Position numbers and translations under genes: made by a program. Under the pieces are notes generated by a model. That model had not been told where the DNA came from. It made no database searches and saw only the letters and a program-made list of their open reading frames with translations. Below, piece after piece: positions 1-47,257 of a stretch of DNA of 47,257 nucleotides. The DNA is from Peptococcaceae bacterium (GTDB lineage Bacteria > Bacillota > Dehalobacteriia > UBA4068 > JAAVYR01): NCBI GenBank assembly GCA_022791255.1, contig JAAVYR010000012.1:1-47257 (forward strand). The letters are read 5' to 3'. Numbering within the stretch: the stretch's first letter is position 1; each line of letters begins with the position of its first letter.

Positions 1-2
1 GG

Positions 3-527
3 GCAATGAATGAGAGGGCTGGCGATGTTGGCAATGTCTTTGACTCAATGGATAGAATTTTAGAAACAAACGATGTAAAAGATACCTATGCTAGTTCACC
101 AAAATATGGATATTTTGATAAAGGTACCAAGAATTGTCTAAAGACTATTGATGGTATGGAAATCCTTTTTTCTATGGGTAGTGCCATGGAAGAAGATATT
201 AACAATGGCGTCATTTCCTCCAGCGATATGATTACCGATGTGGTGGTAGAAGGTATAAAAACCAAAACCTCTCAAGTAGGGACAGGGGTGGTTGTTGAAT
301 TAGTCTTAAAAGTTGCTTTTAACTCCGCAGGTGGTTGGGCATATACTGTAACAGCAGTCATTTTAAATGTGTTTTTGGGTAAAGTATTAGATGAACTTTT
401 AGATAAAGTGGCTGAGGAAATTAAGGAATATATTAAGACGGATTTGATGGATGACGCTATGCATTTTGATGAATGGCAGCAGACTTTTCACGAACGGGAT
501 TTAGAAGCTGGTATCAGAATGGACTAA
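3..527 (+). CDS. C-terminal part of a probable polymorphic toxin (cut by window edge)
   Basis: The reading frame is open to the first base of the window. The first ATG (base 6) has no visible ribosome binding site, so this is most likely the end of a longer protein. The visible 173 residues are mostly helical and polar, with a glycine-rich hydrophobic stretch at about residues 92-130 (VGTGVVVELV, GGWAYTVTAVILNVFLG) that could insert into a membrane, then an acidic helix and the tail HERDLEAGIRMD. No enzyme motif is seen. The next gene encodes a small protein with two membrane segments, and a decayed second copy of both tails lies at 1216-1384. Tandem, partly broken toxin-tail/immunity cassettes are typical of polymorphic toxin loci. 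The toxin role is inferred from this layout, not from recognised homology. Confidence 0.5.
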   Translation, partial: AMNERAGDVGNVFDSMDRILETNDVKDTYASSPKYGYFDKGTKNCLKTIDGMEILFSMGSAMEEDINNGVISSSDMITDVVVEGIKTKTSQVGTGVVVELVLKVAFNSAGGWAYTVTAVILNVFLGKVLDELLDKVAEEIKEYIKTDLMDDAMHFDEWQQTFHERDLEAGIRMD

Positions 528-558
528 AATACAATAGGTGGAGGTAAAGAGAAAGGGT

Positions 559-1116
559 GTGGTAACGGTGCTTAATGATAGAGAATGGTTGGACGAAGAC
601 TTTGAAATGATGAAGAAAATTCCATCAGAGAAAGAACGGCTTGTTTCCTTTTGGAAGCGACGCAGTAATCCCACCTTTTTTCAAGCATTGCCAATTATCA
701 TAGGAGGAATACCTGGTATTCTTTTTTGGGGGGGGCGAAACGGCAGAAAACCCATTATTGATTTAGGCATTGAGGGGAGAGTTGTAAGTCTCATCTTCCT
801 TTTGCTGATGATTGGACTGGTGTATTTCTTAACTCGAAAACAAAAAGGCCATGTGGACATTTATCCAGAAATGCTGGTTTTTTATGACTATGACCACTAC
901 ACCAAAGAAGCTCGCCCCAGTCACTTTTATTACTGGACGGATATCGTGCAATACCACTGGGAAAAGCCTTATCTCTGGATTGGGTCTAAAGATAGCGAGC
1001 CTGTTCCTGCTTGGATTGGGATGTGCGAACTTCGTCCCTATCTGGAGCAATATGCGCCCCACGCCGAAGTTGTCCGCTTTAATATGAAACGCTACTTTGA
1101 AGAAAGACGGAAGTAG
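559..1116 (+). CDS. Probable membrane immunity protein (two membrane segments)
   Basis: A protein of about 185 residues. A polar N-terminus is followed by two hydrophobic segments (around ALPIIIGGIPGILFWGG and VVSLIFLLLMIGLVYFL), then a soluble domain rich in Trp and Tyr with KGHVDIYPEMLVFYDYD, HFYYWTDIVQYHWEKPYLWIG and a basic end. The frame opens at GTG 538, but the GGAGG site (540-544) lies inside that extension, so GTG 559 or GTG 568 is the likelier start. It begins about 30 bases after the putative toxin, and a fragment of a paralogue (1304-1384) follows a toxin-tail fragment in the same order. Pairing and topology suggest protection against a membrane-acting toxin. I do not recognise the family; a general membrane protein is the alternative. 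Confidence 0.5.
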   Translation: MVTVLNDREWLDEDFEMMKKIPSEKERLVSFWKRRSNPTFFQALPIIIGGIPGILFWGGRNGRKPIIDLGIEGRVVSLIFLLLMIGLVYFLTRKQKGHVDIYPEMLVFYDYDHYTKEARPSHFYYWTDIVQYHWEKPYLWIGSKDSEPVPAWIGMCELRPYLEQYAPHAEVVRFNMKRYFEERRK

Positions 1117-1126
1117 GGTATTTGTG

Positions 1127-1215
1127 AAAGTTTCTTCGTCACTTTGTTCCTCAGAATGACAATACGAGGTGCTAGTCAGTTCTTTTGTCATTCTGAGTTC
1201 AGCGAAAAATCTTTT
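1127..1215. repeat. Palindromic repeat, GTCATYCTGAG family (inverted pair)
   Basis: The left arm (1127-1162) reads inward as TTTCTTCGTCAC then CCTCAGAATGACAA. The right arm (1185-1215) begins TTGTCATTCTGAG and ends AAAAATCTTTT. They are imperfect reverse complements and could form a long hairpin. The element ends exactly where the homology of the decayed toxin tail begins (1216), so its arrival or a recombination through it probably removed the rest of that copy. Confidence 0.7.
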
Positions 1216-1287
1216 GCTATGCATTTCAATGAATGGTATCAAGCCTTTCATGTAAGAGATATGGAAGCCGGTTTCCGTATGGACTAA
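1216..1287 (+). pseudogene. Remnant of a second toxin C-terminus
   Basis: This stretch translates to a tail ending FHVRDMEAGFRMD and a stop. It matches residue by residue the end of the first gene (FHERDLEAGIRMD, 456-527), with synonymous and conservative changes. Nothing upstream is homologous: the alignment stops at the palindromic repeat. It is a truncated paralogue without its own start region. Confidence 0.75.
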
Positions 1288-1303
1288 CTAGATGTTGTTT
1301 TTG

Positions 1304-1384
1304 CTAGATGCATTTATCTTTCGTAAGGCCAAAGGATATATTGATATTTATTCAGAGATGTTTGTATTCTATGAGTATGATTAA
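1304..1384 (+). pseudogene. Remnant of a second immunity-like gene
   Basis: The frame reads FIFRKAKGYIDIYSEMFVFYEYD and then a stop. It aligns with the middle of the intact gene at 559-1116 (TRKQKGHVDIYPEMLVFYDYD). Both the N-terminal and C-terminal parts are gone. It sits in the same position relative to the toxin-tail remnant as the intact pair, so the cassette was duplicated as a unit and then decayed. Confidence 0.7.
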
Positions 1385-1428
1385 GAAATAACTAAATGAG
1401 GGATTATTGGAACAAATATCCCGGAGAA

Positions 1429-1470
1429 TAAAAAAGGACCTGTCTAAGTTAATAGACAAGTCCTTTTTTA
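1429..1470 (-). terminator. Terminator after the tRNA-Met/tRNA-Glu unit (bidirectional)
   Basis: The stem AAAAAGGAC-C-TGTCTA pairs with TAGACA-AGTCCTTTTT around a six-base loop. It has an A-run on one side and a T-run on the other, so it can stop transcription in both directions. It lies three bases beyond the CCA end of the minus-strand tRNA-Glu. Confidence 0.8.
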
Positions 1471-1472
1471 TG

Positions 1473-1549
1473 TGGTGACGCGTATGGGATTCGAACCCAT
1501 GGATGCCAGCGTGAAAGGCTGGTGAGTTAAGCCACTTCTCCAACGCGCC
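1473..1549 (-). tRNA. tRNA-Glu (anticodon UUC)
   Basis: On the minus strand this is a 77-base cloverleaf with the CCA end encoded. The acceptor stem is GGCGCGT/ACGCGTC, the anticodon stem CCAGC/GCTGG, the loop CTTTCAC (anticodon TTC) and the T-loop GGTTCGAATCC. It is identical over its whole length to the tRNA-Glu at 17836-17912. It is the second gene of a two-tRNA unit with tRNA-Met. Confidence 0.95.
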
Positions 1550-1552
1550 ATA

Positions 1553-1628
1553 TGGTAGCGGTGAGTGGATTTGAACCACTGACACCCCGGGTATGAACCG
1601 AGTGCTCTGACCACTGAGCTACACCGCC
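1553..1628 (-). tRNA. tRNA-Met, elongator type (anticodon CAU)
   Basis: A minus-strand cloverleaf with encoded CCA, acceptor stem GGCGGTG/CACCGCT, anticodon loop TTCATAC and T-loop GGTTCAAATCC. The GGCGGTGTAGCTCAG start and TTCATAC loop resemble Bacillota elongator tRNA-Met. The initiator-type mismatch at the first acceptor pair is absent. Confidence 0.9.
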
Positions 1629-1647
1629 ATGTTTTGCATGCCATATT

Positions 1648-1676
1648 ATTATGCCTTACACATTCAGAAATGTCAA
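1648..1676 (-). promoter_or_regulatory. Sigma-A promoter of the tRNA-Met/Glu unit
   Basis: On the minus strand a perfect TTGACA (1671-1676) is followed after exactly 17 bases by CATAAT (1648-1653). The predicted start of transcription lies about 10-15 bases before tRNA-Met. Confidence 0.75.
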
Positions 1677-1680
1677 TAGC

Positions 1681-1717
1681 AAAAAATAAATTTCCTGACA
1701 AGCAGGAAATTTATTTT
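1681..1717 (-). terminator. Terminator after the YdcZ-type gene
   Basis: AAATAAATTTCCTG and CAGGAAATTTATTT form a long stem around ACAAG, with A/T runs on both sides. It begins at the stop codon of the minus-strand transporter gene and ends just upstream of the tRNA promoter. Confidence 0.75.
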
Positions 1718-2159
1718 ATTTATAGAGCATCATCTTGCCGCCGATGGCAAGAATGGCAATGCCTAATAGCCGCCACCAATGAAAGGGCACTCGTTCCATG
1801 CCAAAAAGGCCAAACATATCAATGAGAAAGGCCATGCCTACTTGGCCAATAATAATAGCAGTGGTGGAATTTGCAGCGCCGATAGAAGGGATAGACCACA
1901 TAACCCCATAGATAATCAGCACATTTAAGACGCCGCCTAAATAGCTATACCAGGGCGCTTCGCCCATTTTGCTTAGGTCTCCCTTGCCTAGCCCTAAGAG
2001 AAATAGACAAATTATCACGACTAATAATGCAATCACATGCATGATAAAAGAACCTTCCAGCACGCCGACTACTTTGCCCAGCGCTCCATTGATAGTGCCT
2101 TGCACTGCCATGAGGACACCTGCTGCTGCAGCCACTCCTAGAAAAAATGGAAAACTCAT
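1716..2159 (-). CDS. DMT-superfamily transporter, YdcZ (DUF606) family
   Basis: A 147-residue, very hydrophobic protein with about five membrane helices. It shows the features of the YdcZ/DUF606 family: an N-terminal Ala/Gly-rich helix followed by MAVQGTINGALGK, a central GGVLNVLIIYG, and a C-terminal helix LLGIAILAIGGKMML. These are small inner-membrane proteins related to EamA drug/metabolite transporters. Substrates are mostly unknown. The start ATG at 2159 is preceded by GAGGTGA at normal spacing. The gene stands alone between its terminator and a 217-base gap in which I see nothing definite. Confidence 0.8.
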   Translation of the reverse strand: MSFPFFLGVAAAAGVLMAVQGTINGALGKVVGVLEGSFIMHVIALLVVIICLFLLGLGKGDLSKMGEAPWYSYLGGVLNVLIIYGVMWSIPSIGAANSTTAIIIGQVGMAFLIDMFGLFGMERVPFHWWRLLGIAILAIGGKMMLYK

Positions 2160-2376
2160 AAGTCACCTCAAACTGTTGTTTACCGTTATTTTAGGTTTAT
2201 GGTTACCAGGAAGAGCTTTTTTATGCAAAATCAGGTAGTAAAACAGAAGAATATTTATTGAGAGGTAATTAAAATTTTTCTATAGCAGGGAAGCAGGAAA
2301 TTGTCGGAAACAGGCAGAATGTTTACAGGATAATAGGGAATGGGGAGAATTTGACGAAAAAGGATAGGTGCTACAA

Positions 2377-2991
2377 ATGGTAGGCATGGTAGGCAGCGAT
2401 TGGTTTTGGATAGGTTGCATAGTCATTTCCTTATTTATTGGTTGGCAATTAGGCGTATTTCGAGTCCTCACTCGTTTAGGGGCGCCGGTGATTGCTTTCA
2501 TTGCGGCAAGACGGTTTTCTGCCTTTGGTGGCGTGCTATTAGACCAGCAATTTGGCATTTCAGAGAAGCTAGCAGAGAATGATACTATTTCTTTTTTGCA
2601 GCAGGTGCTTAGCAGTTTTTATGAGACGCCGCCCAGCGTTAGCTTGTGGCTGGTGCAGACATTAGCCTTTTTTCTGATTTTCTTTTTATTATGGAAAGGC
2701 ATTAAGCTCCTGGCTGTTGTTTGGGACAGGTCCTTTGGGGCTACGGTGTTGGGTACCCTTGACCGGACACTGGGCGCGATAATTGGCTTTTTTATTTTTG
2801 CGCTGGTTGCGGTGTTTTTCTACCTTCATCTTTTGCCGGCCTTCTTGGATAATTCTGATTGGCAAGGATGGGTGTGGTTGTGGCAGCAGACTCAATACTC
2901 TCTTTGGGTATGGCCCGCCTTGGAGACATTAGCGTCGGGGTTAATCCAAACAGCCCAGGAAACTTATTCCCAGTGGGCCCTGACGAAATAA
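2377..2991 (+). CDS. CvpA family membrane protein
   Basis: About 204 residues with four hydrophobic segments: near the N-terminus (WIGCIVISLFIGWQLG), around residues 40-55, at 90-105 (LAFFLIFFLLWKGI) and at 130-150. The motif GTLDRTLGAIIGF is typical of CvpA (colicin V production) proteins, whose biochemical role is not settled. ATG 2377 has AGGTG seven bases upstream and is preferred over GTG 2368, which overlaps that site. It precedes a membrane-anchored HEAT-repeat protein and an MscS channel on the same strand, so a small envelope cluster is likely. Confidence 0.75.
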   Translation: MVGMVGSDWFWIGCIVISLFIGWQLGVFRVLTRLGAPVIAFIAARRFSAFGGVLLDQQFGISEKLAENDTISFLQQVLSSFYETPPSVSLWLVQTLAFFLIFFLLWKGIKLLAVVWDRSFGATVLGTLDRTLGAIIGFFIFALVAVFFYLHLLPAFLDNSDWQGWVWLWQQTQYSLWVWPALETLASGLIQTAQETYSQWALTK

Positions 2992-3029
2992 AAAGTTGTT
3001 CTATCTGTGTGCCAAGCGGGAGTTGGCAG

Positions 3030-3060
3030 AAAAAGATCCTTCGCTTTTGCTCAGGATAAT
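3030..3060. repeat. Single arm of the GTCATCCTGAG repeat family
   Basis: The segment AAAAAGATCCTTCG...CTCAGGATAAT is one arm in the inverted orientation. No partner arm is seen nearby. It lies in the gap after the CvpA gene. Confidence 0.55.
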
Positions 3061-3116
3061 AATAGGTGGTAAGTAGTAACAGAGATAAAATTATGTAAGA
3101 AATGGCAGGTGGAGAA

Positions 3117-4046
3117 ATGCAGGTCGTGGCATGGTTTCAGTCTATTCCTTCTCCTTGGGGGATGGCAGTATTATTTGGCGGCGCATTGTTGTTATTGCTA
3201 TTGGTTATTTGCCTTCTCGGAAAATCTATTTTTTCTAGTGGTGAGAAGAAGGAACAGCCGAAGCAATGGGAACAAATGGACCGGGAAGAATTTTTAGCCT
3301 TTTTAGGAGAAGAAACCATTGCTGGGGTGTTTGTTTGCGCTGCGGAAATCATTGGCGGTGATGATGTAGAGAAAAAAGATACCGTTTGTGCTTATTTGAA
3401 AGAGAAGCGGCTGATGAAAGAATACTTGCTGCGACTGGGAACAGATGGCTATCCTGCTGCATATGCTGTCGTCTTATGGCCATACTTAAAAGAGGACGCT
3501 TATTATGGCCTGCTTTTAGAAAAGTTCCGCTTAAAATGTTCTCTTGATGAACAGTTAGCGGCAAAAGAATTTTTTGAGGCAGTGCAGGATACGGCGGCGC
3601 TTCCCTATTTATTGCAAGGGGTGGTGCAGCCAGAACGGTATGTGCTTTCTCGTATTTCTGAAGCGCTTATTCCCTTAGGCACCGTCGCAGGGAAGGCTTT
3701 GACCTCCCTGCTTTCCATGGTAAGTGCGCAAACGGCTTCTGGCATTTTGGCCATCTTGGAACAAATGCCGGGGCAATTTCCCATGGAGCCGGTTCTTGCT
3801 TGTATGGGCCATGAGGAGTGGACCATTCGCATGGCGGCTATCCATGTCCTGGCCGGGCAAAAAACTGCAGCTCCTCAGCTAGTGCAGGCATTGGATGATA
3901 AGCAATGGCAGGTGCGGGCGGCGGCAGTGAAAGCATTAGGCGAAATGTATTGTTACCCGGCAAAGGATAAAATCCGTGCCATGCTTGCCGATGAGAGCAA
4001 AGGCGTGCGGATAGCAGTGGAAAAAGCTATTCAAAAATTATCTTAA
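3117..4046 (+). CDS. Membrane-anchored HEAT-repeat protein
   Basis: About 309 residues. One N-terminal membrane helix (GMAVLFGGALLLLLLVICLLG) is followed by an acidic linker and a long helical region. The last third contains clear HEAT/PBS-type repeats: EEWTIRMAAIHVLAG and DDKQWQVRAAAVKALGEM, then ESKGVRIAVEKAI. Such repeats form curved scaffolds for protein binding, so an anchoring or assembly role at the membrane is inferred. No catalytic motif is seen. The start is uncertain: ATG 3117 sits just after AGGTGGAG (short spacing), while ATG 3102 lacks a good site. It ends 18 bases before the MscS gene, suggesting a shared transcript. Confidence 0.65.
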   Translation: MQVVAWFQSIPSPWGMAVLFGGALLLLLLVICLLGKSIFSSGEKKEQPKQWEQMDREEFLAFLGEETIAGVFVCAAEIIGGDDVEKKDTVCAYLKEKRLMKEYLLRLGTDGYPAAYAVVLWPYLKEDAYYGLLLEKFRLKCSLDEQLAAKEFFEAVQDTAALPYLLQGVVQPERYVLSRISEALIPLGTVAGKALTSLLSMVSAQTASGILAILEQMPGQFPMEPVLACMGHEEWTIRMAAIHVLAGQKTAAPQLVQALDDKQWQVRAAAVKALGEMYCYPAKDKIRAMLADESKGVRIAVEKAIQKLS

Positions 4047-4064
4047 AATAAGCTAGGTGAGAAC

Positions 4065-4928
4065 ATGAAAACAATGTGGGAAAATATTGATTGGATGGCA
4101 ATGGGTGAGCTTTGTTTAAAAGTTGTTTTGATTTTAATAGGGTGCCGTATTTTGGTGGCCATTGGTCGGCGTATGATTAATAAAGCCTTCCAGATTAAAA
4201 GCAGTCATTCGCGGTTTCAGCCAGATGAAGGACGGATAAAAACCTTAGACAAGCTAATGCAGAATATTTTGCGTTATACCATTTATTTTGTGGGCATTAT
4301 GATGATTTTATCCCTCTTTGGGGTGAATACGGCTTCTCTCATTGCTTCTGCCGGGGTGTTGGGGCTAGCTGTCAGCTTTGGTGCACAAAACCTGGTAAAA
4401 GATGTGATTACAGGTTTCTTTGTGATTTTTGAAGATACTTATAAAGTAGGAGATTTTGTCCAAATCGGCAATGCTTCCGGTGTGGTGGAGGAGATTGGTC
4501 TTCGCTCCAGCAAAATTAGAAGCGACTCTGGAGAGCTTTATATCTTTCCCAATGGGCAAGTTTCTACAGTGGTGAATTACTCAAGGGGCTCTTTTCAGTC
4601 TATCATTTCAGTAGGTATTGCTTATGAAGAGGATGTGGAAAAAGCAATTTCGGTCTTGGCGGAAATGTGTGAAACGCTGAAACGGCATTTCCCAGAACAG
4701 ATAAAAAATGCTCGAGTGTTGGGTGTGGGCAACTTAGGCGACTCCGATGTGTCTATCGATGTGGCAATTTATACACCTTATGCAGATAGGTTGTCTCTTC
4801 GCCGGGAAACCCGGAAACGGTGTAAGCTGGCGTTAGACGCGGCTGGCATCGAAATTCCTTACCAGAAACAGGTGCTTTATATCCAAACCCAAGAGGAGGA
4901 AGAATATGCCCGAACAGAAGGAAATTAA
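4065..4928 (+). CDS. MscS-family small-conductance mechanosensitive channel
   Basis: A 287-residue channel protein that releases solutes on osmotic downshock. Three membrane helices are visible: about 17-33, 70-90, and the pore-lining helix around LIASAGVLGLAVSFGAQNLV (95-115). This is followed by the family signature VKDVITGFFVIFEDTYKVGDFVQIG and the beta domain GVVEEIGLRSSKIRSDSGELYIFPNG. The length matches the compact YkuT-type channels. AGGTGAG precedes the ATG. The last 23 bases overlap the DUF951 gene, so translation of the two is probably coupled. Confidence 0.92.
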   Translation: MKTMWENIDWMAMGELCLKVVLILIGCRILVAIGRRMINKAFQIKSSHSRFQPDEGRIKTLDKLMQNILRYTIYFVGIMMILSLFGVNTASLIASAGVLGLAVSFGAQNLVKDVITGFFVIFEDTYKVGDFVQIGNASGVVEEIGLRSSKIRSDSGELYIFPNGQVSTVVNYSRGSFQSIISVGIAYEEDVEKAISVLAEMCETLKRHFPEQIKNARVLGVGNLGDSDVSIDVAIYTPYADRLSLRRETRKRCKLALDAAGIEIPYQKQVLYIQTQEEEEYARTEGN

Positions 4929-5127
4929 AATCGGTGATGTGTTGGAAATGAAAAAGCCTCACCCTTGTGGCAGTCTTCAGTGGGAAGTGTTGCGGGTCGG
5001 TATGGATTTTCGTCTCAAATGTTGTGGCTGTGGCCGGATGATATTGCTGCCTCGGGGTGATGTGATGAAACGAATGAAAAAGATTGTTTCCTCTATAACA
5101 GATGGTGCAGAAGAGAAACAGAAGTAA
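4906..5127 (+). CDS. DUF951 family small protein
   Basis: A 73-residue protein with the DUF951 pattern: DVLEMKKPHPCGSLQWEVLRVGMDFRLKCCGCGRMILLPR and then a basic segment. The HPCG and CCGCGR cysteines suggest metal binding or an OB-like fold with a zinc site, but the function is unknown. In Bacillota the family is often found beside an mscS gene and just upstream of rpsF, as here. GAGGAGG lies before the ATG inside the end of mscS. Confidence 0.85.
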   Translation: MPEQKEIKIGDVLEMKKPHPCGSLQWEVLRVGMDFRLKCCGCGRMILLPRGDVMKRMKKIVSSITDGAEEKQK

Positions 5128-5158
5128 AAAGAAATTTGTGTTTACTGTATAATCAGTC

Positions 5159-5187
5159 TTGCAATCAGTGGTTTTTCATGGTAAAAT
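5159..5187 (+). promoter_or_regulatory. Sigma-A promoter of rpsF-ssb-rpsR
   Basis: TTGCAA (5159-5164) and TAAAAT (5182-5187) are separated by exactly 17 bases. Transcription would start near 5195, about 60 bases before rpsF. Confidence 0.7.
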
Positions 5188-5202
5188 AATGTGTCTTATG
5201 AC

Positions 5203-5234
5203 AGGTCCCTGCCCCAGAGTGGGGCCGTTAGTCC
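5203..5234 (+). promoter_or_regulatory. Possible S6:S18 autoregulatory leader
   Basis: In the leader, GCCCC-AGAGT-GGGGC forms a hairpin followed by a CCG-like stretch and GTCC, which can pair weakly with GGTCC upstream. An S6:S18-binding element with a bulged CCG is known in rpsF leaders of many bacteria. Position and composition fit, but the lower stem is weak by eye. Confidence 0.4.
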
Positions 5235-5256
5235 AAAGGGAGGAGGTGAAGGATAG

Positions 5257-5544
5257 ATGCGGAACTATGAAGTAATGTATATTTTGAAACCTGATTATGA
5301 TGAAGAAAAATATGCAGCAATTATGGAAAAGTATACTGCAATTATCCAAAATAATGGTGGTGAGGTTTTAAAAGTTGAGCCTTGGGGTAAAAGACGGCTT
5401 GCTTATGAAATCGAAAAACTCCATGACGGATATTATGTATTAGTAAACTTCCGCAGTGGTACAGATGTGCCTGCTGAATTAGAAAGAAATTTCAGAATTT
5501 CTGATGAAGTAATCCGTTATTTAGTAGTGAAAAAAGAAGACTAA
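5257..5544 (+). CDS. rpsF: Small ribosomal subunit protein bS6
   Basis: A 95-residue protein of usual length. It begins MRNYEVMYILKPD and contains GGEVLKVEPWGKRRLAYEI and DGYYVLVNF, the conserved core of S6. It binds 16S rRNA together with S18 in the platform of the 30S subunit. GGAGGAGGTGA precedes the ATG. It is the first gene of the rpsF-ssb-rpsR operon, whose order is conserved across bacteria. Confidence 0.97.
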   Translation: MRNYEVMYILKPDYDEEKYAAIMEKYTAIIQNNGGEVLKVEPWGKRRLAYEIEKLHDGYYVLVNFRSGTDVPAELERNFRISDEVIRYLVVKKED

Positions 5545-5597
5545 AAGCACATGAAGCATGCTTTGGCTTTTAGTGGAATAGCAAGAGGTGAATTCCT

Positions 5598-6032
5598 ATG
5601 TATAACCGAGTCATTTTAATCGGTCGTCTGACTCGTGACCCTGAATTGCGTTATACTGCAAACGGTTCTGCAGTAGCCAGTTTTGCGTTAGCAGTAGACA
5701 GAACTTTCCGCAGTGCCAGTGGTGAACGGGAAACTGATTTTATCAATATTGTTGCTTGGCGAGGCTTAGGCGAACGCTGCTCTGAGTACTTATCTAAGGG
5801 GAAATTGGCTGCTGTGGAAGGTCGACTGCAAATCCGCAGCTATGAAGGTCAAGATGGTCAGAAACGGACAGTAGCAGAAGTAGTTGCTGATGATGTTCGC
5901 TTCTTATCTCCGAAAGATGGTGCTAGTGCGGGCGGCAGTAGTAATAGTGCCGGTGCCGGTAGCTTTGGCGGCGGTATGGATGACTTTGGTGTAGGAACGA
6001 TGCCTAGTACCGATGACGATGTGCCGTTTTAA
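5598..6032 (+). CDS. ssb: Single-stranded DNA-binding protein
   Basis: 144 residues. The N-terminal OB fold (MYNRVILIGRLTRDPELRYT, VASFALAVDR, DFINIVAWRGLGE) is followed by a Gly/Ser-rich linker and the acidic tip DDDVPF, which recruits partner proteins at replication and repair sites. It coats single-stranded DNA as a tetramer. It lies between rpsF and rpsR as in most bacteria, with AGAGGTGA upstream of the ATG. Confidence 0.97.
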   Translation: MYNRVILIGRLTRDPELRYTANGSAVASFALAVDRTFRSASGERETDFINIVAWRGLGERCSEYLSKGKLAAVEGRLQIRSYEGQDGQKRTVAEVVADDVRFLSPKDGASAGGSSNSAGAGSFGGGMDDFGVGTMPSTDDDVPF

Positions 6033-6090
6033 GCAAAGCGGTTATCTTGCGTCATAACTTCTTAAAAAACCAGAAAGAGGAGGGTTGATT

Positions 6091-6375
6091 ATGGCTGATA
6101 ATGAAAGAAGCGCTCGTTTTGAACGCGGCGATAAAGAATTCGGCGGCAGAGGCGGCAGAGGCCGTAGAAGCCGTAGAAGAGTTTGCAGCTTCTGTGTAGA
6201 CAAAGCAACAGATATCGATTATAAAGATTTAAATAAATTGCGGAAATATGTAACCGATAGAGGGAAGATTTTGCCTCGTCGCATTTCTGGCAACTGTGCA
6301 AAGCACCAACGCTGCTTAACAGAAGCTATCAAAAAGGCGAGAGTCGTTGCGCTCTTACCTTATACCAATGACTAA
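6091..6375 (+). CDS. rpsR: Small ribosomal subunit protein bS18
   Basis: About 94 residues. A basic Gly/Arg-rich N-terminus ([13 protein letters not shown]) precedes the conserved core [38 protein letters not shown] and ARVVALLPY. It pairs with S6 on the 30S platform. ATG 6091 follows AGAGGAGG at seven bases; an in-frame TTG at 6085 is too close to that site. A strong terminator follows, so the operon probably ends here. Confidence 0.97.
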
Positions 6376-6400
6376 TCTCTAGTCATTTGCCCTGCAGGCC

Positions 6401-6433
6401 AAAAAAGGACTCTTTTATAGAGTCCTTTTTTGT
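6401..6433 (+). terminator. Terminator of the rpsF operon
   Basis: AAAAAAGGACTC and GAGTCCTTTTTT form a perfect stem around TTTTATA with a T-run. Confidence 0.9.
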
Positions 6434-6563
6434 TTGCTCCCTCTGCTCCTATTTTCCGTGTTTTCAGGTTATTTTAGGGTGACGGCAGGAAAATATAGGT
6501 AGAAAGAGAATGTTTAAGAAACATTAAATCATAAAAACTGCTTTGCGATAGAGAGGAATATCT

Positions 6564-7724
6564 ATGACCAATTTACCGGAGGAAGAAAAAAAGGAGCTAT
6601 CTCAAACACCTGAACAGCTTGAAGAAACCCAGCCTCTTTGGGTGGAAGATAGAGATATAGAGCCTAAGCTCGGCGTACCTACAGACTTGCGGGAGGAAGA
6701 GGCTTGCTATAACCAACCGGCAGAGGTTTATCAAAGAATGACCCAACCGGTGCTGCCGCAGGGCGGTGCCAGGACGCTGGCTGTGGGGGCTATGTGCGCT
6801 TGTCTTGTCGTGGTACTGTCTTTGATTGGGTATTACATACCGGTTATGAGTCCGTTACTTGCCTTTATGGTGCCATTGCCTATGGTGGTGGCGGGGCTCA
6901 TGTGTGGGCTTGCAACAGGATTAGTTAGTTTGGTGGCAGCAAGTGTGTTGTTGGCCATGTTTATAGGCCCTTTGAGTGCGGTTACTGTAGGGGTGCGTTA
7001 TTGTCTACTGGGGCTGGCTCTTGGGGTATGTTTTCGGCGGGGATACAGCGGCGGTAAGGTTTTTGCCATTGTGACGGTGGTATCTACTGTCAGCATTGCT
7101 TTGGGCACGGTCTTCTCTTTTTGGATTGCGGGTATTCCTATCCTGCAAGGGATAGAGAAAATGATAGCTTCGGTGACAGTGGTGTATGATACATTGGCAG
7201 AGCAAGAACAAATGCTGGCATTGCTTCCGCCGGGTATGGGTATGGATGAATACATTGCTGTCTTGAAACGCACAACAGTGGCAATTCTTCCGGCAACCTT
7301 TGTAATTTATTGTATGCTAATCGTTTGGGTAAACTATCTGGTTAGTTCCTTTGTATTGGGGCGCATGGGCTACAGGGTAACGCCGCTGCCTGCCTTTTCC
7401 CGTTGGCAAATGCCATTGTCTATTCTTTGGCTAGCGATGGCGGGGTTTGCCTTTGGCATTGCTGGAAATTATCTGCAGATGGAGCTGTTAGCCAATATTA
7501 GTTTTAATTTGCTGTATATGACTATTCCCTTGTTTCTTTTGTGTGGGATGAGTGTGCTGTATTATTATCTGCAGCGGCGGGAAATTCCCCAATTGATGAA
7601 AATGGGAGCGCTCTTATTTTTGATTATTTTTGCTGCTTTTGGCTTTGTCGTTCTAACTGTTGTGGGCATGTTTGACGCGGTCTTTGATTGGCGGAACTTG
7701 CATGGTGCTGCAGCCAGAAAATAA
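6564..7724 (+). CDS. DUF2232 (YybS-like) membrane protein, copy 1
   Basis: 386 residues. A soluble, acidic N-terminal tail of about 75 residues is followed by roughly eight membrane helices from AVGAMCACLVVVLSLIGYYIP to the C-terminus. The end MFDAVFDWRNL and the internal LPAFSRWQMP are characteristic of the DUF2232/YybS family found upstream of rplI in Bacillota. These may be energy-coupling or S-component-like membrane proteins, but the function is unproven. The gene is followed by a second, diverged member. The usual intervening gdpP/yybT gene (cyclic-di-AMP phosphodiesterase) is not here. Confidence 0.8.
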   Translation: MTNLPEEEKKELSQTPEQLEETQPLWVEDRDIEPKLGVPTDLREEEACYNQPAEVYQRMTQPVLPQGGARTLAVGAMCACLVVVLSLIGYYIPVMSPLLAFMVPLPMVVAGLMCGLATGLVSLVAASVLLAMFIGPLSAVTVGVRYCLLGLALGVCFRRGYSGGKVFAIVTVVSTVSIALGTVFSFWIAGIPILQGIEKMIASVTVVYDTLAEQEQMLALLPPGMGMDEYIAVLKRTTVAILPATFVIYCMLIVWVNYLVSSFVLGRMGYRVTPLPAFSRWQMPLSILWLAMAGFAFGIAGNYLQMELLANISFNLLYMTIPLFLLCGMSVLYYYLQRREIPQLMKMGALLFLIIFAAFGFVVLTVVGMFDAVFDWRNLHGAAARK

Positions 7725-7760
7725 TTTTAGCAAAAGATAATTTTATAAAAACAGATAGAA

Positions 7761-7796
7761 TAGAAAAGGGTTTCCGTCAACCCTTTTCTATTTTTT
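7761..7796 (+). terminator. Terminator between the two DUF2232 genes
   Basis: TAGAAAAGGGTT and AACCCTTTTCTA form a perfect 12-pair stem around TCCGTC, followed by six T. It should separate copy 1 from copy 2-rplI-lonC-dnaB, or reduce read-through. Confidence 0.9.
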
Positions 7797-7917
7797 GTCT
7801 TGTTCTTCTCTCGGCGAAAAGCAGGAAAAGGGAAAACCAGGAAGAATATAAACAGGATACATCCAATATATTTTTGATGTTTTCCTGCAAAATACGACAG
7901 AAAGAACGAGGCTTTTT

Positions 7918-9108
7918 ATGGAAGAACAAAAAATAGAAGAAATAAAACAGGAGGAAAGCATCTCTGGCAAATCTGATGTTACGATAGATGAGACCATAAA
8001 ACAGAAGACCTTTATGCAGCTGCTGTTTCTTTCCTTGGTGAGCGGCGCGCTTCTTTTGAGCGTGGTATCTCTTCGTGAGGTGCTGCCTGTTGTTGGTGTG
8101 GTTATTTATTGGATTTATCCCATTGTGATTGCAAGCCTTACATACAAATATGGCGTAACAATGGGGGCATGCACAATGGGTGTTGCTCATTGCCTGTTGT
8201 ATGCGGTGTGGAGTCCGACCATAGCTCTTTCGGTCACGCTGGGTGTTGGGTTGATAGGACTTCTTTTCGGTATTGGTTTTCGTAAGAGATATCAGGGCAA
8301 GAATATTTATCTTCTTTCTCTTTTGCCCTATGGGGTAATGGGACTGTTATTTTTCATTCTGCCTATTCCTAATCATGGCGTAGTATATCAAATAATTATT
8401 GATTTGTTTGGTTGGGCTTACGCCATTGCGTTGGGCATGGCGGAGGGGATTATGGAAGAAGGTATCCCTTTATCTCGAGATTATGTGGCGCAATTTTTCG
8501 GTATGATTTTACCATCGCTGTTGATTGTGCGATGCTTGGTGGTAGTGTTGTTTTATTATCTGCTGACAGGATTTGCCATGAAGGAAATGGGTCATAAGGT
8601 TTCTACTATGCCGGCTTTTTCTACTTGGAAAATGCCTCGATGGTATTGTCTTTCTATATTAACGATTACCATTGTCAGTAGTTTTTTCTCTTTTGAGAAA
8701 AATTTGCTGTCCTTATTCTGCGCCAATGCTATTGCTGTGTCTGTAGTGTTGTTTTTTATATGTGGTCTTTCTTTGTTTTGGCATTATATTCGTCACAGTC
8801 AAGTGTCAGTGTGGCTAAAAATTGCGGTCGTTATCTTTATGATTTGCATTTCTTCTCTCAGTGTCAGTGCAGCGATTGTTCTTGGTATGCTGGATGGTAT
8901 CTTTGATTTCCGTAAGCTGAAAAAGCAAGGACCAGCAGCGCCTGTGGTCTCTGAGGGGGAAGCTGCCGTGGCATGGGAAAAGGCAGCATTTGAAAAAGCA
9001 GCTCAAGAAAAAACGTCTGAAGATGAAGCAGCAACTGCTGCGGTGGAAATAGGGGGAGAACCAGAAGAAAAAACGGTTGATGAAACGATAAATGTGAAGG
9101 AAGATTAG
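7918..9108 (+). CDS. DUF2232 (YybS-like) membrane protein, copy 2
   Basis: 396 residues. The acidic N-terminal tail is shorter than in copy 1 and is followed by about eight membrane helices. MPAFSTWKMP and LGMLDGIFDFRKL align with the same places in copy 1. It ends with an extra tail of about 75 residues rich in Glu and Ala (EKAAFEKAAQEKTSEDEAATAA), which copy 1 lacks and which probably lies in the cytoplasm. The pair arose by tandem duplication and then diverged strongly. The gene ends 30 bases before rplI, with which it is probably transcribed. Confidence 0.78.
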   Translation: MEEQKIEEIKQEESISGKSDVTIDETIKQKTFMQLLFLSLVSGALLLSVVSLREVLPVVGVVIYWIYPIVIASLTYKYGVTMGACTMGVAHCLLYAVWSPTIALSVTLGVGLIGLLFGIGFRKRYQGKNIYLLSLLPYGVMGLLFFILPIPNHGVVYQIIIDLFGWAYAIALGMAEGIMEEGIPLSRDYVAQFFGMILPSLLIVRCLVVVLFYYLLTGFAMKEMGHKVSTMPAFSTWKMPRWYCLSILTITIVSSFFSFEKNLLSLFCANAIAVSVVLFFICGLSLFWHYIRHSQVSVWLKIAVVIFMICISSLSVSAAIVLGMLDGIFDFRKLKKQGPAAPVVSEGEAAVAWEKAAFEKAAQEKTSEDEAATAAVEIGGEPEEKTVDETINVKED

Positions 9109-9138
9109 TAATCTGCTATAGATGAGGAGGTCATTTTT

Positions 9139-9591
9139 ATGAAGGTAATTTTATTGCAGGATGTAAAATCCCTGGGGAAAAAAGGCGATATGAAAGAGGT
9201 AGCAGACGGCTACGCTCGTAATGTATTGTTTGCGAAGAAATTGGCCATGGAAGCCAATAAATCCAATATCAATATATTTGAAAATACCCAGAAGAAACAA
9301 GCAGAAAAAGCTGCGCAGGAATTAGCAGACGCACAAGCTCTAGGTGAAAAGCTGAAAAAGCTGGATGTAGTGCTTCATGTGAAAGCAGGGGATGGCGGCA
9401 GACTTTTTGGTGCGGTAACCAATAAGGAAGTAGCTGATGCTATTAGCGAATTGGTAGGACAGGAAATTGACAAGCGGAAAGTAGAGCTGAAAGATGTGCT
9501 GAAAATCATTGGTATCCACACCGTTATGGTAAAACTGCACTCGAAAGTTCATGTGGAAATCCCTGTTCGCCTCATTGCGAAAGATAAATAA
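9139..9591 (+). CDS. rplI: Large ribosomal subunit protein bL9
   Basis: 150 residues, the normal length. The N-terminal domain has the L9 signature [28 protein letters not shown], followed by the long connecting helix rich in Lys and Glu and the C-terminal domain ending [12 protein letters not shown]. It binds 23S rRNA at the base of the L1 stalk. GAGGAGG precedes the ATG. lonC and dnaB follow closely on the same strand. Confidence 0.97.
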
Positions 9592-9615
9592 AACAAGATA
9601 GATACGAGGTTTCTC

Positions 9616-11532
9616 ATGAGTGTATTGGATAAAAAGGATGCAGAGCGGCAGCTGATTGCAGATGTAGAGGCACTCTATGCCCTGGTCATTGATTTATGGG
9701 GTGCCGACCATCTGGTGCTGAAAGGTGCAAAGCTGGGCATTATGGATTTAATCAATTCCAGTGATTTAGGGGAGCGGATATTGGGCCTGGAAAAATTGGT
9801 ATTCCAAAATCCTACCCTAGATAAAGTGCCGGGACCAAAAGAAATCCCTGGGGTAATGGAACATATCAAAGAGGAAATCTCTTCTCAGATGGCACGGCGT
9901 ATCACCGAAGACCAAATCGAGCGGATGATTAATGAAAAAATCGCCGACCGCCAGGATGAATACATCCAGGATATGAAACGGCAGGTCTTAGCAGAGCAAG
10001 GCGGCGTGGAAAATGCTGCAACTCAGGAAAAGCTAAATAAGTTGGAAAAGATGGAAATGGTTTCACTGGGCCGCTCTGCCATGGAAAAGTTGCGTCCAGA
10101 GACCATTGAAGAAGTTGTTGGTCAGTCTCAAGGGGTGAAAAGTCTCTTGGCGAAAATCATCTCTCCCTTTCCGCAGCATGTGATTTTATATGGGCCGCCC
10201 GGTGTGGGGAAGACAACCACGGCTCGCCTTGCCTTAGCCCGGGCCAAAGAAATGGGTACCAGCGTCTTTGGGCCAGAGGCGCCTTTTATCGAGGTGGATG
10301 GCAATACGCTGCGCTGGGACCCGCGGGATATTACCAACCCCCTCATTGGTTCTGTCCACGACCCTATTTATCAAGGTGCAAAACGGGATTTGGCCGATAG
10401 CGGTGTGCCCGAGCCGAAACTGGGCTTAGTCAGTGAGGCTAATGGCGGTATTCTCTTCATTGATGAAATCGGGGAAATGGATGACTTACTCTTAAACAAA
10501 CTACTAAAAGTATTAGAAGATAAACGGGTATTCTTTGAGTCCTCTTATTATGACCCGGAGGACCCGGCGGTGCCTGCCTATATCAAGCAAATCTTTGATA
10601 CTGGGGTACCTGCAGATTTTATTTTGATAGGGGCCACTACCCGTTCTCCTGGGGAGATTAATCCGGCTATTCGTTCCCGCTGTGCGGAAGTGTTCTTTTC
10701 TCCATTGACGCCGGAGGATATTAAAGAGATTTTAGCGGCCTCTGTAAAAAAATTACAGGTGCAGTGCGAACCGGAAGTATTAGAGATTATCTCTCAATTT
10801 ACCATCGAGGGGCGTAAAGCCAATAATTTACTGGCTGACGCTTATAGTAGGGCCTTGTTACGGCAGGCAGGCCCGGCTAGCCAAGATTTGACCATTACGG
10901 TGGCCGATGTCCGGGAAGCGATCCAGTCTGCCCGTCTGACGCCTTATGTATCGCCGAAAAACCGGGAGGGCGGTAAGGTAGGTTCTATTGCGGGACTTGG
11001 TGTGGCTGGTTTTTTAGGTTCTCTTATCGAAATAGAAGCGGTGGCTTTTCCTATCAAGCAAGAGACAGAGGGGAACCAGGCTGAAAGGAAAGCGATGCTC
11101 TCAGGGAAAATCCGCTTTAACGAGACAGCAGGCTCTATGGCCAAAGACTCGGTGTTCAATGCTTCTTCTGTGTTTCGTCTCATGACGGGAGAAGACTTGA
11201 GCAAATACGATGTTCATATTAATGTAGTCGGCGGCGGCAATATTGATGGGCCTTCTGCGGGGGTTGCTTTTACCCTGGCTATCTACAGCGCTGTTACGGG
11301 GAAAAGGCTGCGTCAGGATGTGGCAGTAACTGGGGAAATCTCTCTGCAGGGGGATGTAAAACCGGTCGGGGGCATTCCGGAGAAACTGTATGGCGCCATG
11401 CAGGCCGGTATGAAGACAGTGCTGATCCCCAAGGAAAATGAAAAAGATGTGCCTGCTGATTTACAAGGTATCCAGGTGGTGCCAGTGGAGACCATCTGGC
11501 AGGCAATGGAATATGCCATCAGTGTAGAATAA
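9616..11532 (+). CDS. lonC: Lon-family ATP-dependent protease LonC
   Basis: 638 residues. An N-terminal coiled-coil region (about 85-155) replaces the long substrate-binding domain of LonA. Then come an AAA+ module with Walker A GPPGVGKTT (193-201) and Walker B LFIDEIGEMD (280-289), and a C-terminal S16 protease domain. The catalytic serine is S547 in DGPSAG and the lysine K590 in GGIPEK, 43 residues apart as in Lon. The protein has no membrane segment, unlike LonB. In Clostridia and relatives the lonC gene is frequently placed between rplI and dnaB, which supports the assignment over a generic Lon-like protease. Confidence 0.9.
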   Translation: MSVLDKKDAERQLIADVEALYALVIDLWGADHLVLKGAKLGIMDLINSSDLGERILGLEKLVFQNPTLDKVPGPKEIPGVMEHIKEEISSQMARRITEDQIERMINEKIADRQDEYIQDMKRQVLAEQGGVENAATQEKLNKLEKMEMVSLGRSAMEKLRPETIEEVVGQSQGVKSLLAKIISPFPQHVILYGPPGVGKTTTARLALARAKEMGTSVFGPEAPFIEVDGNTLRWDPRDITNPLIGSVHDPIYQGAKRDLADSGVPEPKLGLVSEANGGILFIDEIGEMDDLLLNKLLKVLEDKRVFFESSYYDPEDPAVPAYIKQIFDTGVPADFILIGATTRSPGEINPAIRSRCAEVFFSPLTPEDIKEILAASVKKLQVQCEPEVLEIISQFTIEGRKANNLLADAYSRALLRQAGPASQDLTITVADVREAIQSARLTPYVSPKNREGGKVGSIAGLGVAGFLGSLIEIEAVAFPIKQETEGNQAERKAMLSGKIRFNETAGSMAKDSVFNASSVFRLMTGEDLSKYDVHINVVGGGNIDGPSAGVAFTLAIYSAVTGKRLRQDVAVTGEISLQGDVKPVGGIPEKLYGAMQAGMKTVLIPKENEKDVPADLQGIQVVPVETIWQAMEYAISVE

Positions 11533-11547
11533 AGAGGTGATAACCAT

Positions 11548-12882
11548 ATGAGCGGAGAAAAGGACCGTATCCCGCCCCATAATATCGAAGCGGAAAAGGC
11601 AGTGCTTGGTGCATGTCTTCTGGATAAAGACGCCATTGTCTATGTATTAGACCAGATAAAAGCCAGGGACTTTTATCGTGATGACCACCAAGTCATCTTC
11701 CAGTGCATGGTAAATCTCTCTGCTAAGGGGGAGCCTTGCGACCTGGTAACCGTGGTAGAGGAACTGCGTAAGCAGGATAATCTGGAGCGGGCAGGCGGCG
11801 TCAGTTACATTGCTACTTTGGCAGACGCGGTGCCGAGCGCTACAGCGGCTGTCCACTACAGCAAGATTGTGGCGGAGACTTCCCTTACTCGCGATTTAAT
11901 CCATGCAGCAGGGGAAATCCTTGCGGAAGGGTACGCCGGCAGTAAGGACGCCCATGAGCTTTTAATGGATGCGGAAAAGGCCATTTTTGATGTGTCAAAC
12001 CGTAAGGTCAGCAGTAACTTTGACTCCATTAAAGACTTGTCGTTGCAGGTCTTCGAACAAATACTGGAAATCAAGGCCAGCGACGGGGTAACGGGTATTC
12101 CTACTTTTACAGATTTAGACCGTATCCTTTCTGGTCTGCAAAAAGGCGACCTGATTATTCTAGCAGCTCGGCCTGGGATGGGGAAAACCTCTTTTGCTAT
12201 GAACATTGCTCAGCAGGCCGGTTGTAAATATGGGAAGACAGTGGCAGTCTTTAGCTTAGAAATGCCTAACGAACAGCTGGTACAGAGAATGCTCTGTACC
12301 CAGGCAAAGGTAGACCAATCCAAGGTACGCAAAGGGATGCTTAGTGGTGATGAGGCGGGACGGCTCTCAGCGGCTCTTGGTCCTCTTTCGGAAGCCAATA
12401 TTTTCATGGATGACACGCCGGGGATTACCATTACAGAGATGCGTGCCAAAGCCCGCCGGTTAATCCTGGAACAAGGGAAACTAGACCTCTTGGTGGTGGA
12501 CTATCTGCAGCTGATGCAGGGCAGTCGTCGTATCGAAAACCGGCAGCAGGAAATCTCTGAGATTTCTCGTTCTTTGAAGGCCTTGGCTAAAGAGCTGGAT
12601 GTGCCGGTCCTTGCTTTATCCCAGTTGTCTCGTCTGGTAGAGCGGACTAATGAACCGCCAAACTTAAGCCATTTGCGGGAGTCTGGGGCATTGGAACAAG
12701 ACGCCGACGTGGTGCTCTTTATCCATCAGCCCAAGTCTACCGATGACGAGGGCGGCAGCACGCCGCAATCTCTGGTAGAAGTCATTGTGGCCAAGCATAG
12801 AAACGGTTCTGTGGGTAGTGCCCAACTGGCCTTCTTCCGAGAATATACCCGTTTTGCGGATTATTCCTTTGTGGAAAATTAA
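11548..12882 (+). CDS. dnaB: Replicative DNA helicase DnaB
   Basis: 444 residues. The N-terminal helical domain starts IPPHNIEAEKAVLGACLLD, followed by the RecA-like motor with Walker A ARPGMGKTS, Walker B LDLLVVDYLQLM and the C-terminal LSQLSRLVERT and HLRESGALEQDADVV. It forms the hexameric ring that unwinds DNA at the fork and recruits primase. It begins 15 bases after lonC with AGAGGTGA upstream, so it is co-transcribed. No inteins or breaks are seen. Confidence 0.97.
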   Translation: MSGEKDRIPPHNIEAEKAVLGACLLDKDAIVYVLDQIKARDFYRDDHQVIFQCMVNLSAKGEPCDLVTVVEELRKQDNLERAGGVSYIATLADAVPSATAAVHYSKIVAETSLTRDLIHAAGEILAEGYAGSKDAHELLMDAEKAIFDVSNRKVSSNFDSIKDLSLQVFEQILEIKASDGVTGIPTFTDLDRILSGLQKGDLIILAARPGMGKTSFAMNIAQQAGCKYGKTVAVFSLEMPNEQLVQRMLCTQAKVDQSKVRKGMLSGDEAGRLSAALGPLSEANIFMDDTPGITITEMRAKARRLILEQGKLDLLVVDYLQLMQGSRRIENRQQEISEISRSLKALAKELDVPVLALSQLSRLVERTNEPPNLSHLRESGALEQDADVVLFIHQPKSTDDEGGSTPQSLVEVIVAKHRNGSVGSAQLAFFREYTRFADYSFVEN

Positions 12883-12884
12883 GA

Positions 12885-12914
12885 TTGCATAAAAATGCAG
12901 GGATATGGTATGAT
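12885..12914 (+). promoter_or_regulatory. Probable promoter upstream of ilvC
   Basis: TTGCAT (12885-12890) and TATGAT (12909-12914) are 18 bases apart, directly after the dnaB stop codon. Transcription would pass through the palindromic repeat before ilvC. A weaker TATAAA near 13025 could serve instead. Confidence 0.5.
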
Positions 12915-12945
12915 AGTTTTATCTTATCGTAGTGATAGGGTTATC

Positions 12946-13010
12946 GTCATCCTGAACGATAGTGAAGGATCCTAAAAGATGCTTTGTCAAGTGGCTCAGA
13001 ATGACAGCGG
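12946..13010. repeat. Palindromic repeat, GTCATCCTGAG family, in the ilvC leader
   Basis: GTCATCCTGAACGATAGTG with AAGGATCCT forms the left arm, and GGCTCAGAATGACAG ends the right arm. The two arms are imperfect reverse complements. It lies between the likely promoter and the ilvC start, so it would be in the 5' untranslated region. Confidence 0.65.
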
Positions 13011-13054
13011 TTTCGTTGTAATCTTATAAAATATATAGAATGGATGAGGTGTAA

Positions 13055-14056
<1,002 letters not shown>

Positions 14057-14068
14057 TCACAGATAATC

Positions 14069-14108
14069 AAAAAAAAGGACTGCAATATTTTGCAGTCCTT
14101 TTTTTTGT
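14069..14108 (+). terminator. Terminator of ilvC
   Basis: AAAAAAAAGGACTGCA pairs with TGCAGTCCTTTTTTTT around a six-base loop. Confidence 0.92.
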
Positions 14109-14144
14109 TTAGCCAGGGGGAAGGAAGATATAGTTAAGGCGTTA

Positions 14145-14640
14145 CATGCTACTTTTTACAGGTGGGCAAGTGCTAAAAGTTACTTTGGGTAAATCTTTAA
14201 CTTCTTTTAGAAAAAGAAGCAAAACTGCCGCCTGGTTGACCAAGTAACAGCCTCGCCAGAAGTTAGCGTTCCCCGCGTCAAACAGGCGGCGGGTCCCCGA
14301 GAAAGTATTTAAAGATCCTTCGTCGTTGTACTCCTCAGGATGACAGATGGTGCCATTTTGTACGAGAGCGAGGTTTGCTGCTTCCTGTGCCTAAAGTAAT
14401 TGTCGGTAGTAGTGAGTAAGCTTTTGTACTTAGTGGCATAGCATGTCATCCTGAGCGAAGCGAAGGATCTTTTTCCCATTTCGTCGGGGAAGGCAATCTG
14501 TTTGCCGCGGGGAGCACTAGGTAGTGACGAGGCTGCAAGGTAAAGACAACCTGATTGCGATTTTTGTTCTTTTCTTAAAAGAACAGGCAAAGCAAGCCCA
14601 AGGTAAGTTATTCGTACTTGCCCAACTGTTAGAGGTAATC
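14145..14640. repeat. Composite inverted repeat of about 0.5 kb (copy A)
   Basis: There is no gene between ilvC and the VanW gene (14057-14978). Most of this stretch is one imperfect inverted repeat centred near 14395. The far arms match when one is reversed: CGCGTCAAACAGGCGG and CAGCCTCG on the left against GTTTGCCGCGGGGA and CGAGGCTG on the right, and GGCAAG against CTTGCCC further out. Inside them are GATCCTTCG...CTCAGGATGACA (14313-14345) and TGTCATCCTGAG...CGAAGGATC (14444-14469). Next come TGCCA..TTGTACG and GTAC..GTGGCA, then an inner stem around the loop AAAGTAATTGTC. Frames across it are not gene-like. It resembles a miniature mobile or folded element. Confidence 0.7.
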
Positions 14641-14659
14641 TGTAACTTTTAATAATACA

Positions 14660-14872
14660 TATACTACTTTTTACAGAAGGGCGAGTTCCTGAGAAAGTAT
14701 TTTTAGATCCTTCGTCACTGTGTTCCTCAGGATGACATATCATGCCACGGATGACACCACAAGTATTGCCACTCTGTACGGAGGCTTACTCTCTACTTTC
14801 TAGGCAAAAGTAATTGTCAGAAGTAGTTCGCAGTTTTTTGTACCGCGTGGCATGATATGTCATTTCTCTGGA
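14660..14872. repeat. Second, shortened copy of the composite repeat (copy B)
   Basis: It begins with the same TACTTTTTACAG seen near the left end of copy A. It then jumps to CTGAGAAAGTATTTTTAGATCC, so about 120 bases of the left arm are missing. The core follows: CCTCAGGATGACATATCATGCCACG is mirrored by CGTGGCATGATATGTCAT. The inner stem CTACTTTC/GAAGTAG surrounds the loop AAAAGTAATTGTC. The outer right arm is degraded. The copy ends about 105 bases before the VanW gene. Confidence 0.65.
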
Positions 14873-14978
14873 AAGTGTGGGGGAAAATATTCTTTTTCCC
14901 TCGACAGATTGCAGCGGATTTTCCCTGCTGCCCCTTTATATAATGGGATAAATGGATAGAACATAAAGGGGTAGAAGC

Positions 14979-16181
14979 ATGAAAAAAATAAGTGTTGCTT
15001 TGCTGGTTGTGGTAATGATGGGGGTGCTTTCTTGGGGAGAAGCTTTTGCCGCCGAGCCTTGTCAGCTGACTGTTCATTTTGGACAGGGGGATGAGGAACG
15101 GACGGAAACGCTCTCTGGTCTCACAGGCGATATTCCTTTTTTATCCTTGCGGGATTTTTCTGAATTGACAGGGGTTTATATTCACTGGTTCCCAGATAGC
15201 GGTGCTATTGGCTGGGTCAAGGGAAATCAAGCCGTCTTTACTCATCCGCGGGGCAAGTATCTGTATGTAGTGGATTGTCTGCCCATTTATGAGGAGCTGC
15301 CGCCCTCACCGGAAATCAAGGCCTTCGTGCCTGCTGACGCAGTAGCGCTGCCAACACCTGCAGACCCAGAGGCTTATGGTGAGGAAGTATCGGCAGAGCC
15401 GGAAAATGTGCAGGAGGAAGAAACGCTGGCTGAAGATGGCGTGGAGCTCTCTGACATAGAACAAGATTTGGCTGCGACATCACCGACTATCATTGGCTGG
15501 GAATATGGAGTAAAAAGGGATACGCTGCCTACACCGCTGGTGATAGAACAAGGTCAGACTTATATCCATAATTCTCTATTGCCTTATTTGGGCTATACAG
15601 GGGTGTGGTCAGAGCCTGCTGCTGCATATCATATTGTTAGAACAGCAGAGGATAGGGACTTGGCCGGGCTTTCCTTGGAGGCAGCTTATAGCGAGATTAA
15701 GCAGGCACTGGTAAAGGATTTGCCGGCAGAAAAGCAAATTTATGGCCGCTATAAAACCTCTTTTAACCCTGGGGAACGAAACCGCACCATTAACTTGAAG
15801 TTGGCTGCTGCCGCTATTAATGGGCAGATTATCCAGCCAGGGAAGACTTTTTCCTTTAATAAAACAGTAGGTCCTCGTACCAAGGAGCGGGGTTACTTGG
15901 AAGCGACTATTTTTGTCGGCGGCAAGAAGGAGCAGGGCCTGGGCGGCGGCATTTGCCAGGTATCCTCTACTTTGTATAATGCAGTCTTAAATAGTAAGCT
16001 GAAGGTGGTAGAGCGGCACACCCATAGCTTGCCGGTGACTTATGTGCCTACCGGGAAAGACGCCACGGTGAGTTATGGATATCTAGATTTTCGTTTTCAG
16101 AACAACCAGAAATACCCTATAAAAATTCAGGCGGTGGTCAATAAAAATACCTTGGATATTGCCTTTGTCTCCGTTGAATAA
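14979..16181 (+). CDS. Secreted VanW-domain protein
   Basis: 400 residues. An N-terminal signal peptide (KKISVALLVVVMMGVLSWGEAFA, cleavage near AFA-AE) is followed by a region of about 200 residues with acidic, Pro/Glu-rich linkers. The C-terminal VanW domain starts at YKTSFNPGERNRTINLKLAAAAINGQ and continues through PGKTFSFNKTVGPRTKERGY, GGGICQVSSTLYNAVL and ERHTHSLPVTYVPTGKDATV. VanW proteins are linked to the cell surface and sometimes to vancomycin-resistance clusters, but they occur widely without them and their activity is not known. No van genes are nearby, so resistance should not be inferred. AAAGGGG precedes the ATG. Confidence 0.85.
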   Translation: MKKISVALLVVVMMGVLSWGEAFAAEPCQLTVHFGQGDEERTETLSGLTGDIPFLSLRDFSELTGVYIHWFPDSGAIGWVKGNQAVFTHPRGKYLYVVDCLPIYEELPPSPEIKAFVPADAVALPTPADPEAYGEEVSAEPENVQEEETLAEDGVELSDIEQDLAATSPTIIGWEYGVKRDTLPTPLVIEQGQTYIHNSLLPYLGYTGVWSEPAAAYHIVRTAEDRDLAGLSLEAAYSEIKQALVKDLPAEKQIYGRYKTSFNPGERNRTINLKLAAAAINGQIIQPGKTFSFNKTVGPRTKERGYLEATIFVGGKKEQGLGGGICQVSSTLYNAVLNSKLKVVERHTHSLPVTYVPTGKDATVSYGYLDFRFQNNQKYPIKIQAVVNKNTLDIAFVSVE

Positions 16182-16195
16182 ATCATGGTGTTTAT

Positions 16196-16224
16196 TTGAC
16201 ATTCTCCCCTTTTTCTGGTATCAT
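16196..16224 (+). promoter_or_regulatory. Sigma-A promoter of purA
   Basis: A perfect TTGACA (16196-16201) and TATCAT (16219-16224) are separated by 17 bases, giving a leader of about 100 bases. No purine riboswitch is recognisable in the leader. A short GCCG/CGGC hairpin before six T is too weak to call. Confidence 0.75.
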
Positions 16225-16328
16225 TTAAAATTGCCGAGGAGAGAGTTTTTACCGGCTTTTTTCTGTCTTATCAGGCAGTATTGAGTGGTAAATATTCTTA
16301 GTTCAGGTCAAGTGAAGGGGGTACTGTT

Positions 16329-17612
16329 ATGTCGACAGTCATAGTTCTTGGTGTGCAATGGGGCGATGAAGGGAAAGGGAAAGTTACAGACTTCTTAGCT
16401 GCCTCTGCGGATGTAGTAATTCGTTGCCAGGGCGGCAACAATGCTGGACATACTGTGGTAGTAGGGGATGCTTGCCACAAAATGCATTTAATCCCTGCCG
16501 GTATCTTAAATCCAGACGCTACTTGTGTTATCGGTAACGGCGTTGTGGTAGATATCGAAGTTTTGCTGGAAGAAATGCGTCATTTACAAGAACAAAACAT
16601 TCCTATGGGAAAATTATTGCTGTCAGACAGAAGTCATCTAATCATGCCTTATCATAAGAAATTAGATGAGTTGCAAGAAAAATTAAAAGGCGATAAAAAA
16701 ATCGGTACCACAAAAAGAGGCATTGGTCCTGCTTACATTGATAAAGTAGCAAGAACTGGTATTCGCATGGGTGATTTACTCAATGCCGAACATTTTAAAC
16801 AAAAGCTTATTGCTAACTTAGAAGAAAAAAATCACTTATTCGCTTCTTATGGGGAAGAAACCATGAATATCGATGCCATTGTTGCCCAGTATGAGAAGTT
16901 AATCCCGCAAGTTGCTCCCATGATTGTAGATACCGTATCTCTGATCAATGAAGCAATCACGGCCGGGAAAAAAGTATTGTTTGAAGGTGCCCAAGGCACT
17001 TTGTTAGATATTGACCACGGGACATATCCTTTTGTGACCTCTTCTAATCCTACTGCTGGCGGCGTATGTGTAGGGGCAGGAGTGGGGCCTACCCGTATTA
17101 ATCGGATCTTAGGAATATCTAAAGCTTATACAACTCGTGTAGGGAGCGGTCCTTTCCCCACGGAAATCTTTGATGAAATGGGCGATAAAATCCGTGAAGA
17201 AGGCGCAGAATACGGCGTAACTACAGGGCGTCCTCGTCGTTGCGGTTGGTTTGACGGTGTTGTTGCTCGTTATAGCACCATGGTCAATGGCTTTACAGAT
17301 TTAGCTATTACCAAAATTGATGTATTAGATAAATTATCAGAAATTAAAATTTGTGTAGCTTATGAATTAAATGGTGAAACCATTCATCATTTCCCAGGCG
17401 ACTTAGATGTGTTAGCACAGTGCAAGCCCGTCTATGAAACGATGCCTGGTTGGCTCACGGATACTTCTAAGGTACGCAGCTATGCAGATTTACCGGAAAA
17501 TGCAAAAAAATATTTGCAGCGGATTAGCGAGCTTTCTGAGGCGCAAGTATCCATCGTAGCTGTTGGACCTGACCGGGAACAAACTATCGTTATCAACGAA
17601 TTATTCAAATAG
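16329..17612 (+). CDS. purA: Adenylosuccinate synthetase
   Basis: 427 residues, the usual length. The N-terminus VLGVQWGDEGKGKVTDFLA carries the GTP-binding loop with the catalytic Asp. GGNNAGHTVVVG holds the catalytic His, and GTTKRGIGPAY, VLFEGAQGTLLDIDHGTYPFVTSSN and TTGRPRRCGWFD are all conserved. It joins aspartate to IMP with GTP, the first committed step to AMP. GAAGGGGG precedes the ATG. It is transcribed alone from its own promoter. Confidence 0.98.
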   Translation: MSTVIVLGVQWGDEGKGKVTDFLAASADVVIRCQGGNNAGHTVVVGDACHKMHLIPAGILNPDATCVIGNGVVVDIEVLLEEMRHLQEQNIPMGKLLLSDRSHLIMPYHKKLDELQEKLKGDKKIGTTKRGIGPAYIDKVARTGIRMGDLLNAEHFKQKLIANLEEKNHLFASYGEETMNIDAIVAQYEKLIPQVAPMIVDTVSLINEAITAGKKVLFEGAQGTLLDIDHGTYPFVTSSNPTAGGVCVGAGVGPTRINRILGISKAYTTRVGSGPFPTEIFDEMGDKIREEGAEYGVTTGRPRRCGWFDGVVARYSTMVNGFTDLAITKIDVLDKLSEIKICVAYELNGETIHHFPGDLDVLAQCKPVYETMPGWLTDTSKVRSYADLPENAKKYLQRISELSEAQVSIVAVGPDREQTIVINELFK

Positions 17613-17636
17613 AAACATAAAAAATAGACTTGATAG

Positions 17637-17681
17637 GATTCTTCGCCTAACGGTTCAGAATGACGGTAAGGCGAGGAATCC
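17637..17681. repeat. Palindromic repeat, GTCATTCTGAG family, after purA
   Basis: GGATTCTTCGCCT and AGGCGAGGAATCC form a stem, and the loop contains TTCAGAATGAC, the diagnostic part of the family. It may also serve as a weak transcription end for purA. Confidence 0.6.
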
Positions 17682-17707
17682 GTTCTCTTACTTTTTATAA
17701 TTTTTTG

Positions 17708-17736
17708 TTGACAAACATATCCAGATGTAGTAATAT
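17708..17736 (+). promoter_or_regulatory. Strong sigma-A promoter of the tRNA-Lys-Glu-Gly-scfA unit
   Basis: A perfect TTGACA (17708-17713) and TAATAT (17731-17736) are spaced 17 bases. The predicted start is just before tRNA-Lys. No other convincing promoter is seen between here and the SCIFF precursor gene. Confidence 0.8.
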
Positions 17737-17751
17737 ATACAAGCGTAATGA

Positions 17752-17827
17752 GAGCCATTAGCTCAGCCGGTAGAGCACCTGACTTTTAATCAGGGTGTCC
17801 CGCGTTCGAATCGCGGATGGCTCACCA
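17752..17827 (+). tRNA. tRNA-Lys (anticodon UUU)
   Basis: A complete cloverleaf with encoded CCA: acceptor GAGCCAT/ATGGCTC, anticodon loop CTTTTAA, T-loop CGTTCGAATCG. First of three clustered tRNAs. Confidence 0.96.
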
Positions 17828-17835
17828 TTTACTTT

Positions 17836-17912
17836 GGCGCGTTGGAGAAGTGGCTTAACTCACCAGCCTTTCACGCTGGCATCCATGGGTTCGAATCCCA
17901 TACGCGTCACCA
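17836..17912 (+). tRNA. tRNA-Glu (anticodon UUC), second copy
   Basis: Identical over 77 bases to the minus-strand tRNA-Glu at 1473-1549. CCA is encoded and the loop is CTTTCAC. Confidence 0.96.
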
Positions 17913-17920
17913 TATTTTTT

Positions 17921-17946
17921 TGGCTGTTTTTCATAAAAAACAGCCA
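17921..17946. other. Perfect hairpin between tRNA-Glu and tRNA-Gly
   Basis: TGGCTGTTTTT and AAAAACAGCCA form an 11-pair stem around CATA. The T-run is before the stem, not after it, so it is not a good terminator. It may be a processing landmark in the tRNA transcript. Confidence 0.5.
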
Positions 17947-17955
17947 TCTTACTTT

Positions 17956-18029
17956 GCGGGTGTAACTCAATGGTAGAGTTCTAGCTTCCCAAGCTAGCTA
18001 CGTGGGTTCGATTCCCATCACCCGCTCCA
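17956..18029 (+). tRNA. tRNA-Gly (anticodon CCC)
   Basis: A 74-base cloverleaf ending TCCA: acceptor GCGGGTG/CACCCGC, anticodon stem CTAGC/GCTAG with loop TTCCCAA, T-loop GGTTCGATTCC. It ends 36 bases before the Shine-Dalgarno site of the SCIFF precursor. Confidence 0.95.
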
Positions 18030-18080
18030 GAAAAGAAAAAAGAGCTTGCTGCGGCAAGCCATAAAAGGAGGTTTTTCAGC

Positions 18081-18221
18081 ATGGAAAAACATATTAAAAC
18101 AGTGGTAAAAAGCCAATTGCAACAAACTGCAAAAAACGGTGGCTGTGGCACTTGCCAGACTTCTTGTCAGTCTGCATGTAAGACTTCTTGCACTGTCGGC
18201 AACCAAGTTTGTCAAAAATAG
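18081..18221 (+). CDS. scfA: SCIFF peptide precursor (six cysteines in forty-five residues)
   Basis: A 46-residue ribosomal peptide with a basic N-terminal leader (MEKHIKTVVKSQLQQTAK) and a C-terminal core with six cysteines at positions 22, 25, 29, 33, 37 and 44. The core contains the hallmark CQTSCQSACKTSCTV. SCIFF peptides are the most widespread ranthipeptides in Clostridia; a radical SAM enzyme links cysteine sulphur to neighbouring residues (thioether bonds, established for the family). AAAGGAGG (18065-18072) precedes the ATG. The gene sits directly behind tRNA-Gly with no promoter in between, and a terminator-like hairpin separates it from its maturase gene. Confidence 0.93.
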   Translation: MEKHIKTVVKSQLQQTAKNGGCGTCQTSCQSACKTSCTVGNQVCQK

Positions 18222-18236
18222 TTTTGTGATGAACAT

Positions 18237-18272
18237 AAGACCTGCGGCATTGCCGTTAGGTCTTATTTTTTT
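18237..18272 (+). terminator. Terminator/attenuator between SCIFF precursor and maturase
   Basis: AAGACCT and AGGTCTT pair, with an inner GCGGCA/TGCCGT stem, followed by ATTTTTTT. It would make the precursor transcript more abundant than the maturase message. Confidence 0.75.
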
Positions 18273-18302
18273 GCATAGATGGAAAGGGTGGGGCTGGACA
18301 AG

Positions 18303-19691
18303 ATGGTAAAAGAAAGAAAATTAAACTTTGCCAATATTCATAAATTTCAAGTGGAAGACGATATTATTCTCTTGGATATTCCTGGGGGTGCTGTGCATTT
18401 AATCGATAAGATTATCTATGATTTGTTGGATGTGCTAGAAGAGACGGACGGCGACTGGGAAAAGACCGCTGCAAAGATGGAAAAAACTTACACGGCTGAG
18501 GAAACTGCTCAAGCGATTAGTGAGGTACAACAGCTGATTGAAAATAAAGAGTTGTTTACAGAGGATGTTTTTGGGGCTCTTTATCAGCCGCCGGCACCGC
18601 TTTTAAAGTCTCTTTGTCTCAATATTAGCCACGACTGCGATTTGCGTTGTCGTTATTGTTTTGCCTCTACGGGGCATTTTGGCGGCAAGCGGGCACTGAT
18701 GCCACTGGAGGTGGCCATTGGCGCCATTGATTTCTTAATGGAAAACTCTGGGAAGCGAAAATATTGTGAAGTGGATTTCTTTGGCGGAGAGCCGCTCATG
18801 AACCTGGATGTGGTAAAGGCGACAGTGGCTCATGGTAGAGAAGTGGAAAAGAAATATGATAAGCATATTAAGTTTACCCTGACTACCAATGCTTATGGGC
18901 TAACTCCTGAAGTAGAAGATTGGCTGAATGAAGCGGGCCTTAGTGTGGTGTTGAGTCATGACGGCAGACCGGAAATCCATGACTATATGCGGATGACTTG
19001 CGACGGCAAAGGTACCCATGATGTGATTAACGAGAATATTAAACGGTTTGTGTCCCATCGTCCAGAAGGCAATTATTATGTACGGGGGACTTACACCAAG
19101 TTTAACAAAGACTTCTCTCGCGACATCGAACACTGGTTGGAACAGGGCTATAAAATCGTCTCTATGGAACCGGTCGTAAGTAAAGATACGCCTTGGGCGC
19201 TGACAGAAGATGATTTAGCAGATATTAAAGCAGAATATAAAAAACTGGCAGACTTGTATTGGCAGCGGAAACAGGAAGGAAAACCTTTTGAATTTTTCCA
19301 CTTTAATGTAGACTTGAACCATGGTCCCTGCCTGCAAAAACGGCTCACCGGCTGTGGTGCAGGGTATGAATATATGGCCGTAACGCCGGAAGGTGACTTG
19401 TATCCTTGCCATCAGTTTGTAGGACGGGATGAGTTTAAGATTGGTACTATCCGTACTGGGGTGGAACATCCAGAAATCATCGCCAAATTCCAACAGGCGC
19501 ATATTTACAATAAAGAAGCTTGTAAAAACTGCTGGGCAAGATTTTTCTGTAGTGGGGGCTGTCATGCTAATGCAGAAAGTTTTCATGGCAATCTGCTGAC
19601 GCCTTATGAAATGGGCTGTGCTCTGGAAAAATGCCGTTTGGAATATGCCATTTGGCTGGCAGTGAAGGGGCAGCTGCAGGAAGCTGAATAG
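18303..19691 (+). CDS. scfB: SCIFF radical SAM maturase (thioether-forming)
   Basis: About 462 residues. The N-terminal RRE-like part (FQVEDDIILLDIPGGAVHLIDKIIYDLL) binds the leader peptide in related enzymes. The radical SAM cluster motif CDLRCRYCF has C112, C116 and C119. A C-terminal SPASM domain has cysteines in CGAGYEYMAVTPEGDLYPCHQF, CKNCWARFFCSGGC and GCALEKC for two further iron-sulphur clusters. It forms sulphur-to-carbon links on the adjacent six-cysteine peptide. ATG 18303 follows GGGTGGGG at ten bases; ATG 18279 would overlap that site. It lies 81 bases after the precursor gene. Confidence 0.93.
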   Translation: MVKERKLNFANIHKFQVEDDIILLDIPGGAVHLIDKIIYDLLDVLEETDGDWEKTAAKMEKTYTAEETAQAISEVQQLIENKELFTEDVFGALYQPPAPLLKSLCLNISHDCDLRCRYCFASTGHFGGKRALMPLEVAIGAIDFLMENSGKRKYCEVDFFGGEPLMNLDVVKATVAHGREVEKKYDKHIKFTLTTNAYGLTPEVEDWLNEAGLSVVLSHDGRPEIHDYMRMTCDGKGTHDVINENIKRFVSHRPEGNYYVRGTYTKFNKDFSRDIEHWLEQGYKIVSMEPVVSKDTPWALTEDDLADIKAEYKKLADLYWQRKQEGKPFEFFHFNVDLNHGPCLQKRLTGCGAGYEYMAVTPEGDLYPCHQFVGRDEFKIGTIRTGVEHPEIIAKFQQAHIYNKEACKNCWARFFCSGGCHANAESFHGNLLTPYEMGCALEKCRLEYAIWLAVKGQLQEAE

Positions 19692-19704
19692 GTAAAATAA
19701 AGAG

Positions 19705-19736
19705 AAAACAGCGTATTGATGTCAATACGCTGTTTT
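19705..19736 (+). terminator. Terminator after the SCIFF maturase
   Basis: AAAACAGCGTATTGA and its exact reverse complement form a 15-pair stem. The T-tract is short (TTTT then GTATG). The following gap (19741-19960) is very AT-rich and holds nothing else I can name. Confidence 0.7.
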
Positions 19737-19965
19737 GTATGTTGAGAATTAAAAAAATAAAAGATGATATCAGAGAAATCGGCGGAAAGAATAAAAAAAC
19801 AAAAGAAAATTTTTGAAGAGTTTCCAGTTTTATGTATTTAAAAATCTTTGACAAAATCCCAGAAAAAGTGTGTGAATTTTAGTGAAATTTAAGAAAACAA
19901 AATTATGTGTTCTATATACATGTCATATATATACCATATTTTATGGAAAAATCTTGCACAAAAGT

Positions 19966-19994
19966 TTGAAAAACAGGAAAAAATATGCTAAAAT
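19966..19994 (+). promoter_or_regulatory. Sigma-A promoter of the M23 peptidase gene
   Basis: TTGAAA (19966-19971) and TAAAAT (19989-19994) are 17 bases apart. The leader of about 80 bases has no recognised riboswitch. Confidence 0.65.
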
Positions 19995-20079
19995 ATCCAT
20001 GTAATAAATAAGAAGGTAATCAATACTCATTGAAACCATATATTGTGGCCATATAAAATAACAATGTGGAGCGTGATTT

Positions 20080-21519
20080 ATGCAAACCTTTACAAAAGAA
20101 GATTTACAAAGTTCTAATGACTGTGTGCATAGAAATCGGCCGCCCAGAAGAAAAGTTTCTAAACTTGAACAGTTTTTGAGAAAACCTTATGCAGGTCTTG
20201 CATGTTGTGTGGTTGGTTTTACTGTTGTATTAGGTATTCTTGCCTGCAGCGGTTCTTCTATGTATGCCATTAAGCTCGATGGAAAAGAAATTGCTGTGCT
20301 TGCTAATCGTCATGACGCAGAAAGCGCCTTGAAAGAATATGCTGCTACTGCTTTAGGCGATGCAGATAGCGTATCTTTTTCTGATAAAGTAAAAGTATTA
20401 CCTGTCAAAGATAAAAGCAAACAAGATGCAGTAACCGTTGGACAAGCTGTCTCTGCCCTGGAAAGTAATAAAGAAGCTATCCAGGTAGAAGGGGTAGCAA
20501 TCGTTATCAATGGGGAAACTAAGGTGTATATGGCCAGCAAGGAAATGGCCGATAAAGCTATCCAAGAAGCCAAAAAATATTACATCAAAGATGACAAAAG
20601 CGCAAAAATCCTAGATGCAAAATTCAGAGAAGATGTATCTGTGGTAGCTTGTTCTTTTACCGCTGATAAAAATTCTGACTTAGATAGTGCTTTGAATTTA
20701 TTAGTATCTGGTCAAGAAAAACAAATCACTCATACAGTGGAAAAGGGGGAAAGTCTTTCTGTAATTGCGCAAAAATATGGTATCACAACAGCACAGCTTC
20801 AGTCTTATAACCCAGATGTTAATCCTACCAGAATGCGGATTGGCAGTGTGCTCAATGTTTCCAAATATGAACCACTCTTAAATGTAGTCGTTGTGTCTCA
20901 GGTAGAACAGACCAATAAGTTGCCGTATTCTACAGAATATGTAAACAACAGCGATATGCTCAGAGGGGAACAAAAAGTAGTACAAGCTGGGAAAACGGGG
21001 CAGGAAGATGTTGTGCTCAAGATTGTTACCCAAAATGGGAAGGAAATCACCCGGGAACGGATTTCTACCGTTGTTGTTTCTGAACCAGAAAAGCAAGTAG
21101 TAGAACGAGGTACCAAGGTAGTAGTTGCTTCTCGTGGTAGCGGTGGTAGCGGGATCCTTGGTTGGCCTGTTAGTAAAAACAGAATTAACTCTCCTTTTGG
21201 TTACAGAGGGCGAGAATTACATACCGGTATTGATATCCAAGCTAGCAAAGGACAACGGGTATCCGCTGCAGAAAGCGGCAAGGTGCTCAGCGCTGGCTGG
21301 AAGGGGAACTATGGTAATTGTGTAATGATTGACCATGGCGATGGGTTGGTTACCTTGTATGCCCATATGAACTCTGTTAGTGTTTCTGCAGGTAGCACTG
21401 TTGCTAAAGGCGATAAAATCGGTGAAGTTGGTAGCACTGGTAGAAGTACGGGGCCTCATATGCACTTTGAAGTAAGAGTAAATGGGAAACAGTATAATCC
21501 TTTGAATTATTTATCCTAG
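20080..21519 (+). CDS. Cell-wall peptidase with LysM, G5 and M23 domains
   Basis: 479 residues. A cytoplasmic basic start (RNRPPRRKVSK) is followed by one membrane helix (GLACCVVGFTVVLGILACSG) and an extracellular region. Around 216-260 is a LysM domain (THTVEKGESLSVIAQKYGIT ... NPTRMRIGSVLNV), then a G5 domain (about 270-350). The C-terminal M23 peptidase domain has zinc ligands in GRELHTGIDI (HxxxD) and HMHFEV. It probably trims peptide cross-links in peptidoglycan while tethered to the membrane. The active-site residues are complete. It is transcribed alone between its promoter and a terminator. Confidence 0.92.
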   Translation: MQTFTKEDLQSSNDCVHRNRPPRRKVSKLEQFLRKPYAGLACCVVGFTVVLGILACSGSSMYAIKLDGKEIAVLANRHDAESALKEYAATALGDADSVSFSDKVKVLPVKDKSKQDAVTVGQAVSALESNKEAIQVEGVAIVINGETKVYMASKEMADKAIQEAKKYYIKDDKSAKILDAKFREDVSVVACSFTADKNSDLDSALNLLVSGQEKQITHTVEKGESLSVIAQKYGITTAQLQSYNPDVNPTRMRIGSVLNVSKYEPLLNVVVVSQVEQTNKLPYSTEYVNNSDMLRGEQKVVQAGKTGQEDVVLKIVTQNGKEITRERISTVVVSEPEKQVVERGTKVVVASRGSGGSGILGWPVSKNRINSPFGYRGRELHTGIDIQASKGQRVSAAESGKVLSAGWKGNYGNCVMIDHGDGLVTLYAHMNSVSVSAGSTVAKGDKIGEVGSTGRSTGPHMHFEVRVNGKQYNPLNYLS

Positions 21520-21549
21520 TTTCTCATATAAAAGTTTTTTAAGAAACCT

Positions 21550-21582
21550 GGCTAGAATATATTGATATTCTAGCCTTTGTTT
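21550..21582 (+). terminator. Terminator after the M23 peptidase gene
   Basis: GGCTAGAATAT and ATATTCTAGCC pair around ATTG, followed by TTTGTTT. Confidence 0.8.
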
Positions 21583-21589
21583 ATAGTCG

Positions 21590-21618
21590 TTGGGGGTTAT
21601 TTTGTTTCCTGGTATAAT
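21590..21618 (+). promoter_or_regulatory. Promoter of trxB
   Basis: A perfect TATAAT (21613-21618) lies 17 bases after a weak TTGGGG (21590-21595). Confidence 0.55.
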
Positions 21619-21692
21619 ATAATACAATAAAAGAAATCATATCAATGAGATCAAGAGATATATGAGAGATATAAGAGAGCGGGTGGAATGCA

Positions 21693-22619
21693 TTGGAAGC
21701 GTATGATTTAATGGTTATCGGTGGAGGACCAGCTGGGCTTACGGCTGGATTATATGGCAGTCGGGCTGGTATGAAAACAGCTGTTTTAGAACAAGGTGCT
21801 CCTGGCGGTCAGGCTATCCTTACTGCCCATATTGAAAATTACCCGGGCTATCCCCAAGGCGTAGGCGGGCCGGAATTGATGCTTTCTTTTTGGGAGCAAG
21901 CTCTTAGCTTTGGTGTTAATTTTATTAATGAAAAAGTTGTTTCCATTACAGTAGAGGGCGATTATAAAAAGATTATAACGACAGATGGAGAATATCAGGC
22001 AAAGGCTGTGATTATTGCTACTGGTTCTCAATATAGATTAATGGATATTCCCGGGGAAAAAGAGCTAACTGGCCATGGCGTTTCTTATTGTGCCATTTGT
22101 GACGGTGCTTTTTATCGTGACCAGAAAATATTAGTAGTGGGTGGCGGGGACGCGGCTGTAGAAGAGGCTGTGTTTTTGACCCAGTTTTCTTCTCAGGTGT
22201 ATTTGTGTCATCGTAGCGATAAATTCCGCGCAACTGCCATCTTGCAGAAACGGCTGGCAGAGTCACCTGTCACTGTCATGAAAAACACCAAGCTCTTGGA
22301 GATTGCCGGGGAGAAAAAGGTGGAAAAGGTCTTGCTGCAAACAGAGGGAGCTGCTCCTACCTGGCAGGATTTTGCAGCAGTCTTTATTTTTATTGGCACT
22401 TTGCCTAATACAGAATTTCTTCGCGGGGTTGTTGATTTGGATGAACGGGGCTATATCTTGGCCGGTGCGGACCTTGCCACATCTGTACCGGGTATCTTCG
22501 CTGCAGGCGATGTTATCCAGAAACAGTTGCGGCAGGTGTCTACTGCAGTAGGTGATGGTGCTATTGCTGCCATGAGTAGTGTGAAATATATCCAGGAAAC
22601 CTTCCCAGAAATGGCATAA
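21693..22619 (+). CDS. trxB: Thioredoxin reductase
   Basis: 308 residues. The FAD site is IGGGPAGLTAGLYGSRAG, the redox-active disulphide CAIC is at 133-136 in SYCAICDGAFY, the pyridine nucleotide site is VVGGGDAAVEEAVFLT, and the C-terminal FAD motif is GIFAAGDV. It reduces thioredoxin. The usual HRRD motif that grips the NADPH phosphate reads HRSD, so one of the two arginines is missing; the later Arg (KFRA) is kept. The start is TTG 21693 behind GGGTGGA. The neighbours do not include a thioredoxin gene. Confidence 0.93.
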   Translation: MEAYDLMVIGGGPAGLTAGLYGSRAGMKTAVLEQGAPGGQAILTAHIENYPGYPQGVGGPELMLSFWEQALSFGVNFINEKVVSITVEGDYKKIITTDGEYQAKAVIIATGSQYRLMDIPGEKELTGHGVSYCAICDGAFYRDQKILVVGGGDAAVEEAVFLTQFSSQVYLCHRSDKFRATAILQKRLAESPVTVMKNTKLLEIAGEKKVEKVLLQTEGAAPTWQDFAAVFIFIGTLPNTEFLRGVVDLDERGYILAGADLATSVPGIFAAGDVIQKQLRQVSTAVGDGAIAAMSSVKYIQETFPEMA

Positions 22620-22636
22620 AGTATATTTTTTCGTAA

Positions 22637-22715
22637 TGTCATCCTGAGCAAAGCGAAGAATCTTAAACGTATCTTGCTGTAAAGATTCTTCGGAACAATA
22701 TTCCTCAGAATGACA
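22637..22715. repeat. Palindromic repeat, GTCATCCTGAG family, between trxB and walJ
   Basis: TGTCATCCTGAGCAAAGCG then AAGAATCTT on the left, and AAAGATTCTTCG then CCTCAGAATGACA on the right, form a clear inverted pair of about 28 bases per arm. This is the cleanest example of the basic unit in the window. Confidence 0.8.
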
Positions 22716-22767
22716 GAAAAGTATGATTTTAAGCAGGCAAGAAATCTTTTAAGGAGGAATGAGGGCG

Positions 22768-23550
22768 TTGATAGAGTTCGTAACGCTTTGCAGTGGTTCC
22801 AGCGGCAATGCTACCTATGTGCGGGGCGGCGATACCAGGATTATTGTAGATATTGGCTGCACGGCAAGTAAGCTAGTGTCCCATTTAGCAGAGATTGGCG
22901 TTAGCCCTCAGGAAATCAATGGTGTTTTTATTACCCATGAGCATAGCGACCACATCAAGGGGGTATCTGTTTTTGCCAGGAAATATGGCATACCTGTTTT
23001 TGCCTCGCCAAAAACTTGTGAAGCGCTGCCTTTTGGCGGGGAACTGATGCCAGGACAATTGGTGCCGTTTTCTTATGATTTTTCTTTGGGAGATTTAGAA
23101 GTGGAGTTTTTGAAGCTGTACCATGACGCAAGGCAACCGGTAGGAATGTCTTTTTACCATCATGGCAAGCAGTTTTCTCTGGTGACGGACACGGGGCTTT
23201 TTAGCCGGGCTATGGAGCAGTCACTCTCTACCGCTGATGGCATTTTGCTGGAGGCAAACTATAGCGAGACAATGCTGCAAAACGGGCCCTATCCTATTTA
23301 CCTGAAACAGCGGATAGCCGGTGAACGGGGCCATCTTTCTAATGTGGATACAGCAAGGGCCCTGGGTGCCATCGGCTGTGAAAATAAAAAAATCGTCTTA
23401 GGTCATCTCAGCGAAGTGAACAACACACCGGATATAGCTCTGTTAGAAATAGACGCGGAGCTTCGCCGGCTGGGATGCTTACGAAAGGAGACCCTGGCTG
23501 TGGCACCTCGATATGAGGCTGGGCCTTTATTTACGCTGGAAGAGGAATGA
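22768..23550 (+). CDS. walJ: Metallo-beta-lactamase-fold hydrolase, WalJ/YycJ type
   Basis: About 260 residues. It starts with FVTLCSGSSGNATYVRGGDTRIIVDIGC, and the metal-binding motif THEHSDH is near residue 60. Further ligands lie in LVTDTGLF, LEANY, ERGHLSN and LGHLSEVNN, all matching YycJ/WalJ, a nuclease-like protein linked to cell-wall stress and replication/repair coordination. TTG 22768 stands ten bases after AAGGAGG; the ATG at 22759 is too close to it. walJ followed by an htrA-type protease and rlmH is a conserved order in Bacillota, but here the walR-walK regulators are not upstream. Confidence 0.85.
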   Translation: MIEFVTLCSGSSGNATYVRGGDTRIIVDIGCTASKLVSHLAEIGVSPQEINGVFITHEHSDHIKGVSVFARKYGIPVFASPKTCEALPFGGELMPGQLVPFSYDFSLGDLEVEFLKLYHDARQPVGMSFYHHGKQFSLVTDTGLFSRAMEQSLSTADGILLEANYSETMLQNGPYPIYLKQRIAGERGHLSNVDTARALGAIGCENKKIVLGHLSEVNNTPDIALLEIDAELRRLGCLRKETLAVAPRYEAGPLFTLEEE

Positions 23551-23570
23551 AAATAAAATAGTTGTTACAT

Positions 23571-23607
23571 AAAAATAAAAGCATGGCGAGACCATGTTTT
23601 TATTTTA
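23571..23607 (+). terminator. Terminator after walJ
   Basis: AAAATAAAAGCATGG and CCATGTTTTTATTTT pair around CGAGA. Confidence 0.75.
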
Positions 23608-23696
23608 TTTCAAATTATTTTCAGTTTGCATTGGCAAAATAACCATAGAAGAAGCAAAGAGAGAAACATATAAACAAATCATATTGAGGTGAGACT

Positions 23697-24863
23697 ATGA
23701 GTTATTTTAACGATGAAAAAAGCATTTTTTCCGGCAGTGGCAAGGTGTTTTTTCTGATTTTCTTAGCGTTAAGCTGTGGTATTTTTGGCGGCGTTGTCTC
23801 TATTTTTGGTGCGCAGCAGTTGGGGCTTTTGGTGTTGCCGTCTCAGGGGGCAACCTCAGACCGCTTATCGGACGTGGGCGATGATAGCTTAGGAAATGGT
23901 ATCCGCCTAGATGGTACGCTGACTGGAAACTCTGCTGTGTATCAGGAAATTTATAAAGAGGTGGGGCCTGCTGTGGTAGGGGTAACCAATTATGATTATT
24001 ATCAGGACTTTTTCCAGGGGGAACAACAGCGGGAAAATGGTACTGGTTCTGGTGTGATTTTTGATGCGGCAGGCTATATCGTTACCAATTATCATGTTAT
24101 CGAAGGTGCAAGAAAGGTAGTGGTAACCCTCTCTGATGGTTCTCAGGAAGAGGCGACGCTTATTGGCGGGGATAAACGCAGTGATTTGGCGGTTATCAAA
24201 ATTGAGCGGGAAAACCTGCCTACTGCAAAACTTGGTACCTCTGAAACGCTGCAGGAAGGGGAAACGGTCGTAGCTATTGGTAATCCAGGCGGCAGTGACT
24301 TTGCTCGTTCTATTACCCATGGTATCATCAGTGGCTTGGATAGGCTGGTAACTACCAGTGAAGGGTTGTTCTTCCGTTTAATCCAAACAGACGCGGCTAT
24401 TAACCCCGGTAATTCTGGCGGGGCCCTTATTAATATGAAGGGTGAAGTTATTGGCATCAATAATATTAAAATTGCTAAAAATGGTTATGAAGGTATGGGC
24501 TTTGCCATCCCAGTAGATACGGTGAAGGAAGTAGTTGCGGAGCTGATGGACCATGGGGAAGTTATCCGTCCTGCCTTGGGCGTGCAAATGGTCGGTGAAG
24601 TCAATGAAGCGGTGGCTACCTATAATAACTTATCTATTGATTATGGTGTTTTGGTGGTGCCTCAAGGTGCAGGGCCTGCAGCTCAGGCTGGCATGGAACG
24701 TTATGATATTATTACAGCATTAGGGGATGTGAAGGTGACTTCTGCTTATGAATTACAAAACGAATTATTTAAGCATAAGCCGGGAGACACCATTAAAGTT
24801 ACCGTATATCGTAATGGTGAAACGCTGACTCTTGATGTGACACTAGGGAAGCTAGCTCAGTAA
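23697..24863 (+). CDS. htrA: HtrA-type membrane-anchored serine protease
   Basis: 388 residues of the S1C family. One N-terminal membrane helix (VFFLIFLALSCGIFGGVVSIF) is followed by a trypsin-like domain with catalytic H133 (TNYHVIEG), D163 (RSDLAVIKI) and S240 (NPGNSGGAL). A single PDZ domain (RPALGVQMVGE ... LVVPQGAGPAAQAGMERYD) forms the end. It degrades misfolded proteins outside the cytoplasmic membrane. It is the usual companion of walJ in this group. TGAGGTGAG lies before the ATG. Confidence 0.94.
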   Translation: MSYFNDEKSIFSGSGKVFFLIFLALSCGIFGGVVSIFGAQQLGLLVLPSQGATSDRLSDVGDDSLGNGIRLDGTLTGNSAVYQEIYKEVGPAVVGVTNYDYYQDFFQGEQQRENGTGSGVIFDAAGYIVTNYHVIEGARKVVVTLSDGSQEEATLIGGDKRSDLAVIKIERENLPTAKLGTSETLQEGETVVAIGNPGGSDFARSITHGIISGLDRLVTTSEGLFFRLIQTDAAINPGNSGGALINMKGEVIGINNIKIAKNGYEGMGFAIPVDTVKEVVAELMDHGEVIRPALGVQMVGEVNEAVATYNNLSIDYGVLVVPQGAGPAAQAGMERYDIITALGDVKVTSAYELQNELFKHKPGDTIKVTVYRNGETLTLDVTLGKLAQ

Positions 24864-24891
24864 AAAGGAAAAAATTTATTAGCAAAAGAGT

Positions 24892-24930
24892 AATAAGGCC
24901 TACTTTTGGTTTGAGTAGGTCTTATTTTTT
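24892..24930 (+). terminator. Terminator after htrA
   Basis: AATAAGGCCTACT pairs with AGTAGGTCTTATT (one G-T pair), followed by TTTT. The next 170 bases up to the DUF2089 gene are extremely AT-rich with no clear promoter motif. Confidence 0.8.
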
Positions 24931-25106
24931 GTTTTATTTTCCTCATTAGGTGTAATTAATTATATATATGGTATTTATATTATTTAAGACTATTTATAAA
25001 TATATATTTACTTGTTTGCTTGGTATATGTTATATTATAGACTGATTGAAAGCGCTTTGATAAGTGTGTCTTTGGTGTTGGATTAAAAAGAGAGGAGTGG
25101 GTATTT

Positions 25107-25862
25107 ATGGTAAGTAGACGAATGGCAGCTTGTCCATCTTGTGGTGGAAAACTAAATATTACAGTGTTATCTTGTCCGGATTGCGGTATGGAGTTGCGGG
25201 GACAGTTTGAAAATAAAGCGGATTTGTTTTCAGATCTTTCTTTGGCGCAAAGGAAGTTTCTTTTGACTTTTTTACGATGTCGAGGGAATATGAGCCGACT
25301 TCAGGAGGAATTGAATATTTCATATCTTGCTGCCAAAAAGAGCCTTGAGGAACTTTTAATCGTCCTTGGGCTGTATACCTTGGAAGAAAACAATGATAAA
25401 ACTAAGGGTATGATTGATGTAAGTAATTGGAATGTGGATGAGAGCAGCAAGAAGCCATCTGATATTGTAAAACGAAAACTAAAGCAATGTGGTGGTAGAA
25501 CATATATTACTTCGTATGCAGGAAATCAATATATGTTATGGGCTGAACCGGACGGTATATCTTTTGGGTGCGATGCACTTCATGGACATATTTATATGTT
25601 CGGAATTTTTGATATAGTGATGGACTTCCTGAAAAGTAATGGTGGTAAAGCAAAAAAGGGGATGGGGCGAGCACCATTAGGATCTGAAAAATGTAGACTA
25701 GAAACTGTGGCTGGAGTTATTTTACAAGAATACTTAGGGGTTGCTGTTGGGGGTAGTGGGGTAGACCCTTCTTTTGTGATAGTTGCGATATTGGATTGGG
25801 CTGGACTTATCCATAATAAACGAGGTTATGTGGAATTAATTGATTTTGAGGAAAGTAAATAG
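25107..25862 (+). CDS. DUF2089 zinc-ribbon/HTH protein with an unknown C-terminal domain
   Basis: 251 residues in two parts. Residues 1-95 match DUF2089: a zinc ribbon (CPSCGG and CPDCG), then a helix-turn-helix-like region (LSLAQRKFLLTFLRCRGNMSRLQEELNISYLAAKKSLEELL). Proteins with only this part are small probable regulators. Residues about 110-245 form an added domain I do not recognise (GGRTYITSYAGNQYMLW, ALHGHIYMFGIFDIVMDFL, LETVAGVILQEYLGV, DPSFVIVAILDWAGLI). Codon use (many ATA, AGT, CGA) and the AT-rich flank differ from the neighbours, which suggests acquisition. It splits the usual htrA-rlmH adjacency and ends 29 bases before rlmH, so it may share that transcript. Confidence 0.7.
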   Translation: MVSRRMAACPSCGGKLNITVLSCPDCGMELRGQFENKADLFSDLSLAQRKFLLTFLRCRGNMSRLQEELNISYLAAKKSLEELLIVLGLYTLEENNDKTKGMIDVSNWNVDESSKKPSDIVKRKLKQCGGRTYITSYAGNQYMLWAEPDGISFGCDALHGHIYMFGIFDIVMDFLKSNGGKAKKGMGRAPLGSEKCRLETVAGVILQEYLGVAVGGSGVDPSFVIVAILDWAGLIHNKRGYVELIDFEESK

Positions 25863-25891
25863 CGATAAAAATAAGACTAAGGTGGTTGGTT

Positions 25892-26371
25892 ATGTCTCAT
25901 AATATTGTCTGTGTAGGAAAAATCAAAGAAAAATATTTGCAGCAGGGCATTGATGAATATGTGAAGCGGCTGGGGCCTTATACGAAACTACAAATCTTAG
26001 AGGTGCCTGATGAACCGGTGGGGGAAAACCTCTCTGCTGCTTCTTTGGAAATCGCCAAAAACAAGGAAGGAGAGAAAATCCTCTCCAAAATCCCTCCTGA
26101 TAGCTTTGTTATCGTGTTGGATAGTAGGGGAAAGAATTTATCCTCTACAGAGTTGTCGGAGAAGCTGGACAATTTGGCCGTGGGAGGACAGAGCCGTATT
26201 GTTTGGGTCATCGGTGGTTCCTGCGGTTGCAGCCAGGCTATCTTAGACCGGGCGGACTATCTTCTTTCCTTTGGTCGGCAGACCTTTCCGCATCAGCTTA
26301 TGCGGATGATTTTATTGGAGCAGATTTATCGGGCTTTTCGCATTAGCCGTAACGAACCATATCATAAATAA
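25892..26371 (+). CDS. rlmH: 23S rRNA (pseudouridine-1915 N3) methyltransferase
   Basis: 159 residues, exactly the family length. SPOUT-fold features are present: NIVCVGKIKEKYLQQGIDEYVKRL at the start, FVIVLDSRGKNLSS, the cofactor knot IGGSCGCSQAIL and the C-terminal FPHQLMRMILLEQIYRAFRI ending PYHK. It methylates pseudouridine 1915 in helix 69 of 23S rRNA. ATG 25892 follows AAGGTGG at seven bases; the upstream in-frame TTG lies too close. Confidence 0.96.
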   Translation: MSHNIVCVGKIKEKYLQQGIDEYVKRLGPYTKLQILEVPDEPVGENLSAASLEIAKNKEGEKILSKIPPDSFVIVLDSRGKNLSSTELSEKLDNLAVGGQSRIVWVIGGSCGCSQAILDRADYLLSFGRQTFPHQLMRMILLEQIYRAFRISRNEPYHK

Positions 26372-26373
26372 GA

Positions 26374-26409
26374 AAAAGAGCTATGGCGGAAAAGCCAATA
26401 GCTCTTTTT
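26374..26409. terminator. Bidirectional terminator between rlmH and sfsA
   Basis: AAAAAGAGCTATGGC and GCC-A-ATAGCTCTTTTT pair around a short loop. It serves the converging genes rlmH (+) and sfsA (-). Confidence 0.85.
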
Positions 26410-27109
26410 ATAGTTTGATAGGGATTTGGTGGGAAACAGTAATCTCATTTGGGGAGACTTGACAGGTAGCAGCGAGGATTTGTACGCCGGCTTGGTTCGC
26501 TTCTCTTAACGCTGCTGCAAAGGCAGGGTCTGTCTCTTGATTAGGAGTGAAATAATCTGCGTCCTTCATTTGCACGATGAAATAAATGCAGCTTGCATAG
26601 CCTTCTTCTTTTGCTTTTATCAGGTGGTGGATGTGCTTGGTGCCTCTTTCTGTGGGCGCGTCCGGGAAGAGAACAAAATTATCTCGTTCCAGCGTCACGC
26701 CTTTTACTTCGATGAAACCTTTTTTCCCATTGTTTTGTTCAGGGGAATATTCATAATAAATATCTAGCCGGGCGTCTAGATAAGTTTTTTCCCGTTTGAC
26801 GAGCGCTGGTGTCTTAAACCCGGGCAGAGTGCCTTCTCGCAATGCTTCTGCTGCTATCTTGTGGGGAATTTGAGAGTCGATATTGATGAGACGGTCTCCC
26901 TTGTAAACAGCGATGAGAGAGGCGGCAGTTTTCCGGGCAGGGTTTTGTGATTGTTCCAGGATTACGCGGCAGCCTGGCATGAAGAGTTCTTTGCATCTGC
27001 CGGTATTCGGTACATGGGCAGTGATAATTTCGTCTTGATAGGCAACTTTGGCAATGAAGCGATTAGGCCGTTCTAGAAAAGTGCCTTCTATCGTATGTAA
27101 ATATTTCAT
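26408..27109 (-). CDS. sfsA: SfsA family nuclease
   Basis: 233 residues with the SfsA pattern: GTFLERPNRFIAKV, ITAHVPNTGRCKELFMPGCRVIL, SLIAVYKGDRLINIDSQ and the catalytic-type GFIEVKGVTLERD, then FPDAPTERGTKHI. The family was named for sugar-fermentation stimulation and has a PD-(D/E)XK nuclease-like core. The cellular role is unsettled. It is preceded, on the minus strand, by the small gene at 27144-27506 with a 34-base gap, and the two probably share the promoter at 27551. Confidence 0.92.
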   Translation of the reverse strand: MKYLHTIEGTFLERPNRFIAKVAYQDEIITAHVPNTGRCKELFMPGCRVILEQSQNPARKTAASLIAVYKGDRLINIDSQIPHKIAAEALREGTLPGFKTPALVKREKTYLDARLDIYYEYSPEQNNGKKGFIEVKGVTLERDNFVLFPDAPTERGTKHIHHLIKAKEEGYASCIYFIVQMKDADYFTPNQETDPAFAAALREANQAGVQILAATCQVSPNEITVSHQIPIKL

Positions 27110-27143
27110 CGGTCACTTATTCCTATTTTTCCATGTTTTTAAG

Positions 27144-27506
27144 TTAACGGGTCAGTAGTTCTGCCTTTTTCTCGAGAATAGCAGCAGCGGCATTGCAGGC
27201 TGGACAGTCGCAATAAATGGCGCCGGCTGCTTTGATTTCTTTCCCATGGGCGGCTGCTTCTTTTGCCATTTCGGCTCCGAATACTTCGATAGCCGCCTCG
27301 GACTGTGCAAAGTCAATTAATTGGTCGATGGGCATAATGTCTTCTTCCAGTTCTGCAAGCAGTTTTTTGCTGACTTCTTGTTCTTTGTCTGTACCTAAAG
27401 CGGCAAGCCAATTTTGGGCTACTGCTTTTGCTTCTGGACAGCAAGAGTCAGCACTGATTAATAATTCTGCTTGTTCTTTGACAAAGGCTTTTATGATTTC
27501 ATTCAT
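27144..27506 (-). CDS. Small CxCPAC protein of unknown function
   Basis: About 120 residues, helical and acidic, with two cysteine groups: SCCPEAK near residue 23 and YCDCPACNAAAAILEKK near the C-terminus. The latter could hold a metal. Similar short proteins are sometimes labelled Hsp90-like in Clostridia, but there is no Hsp90 ATPase domain here and that label should not be carried over. On the minus strand AAAGG precedes ATG 27506 by nine bases; the ATG three codons upstream touches the site. It is probably co-transcribed with sfsA. Confidence 0.7.
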   Translation of the reverse strand: MNEIIKAFVKEQAELLISADSCCPEAKAVAQNWLAALGTDKEQEVSKKLLAELEEDIMPIDQLIDFAQSEAAIEVFGAEMAKEAAAHGKEIKAAGAIYCDCPACNAAAAILEKKAELLTR

Positions 27507-27550
27507 GGTAATCATCCTTTCTTTTTATCCATATGGGGGTATGATTTAAA

Positions 27551-27579
27551 ATTATACTATACGGCAAGGGTACTGTAAA
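27551..27579 (-). promoter_or_regulatory. Sigma-A promoter of the 27144-27506/sfsA unit
   Basis: On the minus strand TTTACA (27574-27579) and a perfect TATAAT (27551-27556) are separated by 17 bases. Confidence 0.7.
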
Positions 27580-27784
27580 GAAAAGGAGCGTAATAGAAGC
27601 CTTTTGGAAGAGCCATTCATACTATAGATTGTGTTTGGTAATAGTGGAACATTCATATATATGGAAAAAAAGTGGAAAAAACTTGTTTTTCTTGCAGGAG
27701 AATGGGAATAGAGCAAGAATATAAAAAAGAAGTCGTTTTTTGTAATTTTATGGATTATTGAGCGTGTATATAGGGGGCATTGTT

Positions 27785-28597
27785 TTGGGATATTTATTAC
27801 CTGCCTTGATGTATAGTGGGATTGCTTTTGCGTTTTGGTTGCTGGACGCGGTGCTGTTTAATTTTTACGGTCACTTAAATTCTTTTGCTGGTGCGATGTG
27901 GGCGGAGGTGCCTTTGTACCGACTGGTTCTGCGTAGTCTTGTGGCAGGCGTTTTGATGATGATTGGCTTGCGGAAAAGCAAAGAAATCTATTGCGCCAAC
28001 GGTATTATTCAGGATATTGGTTTTGTGGGTAATGTAAGCCGCCCTTCTCGGGAAAGTGCGGAAAAATGTCAGCGTTTGGTGTTTTATGGGGAAAAGTTAG
28101 CTAATGCTTTAAAAATGTCTGAAGAAGATATACTCCATTACCAGCAGCTGTGCTATTGTTATGACATTGGGAAAATTACTTTGCCCAGTTGCATCTTAGA
28201 AAGCAAGGAAAACCGTACCGGTTGGGAAAAGGAACGCTGGAACCAACACAGTGAAGATGGTTATGTCATCGCTTCTATGCTTGCGCCATTGGCTGGCTGT
28301 GCGGAGCTTATTCGTTGTCACCATGAACGGTGGGATGGCAGCGGTCAATTAGGTTTGATTGGTAATCAAATTCCTTTGGCTTGTCGTATTTTTTCCATTG
28401 TATGGGTGTACGATGGCCTGACCCGTCCGGCAAATCCTTATAAACGGGGACTTACTTGTGATGAGGCTGCTGACGAATTGCGCTACTATGCTCATACTGC
28501 ACTGGACCCTGAATTGGTAGAGCTTTTTGTAAAATTACTCAAAGGCAATGGTCTAATGGATGGGGTCAAGCAAGGGGTTGCGCTTTCTTTCCGTTAA
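27785..28597 (+). CDS. Membrane HD-GYP-like protein with altered HD motif
   Basis: About 270 residues. Two hydrophobic segments at the N-terminus (LLPALMYSGIAFAFWLLDAVLF and LVAGVLMMIGL) are followed by an HD-GYP-like domain. Recognisable parts are YDIGKITLPSCIL, NQHSEDGYVIASML, CHHERWDGSG and IPLACRIFSIVWVYDGLTRP. Canonical enzymes have HDIGK and GSGYP; here these read YDIGK and GSGQL, so the first metal-binding His and the GYP signature are missing. Cyclic-di-GMP hydrolysis is therefore doubtful, and a receptor or scaffold role is possible. TTG 27785, seven bases after AGGGGG, is the best start. TTG 27758 also opens the frame but lacks a binding site. Confidence 0.75.
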   Translation: MGYLLPALMYSGIAFAFWLLDAVLFNFYGHLNSFAGAMWAEVPLYRLVLRSLVAGVLMMIGLRKSKEIYCANGIIQDIGFVGNVSRPSRESAEKCQRLVFYGEKLANALKMSEEDILHYQQLCYCYDIGKITLPSCILESKENRTGWEKERWNQHSEDGYVIASMLAPLAGCAELIRCHHERWDGSGQLGLIGNQIPLACRIFSIVWVYDGLTRPANPYKRGLTCDEAADELRYYAHTALDPELVELFVKLLKGNGLMDGVKQGVALSFR

Positions 28598-28623
28598 TTT
28601 GCAATTTTGTAAATAGGTAAAAT

Positions 28624-28656
28624 AAAAGGGACTGCAAAAACTGCAGTCCCTTTTTT
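28624..28656. terminator. Bidirectional terminator between the HD-GYP-like gene and DUF4321
   Basis: AAAAGGGACTGCA and TGCAGTCCCTTTTTT pair around AAAAC, between converging genes. Confidence 0.88.
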
Positions 28657-28674
28657 ATTCGCTATGAAAAGTGG

Positions 28675-28923
28675 TTAAATCCGTTTGTATAAAAACAGTC
28701 CTAAAAAGAAGCCTAAAATAGTGAAAATGCTGACTTTAATCTGCAGGCCAAAGGTAAAGGAAATGGCCATCAAATCCAGGGTAAAAGGGGCAAACCCCAT
28801 GGTATAGCTACTGTTTAATAAAGGAAAAAAGTTCCCGAAAATCTCTCCCAGGAGCGAGCCGAAAATACTCCCAATTACAATTAAGATAATCATCATGGCA
28901 GTGCTGCCTTTACCGTATGCCAT
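28675..28923 (-). CDS. DUF4321 small membrane protein
   Basis: 82 residues with two or three hydrophobic helices: MMIILIVIGSIFGSLLGEIFG, a middle segment with GFAPFTLDLMAISFTFGLQIKV, and TILGFFLGLFLYKRI at the end. The PFTLDLMAISFTFGLQIKV stretch is typical of the DUF4321 family found in Clostridia, whose function is unknown. GGAGG precedes the ATG on the minus strand. The 212-base gap between it and dgt is AT-rich and shows nothing definite. Confidence 0.78.
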   Translation of the reverse strand: MAYGKGSTAMMIILIVIGSIFGSLLGEIFGNFFPLLNSSYTMGFAPFTLDLMAISFTFGLQIKVSIFTILGFFLGLFLYKRI

Positions 28924-29135
28924 AAATTAATTCCTCCTTCAGTAGGGCAGGTAGTAATAAAATACACTTTATCTTTTGTTGTCATTCTGGTTTATTGTCA
29001 TTATGACGCTTAAGAATATATGTATTATTATACCAAATGAAAGGGAAAAGCGAAAGCTAAGAAAAGAGGAATTTTTCTAAAAAGGAAGAAACTCTTAAAA
29101 AAATAAAAAGTCCTACTCAGAAGGAGGGGATATTC

Positions 29136-30104
29136 TTGCGAGAAGACTGGGAACAGGTAGAACGAGACTATTTGTCACCTCTTGCGGCAAAAAGCTATGA
29201 GACAAAAGGCCGGTTGCGACAGGAAGAGCCATGTCCTATTCGTACAGAATTTCAAAGGGACAGAGACCGCATTCTGCATTGTAAGGCTTTCCGACGGCTC
29301 AAACATAAAACCCAGGTGTTCATTGCACCAGAGGGGGACCATTATCGCACGCGGCTTACTCATACGCTGGAAGTTGCGCAAATTGCTCGGACTATTGCCC
29401 GTGCCTTACGGCTCAATGAGGATTTAACAGAAGCCATCGCCCTGGGCCATGATTTAGGGCATACGCCCTTTGGCCATAGTGGAGAGCGCGCGATCCAGAA
29501 AATCTTGCCTAGCTTCCGTCATAATAAACATAGCTTGCGAGTCGTAGATGTGCTGGAAAAGGATGGTCAGGGCTTAAATTTAACCTGGGAAGTGCGAGAT
29601 GGGATTATTTCCCACTCTGGGGAGGAACACTTGCCTCATACACTAGAGGGTCAGATTGTGCGCATTGCTGATAGGATTGCTTATGTAAATCATGATTTAG
29701 ATGACGCTATCCGGAGCGGTACTTTAAGTGCTGAAGATGTGCCGGCTCATTTACGGGAAAAGATGGGCCTTTCTCAAGGGGAACGCATTAATTACATGGT
29801 GTTGGATATTATTGCCAATAGTATGGGAAAAGAACAGGTGGCAATGACGCCGGAAGCTTATGATTTCATGATGGAATTACGGTCCTTTCTCTTTACTCGG
29901 GTTTATCGTAATGAAGCAGCCTTGATGGAAGAAGCAACTGTAGAACGGATGATAGACCGTCTGTATGTATATTACCTGGACCATTTAGGTTTGCTGCCGC
30001 ATACTGCAGTACAGGCCCAGCCCTATGTGATGGTGCTGGACTATATTGCTGGTATGAGTGATAGCTTTGCCTTGCAAAAATATAATGAAATTGCCGGAAA
30101 GTAA
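29136..30104 (+). CDS. dgt: Deoxyguanosinetriphosphate triphosphohydrolase-like protein
   Basis: 322 residues of the HD-domain dGTPase family. RTEFQRDRDRILHCKAFRRLKHKTQVF, the first His in RTRLTHTLEVAQIARTIARAL, the HD pair in LGHDLGHTPFGHSGE and RIADRIAYVNHDLDDA are all present. It removes triphosphate from deoxynucleotides and helps balance dNTP pools. The start is TTG 29136 behind AAGGAGGGG. It stands upstream of dnaG and rpoD, a conserved neighbourhood in Clostridia, but a 440-base leader separates it from dnaG. Confidence 0.92.
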   Translation: MREDWEQVERDYLSPLAAKSYETKGRLRQEEPCPIRTEFQRDRDRILHCKAFRRLKHKTQVFIAPEGDHYRTRLTHTLEVAQIARTIARALRLNEDLTEAIALGHDLGHTPFGHSGERAIQKILPSFRHNKHSLRVVDVLEKDGQGLNLTWEVRDGIISHSGEEHLPHTLEGQIVRIADRIAYVNHDLDDAIRSGTLSAEDVPAHLREKMGLSQGERINYMVLDIIANSMGKEQVAMTPEAYDFMMELRSFLFTRVYRNEAALMEEATVERMIDRLYVYYLDHLGLLPHTAVQAQPYVMVLDYIAGMSDSFALQKYNEIAGK

Positions 30105-30224
30105 TAAGTCATATTTTTTCGTAATGGTATTCTTTGTTGTGCTCAGGATGACCGAGGCCATGTGTTTAGGCGGGCAGAGGCTATGCTGTAGCTTACATGG
30201 GCAGTAAAAAGTCCATAAAAAACA

Positions 30225-30301
30225 AGGAAGTAAGCAAACCTCTTTGTCGGTCAGACTATCCTTGTATAGACGAAATACAAAGCAGGGTTTGGTCACTTCC
30301 T
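30225..30301 (+). ncRNA. Candidate structured element in the dgt-dnaG gap
   Basis: The gap 30105-30544 holds no gene. Within it, AGGAAGT (30225-30231) pairs with ACTTCCT (30295-30301), CAAACC (30235-30240) with GGTTTG (30286-30291), and CTTTGT (30242-30247) with ACAAAG (30277-30282). This gives a stepped stem of 19 pairs, with CTAT/ATAG possible in the loop. No T-run follows, so it is not a simple terminator. It could be a small RNA, a leader structure or a decayed mobile repeat. Confidence 0.35.
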
Positions 30302-30340
30302 ATGGCTATTATTTGATGATTTTACTTGATTTATACATAA

Positions 30341-30463
30341 AAAGGAGAAGTAAATGCTGCCTGTGTATAAATGAATGTAGGATTGCGTAAGATAAAGATG
30401 TTTTTAGCTGGGCGAAAATGATTTTCTGTGAAATTATCTGCAAAGGGGCTATTTTTAGCCCAG
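30341..30463 (+). promoter_or_regulatory. Possible leader-peptide control region of dnaG
   Basis: AAAGGAGAAG is followed by a six-codon frame (MLPVYK, 30354-30374). Its stop overlaps ATGA with a 16-codon frame (MNVGLRKIKMFLAGRK, 30371-30421). The end of the second frame covers CTGGGC (30408-30413), which can pair with GCCCAG (30458-30463). That segment also pairs with the nearer GGGCTA (30446-30451), so two hairpins exclude each other. The layout resembles an attenuator, but the frames are tiny and could be chance. Confidence 0.25.
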
Positions 30464-30544
30464 TTAGATTGTCTATTGATTACTTTTTAGCCAAAGAAAG
30501 AAGGAAAAAGTCTAATCGTGGCGAATTGAATTAGAGTTAATTTA

Positions 30545-32365
30545 GTGAAAGCAGGCGTGGAAATTTTGGCAAGGTTTGTCCCTCCCGAAATTATAGAAGA
30601 AATCCGACAAAAAGCAGATATCGTAGAAGTAGTCAGCGGTTATGTGTCTTTAAAGAAGCAAGGCCGTAACTTTGTTGGGTTATGTCCCTTTCACAGTGAG
30701 GATACGCCTTCCTTTGTGGTGTCTCCTGACAAAGAGATTTTTTATTGTTTTGGCTGTCAGCATGGCGGCAATGTGATCAACTTTATCATGGAACAGGAAG
30801 GGCTTACTTTGCCGGAAGCTGCTGAAAAGCTAGCAGACCAGTATGGGGTGGTCATTCCGGAGAGTGAGTATTCCCAAAAGGATATCTCCCGCCAGCATAA
30901 GAAAAAAACCTTTTATGATATGTATGAGCGGGCAGCGGGCTTTTATCAGCAAATGCTGGTAAGTGCGCCAGAGGGCGCGCCAGGCCGTGCCTATCTGGAA
31001 AAACGGGGCTTGAGTAAAGAGATTATTGCCAGTTTTAAACTGGGCTTTAGCCCAGAGGAGCCATGGGACGCTCTTTATCAATACTTATCCCAGGCAGGTT
31101 TCAAAGATAATGATATGATAGAGGCTGGCCTTGTCAGCAAGAGCAGTAAAAATCAAAAATGCTACGATAAGTTTCGTAATCGGGTCATGTACCCTATCCT
31201 GGATTACAAAGGGCAGTTTATCGCCTTTGGTGGACGGGTGCTAAACCAAGATTTGCCGAAATACTTAAACTCCCAAGACTCGCTGATTTTTAATAAATCA
31301 GAAAATCTTTATGGACTGTTTGTGGCAGGACAGGCTATCCGCCGAGAGAATTGTGCTGTTATCATGGAAGGCTATATGGATGTGCTCACCGCCCATCAGC
31401 ATGGGGTGAATAATGCAGTGGCCTCTCTGGGGACAGCTTTTACTCCCGAACATGGCAGACTCTTAAAGCGCTATACAGACCATGTGATTTTGGCCTATGA
31501 CGGTGATGGTGCTGGTACCAAAGCAGCAGTGCGAGGCATTGATATCTTGCGGGAGATGGGGTTTACCTTGCAAATCGTATCCTTCCCTGATGGACAAGAC
31601 CCTGATGATTTCTTAAAAGCCAATGGCAAAGATGGCTGGCGGGATTTAGTAGCACAGAAGGCCATGGGGGTTTTGGACTTTAAGCTGAGTTTGGTATTAA
31701 AAAAATATAATCCGGAAAAACCGGAAGGAAAAGGCGCCATCGTCACAGAATTATTACCAGACATGGCAAAGTGCAGTAGCTTAGTAGAACGGGATAGCTT
31801 TATTGCAGTGGTTGCTGCAAAACTGGGTGTGCCGCCGGAAAGCATTTATGCTGATTTACAAAAAAATGGTTACCGCATTGACAGCCCTAGAGGCCGGTCT
31901 TCTAGACGACCAACCACCGCTGTTCCTGGGCCTCGTCGCCGGGATATGCAGGTGAAAAAGCTTTTGCTGCGGCTCATGCTGGAAAATAAGGCTATCTGGC
32001 AAAAGGTGGAAGCAGAAATCAGTGAAGAGCAGTGGGCAGATGAAACTGTGGCTCAGCTATTACAGATGGTTCGGGATAACTTAGAGGGGTATGATTGGCA
32101 GCTTGCTAATTTTTTGACTGGTCTTACCGGAGAGGCGCTAAGCCTTGCGTCTGAAATATTGGCAGAGGATATGCCCATAGAGGATATAGAGGAGCTGGCA
32201 GACAGCTGTATTCGCGCTATTAAAATAGAACATCTACAGCGGGAGATTGCAAAATCCCGTGGTGAGTTTGAAAAGATAAAGGGAGACGCTACGCAGGAAT
32301 TAATCCTATTGCAGGAAATTTCTGTGATGCAAAAGGAAATCCAGCGATTAAATCGTAACCTGTAA
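30545..32365 (+). CDS. dnaG: DNA primase
   Basis: 606 residues. The N-terminal CHC2 zinc domain is seen as [17 protein letters not shown] and [14 protein letters not shown]. The catalytic TOPRIM core has [16 protein letters not shown] and [16 protein letters not shown], and FIAFGGRVL precedes it. The C-terminal part binds DnaB. It makes RNA primers at the fork. The start is uncertain: GTG 30545 gives [17 protein letters not shown], while TTG 30566 would begin just before the conserved [17 protein letters not shown]; no strong ribosome site favours either. It is followed after 22 bases by rpoD, so the two form the usual dnaG-rpoD unit. Confidence 0.95.
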
Positions 32366-32387
32366 GGCTGGAAAGAGGGGGACTTTG

Positions 32388-33485
32388 GTGAAAGTGGAAC
32401 AAACGAAAACAGAAAACCTAAAAAAATTAATAGAGACTGCCAAGAAAAAAGGTTCTGTTTCCTATGGAGAGCTCATCGAGGCCATCGGCGATGTGGAGCT
32501 TAGTCCAGAACAAATGGAAGAAATCTATGAACACTTAGGCCAATTAGGCATTGAGGTGGGTGGAGAACCAGAGGAAACCATAGAAGCTATGGCAGAGGCT
32601 CAGGAGGAATTGTCTCCTAACATCGAAGCCATGGATATTTCTGTTCCTGATGGTATCGCCATTGATGACCCAGTGCGTATGTACTTAAAGGAAATTGGCC
32701 GTGTGCCGCTGCTTTCTGCGGAAGAAGAAGTAGAGTTGGCTATGCGTATGGAGCAGGGGGACGAAGAGGCAAAAAGACGGCTTTCGGAGGCTAATCTTCG
32801 TCTGGTAGTGAGCATTGCTAAACGGTATGTAGGCAGAGGCATGCTCTTTTTGGATTTAATCCAAGAAGGGAATTTGGGGCTGATTAAAGCGGTAGAAAAG
32901 TTTGATTTTCGTAAAGGCTTCAAATTTAGCACCTATGCTACTTGGTGGATCCGCCAAGCTATTACCCGTGCCATTGCTGACCAGGCAAGAACCATTCGTA
33001 TTCCTGTGCATATGGTAGAAACCATTAATAAGCTCATTCGCATTCAGCGGCAATTAATTCAAGAGCTGGGCCGGGACCCTTCCCCAGAGGAAATTGCTAA
33101 AGAAATGGACATTCCTACGGAGCGGGTAAGAGAAATCCTCAAGATTTCGCAAGAACCAGTATCTTTAGAAACACCTATTGGTGAAGAAGAGGATAGCCAT
33201 TTGGGAGACTTCATCGAAGATGAAGACGCTCTAGCCCCGGCTGAAGCTGCTTCCTTCTTCCTCTTAAAGGAACAGTTGGATGATGTGCTGTGCACGCTGA
33301 CAGCAAGAGAAAAGAAAGTACTGCAGTTACGCTTTGGCCTGGAGGACGGTCGTTCCCGTACTTTAGAAGAAGTGGGACAAGAGTTTGGCGTGACCAGAGA
33401 ACGCATTCGTCAAATCGAAGCAAAGGCTTTGCGGAAGTTACGACATCCGAGCCGCAGCAAGAAATTAAAAGATTATTTAGAATAA
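32388..33485 (+). CDS. rpoD: Primary RNA polymerase sigma factor (sigma-A/sigma-70)
   Basis: 365 residues. Region 1.1-like N-terminus, then region 1.2 ([25 protein letters not shown]), region 2 with [32 protein letters not shown] and [17 protein letters not shown], region 3 and region 4 ([27 protein letters not shown]). It directs RNA polymerase to housekeeping promoters, matching the TTGACA/TATAAT pairs found throughout the window. GTG 32388 is six bases after GAGGGGG. It is co-transcribed with dnaG. Confidence 0.97.
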
Positions 33486-33493
33486 ACGCAAGC

Positions 33494-33535
33494 AAAAACG
33501 GCTGTGAGCCCTGATAGATGGCGCAGCCGTTTTTT
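33494..33535 (+). terminator. Terminator of dnaG-rpoD
   Basis: AAAAACGGCTG pairs with CAGCCGTTTTTT across a loop of about 19 bases. Confidence 0.8.
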
Positions 33536-33581
33536 ACTAGGGGATAAACGGAAAGAGAAACGGAAAGGGAGTTTTTAGGAA

Positions 33582-34967
33582 ATGACAACAAATCGGAGCA
33601 GCTTTTCCAGTCGGTTGGGTTTTGTCATGGCAGCAGCTGGTTCTGCTGTGGGACTGGGAAATTTATGGCGTTTCCCTTATTTAGCAGCGAAATATGGCGG
33701 CGGTATCTTTCTCTTAGTATATATTCTGCTGTTGGTTACCTTTGGTTTTGCTTTGATGGTAACGGAGATTGCCATTGGGCGGAAGACTAGATTATCTTGT
33801 ATCAGTGCCTATGGTGCCTTAAGTAAGCGATTTTCTTTTTTAGGTTGGATTGCTGCCTTAGTGCCCATTATCATCACGCCTTATTATTGCGTTATCGGCG
33901 GCTGGGTGATGAAATATTTATTTGAATTTACCCGTGGTAATGGGATGGCGGCAGCCGGAGACCAATTCTTTGGGAATTTCATCGCAGCAGGTGAACCAGG
34001 ATTATGGGGGAGTCCTGTTCTTTGGTTTGTACTGTTTATTCTTTTGACAGCTGTGATTGTTGGCTTTGGGGTGGAAAAGGGTATCGAAAAGGCCAGCAAA
34101 GTATTGATGCCGATTTTAGTAGTGCTATCCATTGTGGTAGCAGGGTTTTCTTTAGCTATTCCTGGGGCTATGGAGGGGCTGAAGTTTTATCTATTACCTG
34201 ACTTTTCCCATTTCTCTTGGATGACGGTGTTGGCGGCTATGGGGCAGATGTTCTACTCTATGTCTCTTGCTATGGGCATCATGATTACTTATGGCTCCTA
34301 CATGAAAAAAGAGAATAGGCTAGAGCATTCTGTGGGACAAATCGAAATTTTCGACACCGGTATTGCCATGATTGCAGGGCTGATGATTATCCCAGCCGTA
34401 GTGGCATTTAGCGGTGGGGATACCACTATGGTTCAGTCGACAGCTGGCCCGGGGCTGATGTTTGGTGTTTTGCCAAAGGTGTTTGAGACCATGCCTGCCG
34501 GGGGCTTGGTGGGGACTCTCTTTTTCCTATTGGTGGCTTTTGCGGCGCTGACATCTTCTATTTCTCTCATGGAAGCCATCGTTTCTTCTTTCATGGATAA
34601 ATTCCAATTAAAAAGAGGCATTACGGTTCTTCTGGTAACGGTATTGCTTTTTGCGTTGGGTATCCTTTCTTGTCTGGGCTATGGTCCTTTAGCTGGTGTT
34701 CAGCTCTTGGGTATGGCCTTTCTGGATTTCTTTGATTTCATTTCTAATTCGGTGCTCATGCCAATCGTGGCGCTGTTTACTTGCATCCTAATAGGTTATG
34801 GGGTGGGTACCTCTGTGGTAGAGGAGGAGGTAAAGGCGGAAGGCGCTGTATTCCGTCGGGAGAAGCTTTATCGGGTGATGGTGCGCTGGGTAGCGCCTAT
34901 CCTTTTGGTACTTATCTTAATCACCTCGGTTATGCAGGGACTAGGTATCGGTGGGTTTAAAATTTAA
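33582..34967 (+). CDS. Sodium-dependent transporter, NSS (neurotransmitter:sodium symporter) family
   Basis: 461 residues with about eleven or twelve membrane helices. The N-terminal signature VMAAAGSAVGLGNLWRFPYLAAKYGGGIF contains the unwound first helix that forms the sodium and substrate sites in LeuT-like proteins. Further family segments are YYCVIGGWVMKYLFEF, FSHFSWMTVLAAMGQMFYSMSLAMGIMITYGSY and FALTSS-like FAALTSSISLMEA. It probably imports an amino acid with sodium ions. The substrate cannot be told from sequence. AAAGGGAG and GGAA precede the ATG, and it is a single-gene unit. Confidence 0.92.
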   Translation: MTTNRSSFSSRLGFVMAAAGSAVGLGNLWRFPYLAAKYGGGIFLLVYILLLVTFGFALMVTEIAIGRKTRLSCISAYGALSKRFSFLGWIAALVPIIITPYYCVIGGWVMKYLFEFTRGNGMAAAGDQFFGNFIAAGEPGLWGSPVLWFVLFILLTAVIVGFGVEKGIEKASKVLMPILVVLSIVVAGFSLAIPGAMEGLKFYLLPDFSHFSWMTVLAAMGQMFYSMSLAMGIMITYGSYMKKENRLEHSVGQIEIFDTGIAMIAGLMIIPAVVAFSGGDTTMVQSTAGPGLMFGVLPKVFETMPAGGLVGTLFFLLVAFAALTSSISLMEAIVSSFMDKFQLKRGITVLLVTVLLFALGILSCLGYGPLAGVQLLGMAFLDFFDFISNSVLMPIVALFTCILIGYGVGTSVVEEEVKAEGAVFRREKLYRVMVRWVAPILLVLILITSVMQGLGIGGFKI

Positions 34968-34999
34968 CTTGTCCGCGACAAAAAACTGCCTTTCTCTTG

Positions 35000-35028
35000 T
35001 TGACCGAAGATGGAACTTTTAGTATAAT
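35000..35028 (+). promoter_or_regulatory. Sigma-A promoter of the tRNA-Asn unit
   Basis: TTGACC (35000-35005) and a perfect TATAAT (35023-35028) are 17 bases apart, about 15 bases before tRNA-Asn. Confidence 0.8.
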
Positions 35029-35042
35029 AAGGGATGCGGTAT

Positions 35043-35117
35043 TCCCCGATAGCTCAATGGTAGAGCACTCGGCTGTTAACCGAGTTGTTGTAGGTTCGAG
35101 TCCCACTCGGGGAGCCA
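35043..35117 (+). tRNA. tRNA-Asn (anticodon GUU)
   Basis: A 75-base cloverleaf with encoded CCA: acceptor TCCCCGA/TCGGGGA, anticodon stem CTCGG/CCGAG with loop CTGTTAA, T-loop GGTTCGAGTCC. Confidence 0.96.
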
Positions 35118-35122
35118 CTTTC

Positions 35123-35197
35123 GGATCCATAGCTCAGTGGTAGAGCTACCGGCTCATAACCGGTTGGTCCCTGGTTCGAGCCCAGGTGGATCCACCA
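35123..35197 (+). tRNA. tRNA with CAU anticodon (Met, or Ile2 read after lysidine modification)
   Basis: A 75-base cloverleaf with CCA: acceptor GGATCCA/TGGATCC, anticodon stem ACCGG/CCGGT with loop CTCATAA. It is clearly different from the elongator tRNA-Met at 1553-1628 and has no initiator features. The CTCATAA loop is common in tRNA-Ile2, where TilS changes C34, but some tRNA-Met genes share it. Identity is undecided. Confidence 0.9.
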
Positions 35198-35199
35198 AA

Positions 35200-35238
35200 T
35201 AAAAAACCTGTCTAATGATGAATTAGGCAGGTTTTTTA
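35200..35238 (+). terminator. Terminator of the tRNA-Asn unit
   Basis: AAAAAACCTG-T-CTAAT pairs with ATTAG-G-CAGGTTTTTT around a short loop. Confidence 0.88.
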
Positions 35239-35270
35239 TATTCTGCCACGAGGTGCCAGAAATAAACGAT

Positions 35271-35304
35271 AAGAACCTTCGCTAGCGCTCAGGATGACAG
35301 ATGG
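35271..35304. repeat. Single arm of the GTCATCCTGAG repeat family
   Basis: AAGAACCTTCGCTAGCG followed by CTCAGGATGACAG is one arm in the inverted orientation, between the tRNAs and the next gene. Confidence 0.6.
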
Positions 35305-35397
35305 GGAGGCGCTTCCGCTTTTTTTTGGCTGCTGCGGTTTTTTTCTCCTTTTCCTGCATATAATGGCAAAAAAGAAGAAAACAGAGGGGGCTATGCC

Positions 35398-35751
35398 ATG
35401 GCGGGCAATTTAAATCTAGGGAACTTAATCAACCTGTTAAAACCAAAAAATATCGAAGAGGTGAAAGGGTTGGTTAATGCATATAGCAGCTTTCTTTCTC
35501 CGGAACAGCAGGAGAAAATCGGAAACTTAATTAACGAACTGGAAAATCCAAACGGGCCTAACCGGGAAAATATCTCTAACTTGACGGATAGCTTAAAAAA
35601 AGACATCGACCAGTCGGAAGCAGCGGAAATTCTTCAAAATGAAAATATTCCTGTACCCGACCGGGAAACAGTGGAAGCAGCTATGGGGGATGCACCAGAA
35701 GAAGAAGGCGGCAAACGAAAGAAACGGAAAAAACACCATAAAAAACGATAA
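35398..35751 (+). CDS. Small hypothetical protein with a lysine/arginine-rich tail
   Basis: 117 residues. The N-terminal half is a regular helical segment (LNLGNLINLLKPKNIEEVKGLVNAYSSFLSPEQQEKIGNLI), an acidic middle follows, and the protein ends in an unbroken basic tail (KRKKRKKHHKKR). I do not recognise it. The tail suggests binding to nucleic acid or to acidic membrane lipids, which is inference only. AGAGGGGG lies at good distance before the ATG, and no neighbour shares an obvious function: tRNAs are upstream and carD downstream, with its own promoters between. Confidence 0.65.
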   Translation: MAGNLNLGNLINLLKPKNIEEVKGLVNAYSSFLSPEQQEKIGNLINELENPNGPNRENISNLTDSLKKDIDQSEAAEILQNENIPVPDRETVEAAMGDAPEEEGGKRKKRKKHHKKR

Positions 35752-35830
35752 GAAAATCTAAAAAAGATACTTCCTAAAAGATTTCTCGCTGATGTCCAAA
35801 AGGATAAGGGAAATCTAGTAAGAAAGAGAA

Positions 35831-35901
35831 TTGACAACCTTATATAGGTATGGTAAAATAAATTTTTTTGTTTTGACCGGAGCAAAAAAATATGATATGA
35901 T
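35831..35901 (+). promoter_or_regulatory. Two tandem sigma-A promoters of carD
   Basis: P1 is TTGACA (35831-35836) with TAAAAT (35854-35859). P2 is TTGACC (35873-35878) with TATGAT (35896-35901). Both have 17-base spacers. The predicted starts are about 65 and 22 bases before the gene. Confidence 0.75.
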
Positions 35902-35934
35902 AGTGTCAAAAGGAAAAGAGAAGGAGCGGACGCT

Positions 35935-36420
35935 ATGTTTAGTATAGGGGATAAAGTGGTCTATCCGGTACATGGCGCCGGTATCGTTGAAGCAATTGAG
36001 GAAAAAGAAGTTCTTGGGGAATTAAAACAATATTATGTCTTAAAACTTTTTGACGGTGAAATGAGAGTAATGGTACCGGTAGATGCTGTCCAGGGTGTGG
36101 GCTTAAGAAGCGTCAGCGATGACGCTATCTTGCAGCGTGTATCTGAAGTGCTGCGTTGTGTGGAAGAAGAAGAAACCATCGCTTGGAACAAGCGGTATCA
36201 GCAGCATATGACTAAGATAAAAAGCGGTGATGTATTCCTAGTGGCAGAAGTGGTTCGTAGCTTAACTTTGCGTGATATGCAAAAGGGGTTGGCTGCCGGT
36301 GAGCGTAAAATGCTGGACCAAGCACGGAAAATCTTAGTCAGTGAGTTTATGGTTGCAAAGGATATTGATGAACAGCAGGCAAAAGATATGATTAATGAGT
36401 GTTTCCCAAAAGAAAATTAA
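35935..36420 (+). CDS. carD: CarD-family transcription regulator
   Basis: 161 residues. The N-terminal Tudor-like RNA polymerase-binding domain is FSIGDKVVYPVHGAGIVEAIEEKEVLGELKQYYVLKLF ... MRVMVPVD, and the C-terminal helical DNA-binding part is VAEVVRSLTLRDMQKGLAAGERKMLDQARKIL. CarD proteins bind the polymerase beta subunit and steady open complexes at housekeeping promoters. It stands before yacL-ispD-ispF as in many Clostridia, but its terminator and the next promoter make it a separate unit. Two promoters suggest tuned expression. Confidence 0.94.
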   Translation: MFSIGDKVVYPVHGAGIVEAIEEKEVLGELKQYYVLKLFDGEMRVMVPVDAVQGVGLRSVSDDAILQRVSEVLRCVEEEETIAWNKRYQQHMTKIKSGDVFLVAEVVRSLTLRDMQKGLAAGERKMLDQARKILVSEFMVAKDIDEQQAKDMINECFPKEN

Positions 36421-36439
36421 TTAAAAGCTATTGGTCTTT

Positions 36440-36469
36440 ACCGCAATCTATTTAGGTTGCGGTTTTTTT
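36440..36469 (+). terminator. Terminator of carD
   Basis: ACCGCAA pairs with TTGCGGT, followed by TTTTTT. Confidence 0.85.
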
Positions 36470-36546
36470 ATAAAGATTAGTGTAAGGTAAGACTAAGGAA
36501 GTCGAAAAAGAATATTATTTGCTTGGGTGTTTTCCTTGTCCTTGCC

Positions 36547-36575
36547 TTGTATTTTCTGGCAGCTTTCTCTATAAT
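36547..36575 (+). promoter_or_regulatory. Sigma-A promoter of yacL-ispD-ispF
   Basis: TTGTAT (36547-36552) and a perfect TATAAT (36570-36575) are 17 bases apart. Confidence 0.65.
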
Positions 36576-36612
36576 TGAGATGTAGCCATTTTATGGAAAG
36601 GAGGTGAGAGAG

Positions 36613-37857
36613 ATGAAAAAAGAGAAAAAGGCGGAATTAACTCCGGAACAACGAAAAGCAAAGTTATTAAAAGCGGCAGCGGCATTTGTGGCTGTCATAT
36701 TTGCAATTATCGGCGCCGTACTGGCCCATTTCCTGGTAGAAAACTGGTTGCATTTTACAGTGGTTTGGCAGCAAATTGGGTCACTATTTATTGGGGCAGC
36801 AGTCTTTGGCCTCTTTGGGCTGACCATTTCTCCTATGGTCATTGGTGTTTGCACCCATGTGTTTAATTCTTTAACCAATCAACTTTTTAAAATCCCTTTG
36901 GTGGATATTATTTGTTCTGTATTCGGACTTATCTGCGGCCTGGTTATCGGGAGCCTGCTTGGCTCTGCCATTGAAAAAATTGCCTTCGTTGGACCATATA
37001 TTGCCTTTGCTGTGCTGTGTGCCTTTGGCTATGTAGGTATGTGGCTGGGAAATAAGAAAAAGGATGAAATTGTCAGCATTATTACGACGGGGCTAGGGCG
37101 TATTTCAGTAGGCAAGGAACGGACCCCCAAAAGTGAACGGGAACGGGACCGTGATCATGTGAAGGCTGTTCCAAAAATTCTGGACACCAGTGTGATTATT
37201 GATGGTAGGATTGCAGAAATTTATGCTACCGGCTTTTTAGAAGGGAATTTGATTATTCCTGGTTTTGTTCTCATTGAATTGCAGCATATTGCAGACTCTG
37301 CTGATCCCTTAAAACGGAACAAAGGGCGACGGGGGTTGGATATCTTAAATCAGCTGCGAGAGGATTTCAAACGGCAGGTCCAGGTGGTAGAAAAAGACTA
37401 CCCGGATATCCCTGAGGTAGACTCTAAGCTGTTGAAAATGGCAAAGGATCTCAAGGGTGCTGTTATTACCAATGACTTTAATCTGAACAAAGTCGCAGGC
37501 CTTCAGGATGTGACGGTGCTGAATATTAATGACCTTGCTAATAGTGTAAAGCCGATTTTCCCGCCAGGGGAAGAATTGATGCTGAAAATCATCAAAGATG
37601 GCAAAGAAAATAATCAAGGTATCGGTTATCTGGATGACGGCACCATGATTGTGGTGGAAAACGGCAGGCGTTATATGGGGAAGACCATTCGTGTGGTGGT
37701 TACCAGCGTGCTACAGACTTCTGCTGGACGGATGATTTTTGCTCGGCCTTTGGGGAATAAAAAACCTTCTCGGGAGATTATCCCGGAAAGTGTGCTTTTG
37801 GAAACAGGGGAGTCGGCACCGGTGGCGTTGCTGGCAGAGGAAGAGCGGGTAGACTAG
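36613..37857 (+). CDS. yacL: PIN-TRAM membrane protein (YacL family)
   Basis: About 414 residues. Four hydrophobic helices lie in the first 160 residues (AAAFVAVIFAIIGAVLAHF, IGSLFIGAAVFGLFGLTI, ICSVFGLICGLVIGSLLG, YIAFAVLCAFGYVGMWLG). A PIN nuclease domain follows, with acidic site residues in LDTSVIIDGRIAEI, LIELQHIAD, EVDSKLLKMAKDL and ITNDFNLNKVA. A C-terminal TRAM domain (NQGIGYLDDGTMIVVENGRRYMGKTIRVVVTSVLQT) completes it. It is probably a membrane-tethered ribonuclease. ATG 36613 follows AAGGAGGTGAG. yacL-ispD-ispF is a conserved order in Bacillota. Confidence 0.92.
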   Translation: MKKEKKAELTPEQRKAKLLKAAAAFVAVIFAIIGAVLAHFLVENWLHFTVVWQQIGSLFIGAAVFGLFGLTISPMVIGVCTHVFNSLTNQLFKIPLVDIICSVFGLICGLVIGSLLGSAIEKIAFVGPYIAFAVLCAFGYVGMWLGNKKKDEIVSIITTGLGRISVGKERTPKSERERDRDHVKAVPKILDTSVIIDGRIAEIYATGFLEGNLIIPGFVLIELQHIADSADPLKRNKGRRGLDILNQLREDFKRQVQVVEKDYPDIPEVDSKLLKMAKDLKGAVITNDFNLNKVAGLQDVTVLNINDLANSVKPIFPPGEELMLKIIKDGKENNQGIGYLDDGTMIVVENGRRYMGKTIRVVVTSVLQTSAGRMIFARPLGNKKPSREIIPESVLLETGESAPVALLAEEERVD

Positions 37858-37888
37858 CGGCCAGTTTTTTTAGGAATAGGGTGACTTT

Positions 37889-38644
37889 ATGATTGGGGTT
37901 AAACATAGTGAAGAAAACTTCTTGCCTTCTGTGACAGCGCTGATTGTAGCCGGCGGCAAGGGAACCCGTATGGGCTATGAGCAGAATAAGCTGTTTCTTC
38001 CGTTGGACGAAAGCTGTATTTTGGGTAAGACGCTTACTATCTGGCAGCATATTTCTCAGGTAGATAGGATCGTGGTGGTTTGCGCAGAGGGTGAGGAAGA
38101 GCAAATCGCGGATATCTGTCGGAAAGAGCAAATCAGTAAAGTGGAAAAAATCGTTCTCGGCGGCAAGGAGCGGCAAGACTCTGTATGGCAAGGCTTAAAT
38201 TATATAGAAAGTTTAACGCCAACCCCAGATGTGGTAGTTATCCATGATGGGGCAAGACCTTTTTATCATGGTGCAGATTTTGCAGATTTTGTGCAGGCGG
38301 TGCTAACCAGTGATGTTGCTGGGGGCGTCTTAGGGGTGCCTCTCCAAGACACGGTGAAAACGGTTTCTCAAGGGTGTGTAGGTTGTACCGTGCCTCGAGA
38401 AGACCTGATAGCAGTGCAGACGCCACAGCTGTTTCGCTTTACCACATTATACCGGTGTTATGAAAAAGCCATGGAAGCAGGCATTGTCTGCACAGATGAT
38501 GCTGGTATTTTAGAGGTATGCGGTAAGGCAGTGCTGATTTATCCAGGACAGAAAAATAACTTGAAAATTACGACGCCGGAGGACTATGCATATGGGCAGT
38601 ACCTTCTGGCTAGGGAAAAGAAGGGGGCTGGCATATGCGAGTAG
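37889..38644 (+). CDS. ispD: 2-C-methyl-D-erythritol 4-phosphate cytidylyltransferase
   Basis: 251 residues. [23 protein letters not shown] is the CTP-binding start. [10 protein letters not shown] and LQDTVKTV with VQTPQLFRF are further active-site motifs, and CTDDAGILE binds metal. It activates methylerythritol phosphate with CTP in the non-mevalonate isoprenoid pathway. The last ten bases overlap ispF, so the two are translationally coupled. It needs CTP, whose supply depends on the unusual pyrG downstream. Confidence 0.95.
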
Positions 38645-39114
38645 GTATGGGGTATGACGCCCATCGGTTGGTTGCGGGGGACCATTTGGTGTTGGGTGGT
38701 GTAGAAATTCCTTTTGAAAAAAAACTATTGGCTCATAGTGACGGGGATGTGTTACTCCATGCTATTGCAGATAGTCTTTTGGGGGCTGCAGGCCTAGGGG
38801 ATATCGGCGTTCACTTCCCAGATAATGACCCGGCATATCGCGGTATTTCCAGCCTAGTTTTGTTGGAGCGCGTGGGGGAGAAATTAACAGAAGCTGGTCT
38901 TGCTGTGCAAAATGTAGACAGCACTATCGTGGCGCAGCAGCCAAAGCTGGTTTCTTTCATTCCACAAATGCGGGAAAATATTGCAGCGGCGCTGGGACTG
39001 GACTCTGCTATGGTCAATGTAAAGGCGACTACCACCGAGGGTATGGGCTTTACGGGTAGTGGCGAGGGTATCGCTGCCTATGCTGTATGCTTATTAGTTG
39101 GTAAGTGGCATTAA
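38635..39114 (+). CDS. ispF: 2-C-methyl-D-erythritol 2,4-cyclodiphosphate synthase
   Basis: 159 residues. GMGYDAHRL and [31 protein letters not shown] contain the zinc ligands (Asp, His, His). [38 protein letters not shown] is the family end. It is a trimer that forms the cyclic diphosphate in isoprenoid synthesis. The start ATG lies inside the end of ispD with AAGGGGG upstream. Confidence 0.96.
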
Positions 39115-39151
39115 AAATAAAGCTCATAAAGAATGAGGAGCATAGAGCTTG

Positions 39152-39184
39152 AAAAAGACTGCAAAAAATTGCAGTCTTTTTTTA
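39152..39184 (+). terminator. Terminator of yacL-ispD-ispF
   Basis: AAAAAGACTGCA and TGCAGTCTTTTTTT pair around six bases. Confidence 0.9.
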
Positions 39185-39383
39185 TTCTTTCACGAGAATT
39201 TCTTTTTATTTCGAGGTAGTTGTGTTACAATAAGATATAGATTGGGAGAACTATTTTAGAAAGCCAGAGAAAAATCGTTGTGGTGCCGCAATTGTGAAGT
39301 CGCAATGATTGTTTTCTTGTTGTCATTTCTAAGATAATAGATGAATAGATAGCAGAATAATGTTTGCATATGGAGGTATTTTT

Positions 39384-42771
<3,388 letters not shown>

Positions 42772-42785
42772 AAAGAAATATTTAA

Positions 42786-42820
42786 AAGACACTCGCCCTT
42801 TTGGGAAGGGCGGGTGTCTT
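42786..42820 (+). terminator. Hairpin between pyrG and femX
   Basis: AAGACACTCGCCCTT and AAGGGCGGGTGTCTT pair (one T-G) around TTGGG. No T-run follows, so termination may be partial, and the femX ribosome site begins 16 bases later. Confidence 0.5.
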
Positions 42821-42843
42821 ATCACCATATCTGATAGGAGGCA

Positions 42844-43977
42844 ATGGGAGCATTGGAACAAGCATTGCAAATGGAACAAGCAGCGGCAGCTGTGGCGGTA
42901 AGAGAAATTACCATAGAAGAAAAGGAGCGATTTAACAGCTTTTTAGCGGACTCCGTAAAAGGGCATGTCTTGCAGACTTGGGAATGGGGGGAACTGAAGG
43001 CAAAAACCGGTTGGACGCCTATTCGCCTGGTGGCGGAGCGTGCTGGGAAAATCGTTGGTGCGATTTCCGTCCTAAAAAGACTGGTACCTACAGGAAAATG
43101 GTGCATTTTTTATGCGCCGCGGGGCCCTGTCCTTGCTATCGAAGAAAAAGATGTGTGGGACGCACTCCTTGAGGGTGTGAAGGTGCAGGCAAAAAAGCAT
43201 AACGCCATTTTCTTAAAAATCGACCCTGATGTGAAAGATGACAATGCTCTTTGGCGGGAGCGGATAGAAAGCTCTGGCTTTCGTCCGGTGGATAAGGGGC
43301 CTGGCTTTGAGGGTGTGCAGCCGCGTTTTGTATTCCGCTTAGATATTAGCCCTGATGAAGAGACCCTTCTTGCCAATTGCCATCAAAAGACCAGGTATAA
43401 TATTCGCTTGGCCCAAAAGCGCGGTGTGGAAATTTTAGAAAACGCACCGCGAGAACAGCTGAAGGTGTTCTATGATATCTTATCAGAAACAGCCTCTCGG
43501 GATAAATTTTTAATTCGTCCTTTTAGCTACTATGAGGCGTTTTATGATTTACTGGTGCCGCAGGGCCTGGCTGAAATGTTCCTTGCTACCTATGAAGGGA
43601 ATGTCATAGCGGGGACCCTTGCCTTTAAACTAGGGGATAAAGCTTGGTATATTTATGGTGCGTCCTCTAATGCACACCGTAATGTGATGCCCAATTATCT
43701 CATTCAATGGAAGATGATTTGCTGGGCAAAGAAACACGGCTGCACCATGTATGACTTCCGCGGCGTGCCGGGAGATGTGGACGAAAACCATCCTCTCTAT
43801 GGTTTGGTAAAATTTAAACGGGGCTTTAATGGGGAATATACCAAATTTATCGGTGAATATGATTTGATTTATAAACCAGCTGTTTATCGACTCTATCACT
43901 TTGCAGAGCCTCTTTATCAGAAAACAGTGCGCAAGTTGATTAACCTGAAAAAACGGTTGCGGGGACAGACGAAATAA
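42844..43977 (+). CDS. FemX-type peptidoglycan bridge aminoacyltransferase
   Basis: 377 residues of the FemA/FemB/FemX family. Typical segments are GHVLQTWEWGELKAKTGWTPIRLV, GAISVLKRLVP, WCIFYAPRGPVLAIEEKD and FLKIDPDVKDDNALW in the first GNAT-like half. CHQKTRYNIRLAQKRGVE, EMFLATYEGNVIAGTLAFKLGDKAWYIYGASSNAHRN, YDFRGVPGDVDENHPLYGLVKFKRGFNGEYTKFIGEYD mark the second. Such enzymes add amino acids from tRNA to the lipid II side chain to build the cross-bridge. Which residue is added is not evident. ATG 42844 is very close to AGGAGG; TTG 42853 is an alternative start. alr follows. Confidence 0.9.
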   Translation: MGALEQALQMEQAAAAVAVREITIEEKERFNSFLADSVKGHVLQTWEWGELKAKTGWTPIRLVAERAGKIVGAISVLKRLVPTGKWCIFYAPRGPVLAIEEKDVWDALLEGVKVQAKKHNAIFLKIDPDVKDDNALWRERIESSGFRPVDKGPGFEGVQPRFVFRLDISPDEETLLANCHQKTRYNIRLAQKRGVEILENAPREQLKVFYDILSETASRDKFLIRPFSYYEAFYDLLVPQGLAEMFLATYEGNVIAGTLAFKLGDKAWYIYGASSNAHRNVMPNYLIQWKMICWAKKHGCTMYDFRGVPGDVDENHPLYGLVKFKRGFNGEYTKFIGEYDLIYKPAVYRLYHFAEPLYQKTVRKLINLKKRLRGQTK

Positions 43978-44066
43978 ATAGTCAATTGTTAAATGATGAA
44001 ATGATGAAATGATTGAAGCGGAAAACTGGAGAAGTAGTGAAGTAGCAAAGGAAGAAGGGGCATGCC

Positions 44067-45218
44067 ATGGGTTATAGCAGGTGGATAGAAGTAAATGTCG
44101 ATTGTATCTGCCATAATTTACAGGAAATCAAACAGCTGGTAGGAACAGAGACAAAGGTATTGGCAGTGGTAAAAGCGAATGCCTATGGCCATGGCAGTGT
44201 GGGTGTGGCGAAAGCCCTTGCCTATGGTGGAGTAGACGCCTTTGCTGTTACGACTATCGAGGAAGGTCGCGAATTGCGGGAAGCTGGTGTGGCTCTTCCT
44301 ATTCTGGTTTTTGCGCCCATGCTTCCAGACCAATGTGATGATATGAAAAGATGGCAATTGACGCCTAGTATTGACTGTGAGGAAGCGTTGCTGGCTTGGC
44401 AGGCTGCAGCAGGTGGTGGTTTCCACCTGAAGATAGATACAGGGATGCACCGGGTGGGCGCCTTCCCCGAAGAAGGGTTAGCACTAGCTAAACAAAGCAA
44501 AGAATTACCTGACGTGCAGATGACAGGGGTTTATTCTCACCTGGCTACGGCGCAGCAGTCAGATGTGACAGCTGCAAAGAAGCAAATCGCTATTTTTCAG
44601 AAGCTTTTAGCCGATATGAAAGCAGAAGGTATCGACTATGGGTTGGCGCACTTGGCTAATAGCGCTGGACTGATTAAATTTCCAGAGGCAAGGTTTGACA
44701 TGGTGCGAGCTGGGACTATCCTCTATGGGCAGTATCCGGCAGAGACGCCTCATGTATTGGATTTGCAGGACCCTTGGCAGGCGAAAGGACGGTTGGTAGA
44801 AGTAAAAACTGTGCCTGCTGGTGGTGCTATCGGCTATGGCGGCGACTATCGCTGTAAAAAAGAGGAGCTGGTAGGAGTAATCCCCTATGGCTATGCAGAT
44901 GGTTTTAATGTATTGGCAAGTACTCGTCCTGCAACGATACAGAGCACTTTCCGGGATATTTTAAAAGCGTTGGCCAAGGCAGCTGGCAAGTATGGCACTG
45001 TCTATGTACGAGTCAATGGGAAAAGCGTGCCGGTAGTGGGGCGTATCGGTATGCAGCTGACTTCTGTCTCTCTTACGGGGGTAGTGGCCAAGGCTGGTGA
45101 CGAAGTGGCGGTACCGTTGCGGCGAACTACTGCCAATGTAGCCATCCCTCGGGTGTTCACAGGAGCATTGGCAGAGCAGTTGCATTTAAATACCGTGGAA
45201 GAACGAGAACTTGGCTAA
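44067..45218 (+). CDS. alr: Alanine racemase
   Basis: 383 residues. The PLP lysine is in VLAVVKANAYGHGSVGVAKAL. Further markers are LKIDTGMHRVG, GVYSHLATA, MVRAGTILYGQYP, and the catalytic Tyr in IPYGYADGFN. The frequent CMDQ motif near the C-terminus reads GMQL (VVGRIGMQLTS), a variation I recall in other Clostridia. It makes D-alanine for peptidoglycan, which fits the upstream femX. AAGAAGGGG precedes the ATG. Confidence 0.94.
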   Translation: MGYSRWIEVNVDCICHNLQEIKQLVGTETKVLAVVKANAYGHGSVGVAKALAYGGVDAFAVTTIEEGRELREAGVALPILVFAPMLPDQCDDMKRWQLTPSIDCEEALLAWQAAAGGGFHLKIDTGMHRVGAFPEEGLALAKQSKELPDVQMTGVYSHLATAQQSDVTAAKKQIAIFQKLLADMKAEGIDYGLAHLANSAGLIKFPEARFDMVRAGTILYGQYPAETPHVLDLQDPWQAKGRLVEVKTVPAGGAIGYGGDYRCKKEELVGVIPYGYADGFNVLASTRPATIQSTFRDILKALAKAAGKYGTVYVRVNGKSVPVVGRIGMQLTSVSLTGVVAKAGDEVAVPLRRTTANVAIPRVFTGALAEQLHLNTVEERELG

Positions 45219-45320
45219 AATTCACTGTTTTGTTCCCCTAGTCTGGCAGGAAAATAAAAAGAACGAAGAGAATATAACCTGGTAAGCAAGATGGAAACAT
45301 AAAGAAAAACGAGGTGGCTG

Positions 45321-45959
45321 ATGGCAACAACAGATGTGTTTTTTATGGCGCGTTGTCCTCGCTGTGGAGAGGTTATCCTGCACCGGAAAGTGTCTATCTT
45401 TACCATTCAAGGGCAGGGTAAGGTGTTTATTTCCTGTGATTGTGGGTTTCTTATTTGCGCTATTGCCCCTCAGGGAAAAAAGCATTATGCTGTAGATATT
45501 TGGAGTGATTGCTGTGAAGAACCTCATCGTTTTGTCTTTACTTTAGGGCAGTTGCTTAAGAATTCTCTTGCCCTTGCTTGCAGCCGGACAGATATCCATT
45601 TAGGTTATTTGGGGGACCGGAGAAGTATTCTTGCTGAAGTCATAGACCGGGATATTTTATCTTTATCAGAGAGCTTTTCCCTATGGGGTTTTTTTTCCGC
45701 TATGGAAATCATAGACGGTGTCTTAAAAAGACTCTATGTGTTGATGTCGGCTGGAAAGGTGCAATGTCATGACTGCGGCGAGGACCTTGATGTGCGGATT
45801 TATCGCGACCGTATCGGCGTGTGTTGTCCTCATTGCAGGAATGGCGGCTTCTTACTGGCAGCGAAGGAACAAGATTTGCTGCTGATGCAACAGGCGGAAG
45901 GTCTGATTTTGAGAAAAGATGGTATCAATATGGTATACGGGAATAAGATGAAATCATAA
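45321..45959 (+). CDS. Zinc-ribbon protein of unknown function
   Basis: 212 residues with two cysteine sets. At the N-terminus ARCPRCGEVILHRKVSIFTIQG...FISCDCG, and at the C-terminus VQCHDCGEDLDVRIYRDRIGVCCPHCRNGGFLLA; each could hold a zinc ion. Between them lies a helical part with LGQLLKNSLALACSR and ILAEVIDRDILSLSESFSLWGFFSAMEIIDG. I do not recognise the family. The first part recalls CpXC-type domains, but the motif match is not convincing. GAGGTGG precedes the ATG. It ends 28 bases before fba, so a shared transcript is likely. Confidence 0.7.
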   Translation: MATTDVFFMARCPRCGEVILHRKVSIFTIQGQGKVFISCDCGFLICAIAPQGKKHYAVDIWSDCCEEPHRFVFTLGQLLKNSLALACSRTDIHLGYLGDRRSILAEVIDRDILSLSESFSLWGFFSAMEIIDGVLKRLYVLMSAGKVQCHDCGEDLDVRIYRDRIGVCCPHCRNGGFLLAAKEQDLLLMQQAEGLILRKDGINMVYGNKMKS

Positions 45960-45987
45960 ATAAGAAAAGATATAGGAGGTAACAAGT

Positions 45988-46842
45988 ATGGCACTGGTAT
46001 CAATGGTAGAATTATTGGGAAAGGCACAAAAGGGCGGTTATGCAGTGGGAGCTTTTAACTGCAATAATATGGAAATCGTCCAAGCGATTATCGCAGCAGC
46101 AGAGGCGGAAAATGCACCGGTCATCGTCCAAGCAAGCCAAGGGGCTATCAAATATGCCGGTATCGAATACATAGCCACCATGACGAAACTTGCTGCTGAA
46201 AAAGCTTCTATCCCTGTTTGTCTGCACTTAGACCATGGGACAGGCTTTGACCAGGTAATGCAATGTATCCGCAATGGTTTTTCTTCTGTGATGATAGACG
46301 GCTCTAAACTGCCTCTGGAAGAAAATATTGTATTGACCAATCGAGTATTGGATGTAGCGCGGGCAACTGGTGTTTCTGTAGAAGCGGAATTAGGGAAAAT
46401 CGGTGGTACAGAAGATGATATCACCGTCAGTGAAAAGGAAGCTATGTATACAGAGCCAGAAGAAGCCAAGTATTTCATTGATCACTGTAAAGTAGACGCG
46501 CTGGCTATCGCTATCGGTACAGCTCATGGGCAATACAAGGGCACACCGAAACTAGACTTGCCTCGTCTGGAAAAAATTGCTGGTATGCTGGATACGCCTA
46601 TCGTGCTGCATGGCTCCTCTGGGGTGCCAGATGACGCTATCCGGGCAGCTATCGAACGGGGCGTGTGCAAAGTAAACATCGACACCAATATCCGGGAAGC
46701 TTTCATGGCTGGGGTAAAGGACGCTTTGGCACAGAACCCATCTGAAATCGACCCACGGAAGGTATTAGGGCCAGCCAGAGAAAGAATGACTGCCATCGTC
46801 AGAGAAAAAATCCGTCTCTTTGGCAGCTCTAATCAAGCGTAG
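45988..46842 (+). CDS. fba: Class II fructose-1,6-bisphosphate aldolase
   Basis: 284 residues. GYAVGAFNCNNMEIVQAIIAAAE is the start of the barrel. Zinc ligands lie in PVCLHLDHGTGFD, VEAELGKIGGTEDD, AIGTAHGQYKGTPKL and VLHGSSGVPDDAIRAAI. It cleaves fructose 1,6-bisphosphate in glycolysis or runs in reverse in gluconeogenesis. KVNIDTNIREAF is the phosphate-binding end. ATG 45988 follows ATAGGAGG. The gene ends before a palindromic repeat and a terminator. Confidence 0.96.
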   Translation: MALVSMVELLGKAQKGGYAVGAFNCNNMEIVQAIIAAAEAENAPVIVQASQGAIKYAGIEYIATMTKLAAEKASIPVCLHLDHGTGFDQVMQCIRNGFSSVMIDGSKLPLEENIVLTNRVLDVARATGVSVEAELGKIGGTEDDITVSEKEAMYTEPEEAKYFIDHCKVDALAIAIGTAHGQYKGTPKLDLPRLEKIAGMLDTPIVLHGSSGVPDDAIRAAIERGVCKVNIDTNIREAFMAGVKDALAQNPSEIDPRKVLGPARERMTAIVREKIRLFGSSNQA

Positions 46843-46854
46843 TATATTTTGCCA

Positions 46855-46992
46855 CGCTGTACGGATGGTGCCACTTTGTACGAAAGCAAAATTCACTACT
46901 TCCCATGCAAAAGTAATTGTCGGAAGTAGTAAGTAATTTTCTCGTACTCTGTGGCATAATAGGTCATCCTGAGGAACGAAGTGACGAAGGAT
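46855..46992. repeat. Composite palindromic repeat (copy C)
   Basis: GGTGCCACTTTGTACGA (46867-46883) mirrors GTACTCTGTGGCA (46944-46956). Inside, AAAATT and ACTACTTCC mirror GGAAGTAGT and AATTTT around the loop with AAAAGTAATTGTC (46910-46922). The core matches those of copies A and B at 14.3-14.9 kb. On the right it continues into GTCATCCTGAGGAACG and GACGAAGGATC, the short family arm; a left counterpart is missing. Confidence 0.75.
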
Positions 46993-46995
46993 CTT

Positions 46996-47030
46996 AAAAA
47001 GACTTGCAATTTAGATTGCAAGTCTTTTTT
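46996..47030. terminator. Bidirectional terminator after fba
   Basis: AAAAAGACTTGCAA and TTGCAAGTCTTTTTT pair around a six-base loop. It lies between fba (+) and the partial minus-strand gene. Confidence 0.9.
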
Positions 47031-47040
47031 ATTTTAAATC

Positions 47041-47257
47041 TTATGCCTGGCAGCAGTCATAGCCCAGGTTAAAGAAAATCCACAAGTTCTTTTCAAAGGG
47101 GGCATAAAGCCGCTTGTAGAGTTGGTCTACTTTGGACAGTCTATCCCGGAGATAATCGGAGGCCAAGTATTGCTGTAAATCTTTGAATATGACTTCCTGC
47201 CCTTTTTTTAATTTGCCGTATCGTTCGCTGCTTTTGATTTTCTCCAGATAGAATTTA
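47041..47257 (-). CDS. C-terminal end of an unknown minus-strand gene (cut by window edge)
   Basis: An uninterrupted minus-strand frame runs from the window edge to a TAA at 47041-47043, giving the last 71 residues of a protein. It is charged and helical (KLKKGQEVIFKDLQQYLAS, YLRDRLSKVDQLYKRL) and ends WIFFNLGYDCCQA. The terminator at 46996-47030 lies directly behind it, which supports a real gene. The product cannot be named from this piece. Confidence 0.6.
   Translation of the reverse strand, partial: KFYLEKIKSSERYGKLKKGQEVIFKDLQQYLASDYLRDRLSKVDQLYKRLYAPFEKNLWIFFNLGYDCCQA

Follow-up and report, generated by a model that had tools for sequence, protein, structure and literature searches.

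A genus-restricted dispersed palindrome and the borders of putative surface-protein donor cassettes in a Peptococcaceae bacterium

ERIC, BOX, and RUP elements are imperfect palindromes of ~100-150 bp that are intergenic, modular, and limited to particular taxa, and the repeat core described here is like them in these respects. Those families, however, are not known to border donor cassettes one by one, and in this the core differs. Among the systems that combine repeats with surface genes, the neisserial dRS3/RS and Correia elements form repeat arrays that are reportedly associated with such genes, and the meningococcal pilS loci reportedly lie within arrays (PMC3898611). Like the neisserial genomes, the genome studied here holds both dispersed intergenic palindromes and promoterless silent surface-protein cassettes; pilS, however, is embedded in arrays of other repeats, whereas here each cassette has its own co-oriented borders of ~100 bp (PMC3898611). 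The neisserial dRS3/NIME pattern, ATTCCC-N8-GGGAAT, has no match, with up to one mismatch, in the 47,257-nucleotide stretch of DNA that we analyzed (hereafter, the window).

Two further groups of described systems bear comparison. TIME-COMPs are derived from the Tn3 family, show direct repeats of 5-6 bp at their target, and carry resistance cargo; as here, their cargo lies between two short non-coding inverted-repeat elements, sometimes arranged as direct repeats, and integration of circles has been proposed for them (PMC13367494). They differ in that the cargo here is nearly always the same donor cassette family, and no target duplications were read (PMC13367494). TprK of Treponema pallidum (PMC10063172) and vls of Borrelia (PMC11499132) each have a single expression site together with many partial copies that are silent, a plan that the present system, with its apparent expression site, seems to follow. 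Most of their donors sit together at one or two sites, whereas here ~20 are spread over many loci and bordered by palindromes; switching is proven in those systems, whereas here we infer it (PMC10063172, PMC11499132). In its working, the arrangement would find its closest analogues in the neisserial repeat arrays around pilS and in MITE-bounded composite structures.

The window contains three strong imperfect palindromes, A (14145-14640), B (14660-14872), and C (46855-46992), which have a common core of ~96 bp. Self-comparison and covariance-model matches place them where a preliminary description, made from the letters of the window, had put them, and the loop motif AAAGTAATTGTC is indeed identical in all three. 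Folded as a single strand with DNA parameters, copy A reaches -104.1 kcal/mol (z = -10.1 against dinucleotide shuffles), and copies B and C each have a z of -3.0. The further mirrored arms that had been noticed in copy A are real: in an inverted blastn self-alignment, they are ~68% identical over 211 bp. Copy B had been likened to copy A with an internal deletion, and this also holds, with 26 bp matched at 14146-14171 of A followed by a jump to 14288-14355 (82%), so that the interior of the left arm is missing. No convincing gene lies inside the palindromes, as the same description had judged from their reading frames.

Copy A is a composite, a nest of separately dispersed repeats, each of which is also found singly at other genomic places. 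The arms of a palindrome that we call ARM lie outside, a ~30-bp hairpin called M2 (TGTCATCCTGAG..GAAGGATC) stands on each side of the core, and the core occupies the center. From left to right, these are the left ARM (14150..14305, + strand), of which long copies are 87-97% identical in the same genome and 75-87% identical in the two sister species; the left M2 (14308..14345, - strand), a 75% inverted match to the M2 on the other side; core A (14347..14442, + strand; covariance-model match 70.9 bits); the right M2 (14440..14475, + strand); and the right ARM (14480..14640, - strand). Copy B comprises an ARM-end remnant, an M2, and core B (14763..14856, + strand; 64.1 bits), which ends in a 6-T tract and has a terminator-like fold of -15.2 kcal/mol. 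Core C (46865..46960, + strand; 87.0 bits) is followed by an M2 (46961..46995, + strand). Further M2-type hairpins (TCATCCTGAG..GAAGGATC) occur in intergenic DNA of the window at ~1118-1215, 3029-3057, 22636-22717, and 35271-35304.

Copies A and B are positioned beyond the intrinsic terminator of ilvC (14068..14107), which the scan reports on the - strand and which is palindromic with T-runs on both strands. Copy C lies after the fba stop codon and before the intrinsic terminator 3' of fba (46996..47029, + strand). All three are of the dispersed kind, without a cassette. Two other features of the window were noted. At 46996-47257 lies part of a gene, also multi-copy, for a product of ~171 aa that matches nothing in Pfam or NCBIfam; several copies of it occur across the three species of the genus, and the contig ends inside it. 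Two membrane proteins encoded side by side at 6564-7724 and 7918-9108 resemble each other in size and in the layout of the N terminus, a possible tandem duplication.

We compared three species of the genus, with one assembly per species: the present genome (G000; 1.56 Mb in 24 contigs, many of them broken within cassettes) and the sister species G001 and G002, which are incomplete (87% and 75%). A covariance model built from 48 copies (G000 plus 13 from G001), with two-strand matches merged for counting, finds the core at ~68 places in G000, which bears out the expectation that copies exist elsewhere in the genome, and at ~35 places in G001. G002 yields a single marginal match, and 32 further genomes from the order yield none. 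The core is thus a genus-restricted dispersed repeat. The exact core pattern has two matches in named genomes, both in unrelated Flavobacteriales, and the core has none in viral contigs.

The core measures ~96-108 bp, with ends GGATNNTGCCAC...GTGGCANNATCC, an imperfect stem, and a loop of ~15 nt that distinguishes two subfamilies. Type I includes the window copies and all 13 G001 copies of the 48-copy alignment; type II is found within that alignment in G000 only. Anatomically, the core fits the MITE/ERIC type of non-autonomous dispersed palindromes, being short and non-coding with terminal inverted repeats and many dispersed copies. Dispersed cores, those without a cassette, stand in both orientations relative to neighboring genes and depart in no clear way from background in their preference for gene 3' ends. 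Because the copies are old (mean identity 63%) and some sites are common to G000 and G001, recent mobility of the core is not shown. Orthologous pairs are mostly no closer than random between-species pairs (0.51-0.64), with the exception of the trkH-trkA site (0.65-0.70), which suggests turnover or homogenization.

ARM, also a dispersed palindrome but distinct from the core, occurs in all three species. Directly after the ilvC terminator of G001 stands an ARM palindrome with an unrelated spacer of ~100 bp where copy A has M2-core-M2; because this ortholog lacks that insert, the core was inserted into an older ARM palindrome or took the place of its center. After fba, G001 has only a weak core-like match, and no core was found there in G002. 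Judged by their high identity within G000, the long ARM copies are apparently younger than the core copies. At other loci, the left and right ARM arms occur head-to-head as well as tail-to-tail, and several small XRE-type helix-turn-helix proteins (~124 aa) lie beside ARM repeats at L247, L249, and L255, in different species of the genus. Two other arrangements of the core were seen in G000. After metK, units of ~41 bp, each half a core, form a tandem array beside a full core (L286:2143-2364; G000:C23 ~18.1-18.4 kb), and in a prophage-like region, a single 276-aa gene is bracketed by three cores, co-oriented as they are with cassettes (L284:2037-3385; G000:C24 ~31.5-32.9 kb).

Many type II cores flank open frames that start with MVPPIPQAAWAAPSST and end near SNGSFTIQKVPE. 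There are 29 matches to these cassettes in G000, many of them cut off at the end of a contig, the assembly being broken within cassettes, and 9 in G001; in G002, no donors were found. About 20 cassettes are silent, each encoding ~450 aa without a promoter or start region. Their first 45-50 bp are almost identical, their middles differ (44-62% amino acid identity to a reference cassette), and of the 19 cassette sequences examined, which include the presumed expressed copy, 18 have an open frame. The cassettes are partial copies that lack a promoter, keep their frames intact, and are conserved at the ends, which is the makeup of donor cassettes. The variable domain has no relatives in a PDB profile search with the cassette alignment, in Pfam, in NCBIfam, or in plasmids.

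The gene to which the cassettes correspond apparently begins after mnmG. In G000, the end of contig C2 carries a gene start with a ribosome-binding site and a signal peptide (MKIKNLLNQ...), and G001, which has its own donors, has an mnmG-linked start with a signal peptide as well. Contig C21 (L220, G000:C21:1-11553) is a single open frame of 3850 codons, open at both ends. Its product has an N-terminal head that is variable and rich in Gly, and it also contains >20 FN3 domains and a dockerin. C21 overlaps the end of C2 by 141 bp, and we infer rather than read their join because contig C1 has the same 141 bp. The mnmG-linked gene (L230 at the C2 end; L314 in G001) is the apparent expression site of the donor-cassette system. 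Although most cassettes differ widely, there are pairs of contigs whose cassette ends are identical over at least 141 bases, as would fit a recent exchange between cassettes. No assembled donor closely matches the presumed expressed copy beyond its ends, so that gene conversion into it is not directly seen. Altogether, the ~20 spare copies of this giant surface protein, all promoterless, look like a store for changing the cell surface.

The core is closely associated with these cassettes. In G000, a core lies within 85 bp, and usually within 20 bp, of ~16 of the 20 resolved 5' ends of silent cassettes and of 16 of the 18 3' ends; in G001, a core is found at eight cassette starts. Every cassette-flanking core is co-oriented with its cassette (36/36), although neither this count nor the U-tract counts given below represent independent events because core-cassette units were probably duplicated together. 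The junctions between core and cassette vary by tens of bases. Cassettes of G001 begin ~70 codons further into the gene than those of G000, and the core adjoins the start of homology in both. Arrays of the form core-cassette-core-cassette occur at L211 and L221 in G000 and at L256 in G001. Between mnmG and the start of the giant gene, no core is present in either genome.

Cores upstream of cassettes are also often terminator-like. Terminator prediction finds a sense-strand hairpin with an immediate U-tract in 12 of 20 upstream cores vs. 6 of 83 others (p = 9e-7). At least seven consecutive T occur in 10/18 upstream cores vs. 1/80 others. With a threshold of at least six T, the difference is strong in G001 (8/8 vs. 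3/27) and weak in G000 (5/12 vs. 8/56, p = 0.04). From this sequence signature, cores upstream of silent cassettes probably stop transcription entering the cassette.

The reading that we favor, with a probability of about 0.6, is that the core is a mobile but non-autonomous palindrome and that some of its copies came to border antigenic-variation donors, where they probably also stop transcription. The core would have been carried, presumably by an enzyme, to many intergenic sites, often next to M2 or ARM, which are themselves palindromic repeats, or within them. Copies A, B, and C would be dispersed copies in which pairing decays without selection. Other cores, in G000 and G001, would serve as direct-repeat, co-oriented borders of donor cassettes for the variable N-terminal part of the giant protein, and they probably mark, or produced, the cassette ends during copying and dispersal. 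Where a core lies upstream, transcription would probably halt before the silent cassette, and switching would follow from recombination of donors into the expression site. In the genome stretches read, no element with a transposase between two cores was seen and no transposase or integrase acting on the core was identified, and the empty orthologous intergenic regions are too diverged for reading a target-site duplication at the core.

Terminal inverted repeats, intergenic scatter, nested insertion, and the lack of coding capacity would also suit a plainer account, in which the core is MITE/ERIC-like junk once moved by a transposase in trans and its link to cassettes is hitch-hiking with a few duplicated core-cassette-core units; the indifference of non-cassette copies to gene ends fits as well. 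We consider this account unlikely, though worth keeping in mind, because cassette boundaries differ between the two species while cores adjoin both, because there are several distinct core-cassette junctions at both ends, and because U-tracts are concentrated in the upstream cores. Nor was an autonomous partner found in the stretches read. REPIN/REP elements with a RAYT were rejected as a candidate identity, as the Y1 transposase (PF01797) is present in none of the three genomes (0/3), whereas positive controls were detected.

A more ambitious version, in which the palindrome is a working part of a system that both spreads and silences cassettes, seems to us rather doubtful. Under this scheme, palindrome-cassette units would be copied or circularized and land at other palindromes elsewhere on the chromosome, and the upstream palindrome would terminate transcription until recombination carried the cassette into the single giant-adhesin expression site.

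The co-oriented, direct-repeat palindromes between cassettes and the core-cassette-core-cassette arrays also recall integrons, in which case the core would be a folded attC-like site and cassettes with one core would move as circles by a site-specific recombinase. This is improbable: integron integrase (TIGR02249) does not rise above the cut-off in the three genomes, which have only generic tyrosine recombinases; no locus was found at which one species has a lone core in the place of the other's cassette, the empty sites that were read having neither; and the junctions vary by several bases.

The preliminary description had seen stems kept by matched changes around a conserved loop, and on that ground had judged the repeat to be more like a folded RNA or protein-binding site than a dead insertion. 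Individual copies do fold strongly, the loop strand mostly folds more stably than the opposite strand, and there is a mild excess of G-U over A-C (124 vs. 93). With the palindromic structure imposed on the 48 copies, however, 75.7% of cells are paired vs. 76.2% in shuffles, pairs with double changes number 11 vs. 11.1, and the covariation score is 0.136 vs. 0.142. There is no covariation above shuffles within the type I, type II, or G001 copies either, and among A, B, and C, no stem position has a compensatory double change, the variable positions being one-sided or mismatched. RNAalifold yields no consensus structure for the family, and an Rfam scan of the window returns only tRNAs, leaving the palindromes without a match. 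The loop is not constant in the family: across the 48 copies, column identity is 0.80 in the loop motif, 0.83 in the inner stem, and 0.86 at the outer ends, and the whole genome has only 5 exact AAAGTAATTGTC sites. Since there is no covariation, no consensus fold, and no extra conservation of the loop, the arms look as though they were once the halves of one ancestral palindrome and have decayed independently since. Covariance analysis of the genomic copies thus shows that paired changes are not in excess and that the loop varies, and the folded-RNA, conserved-loop reading is therefore refuted, although the repeat is not random debris and the palindrome itself may matter. A structured RNA or protein-binding hairpin selected across the family, with a transcript fold or its binding protein functional at every copy, is on these grounds the least probable of the readings considered, and the position of A and B after the ilvC terminator also speaks against it. 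What survives is a limited RNA role for a subset, as cores just upstream of silent cassettes often resemble intrinsic terminators.

Donor-cassette antigenic variation is best known from pathogens, and a comparable arrangement is found here, in a bacterium whose gene content looks like that of the Negativicutes, with ~20 donors over many loci. Each donor is bordered by the same co-oriented palindrome, and the sister species follows the same plan with different cassette boundaries. If the favored reading is true, it would make testable how donor cassettes arise and disperse and how their silence is kept.
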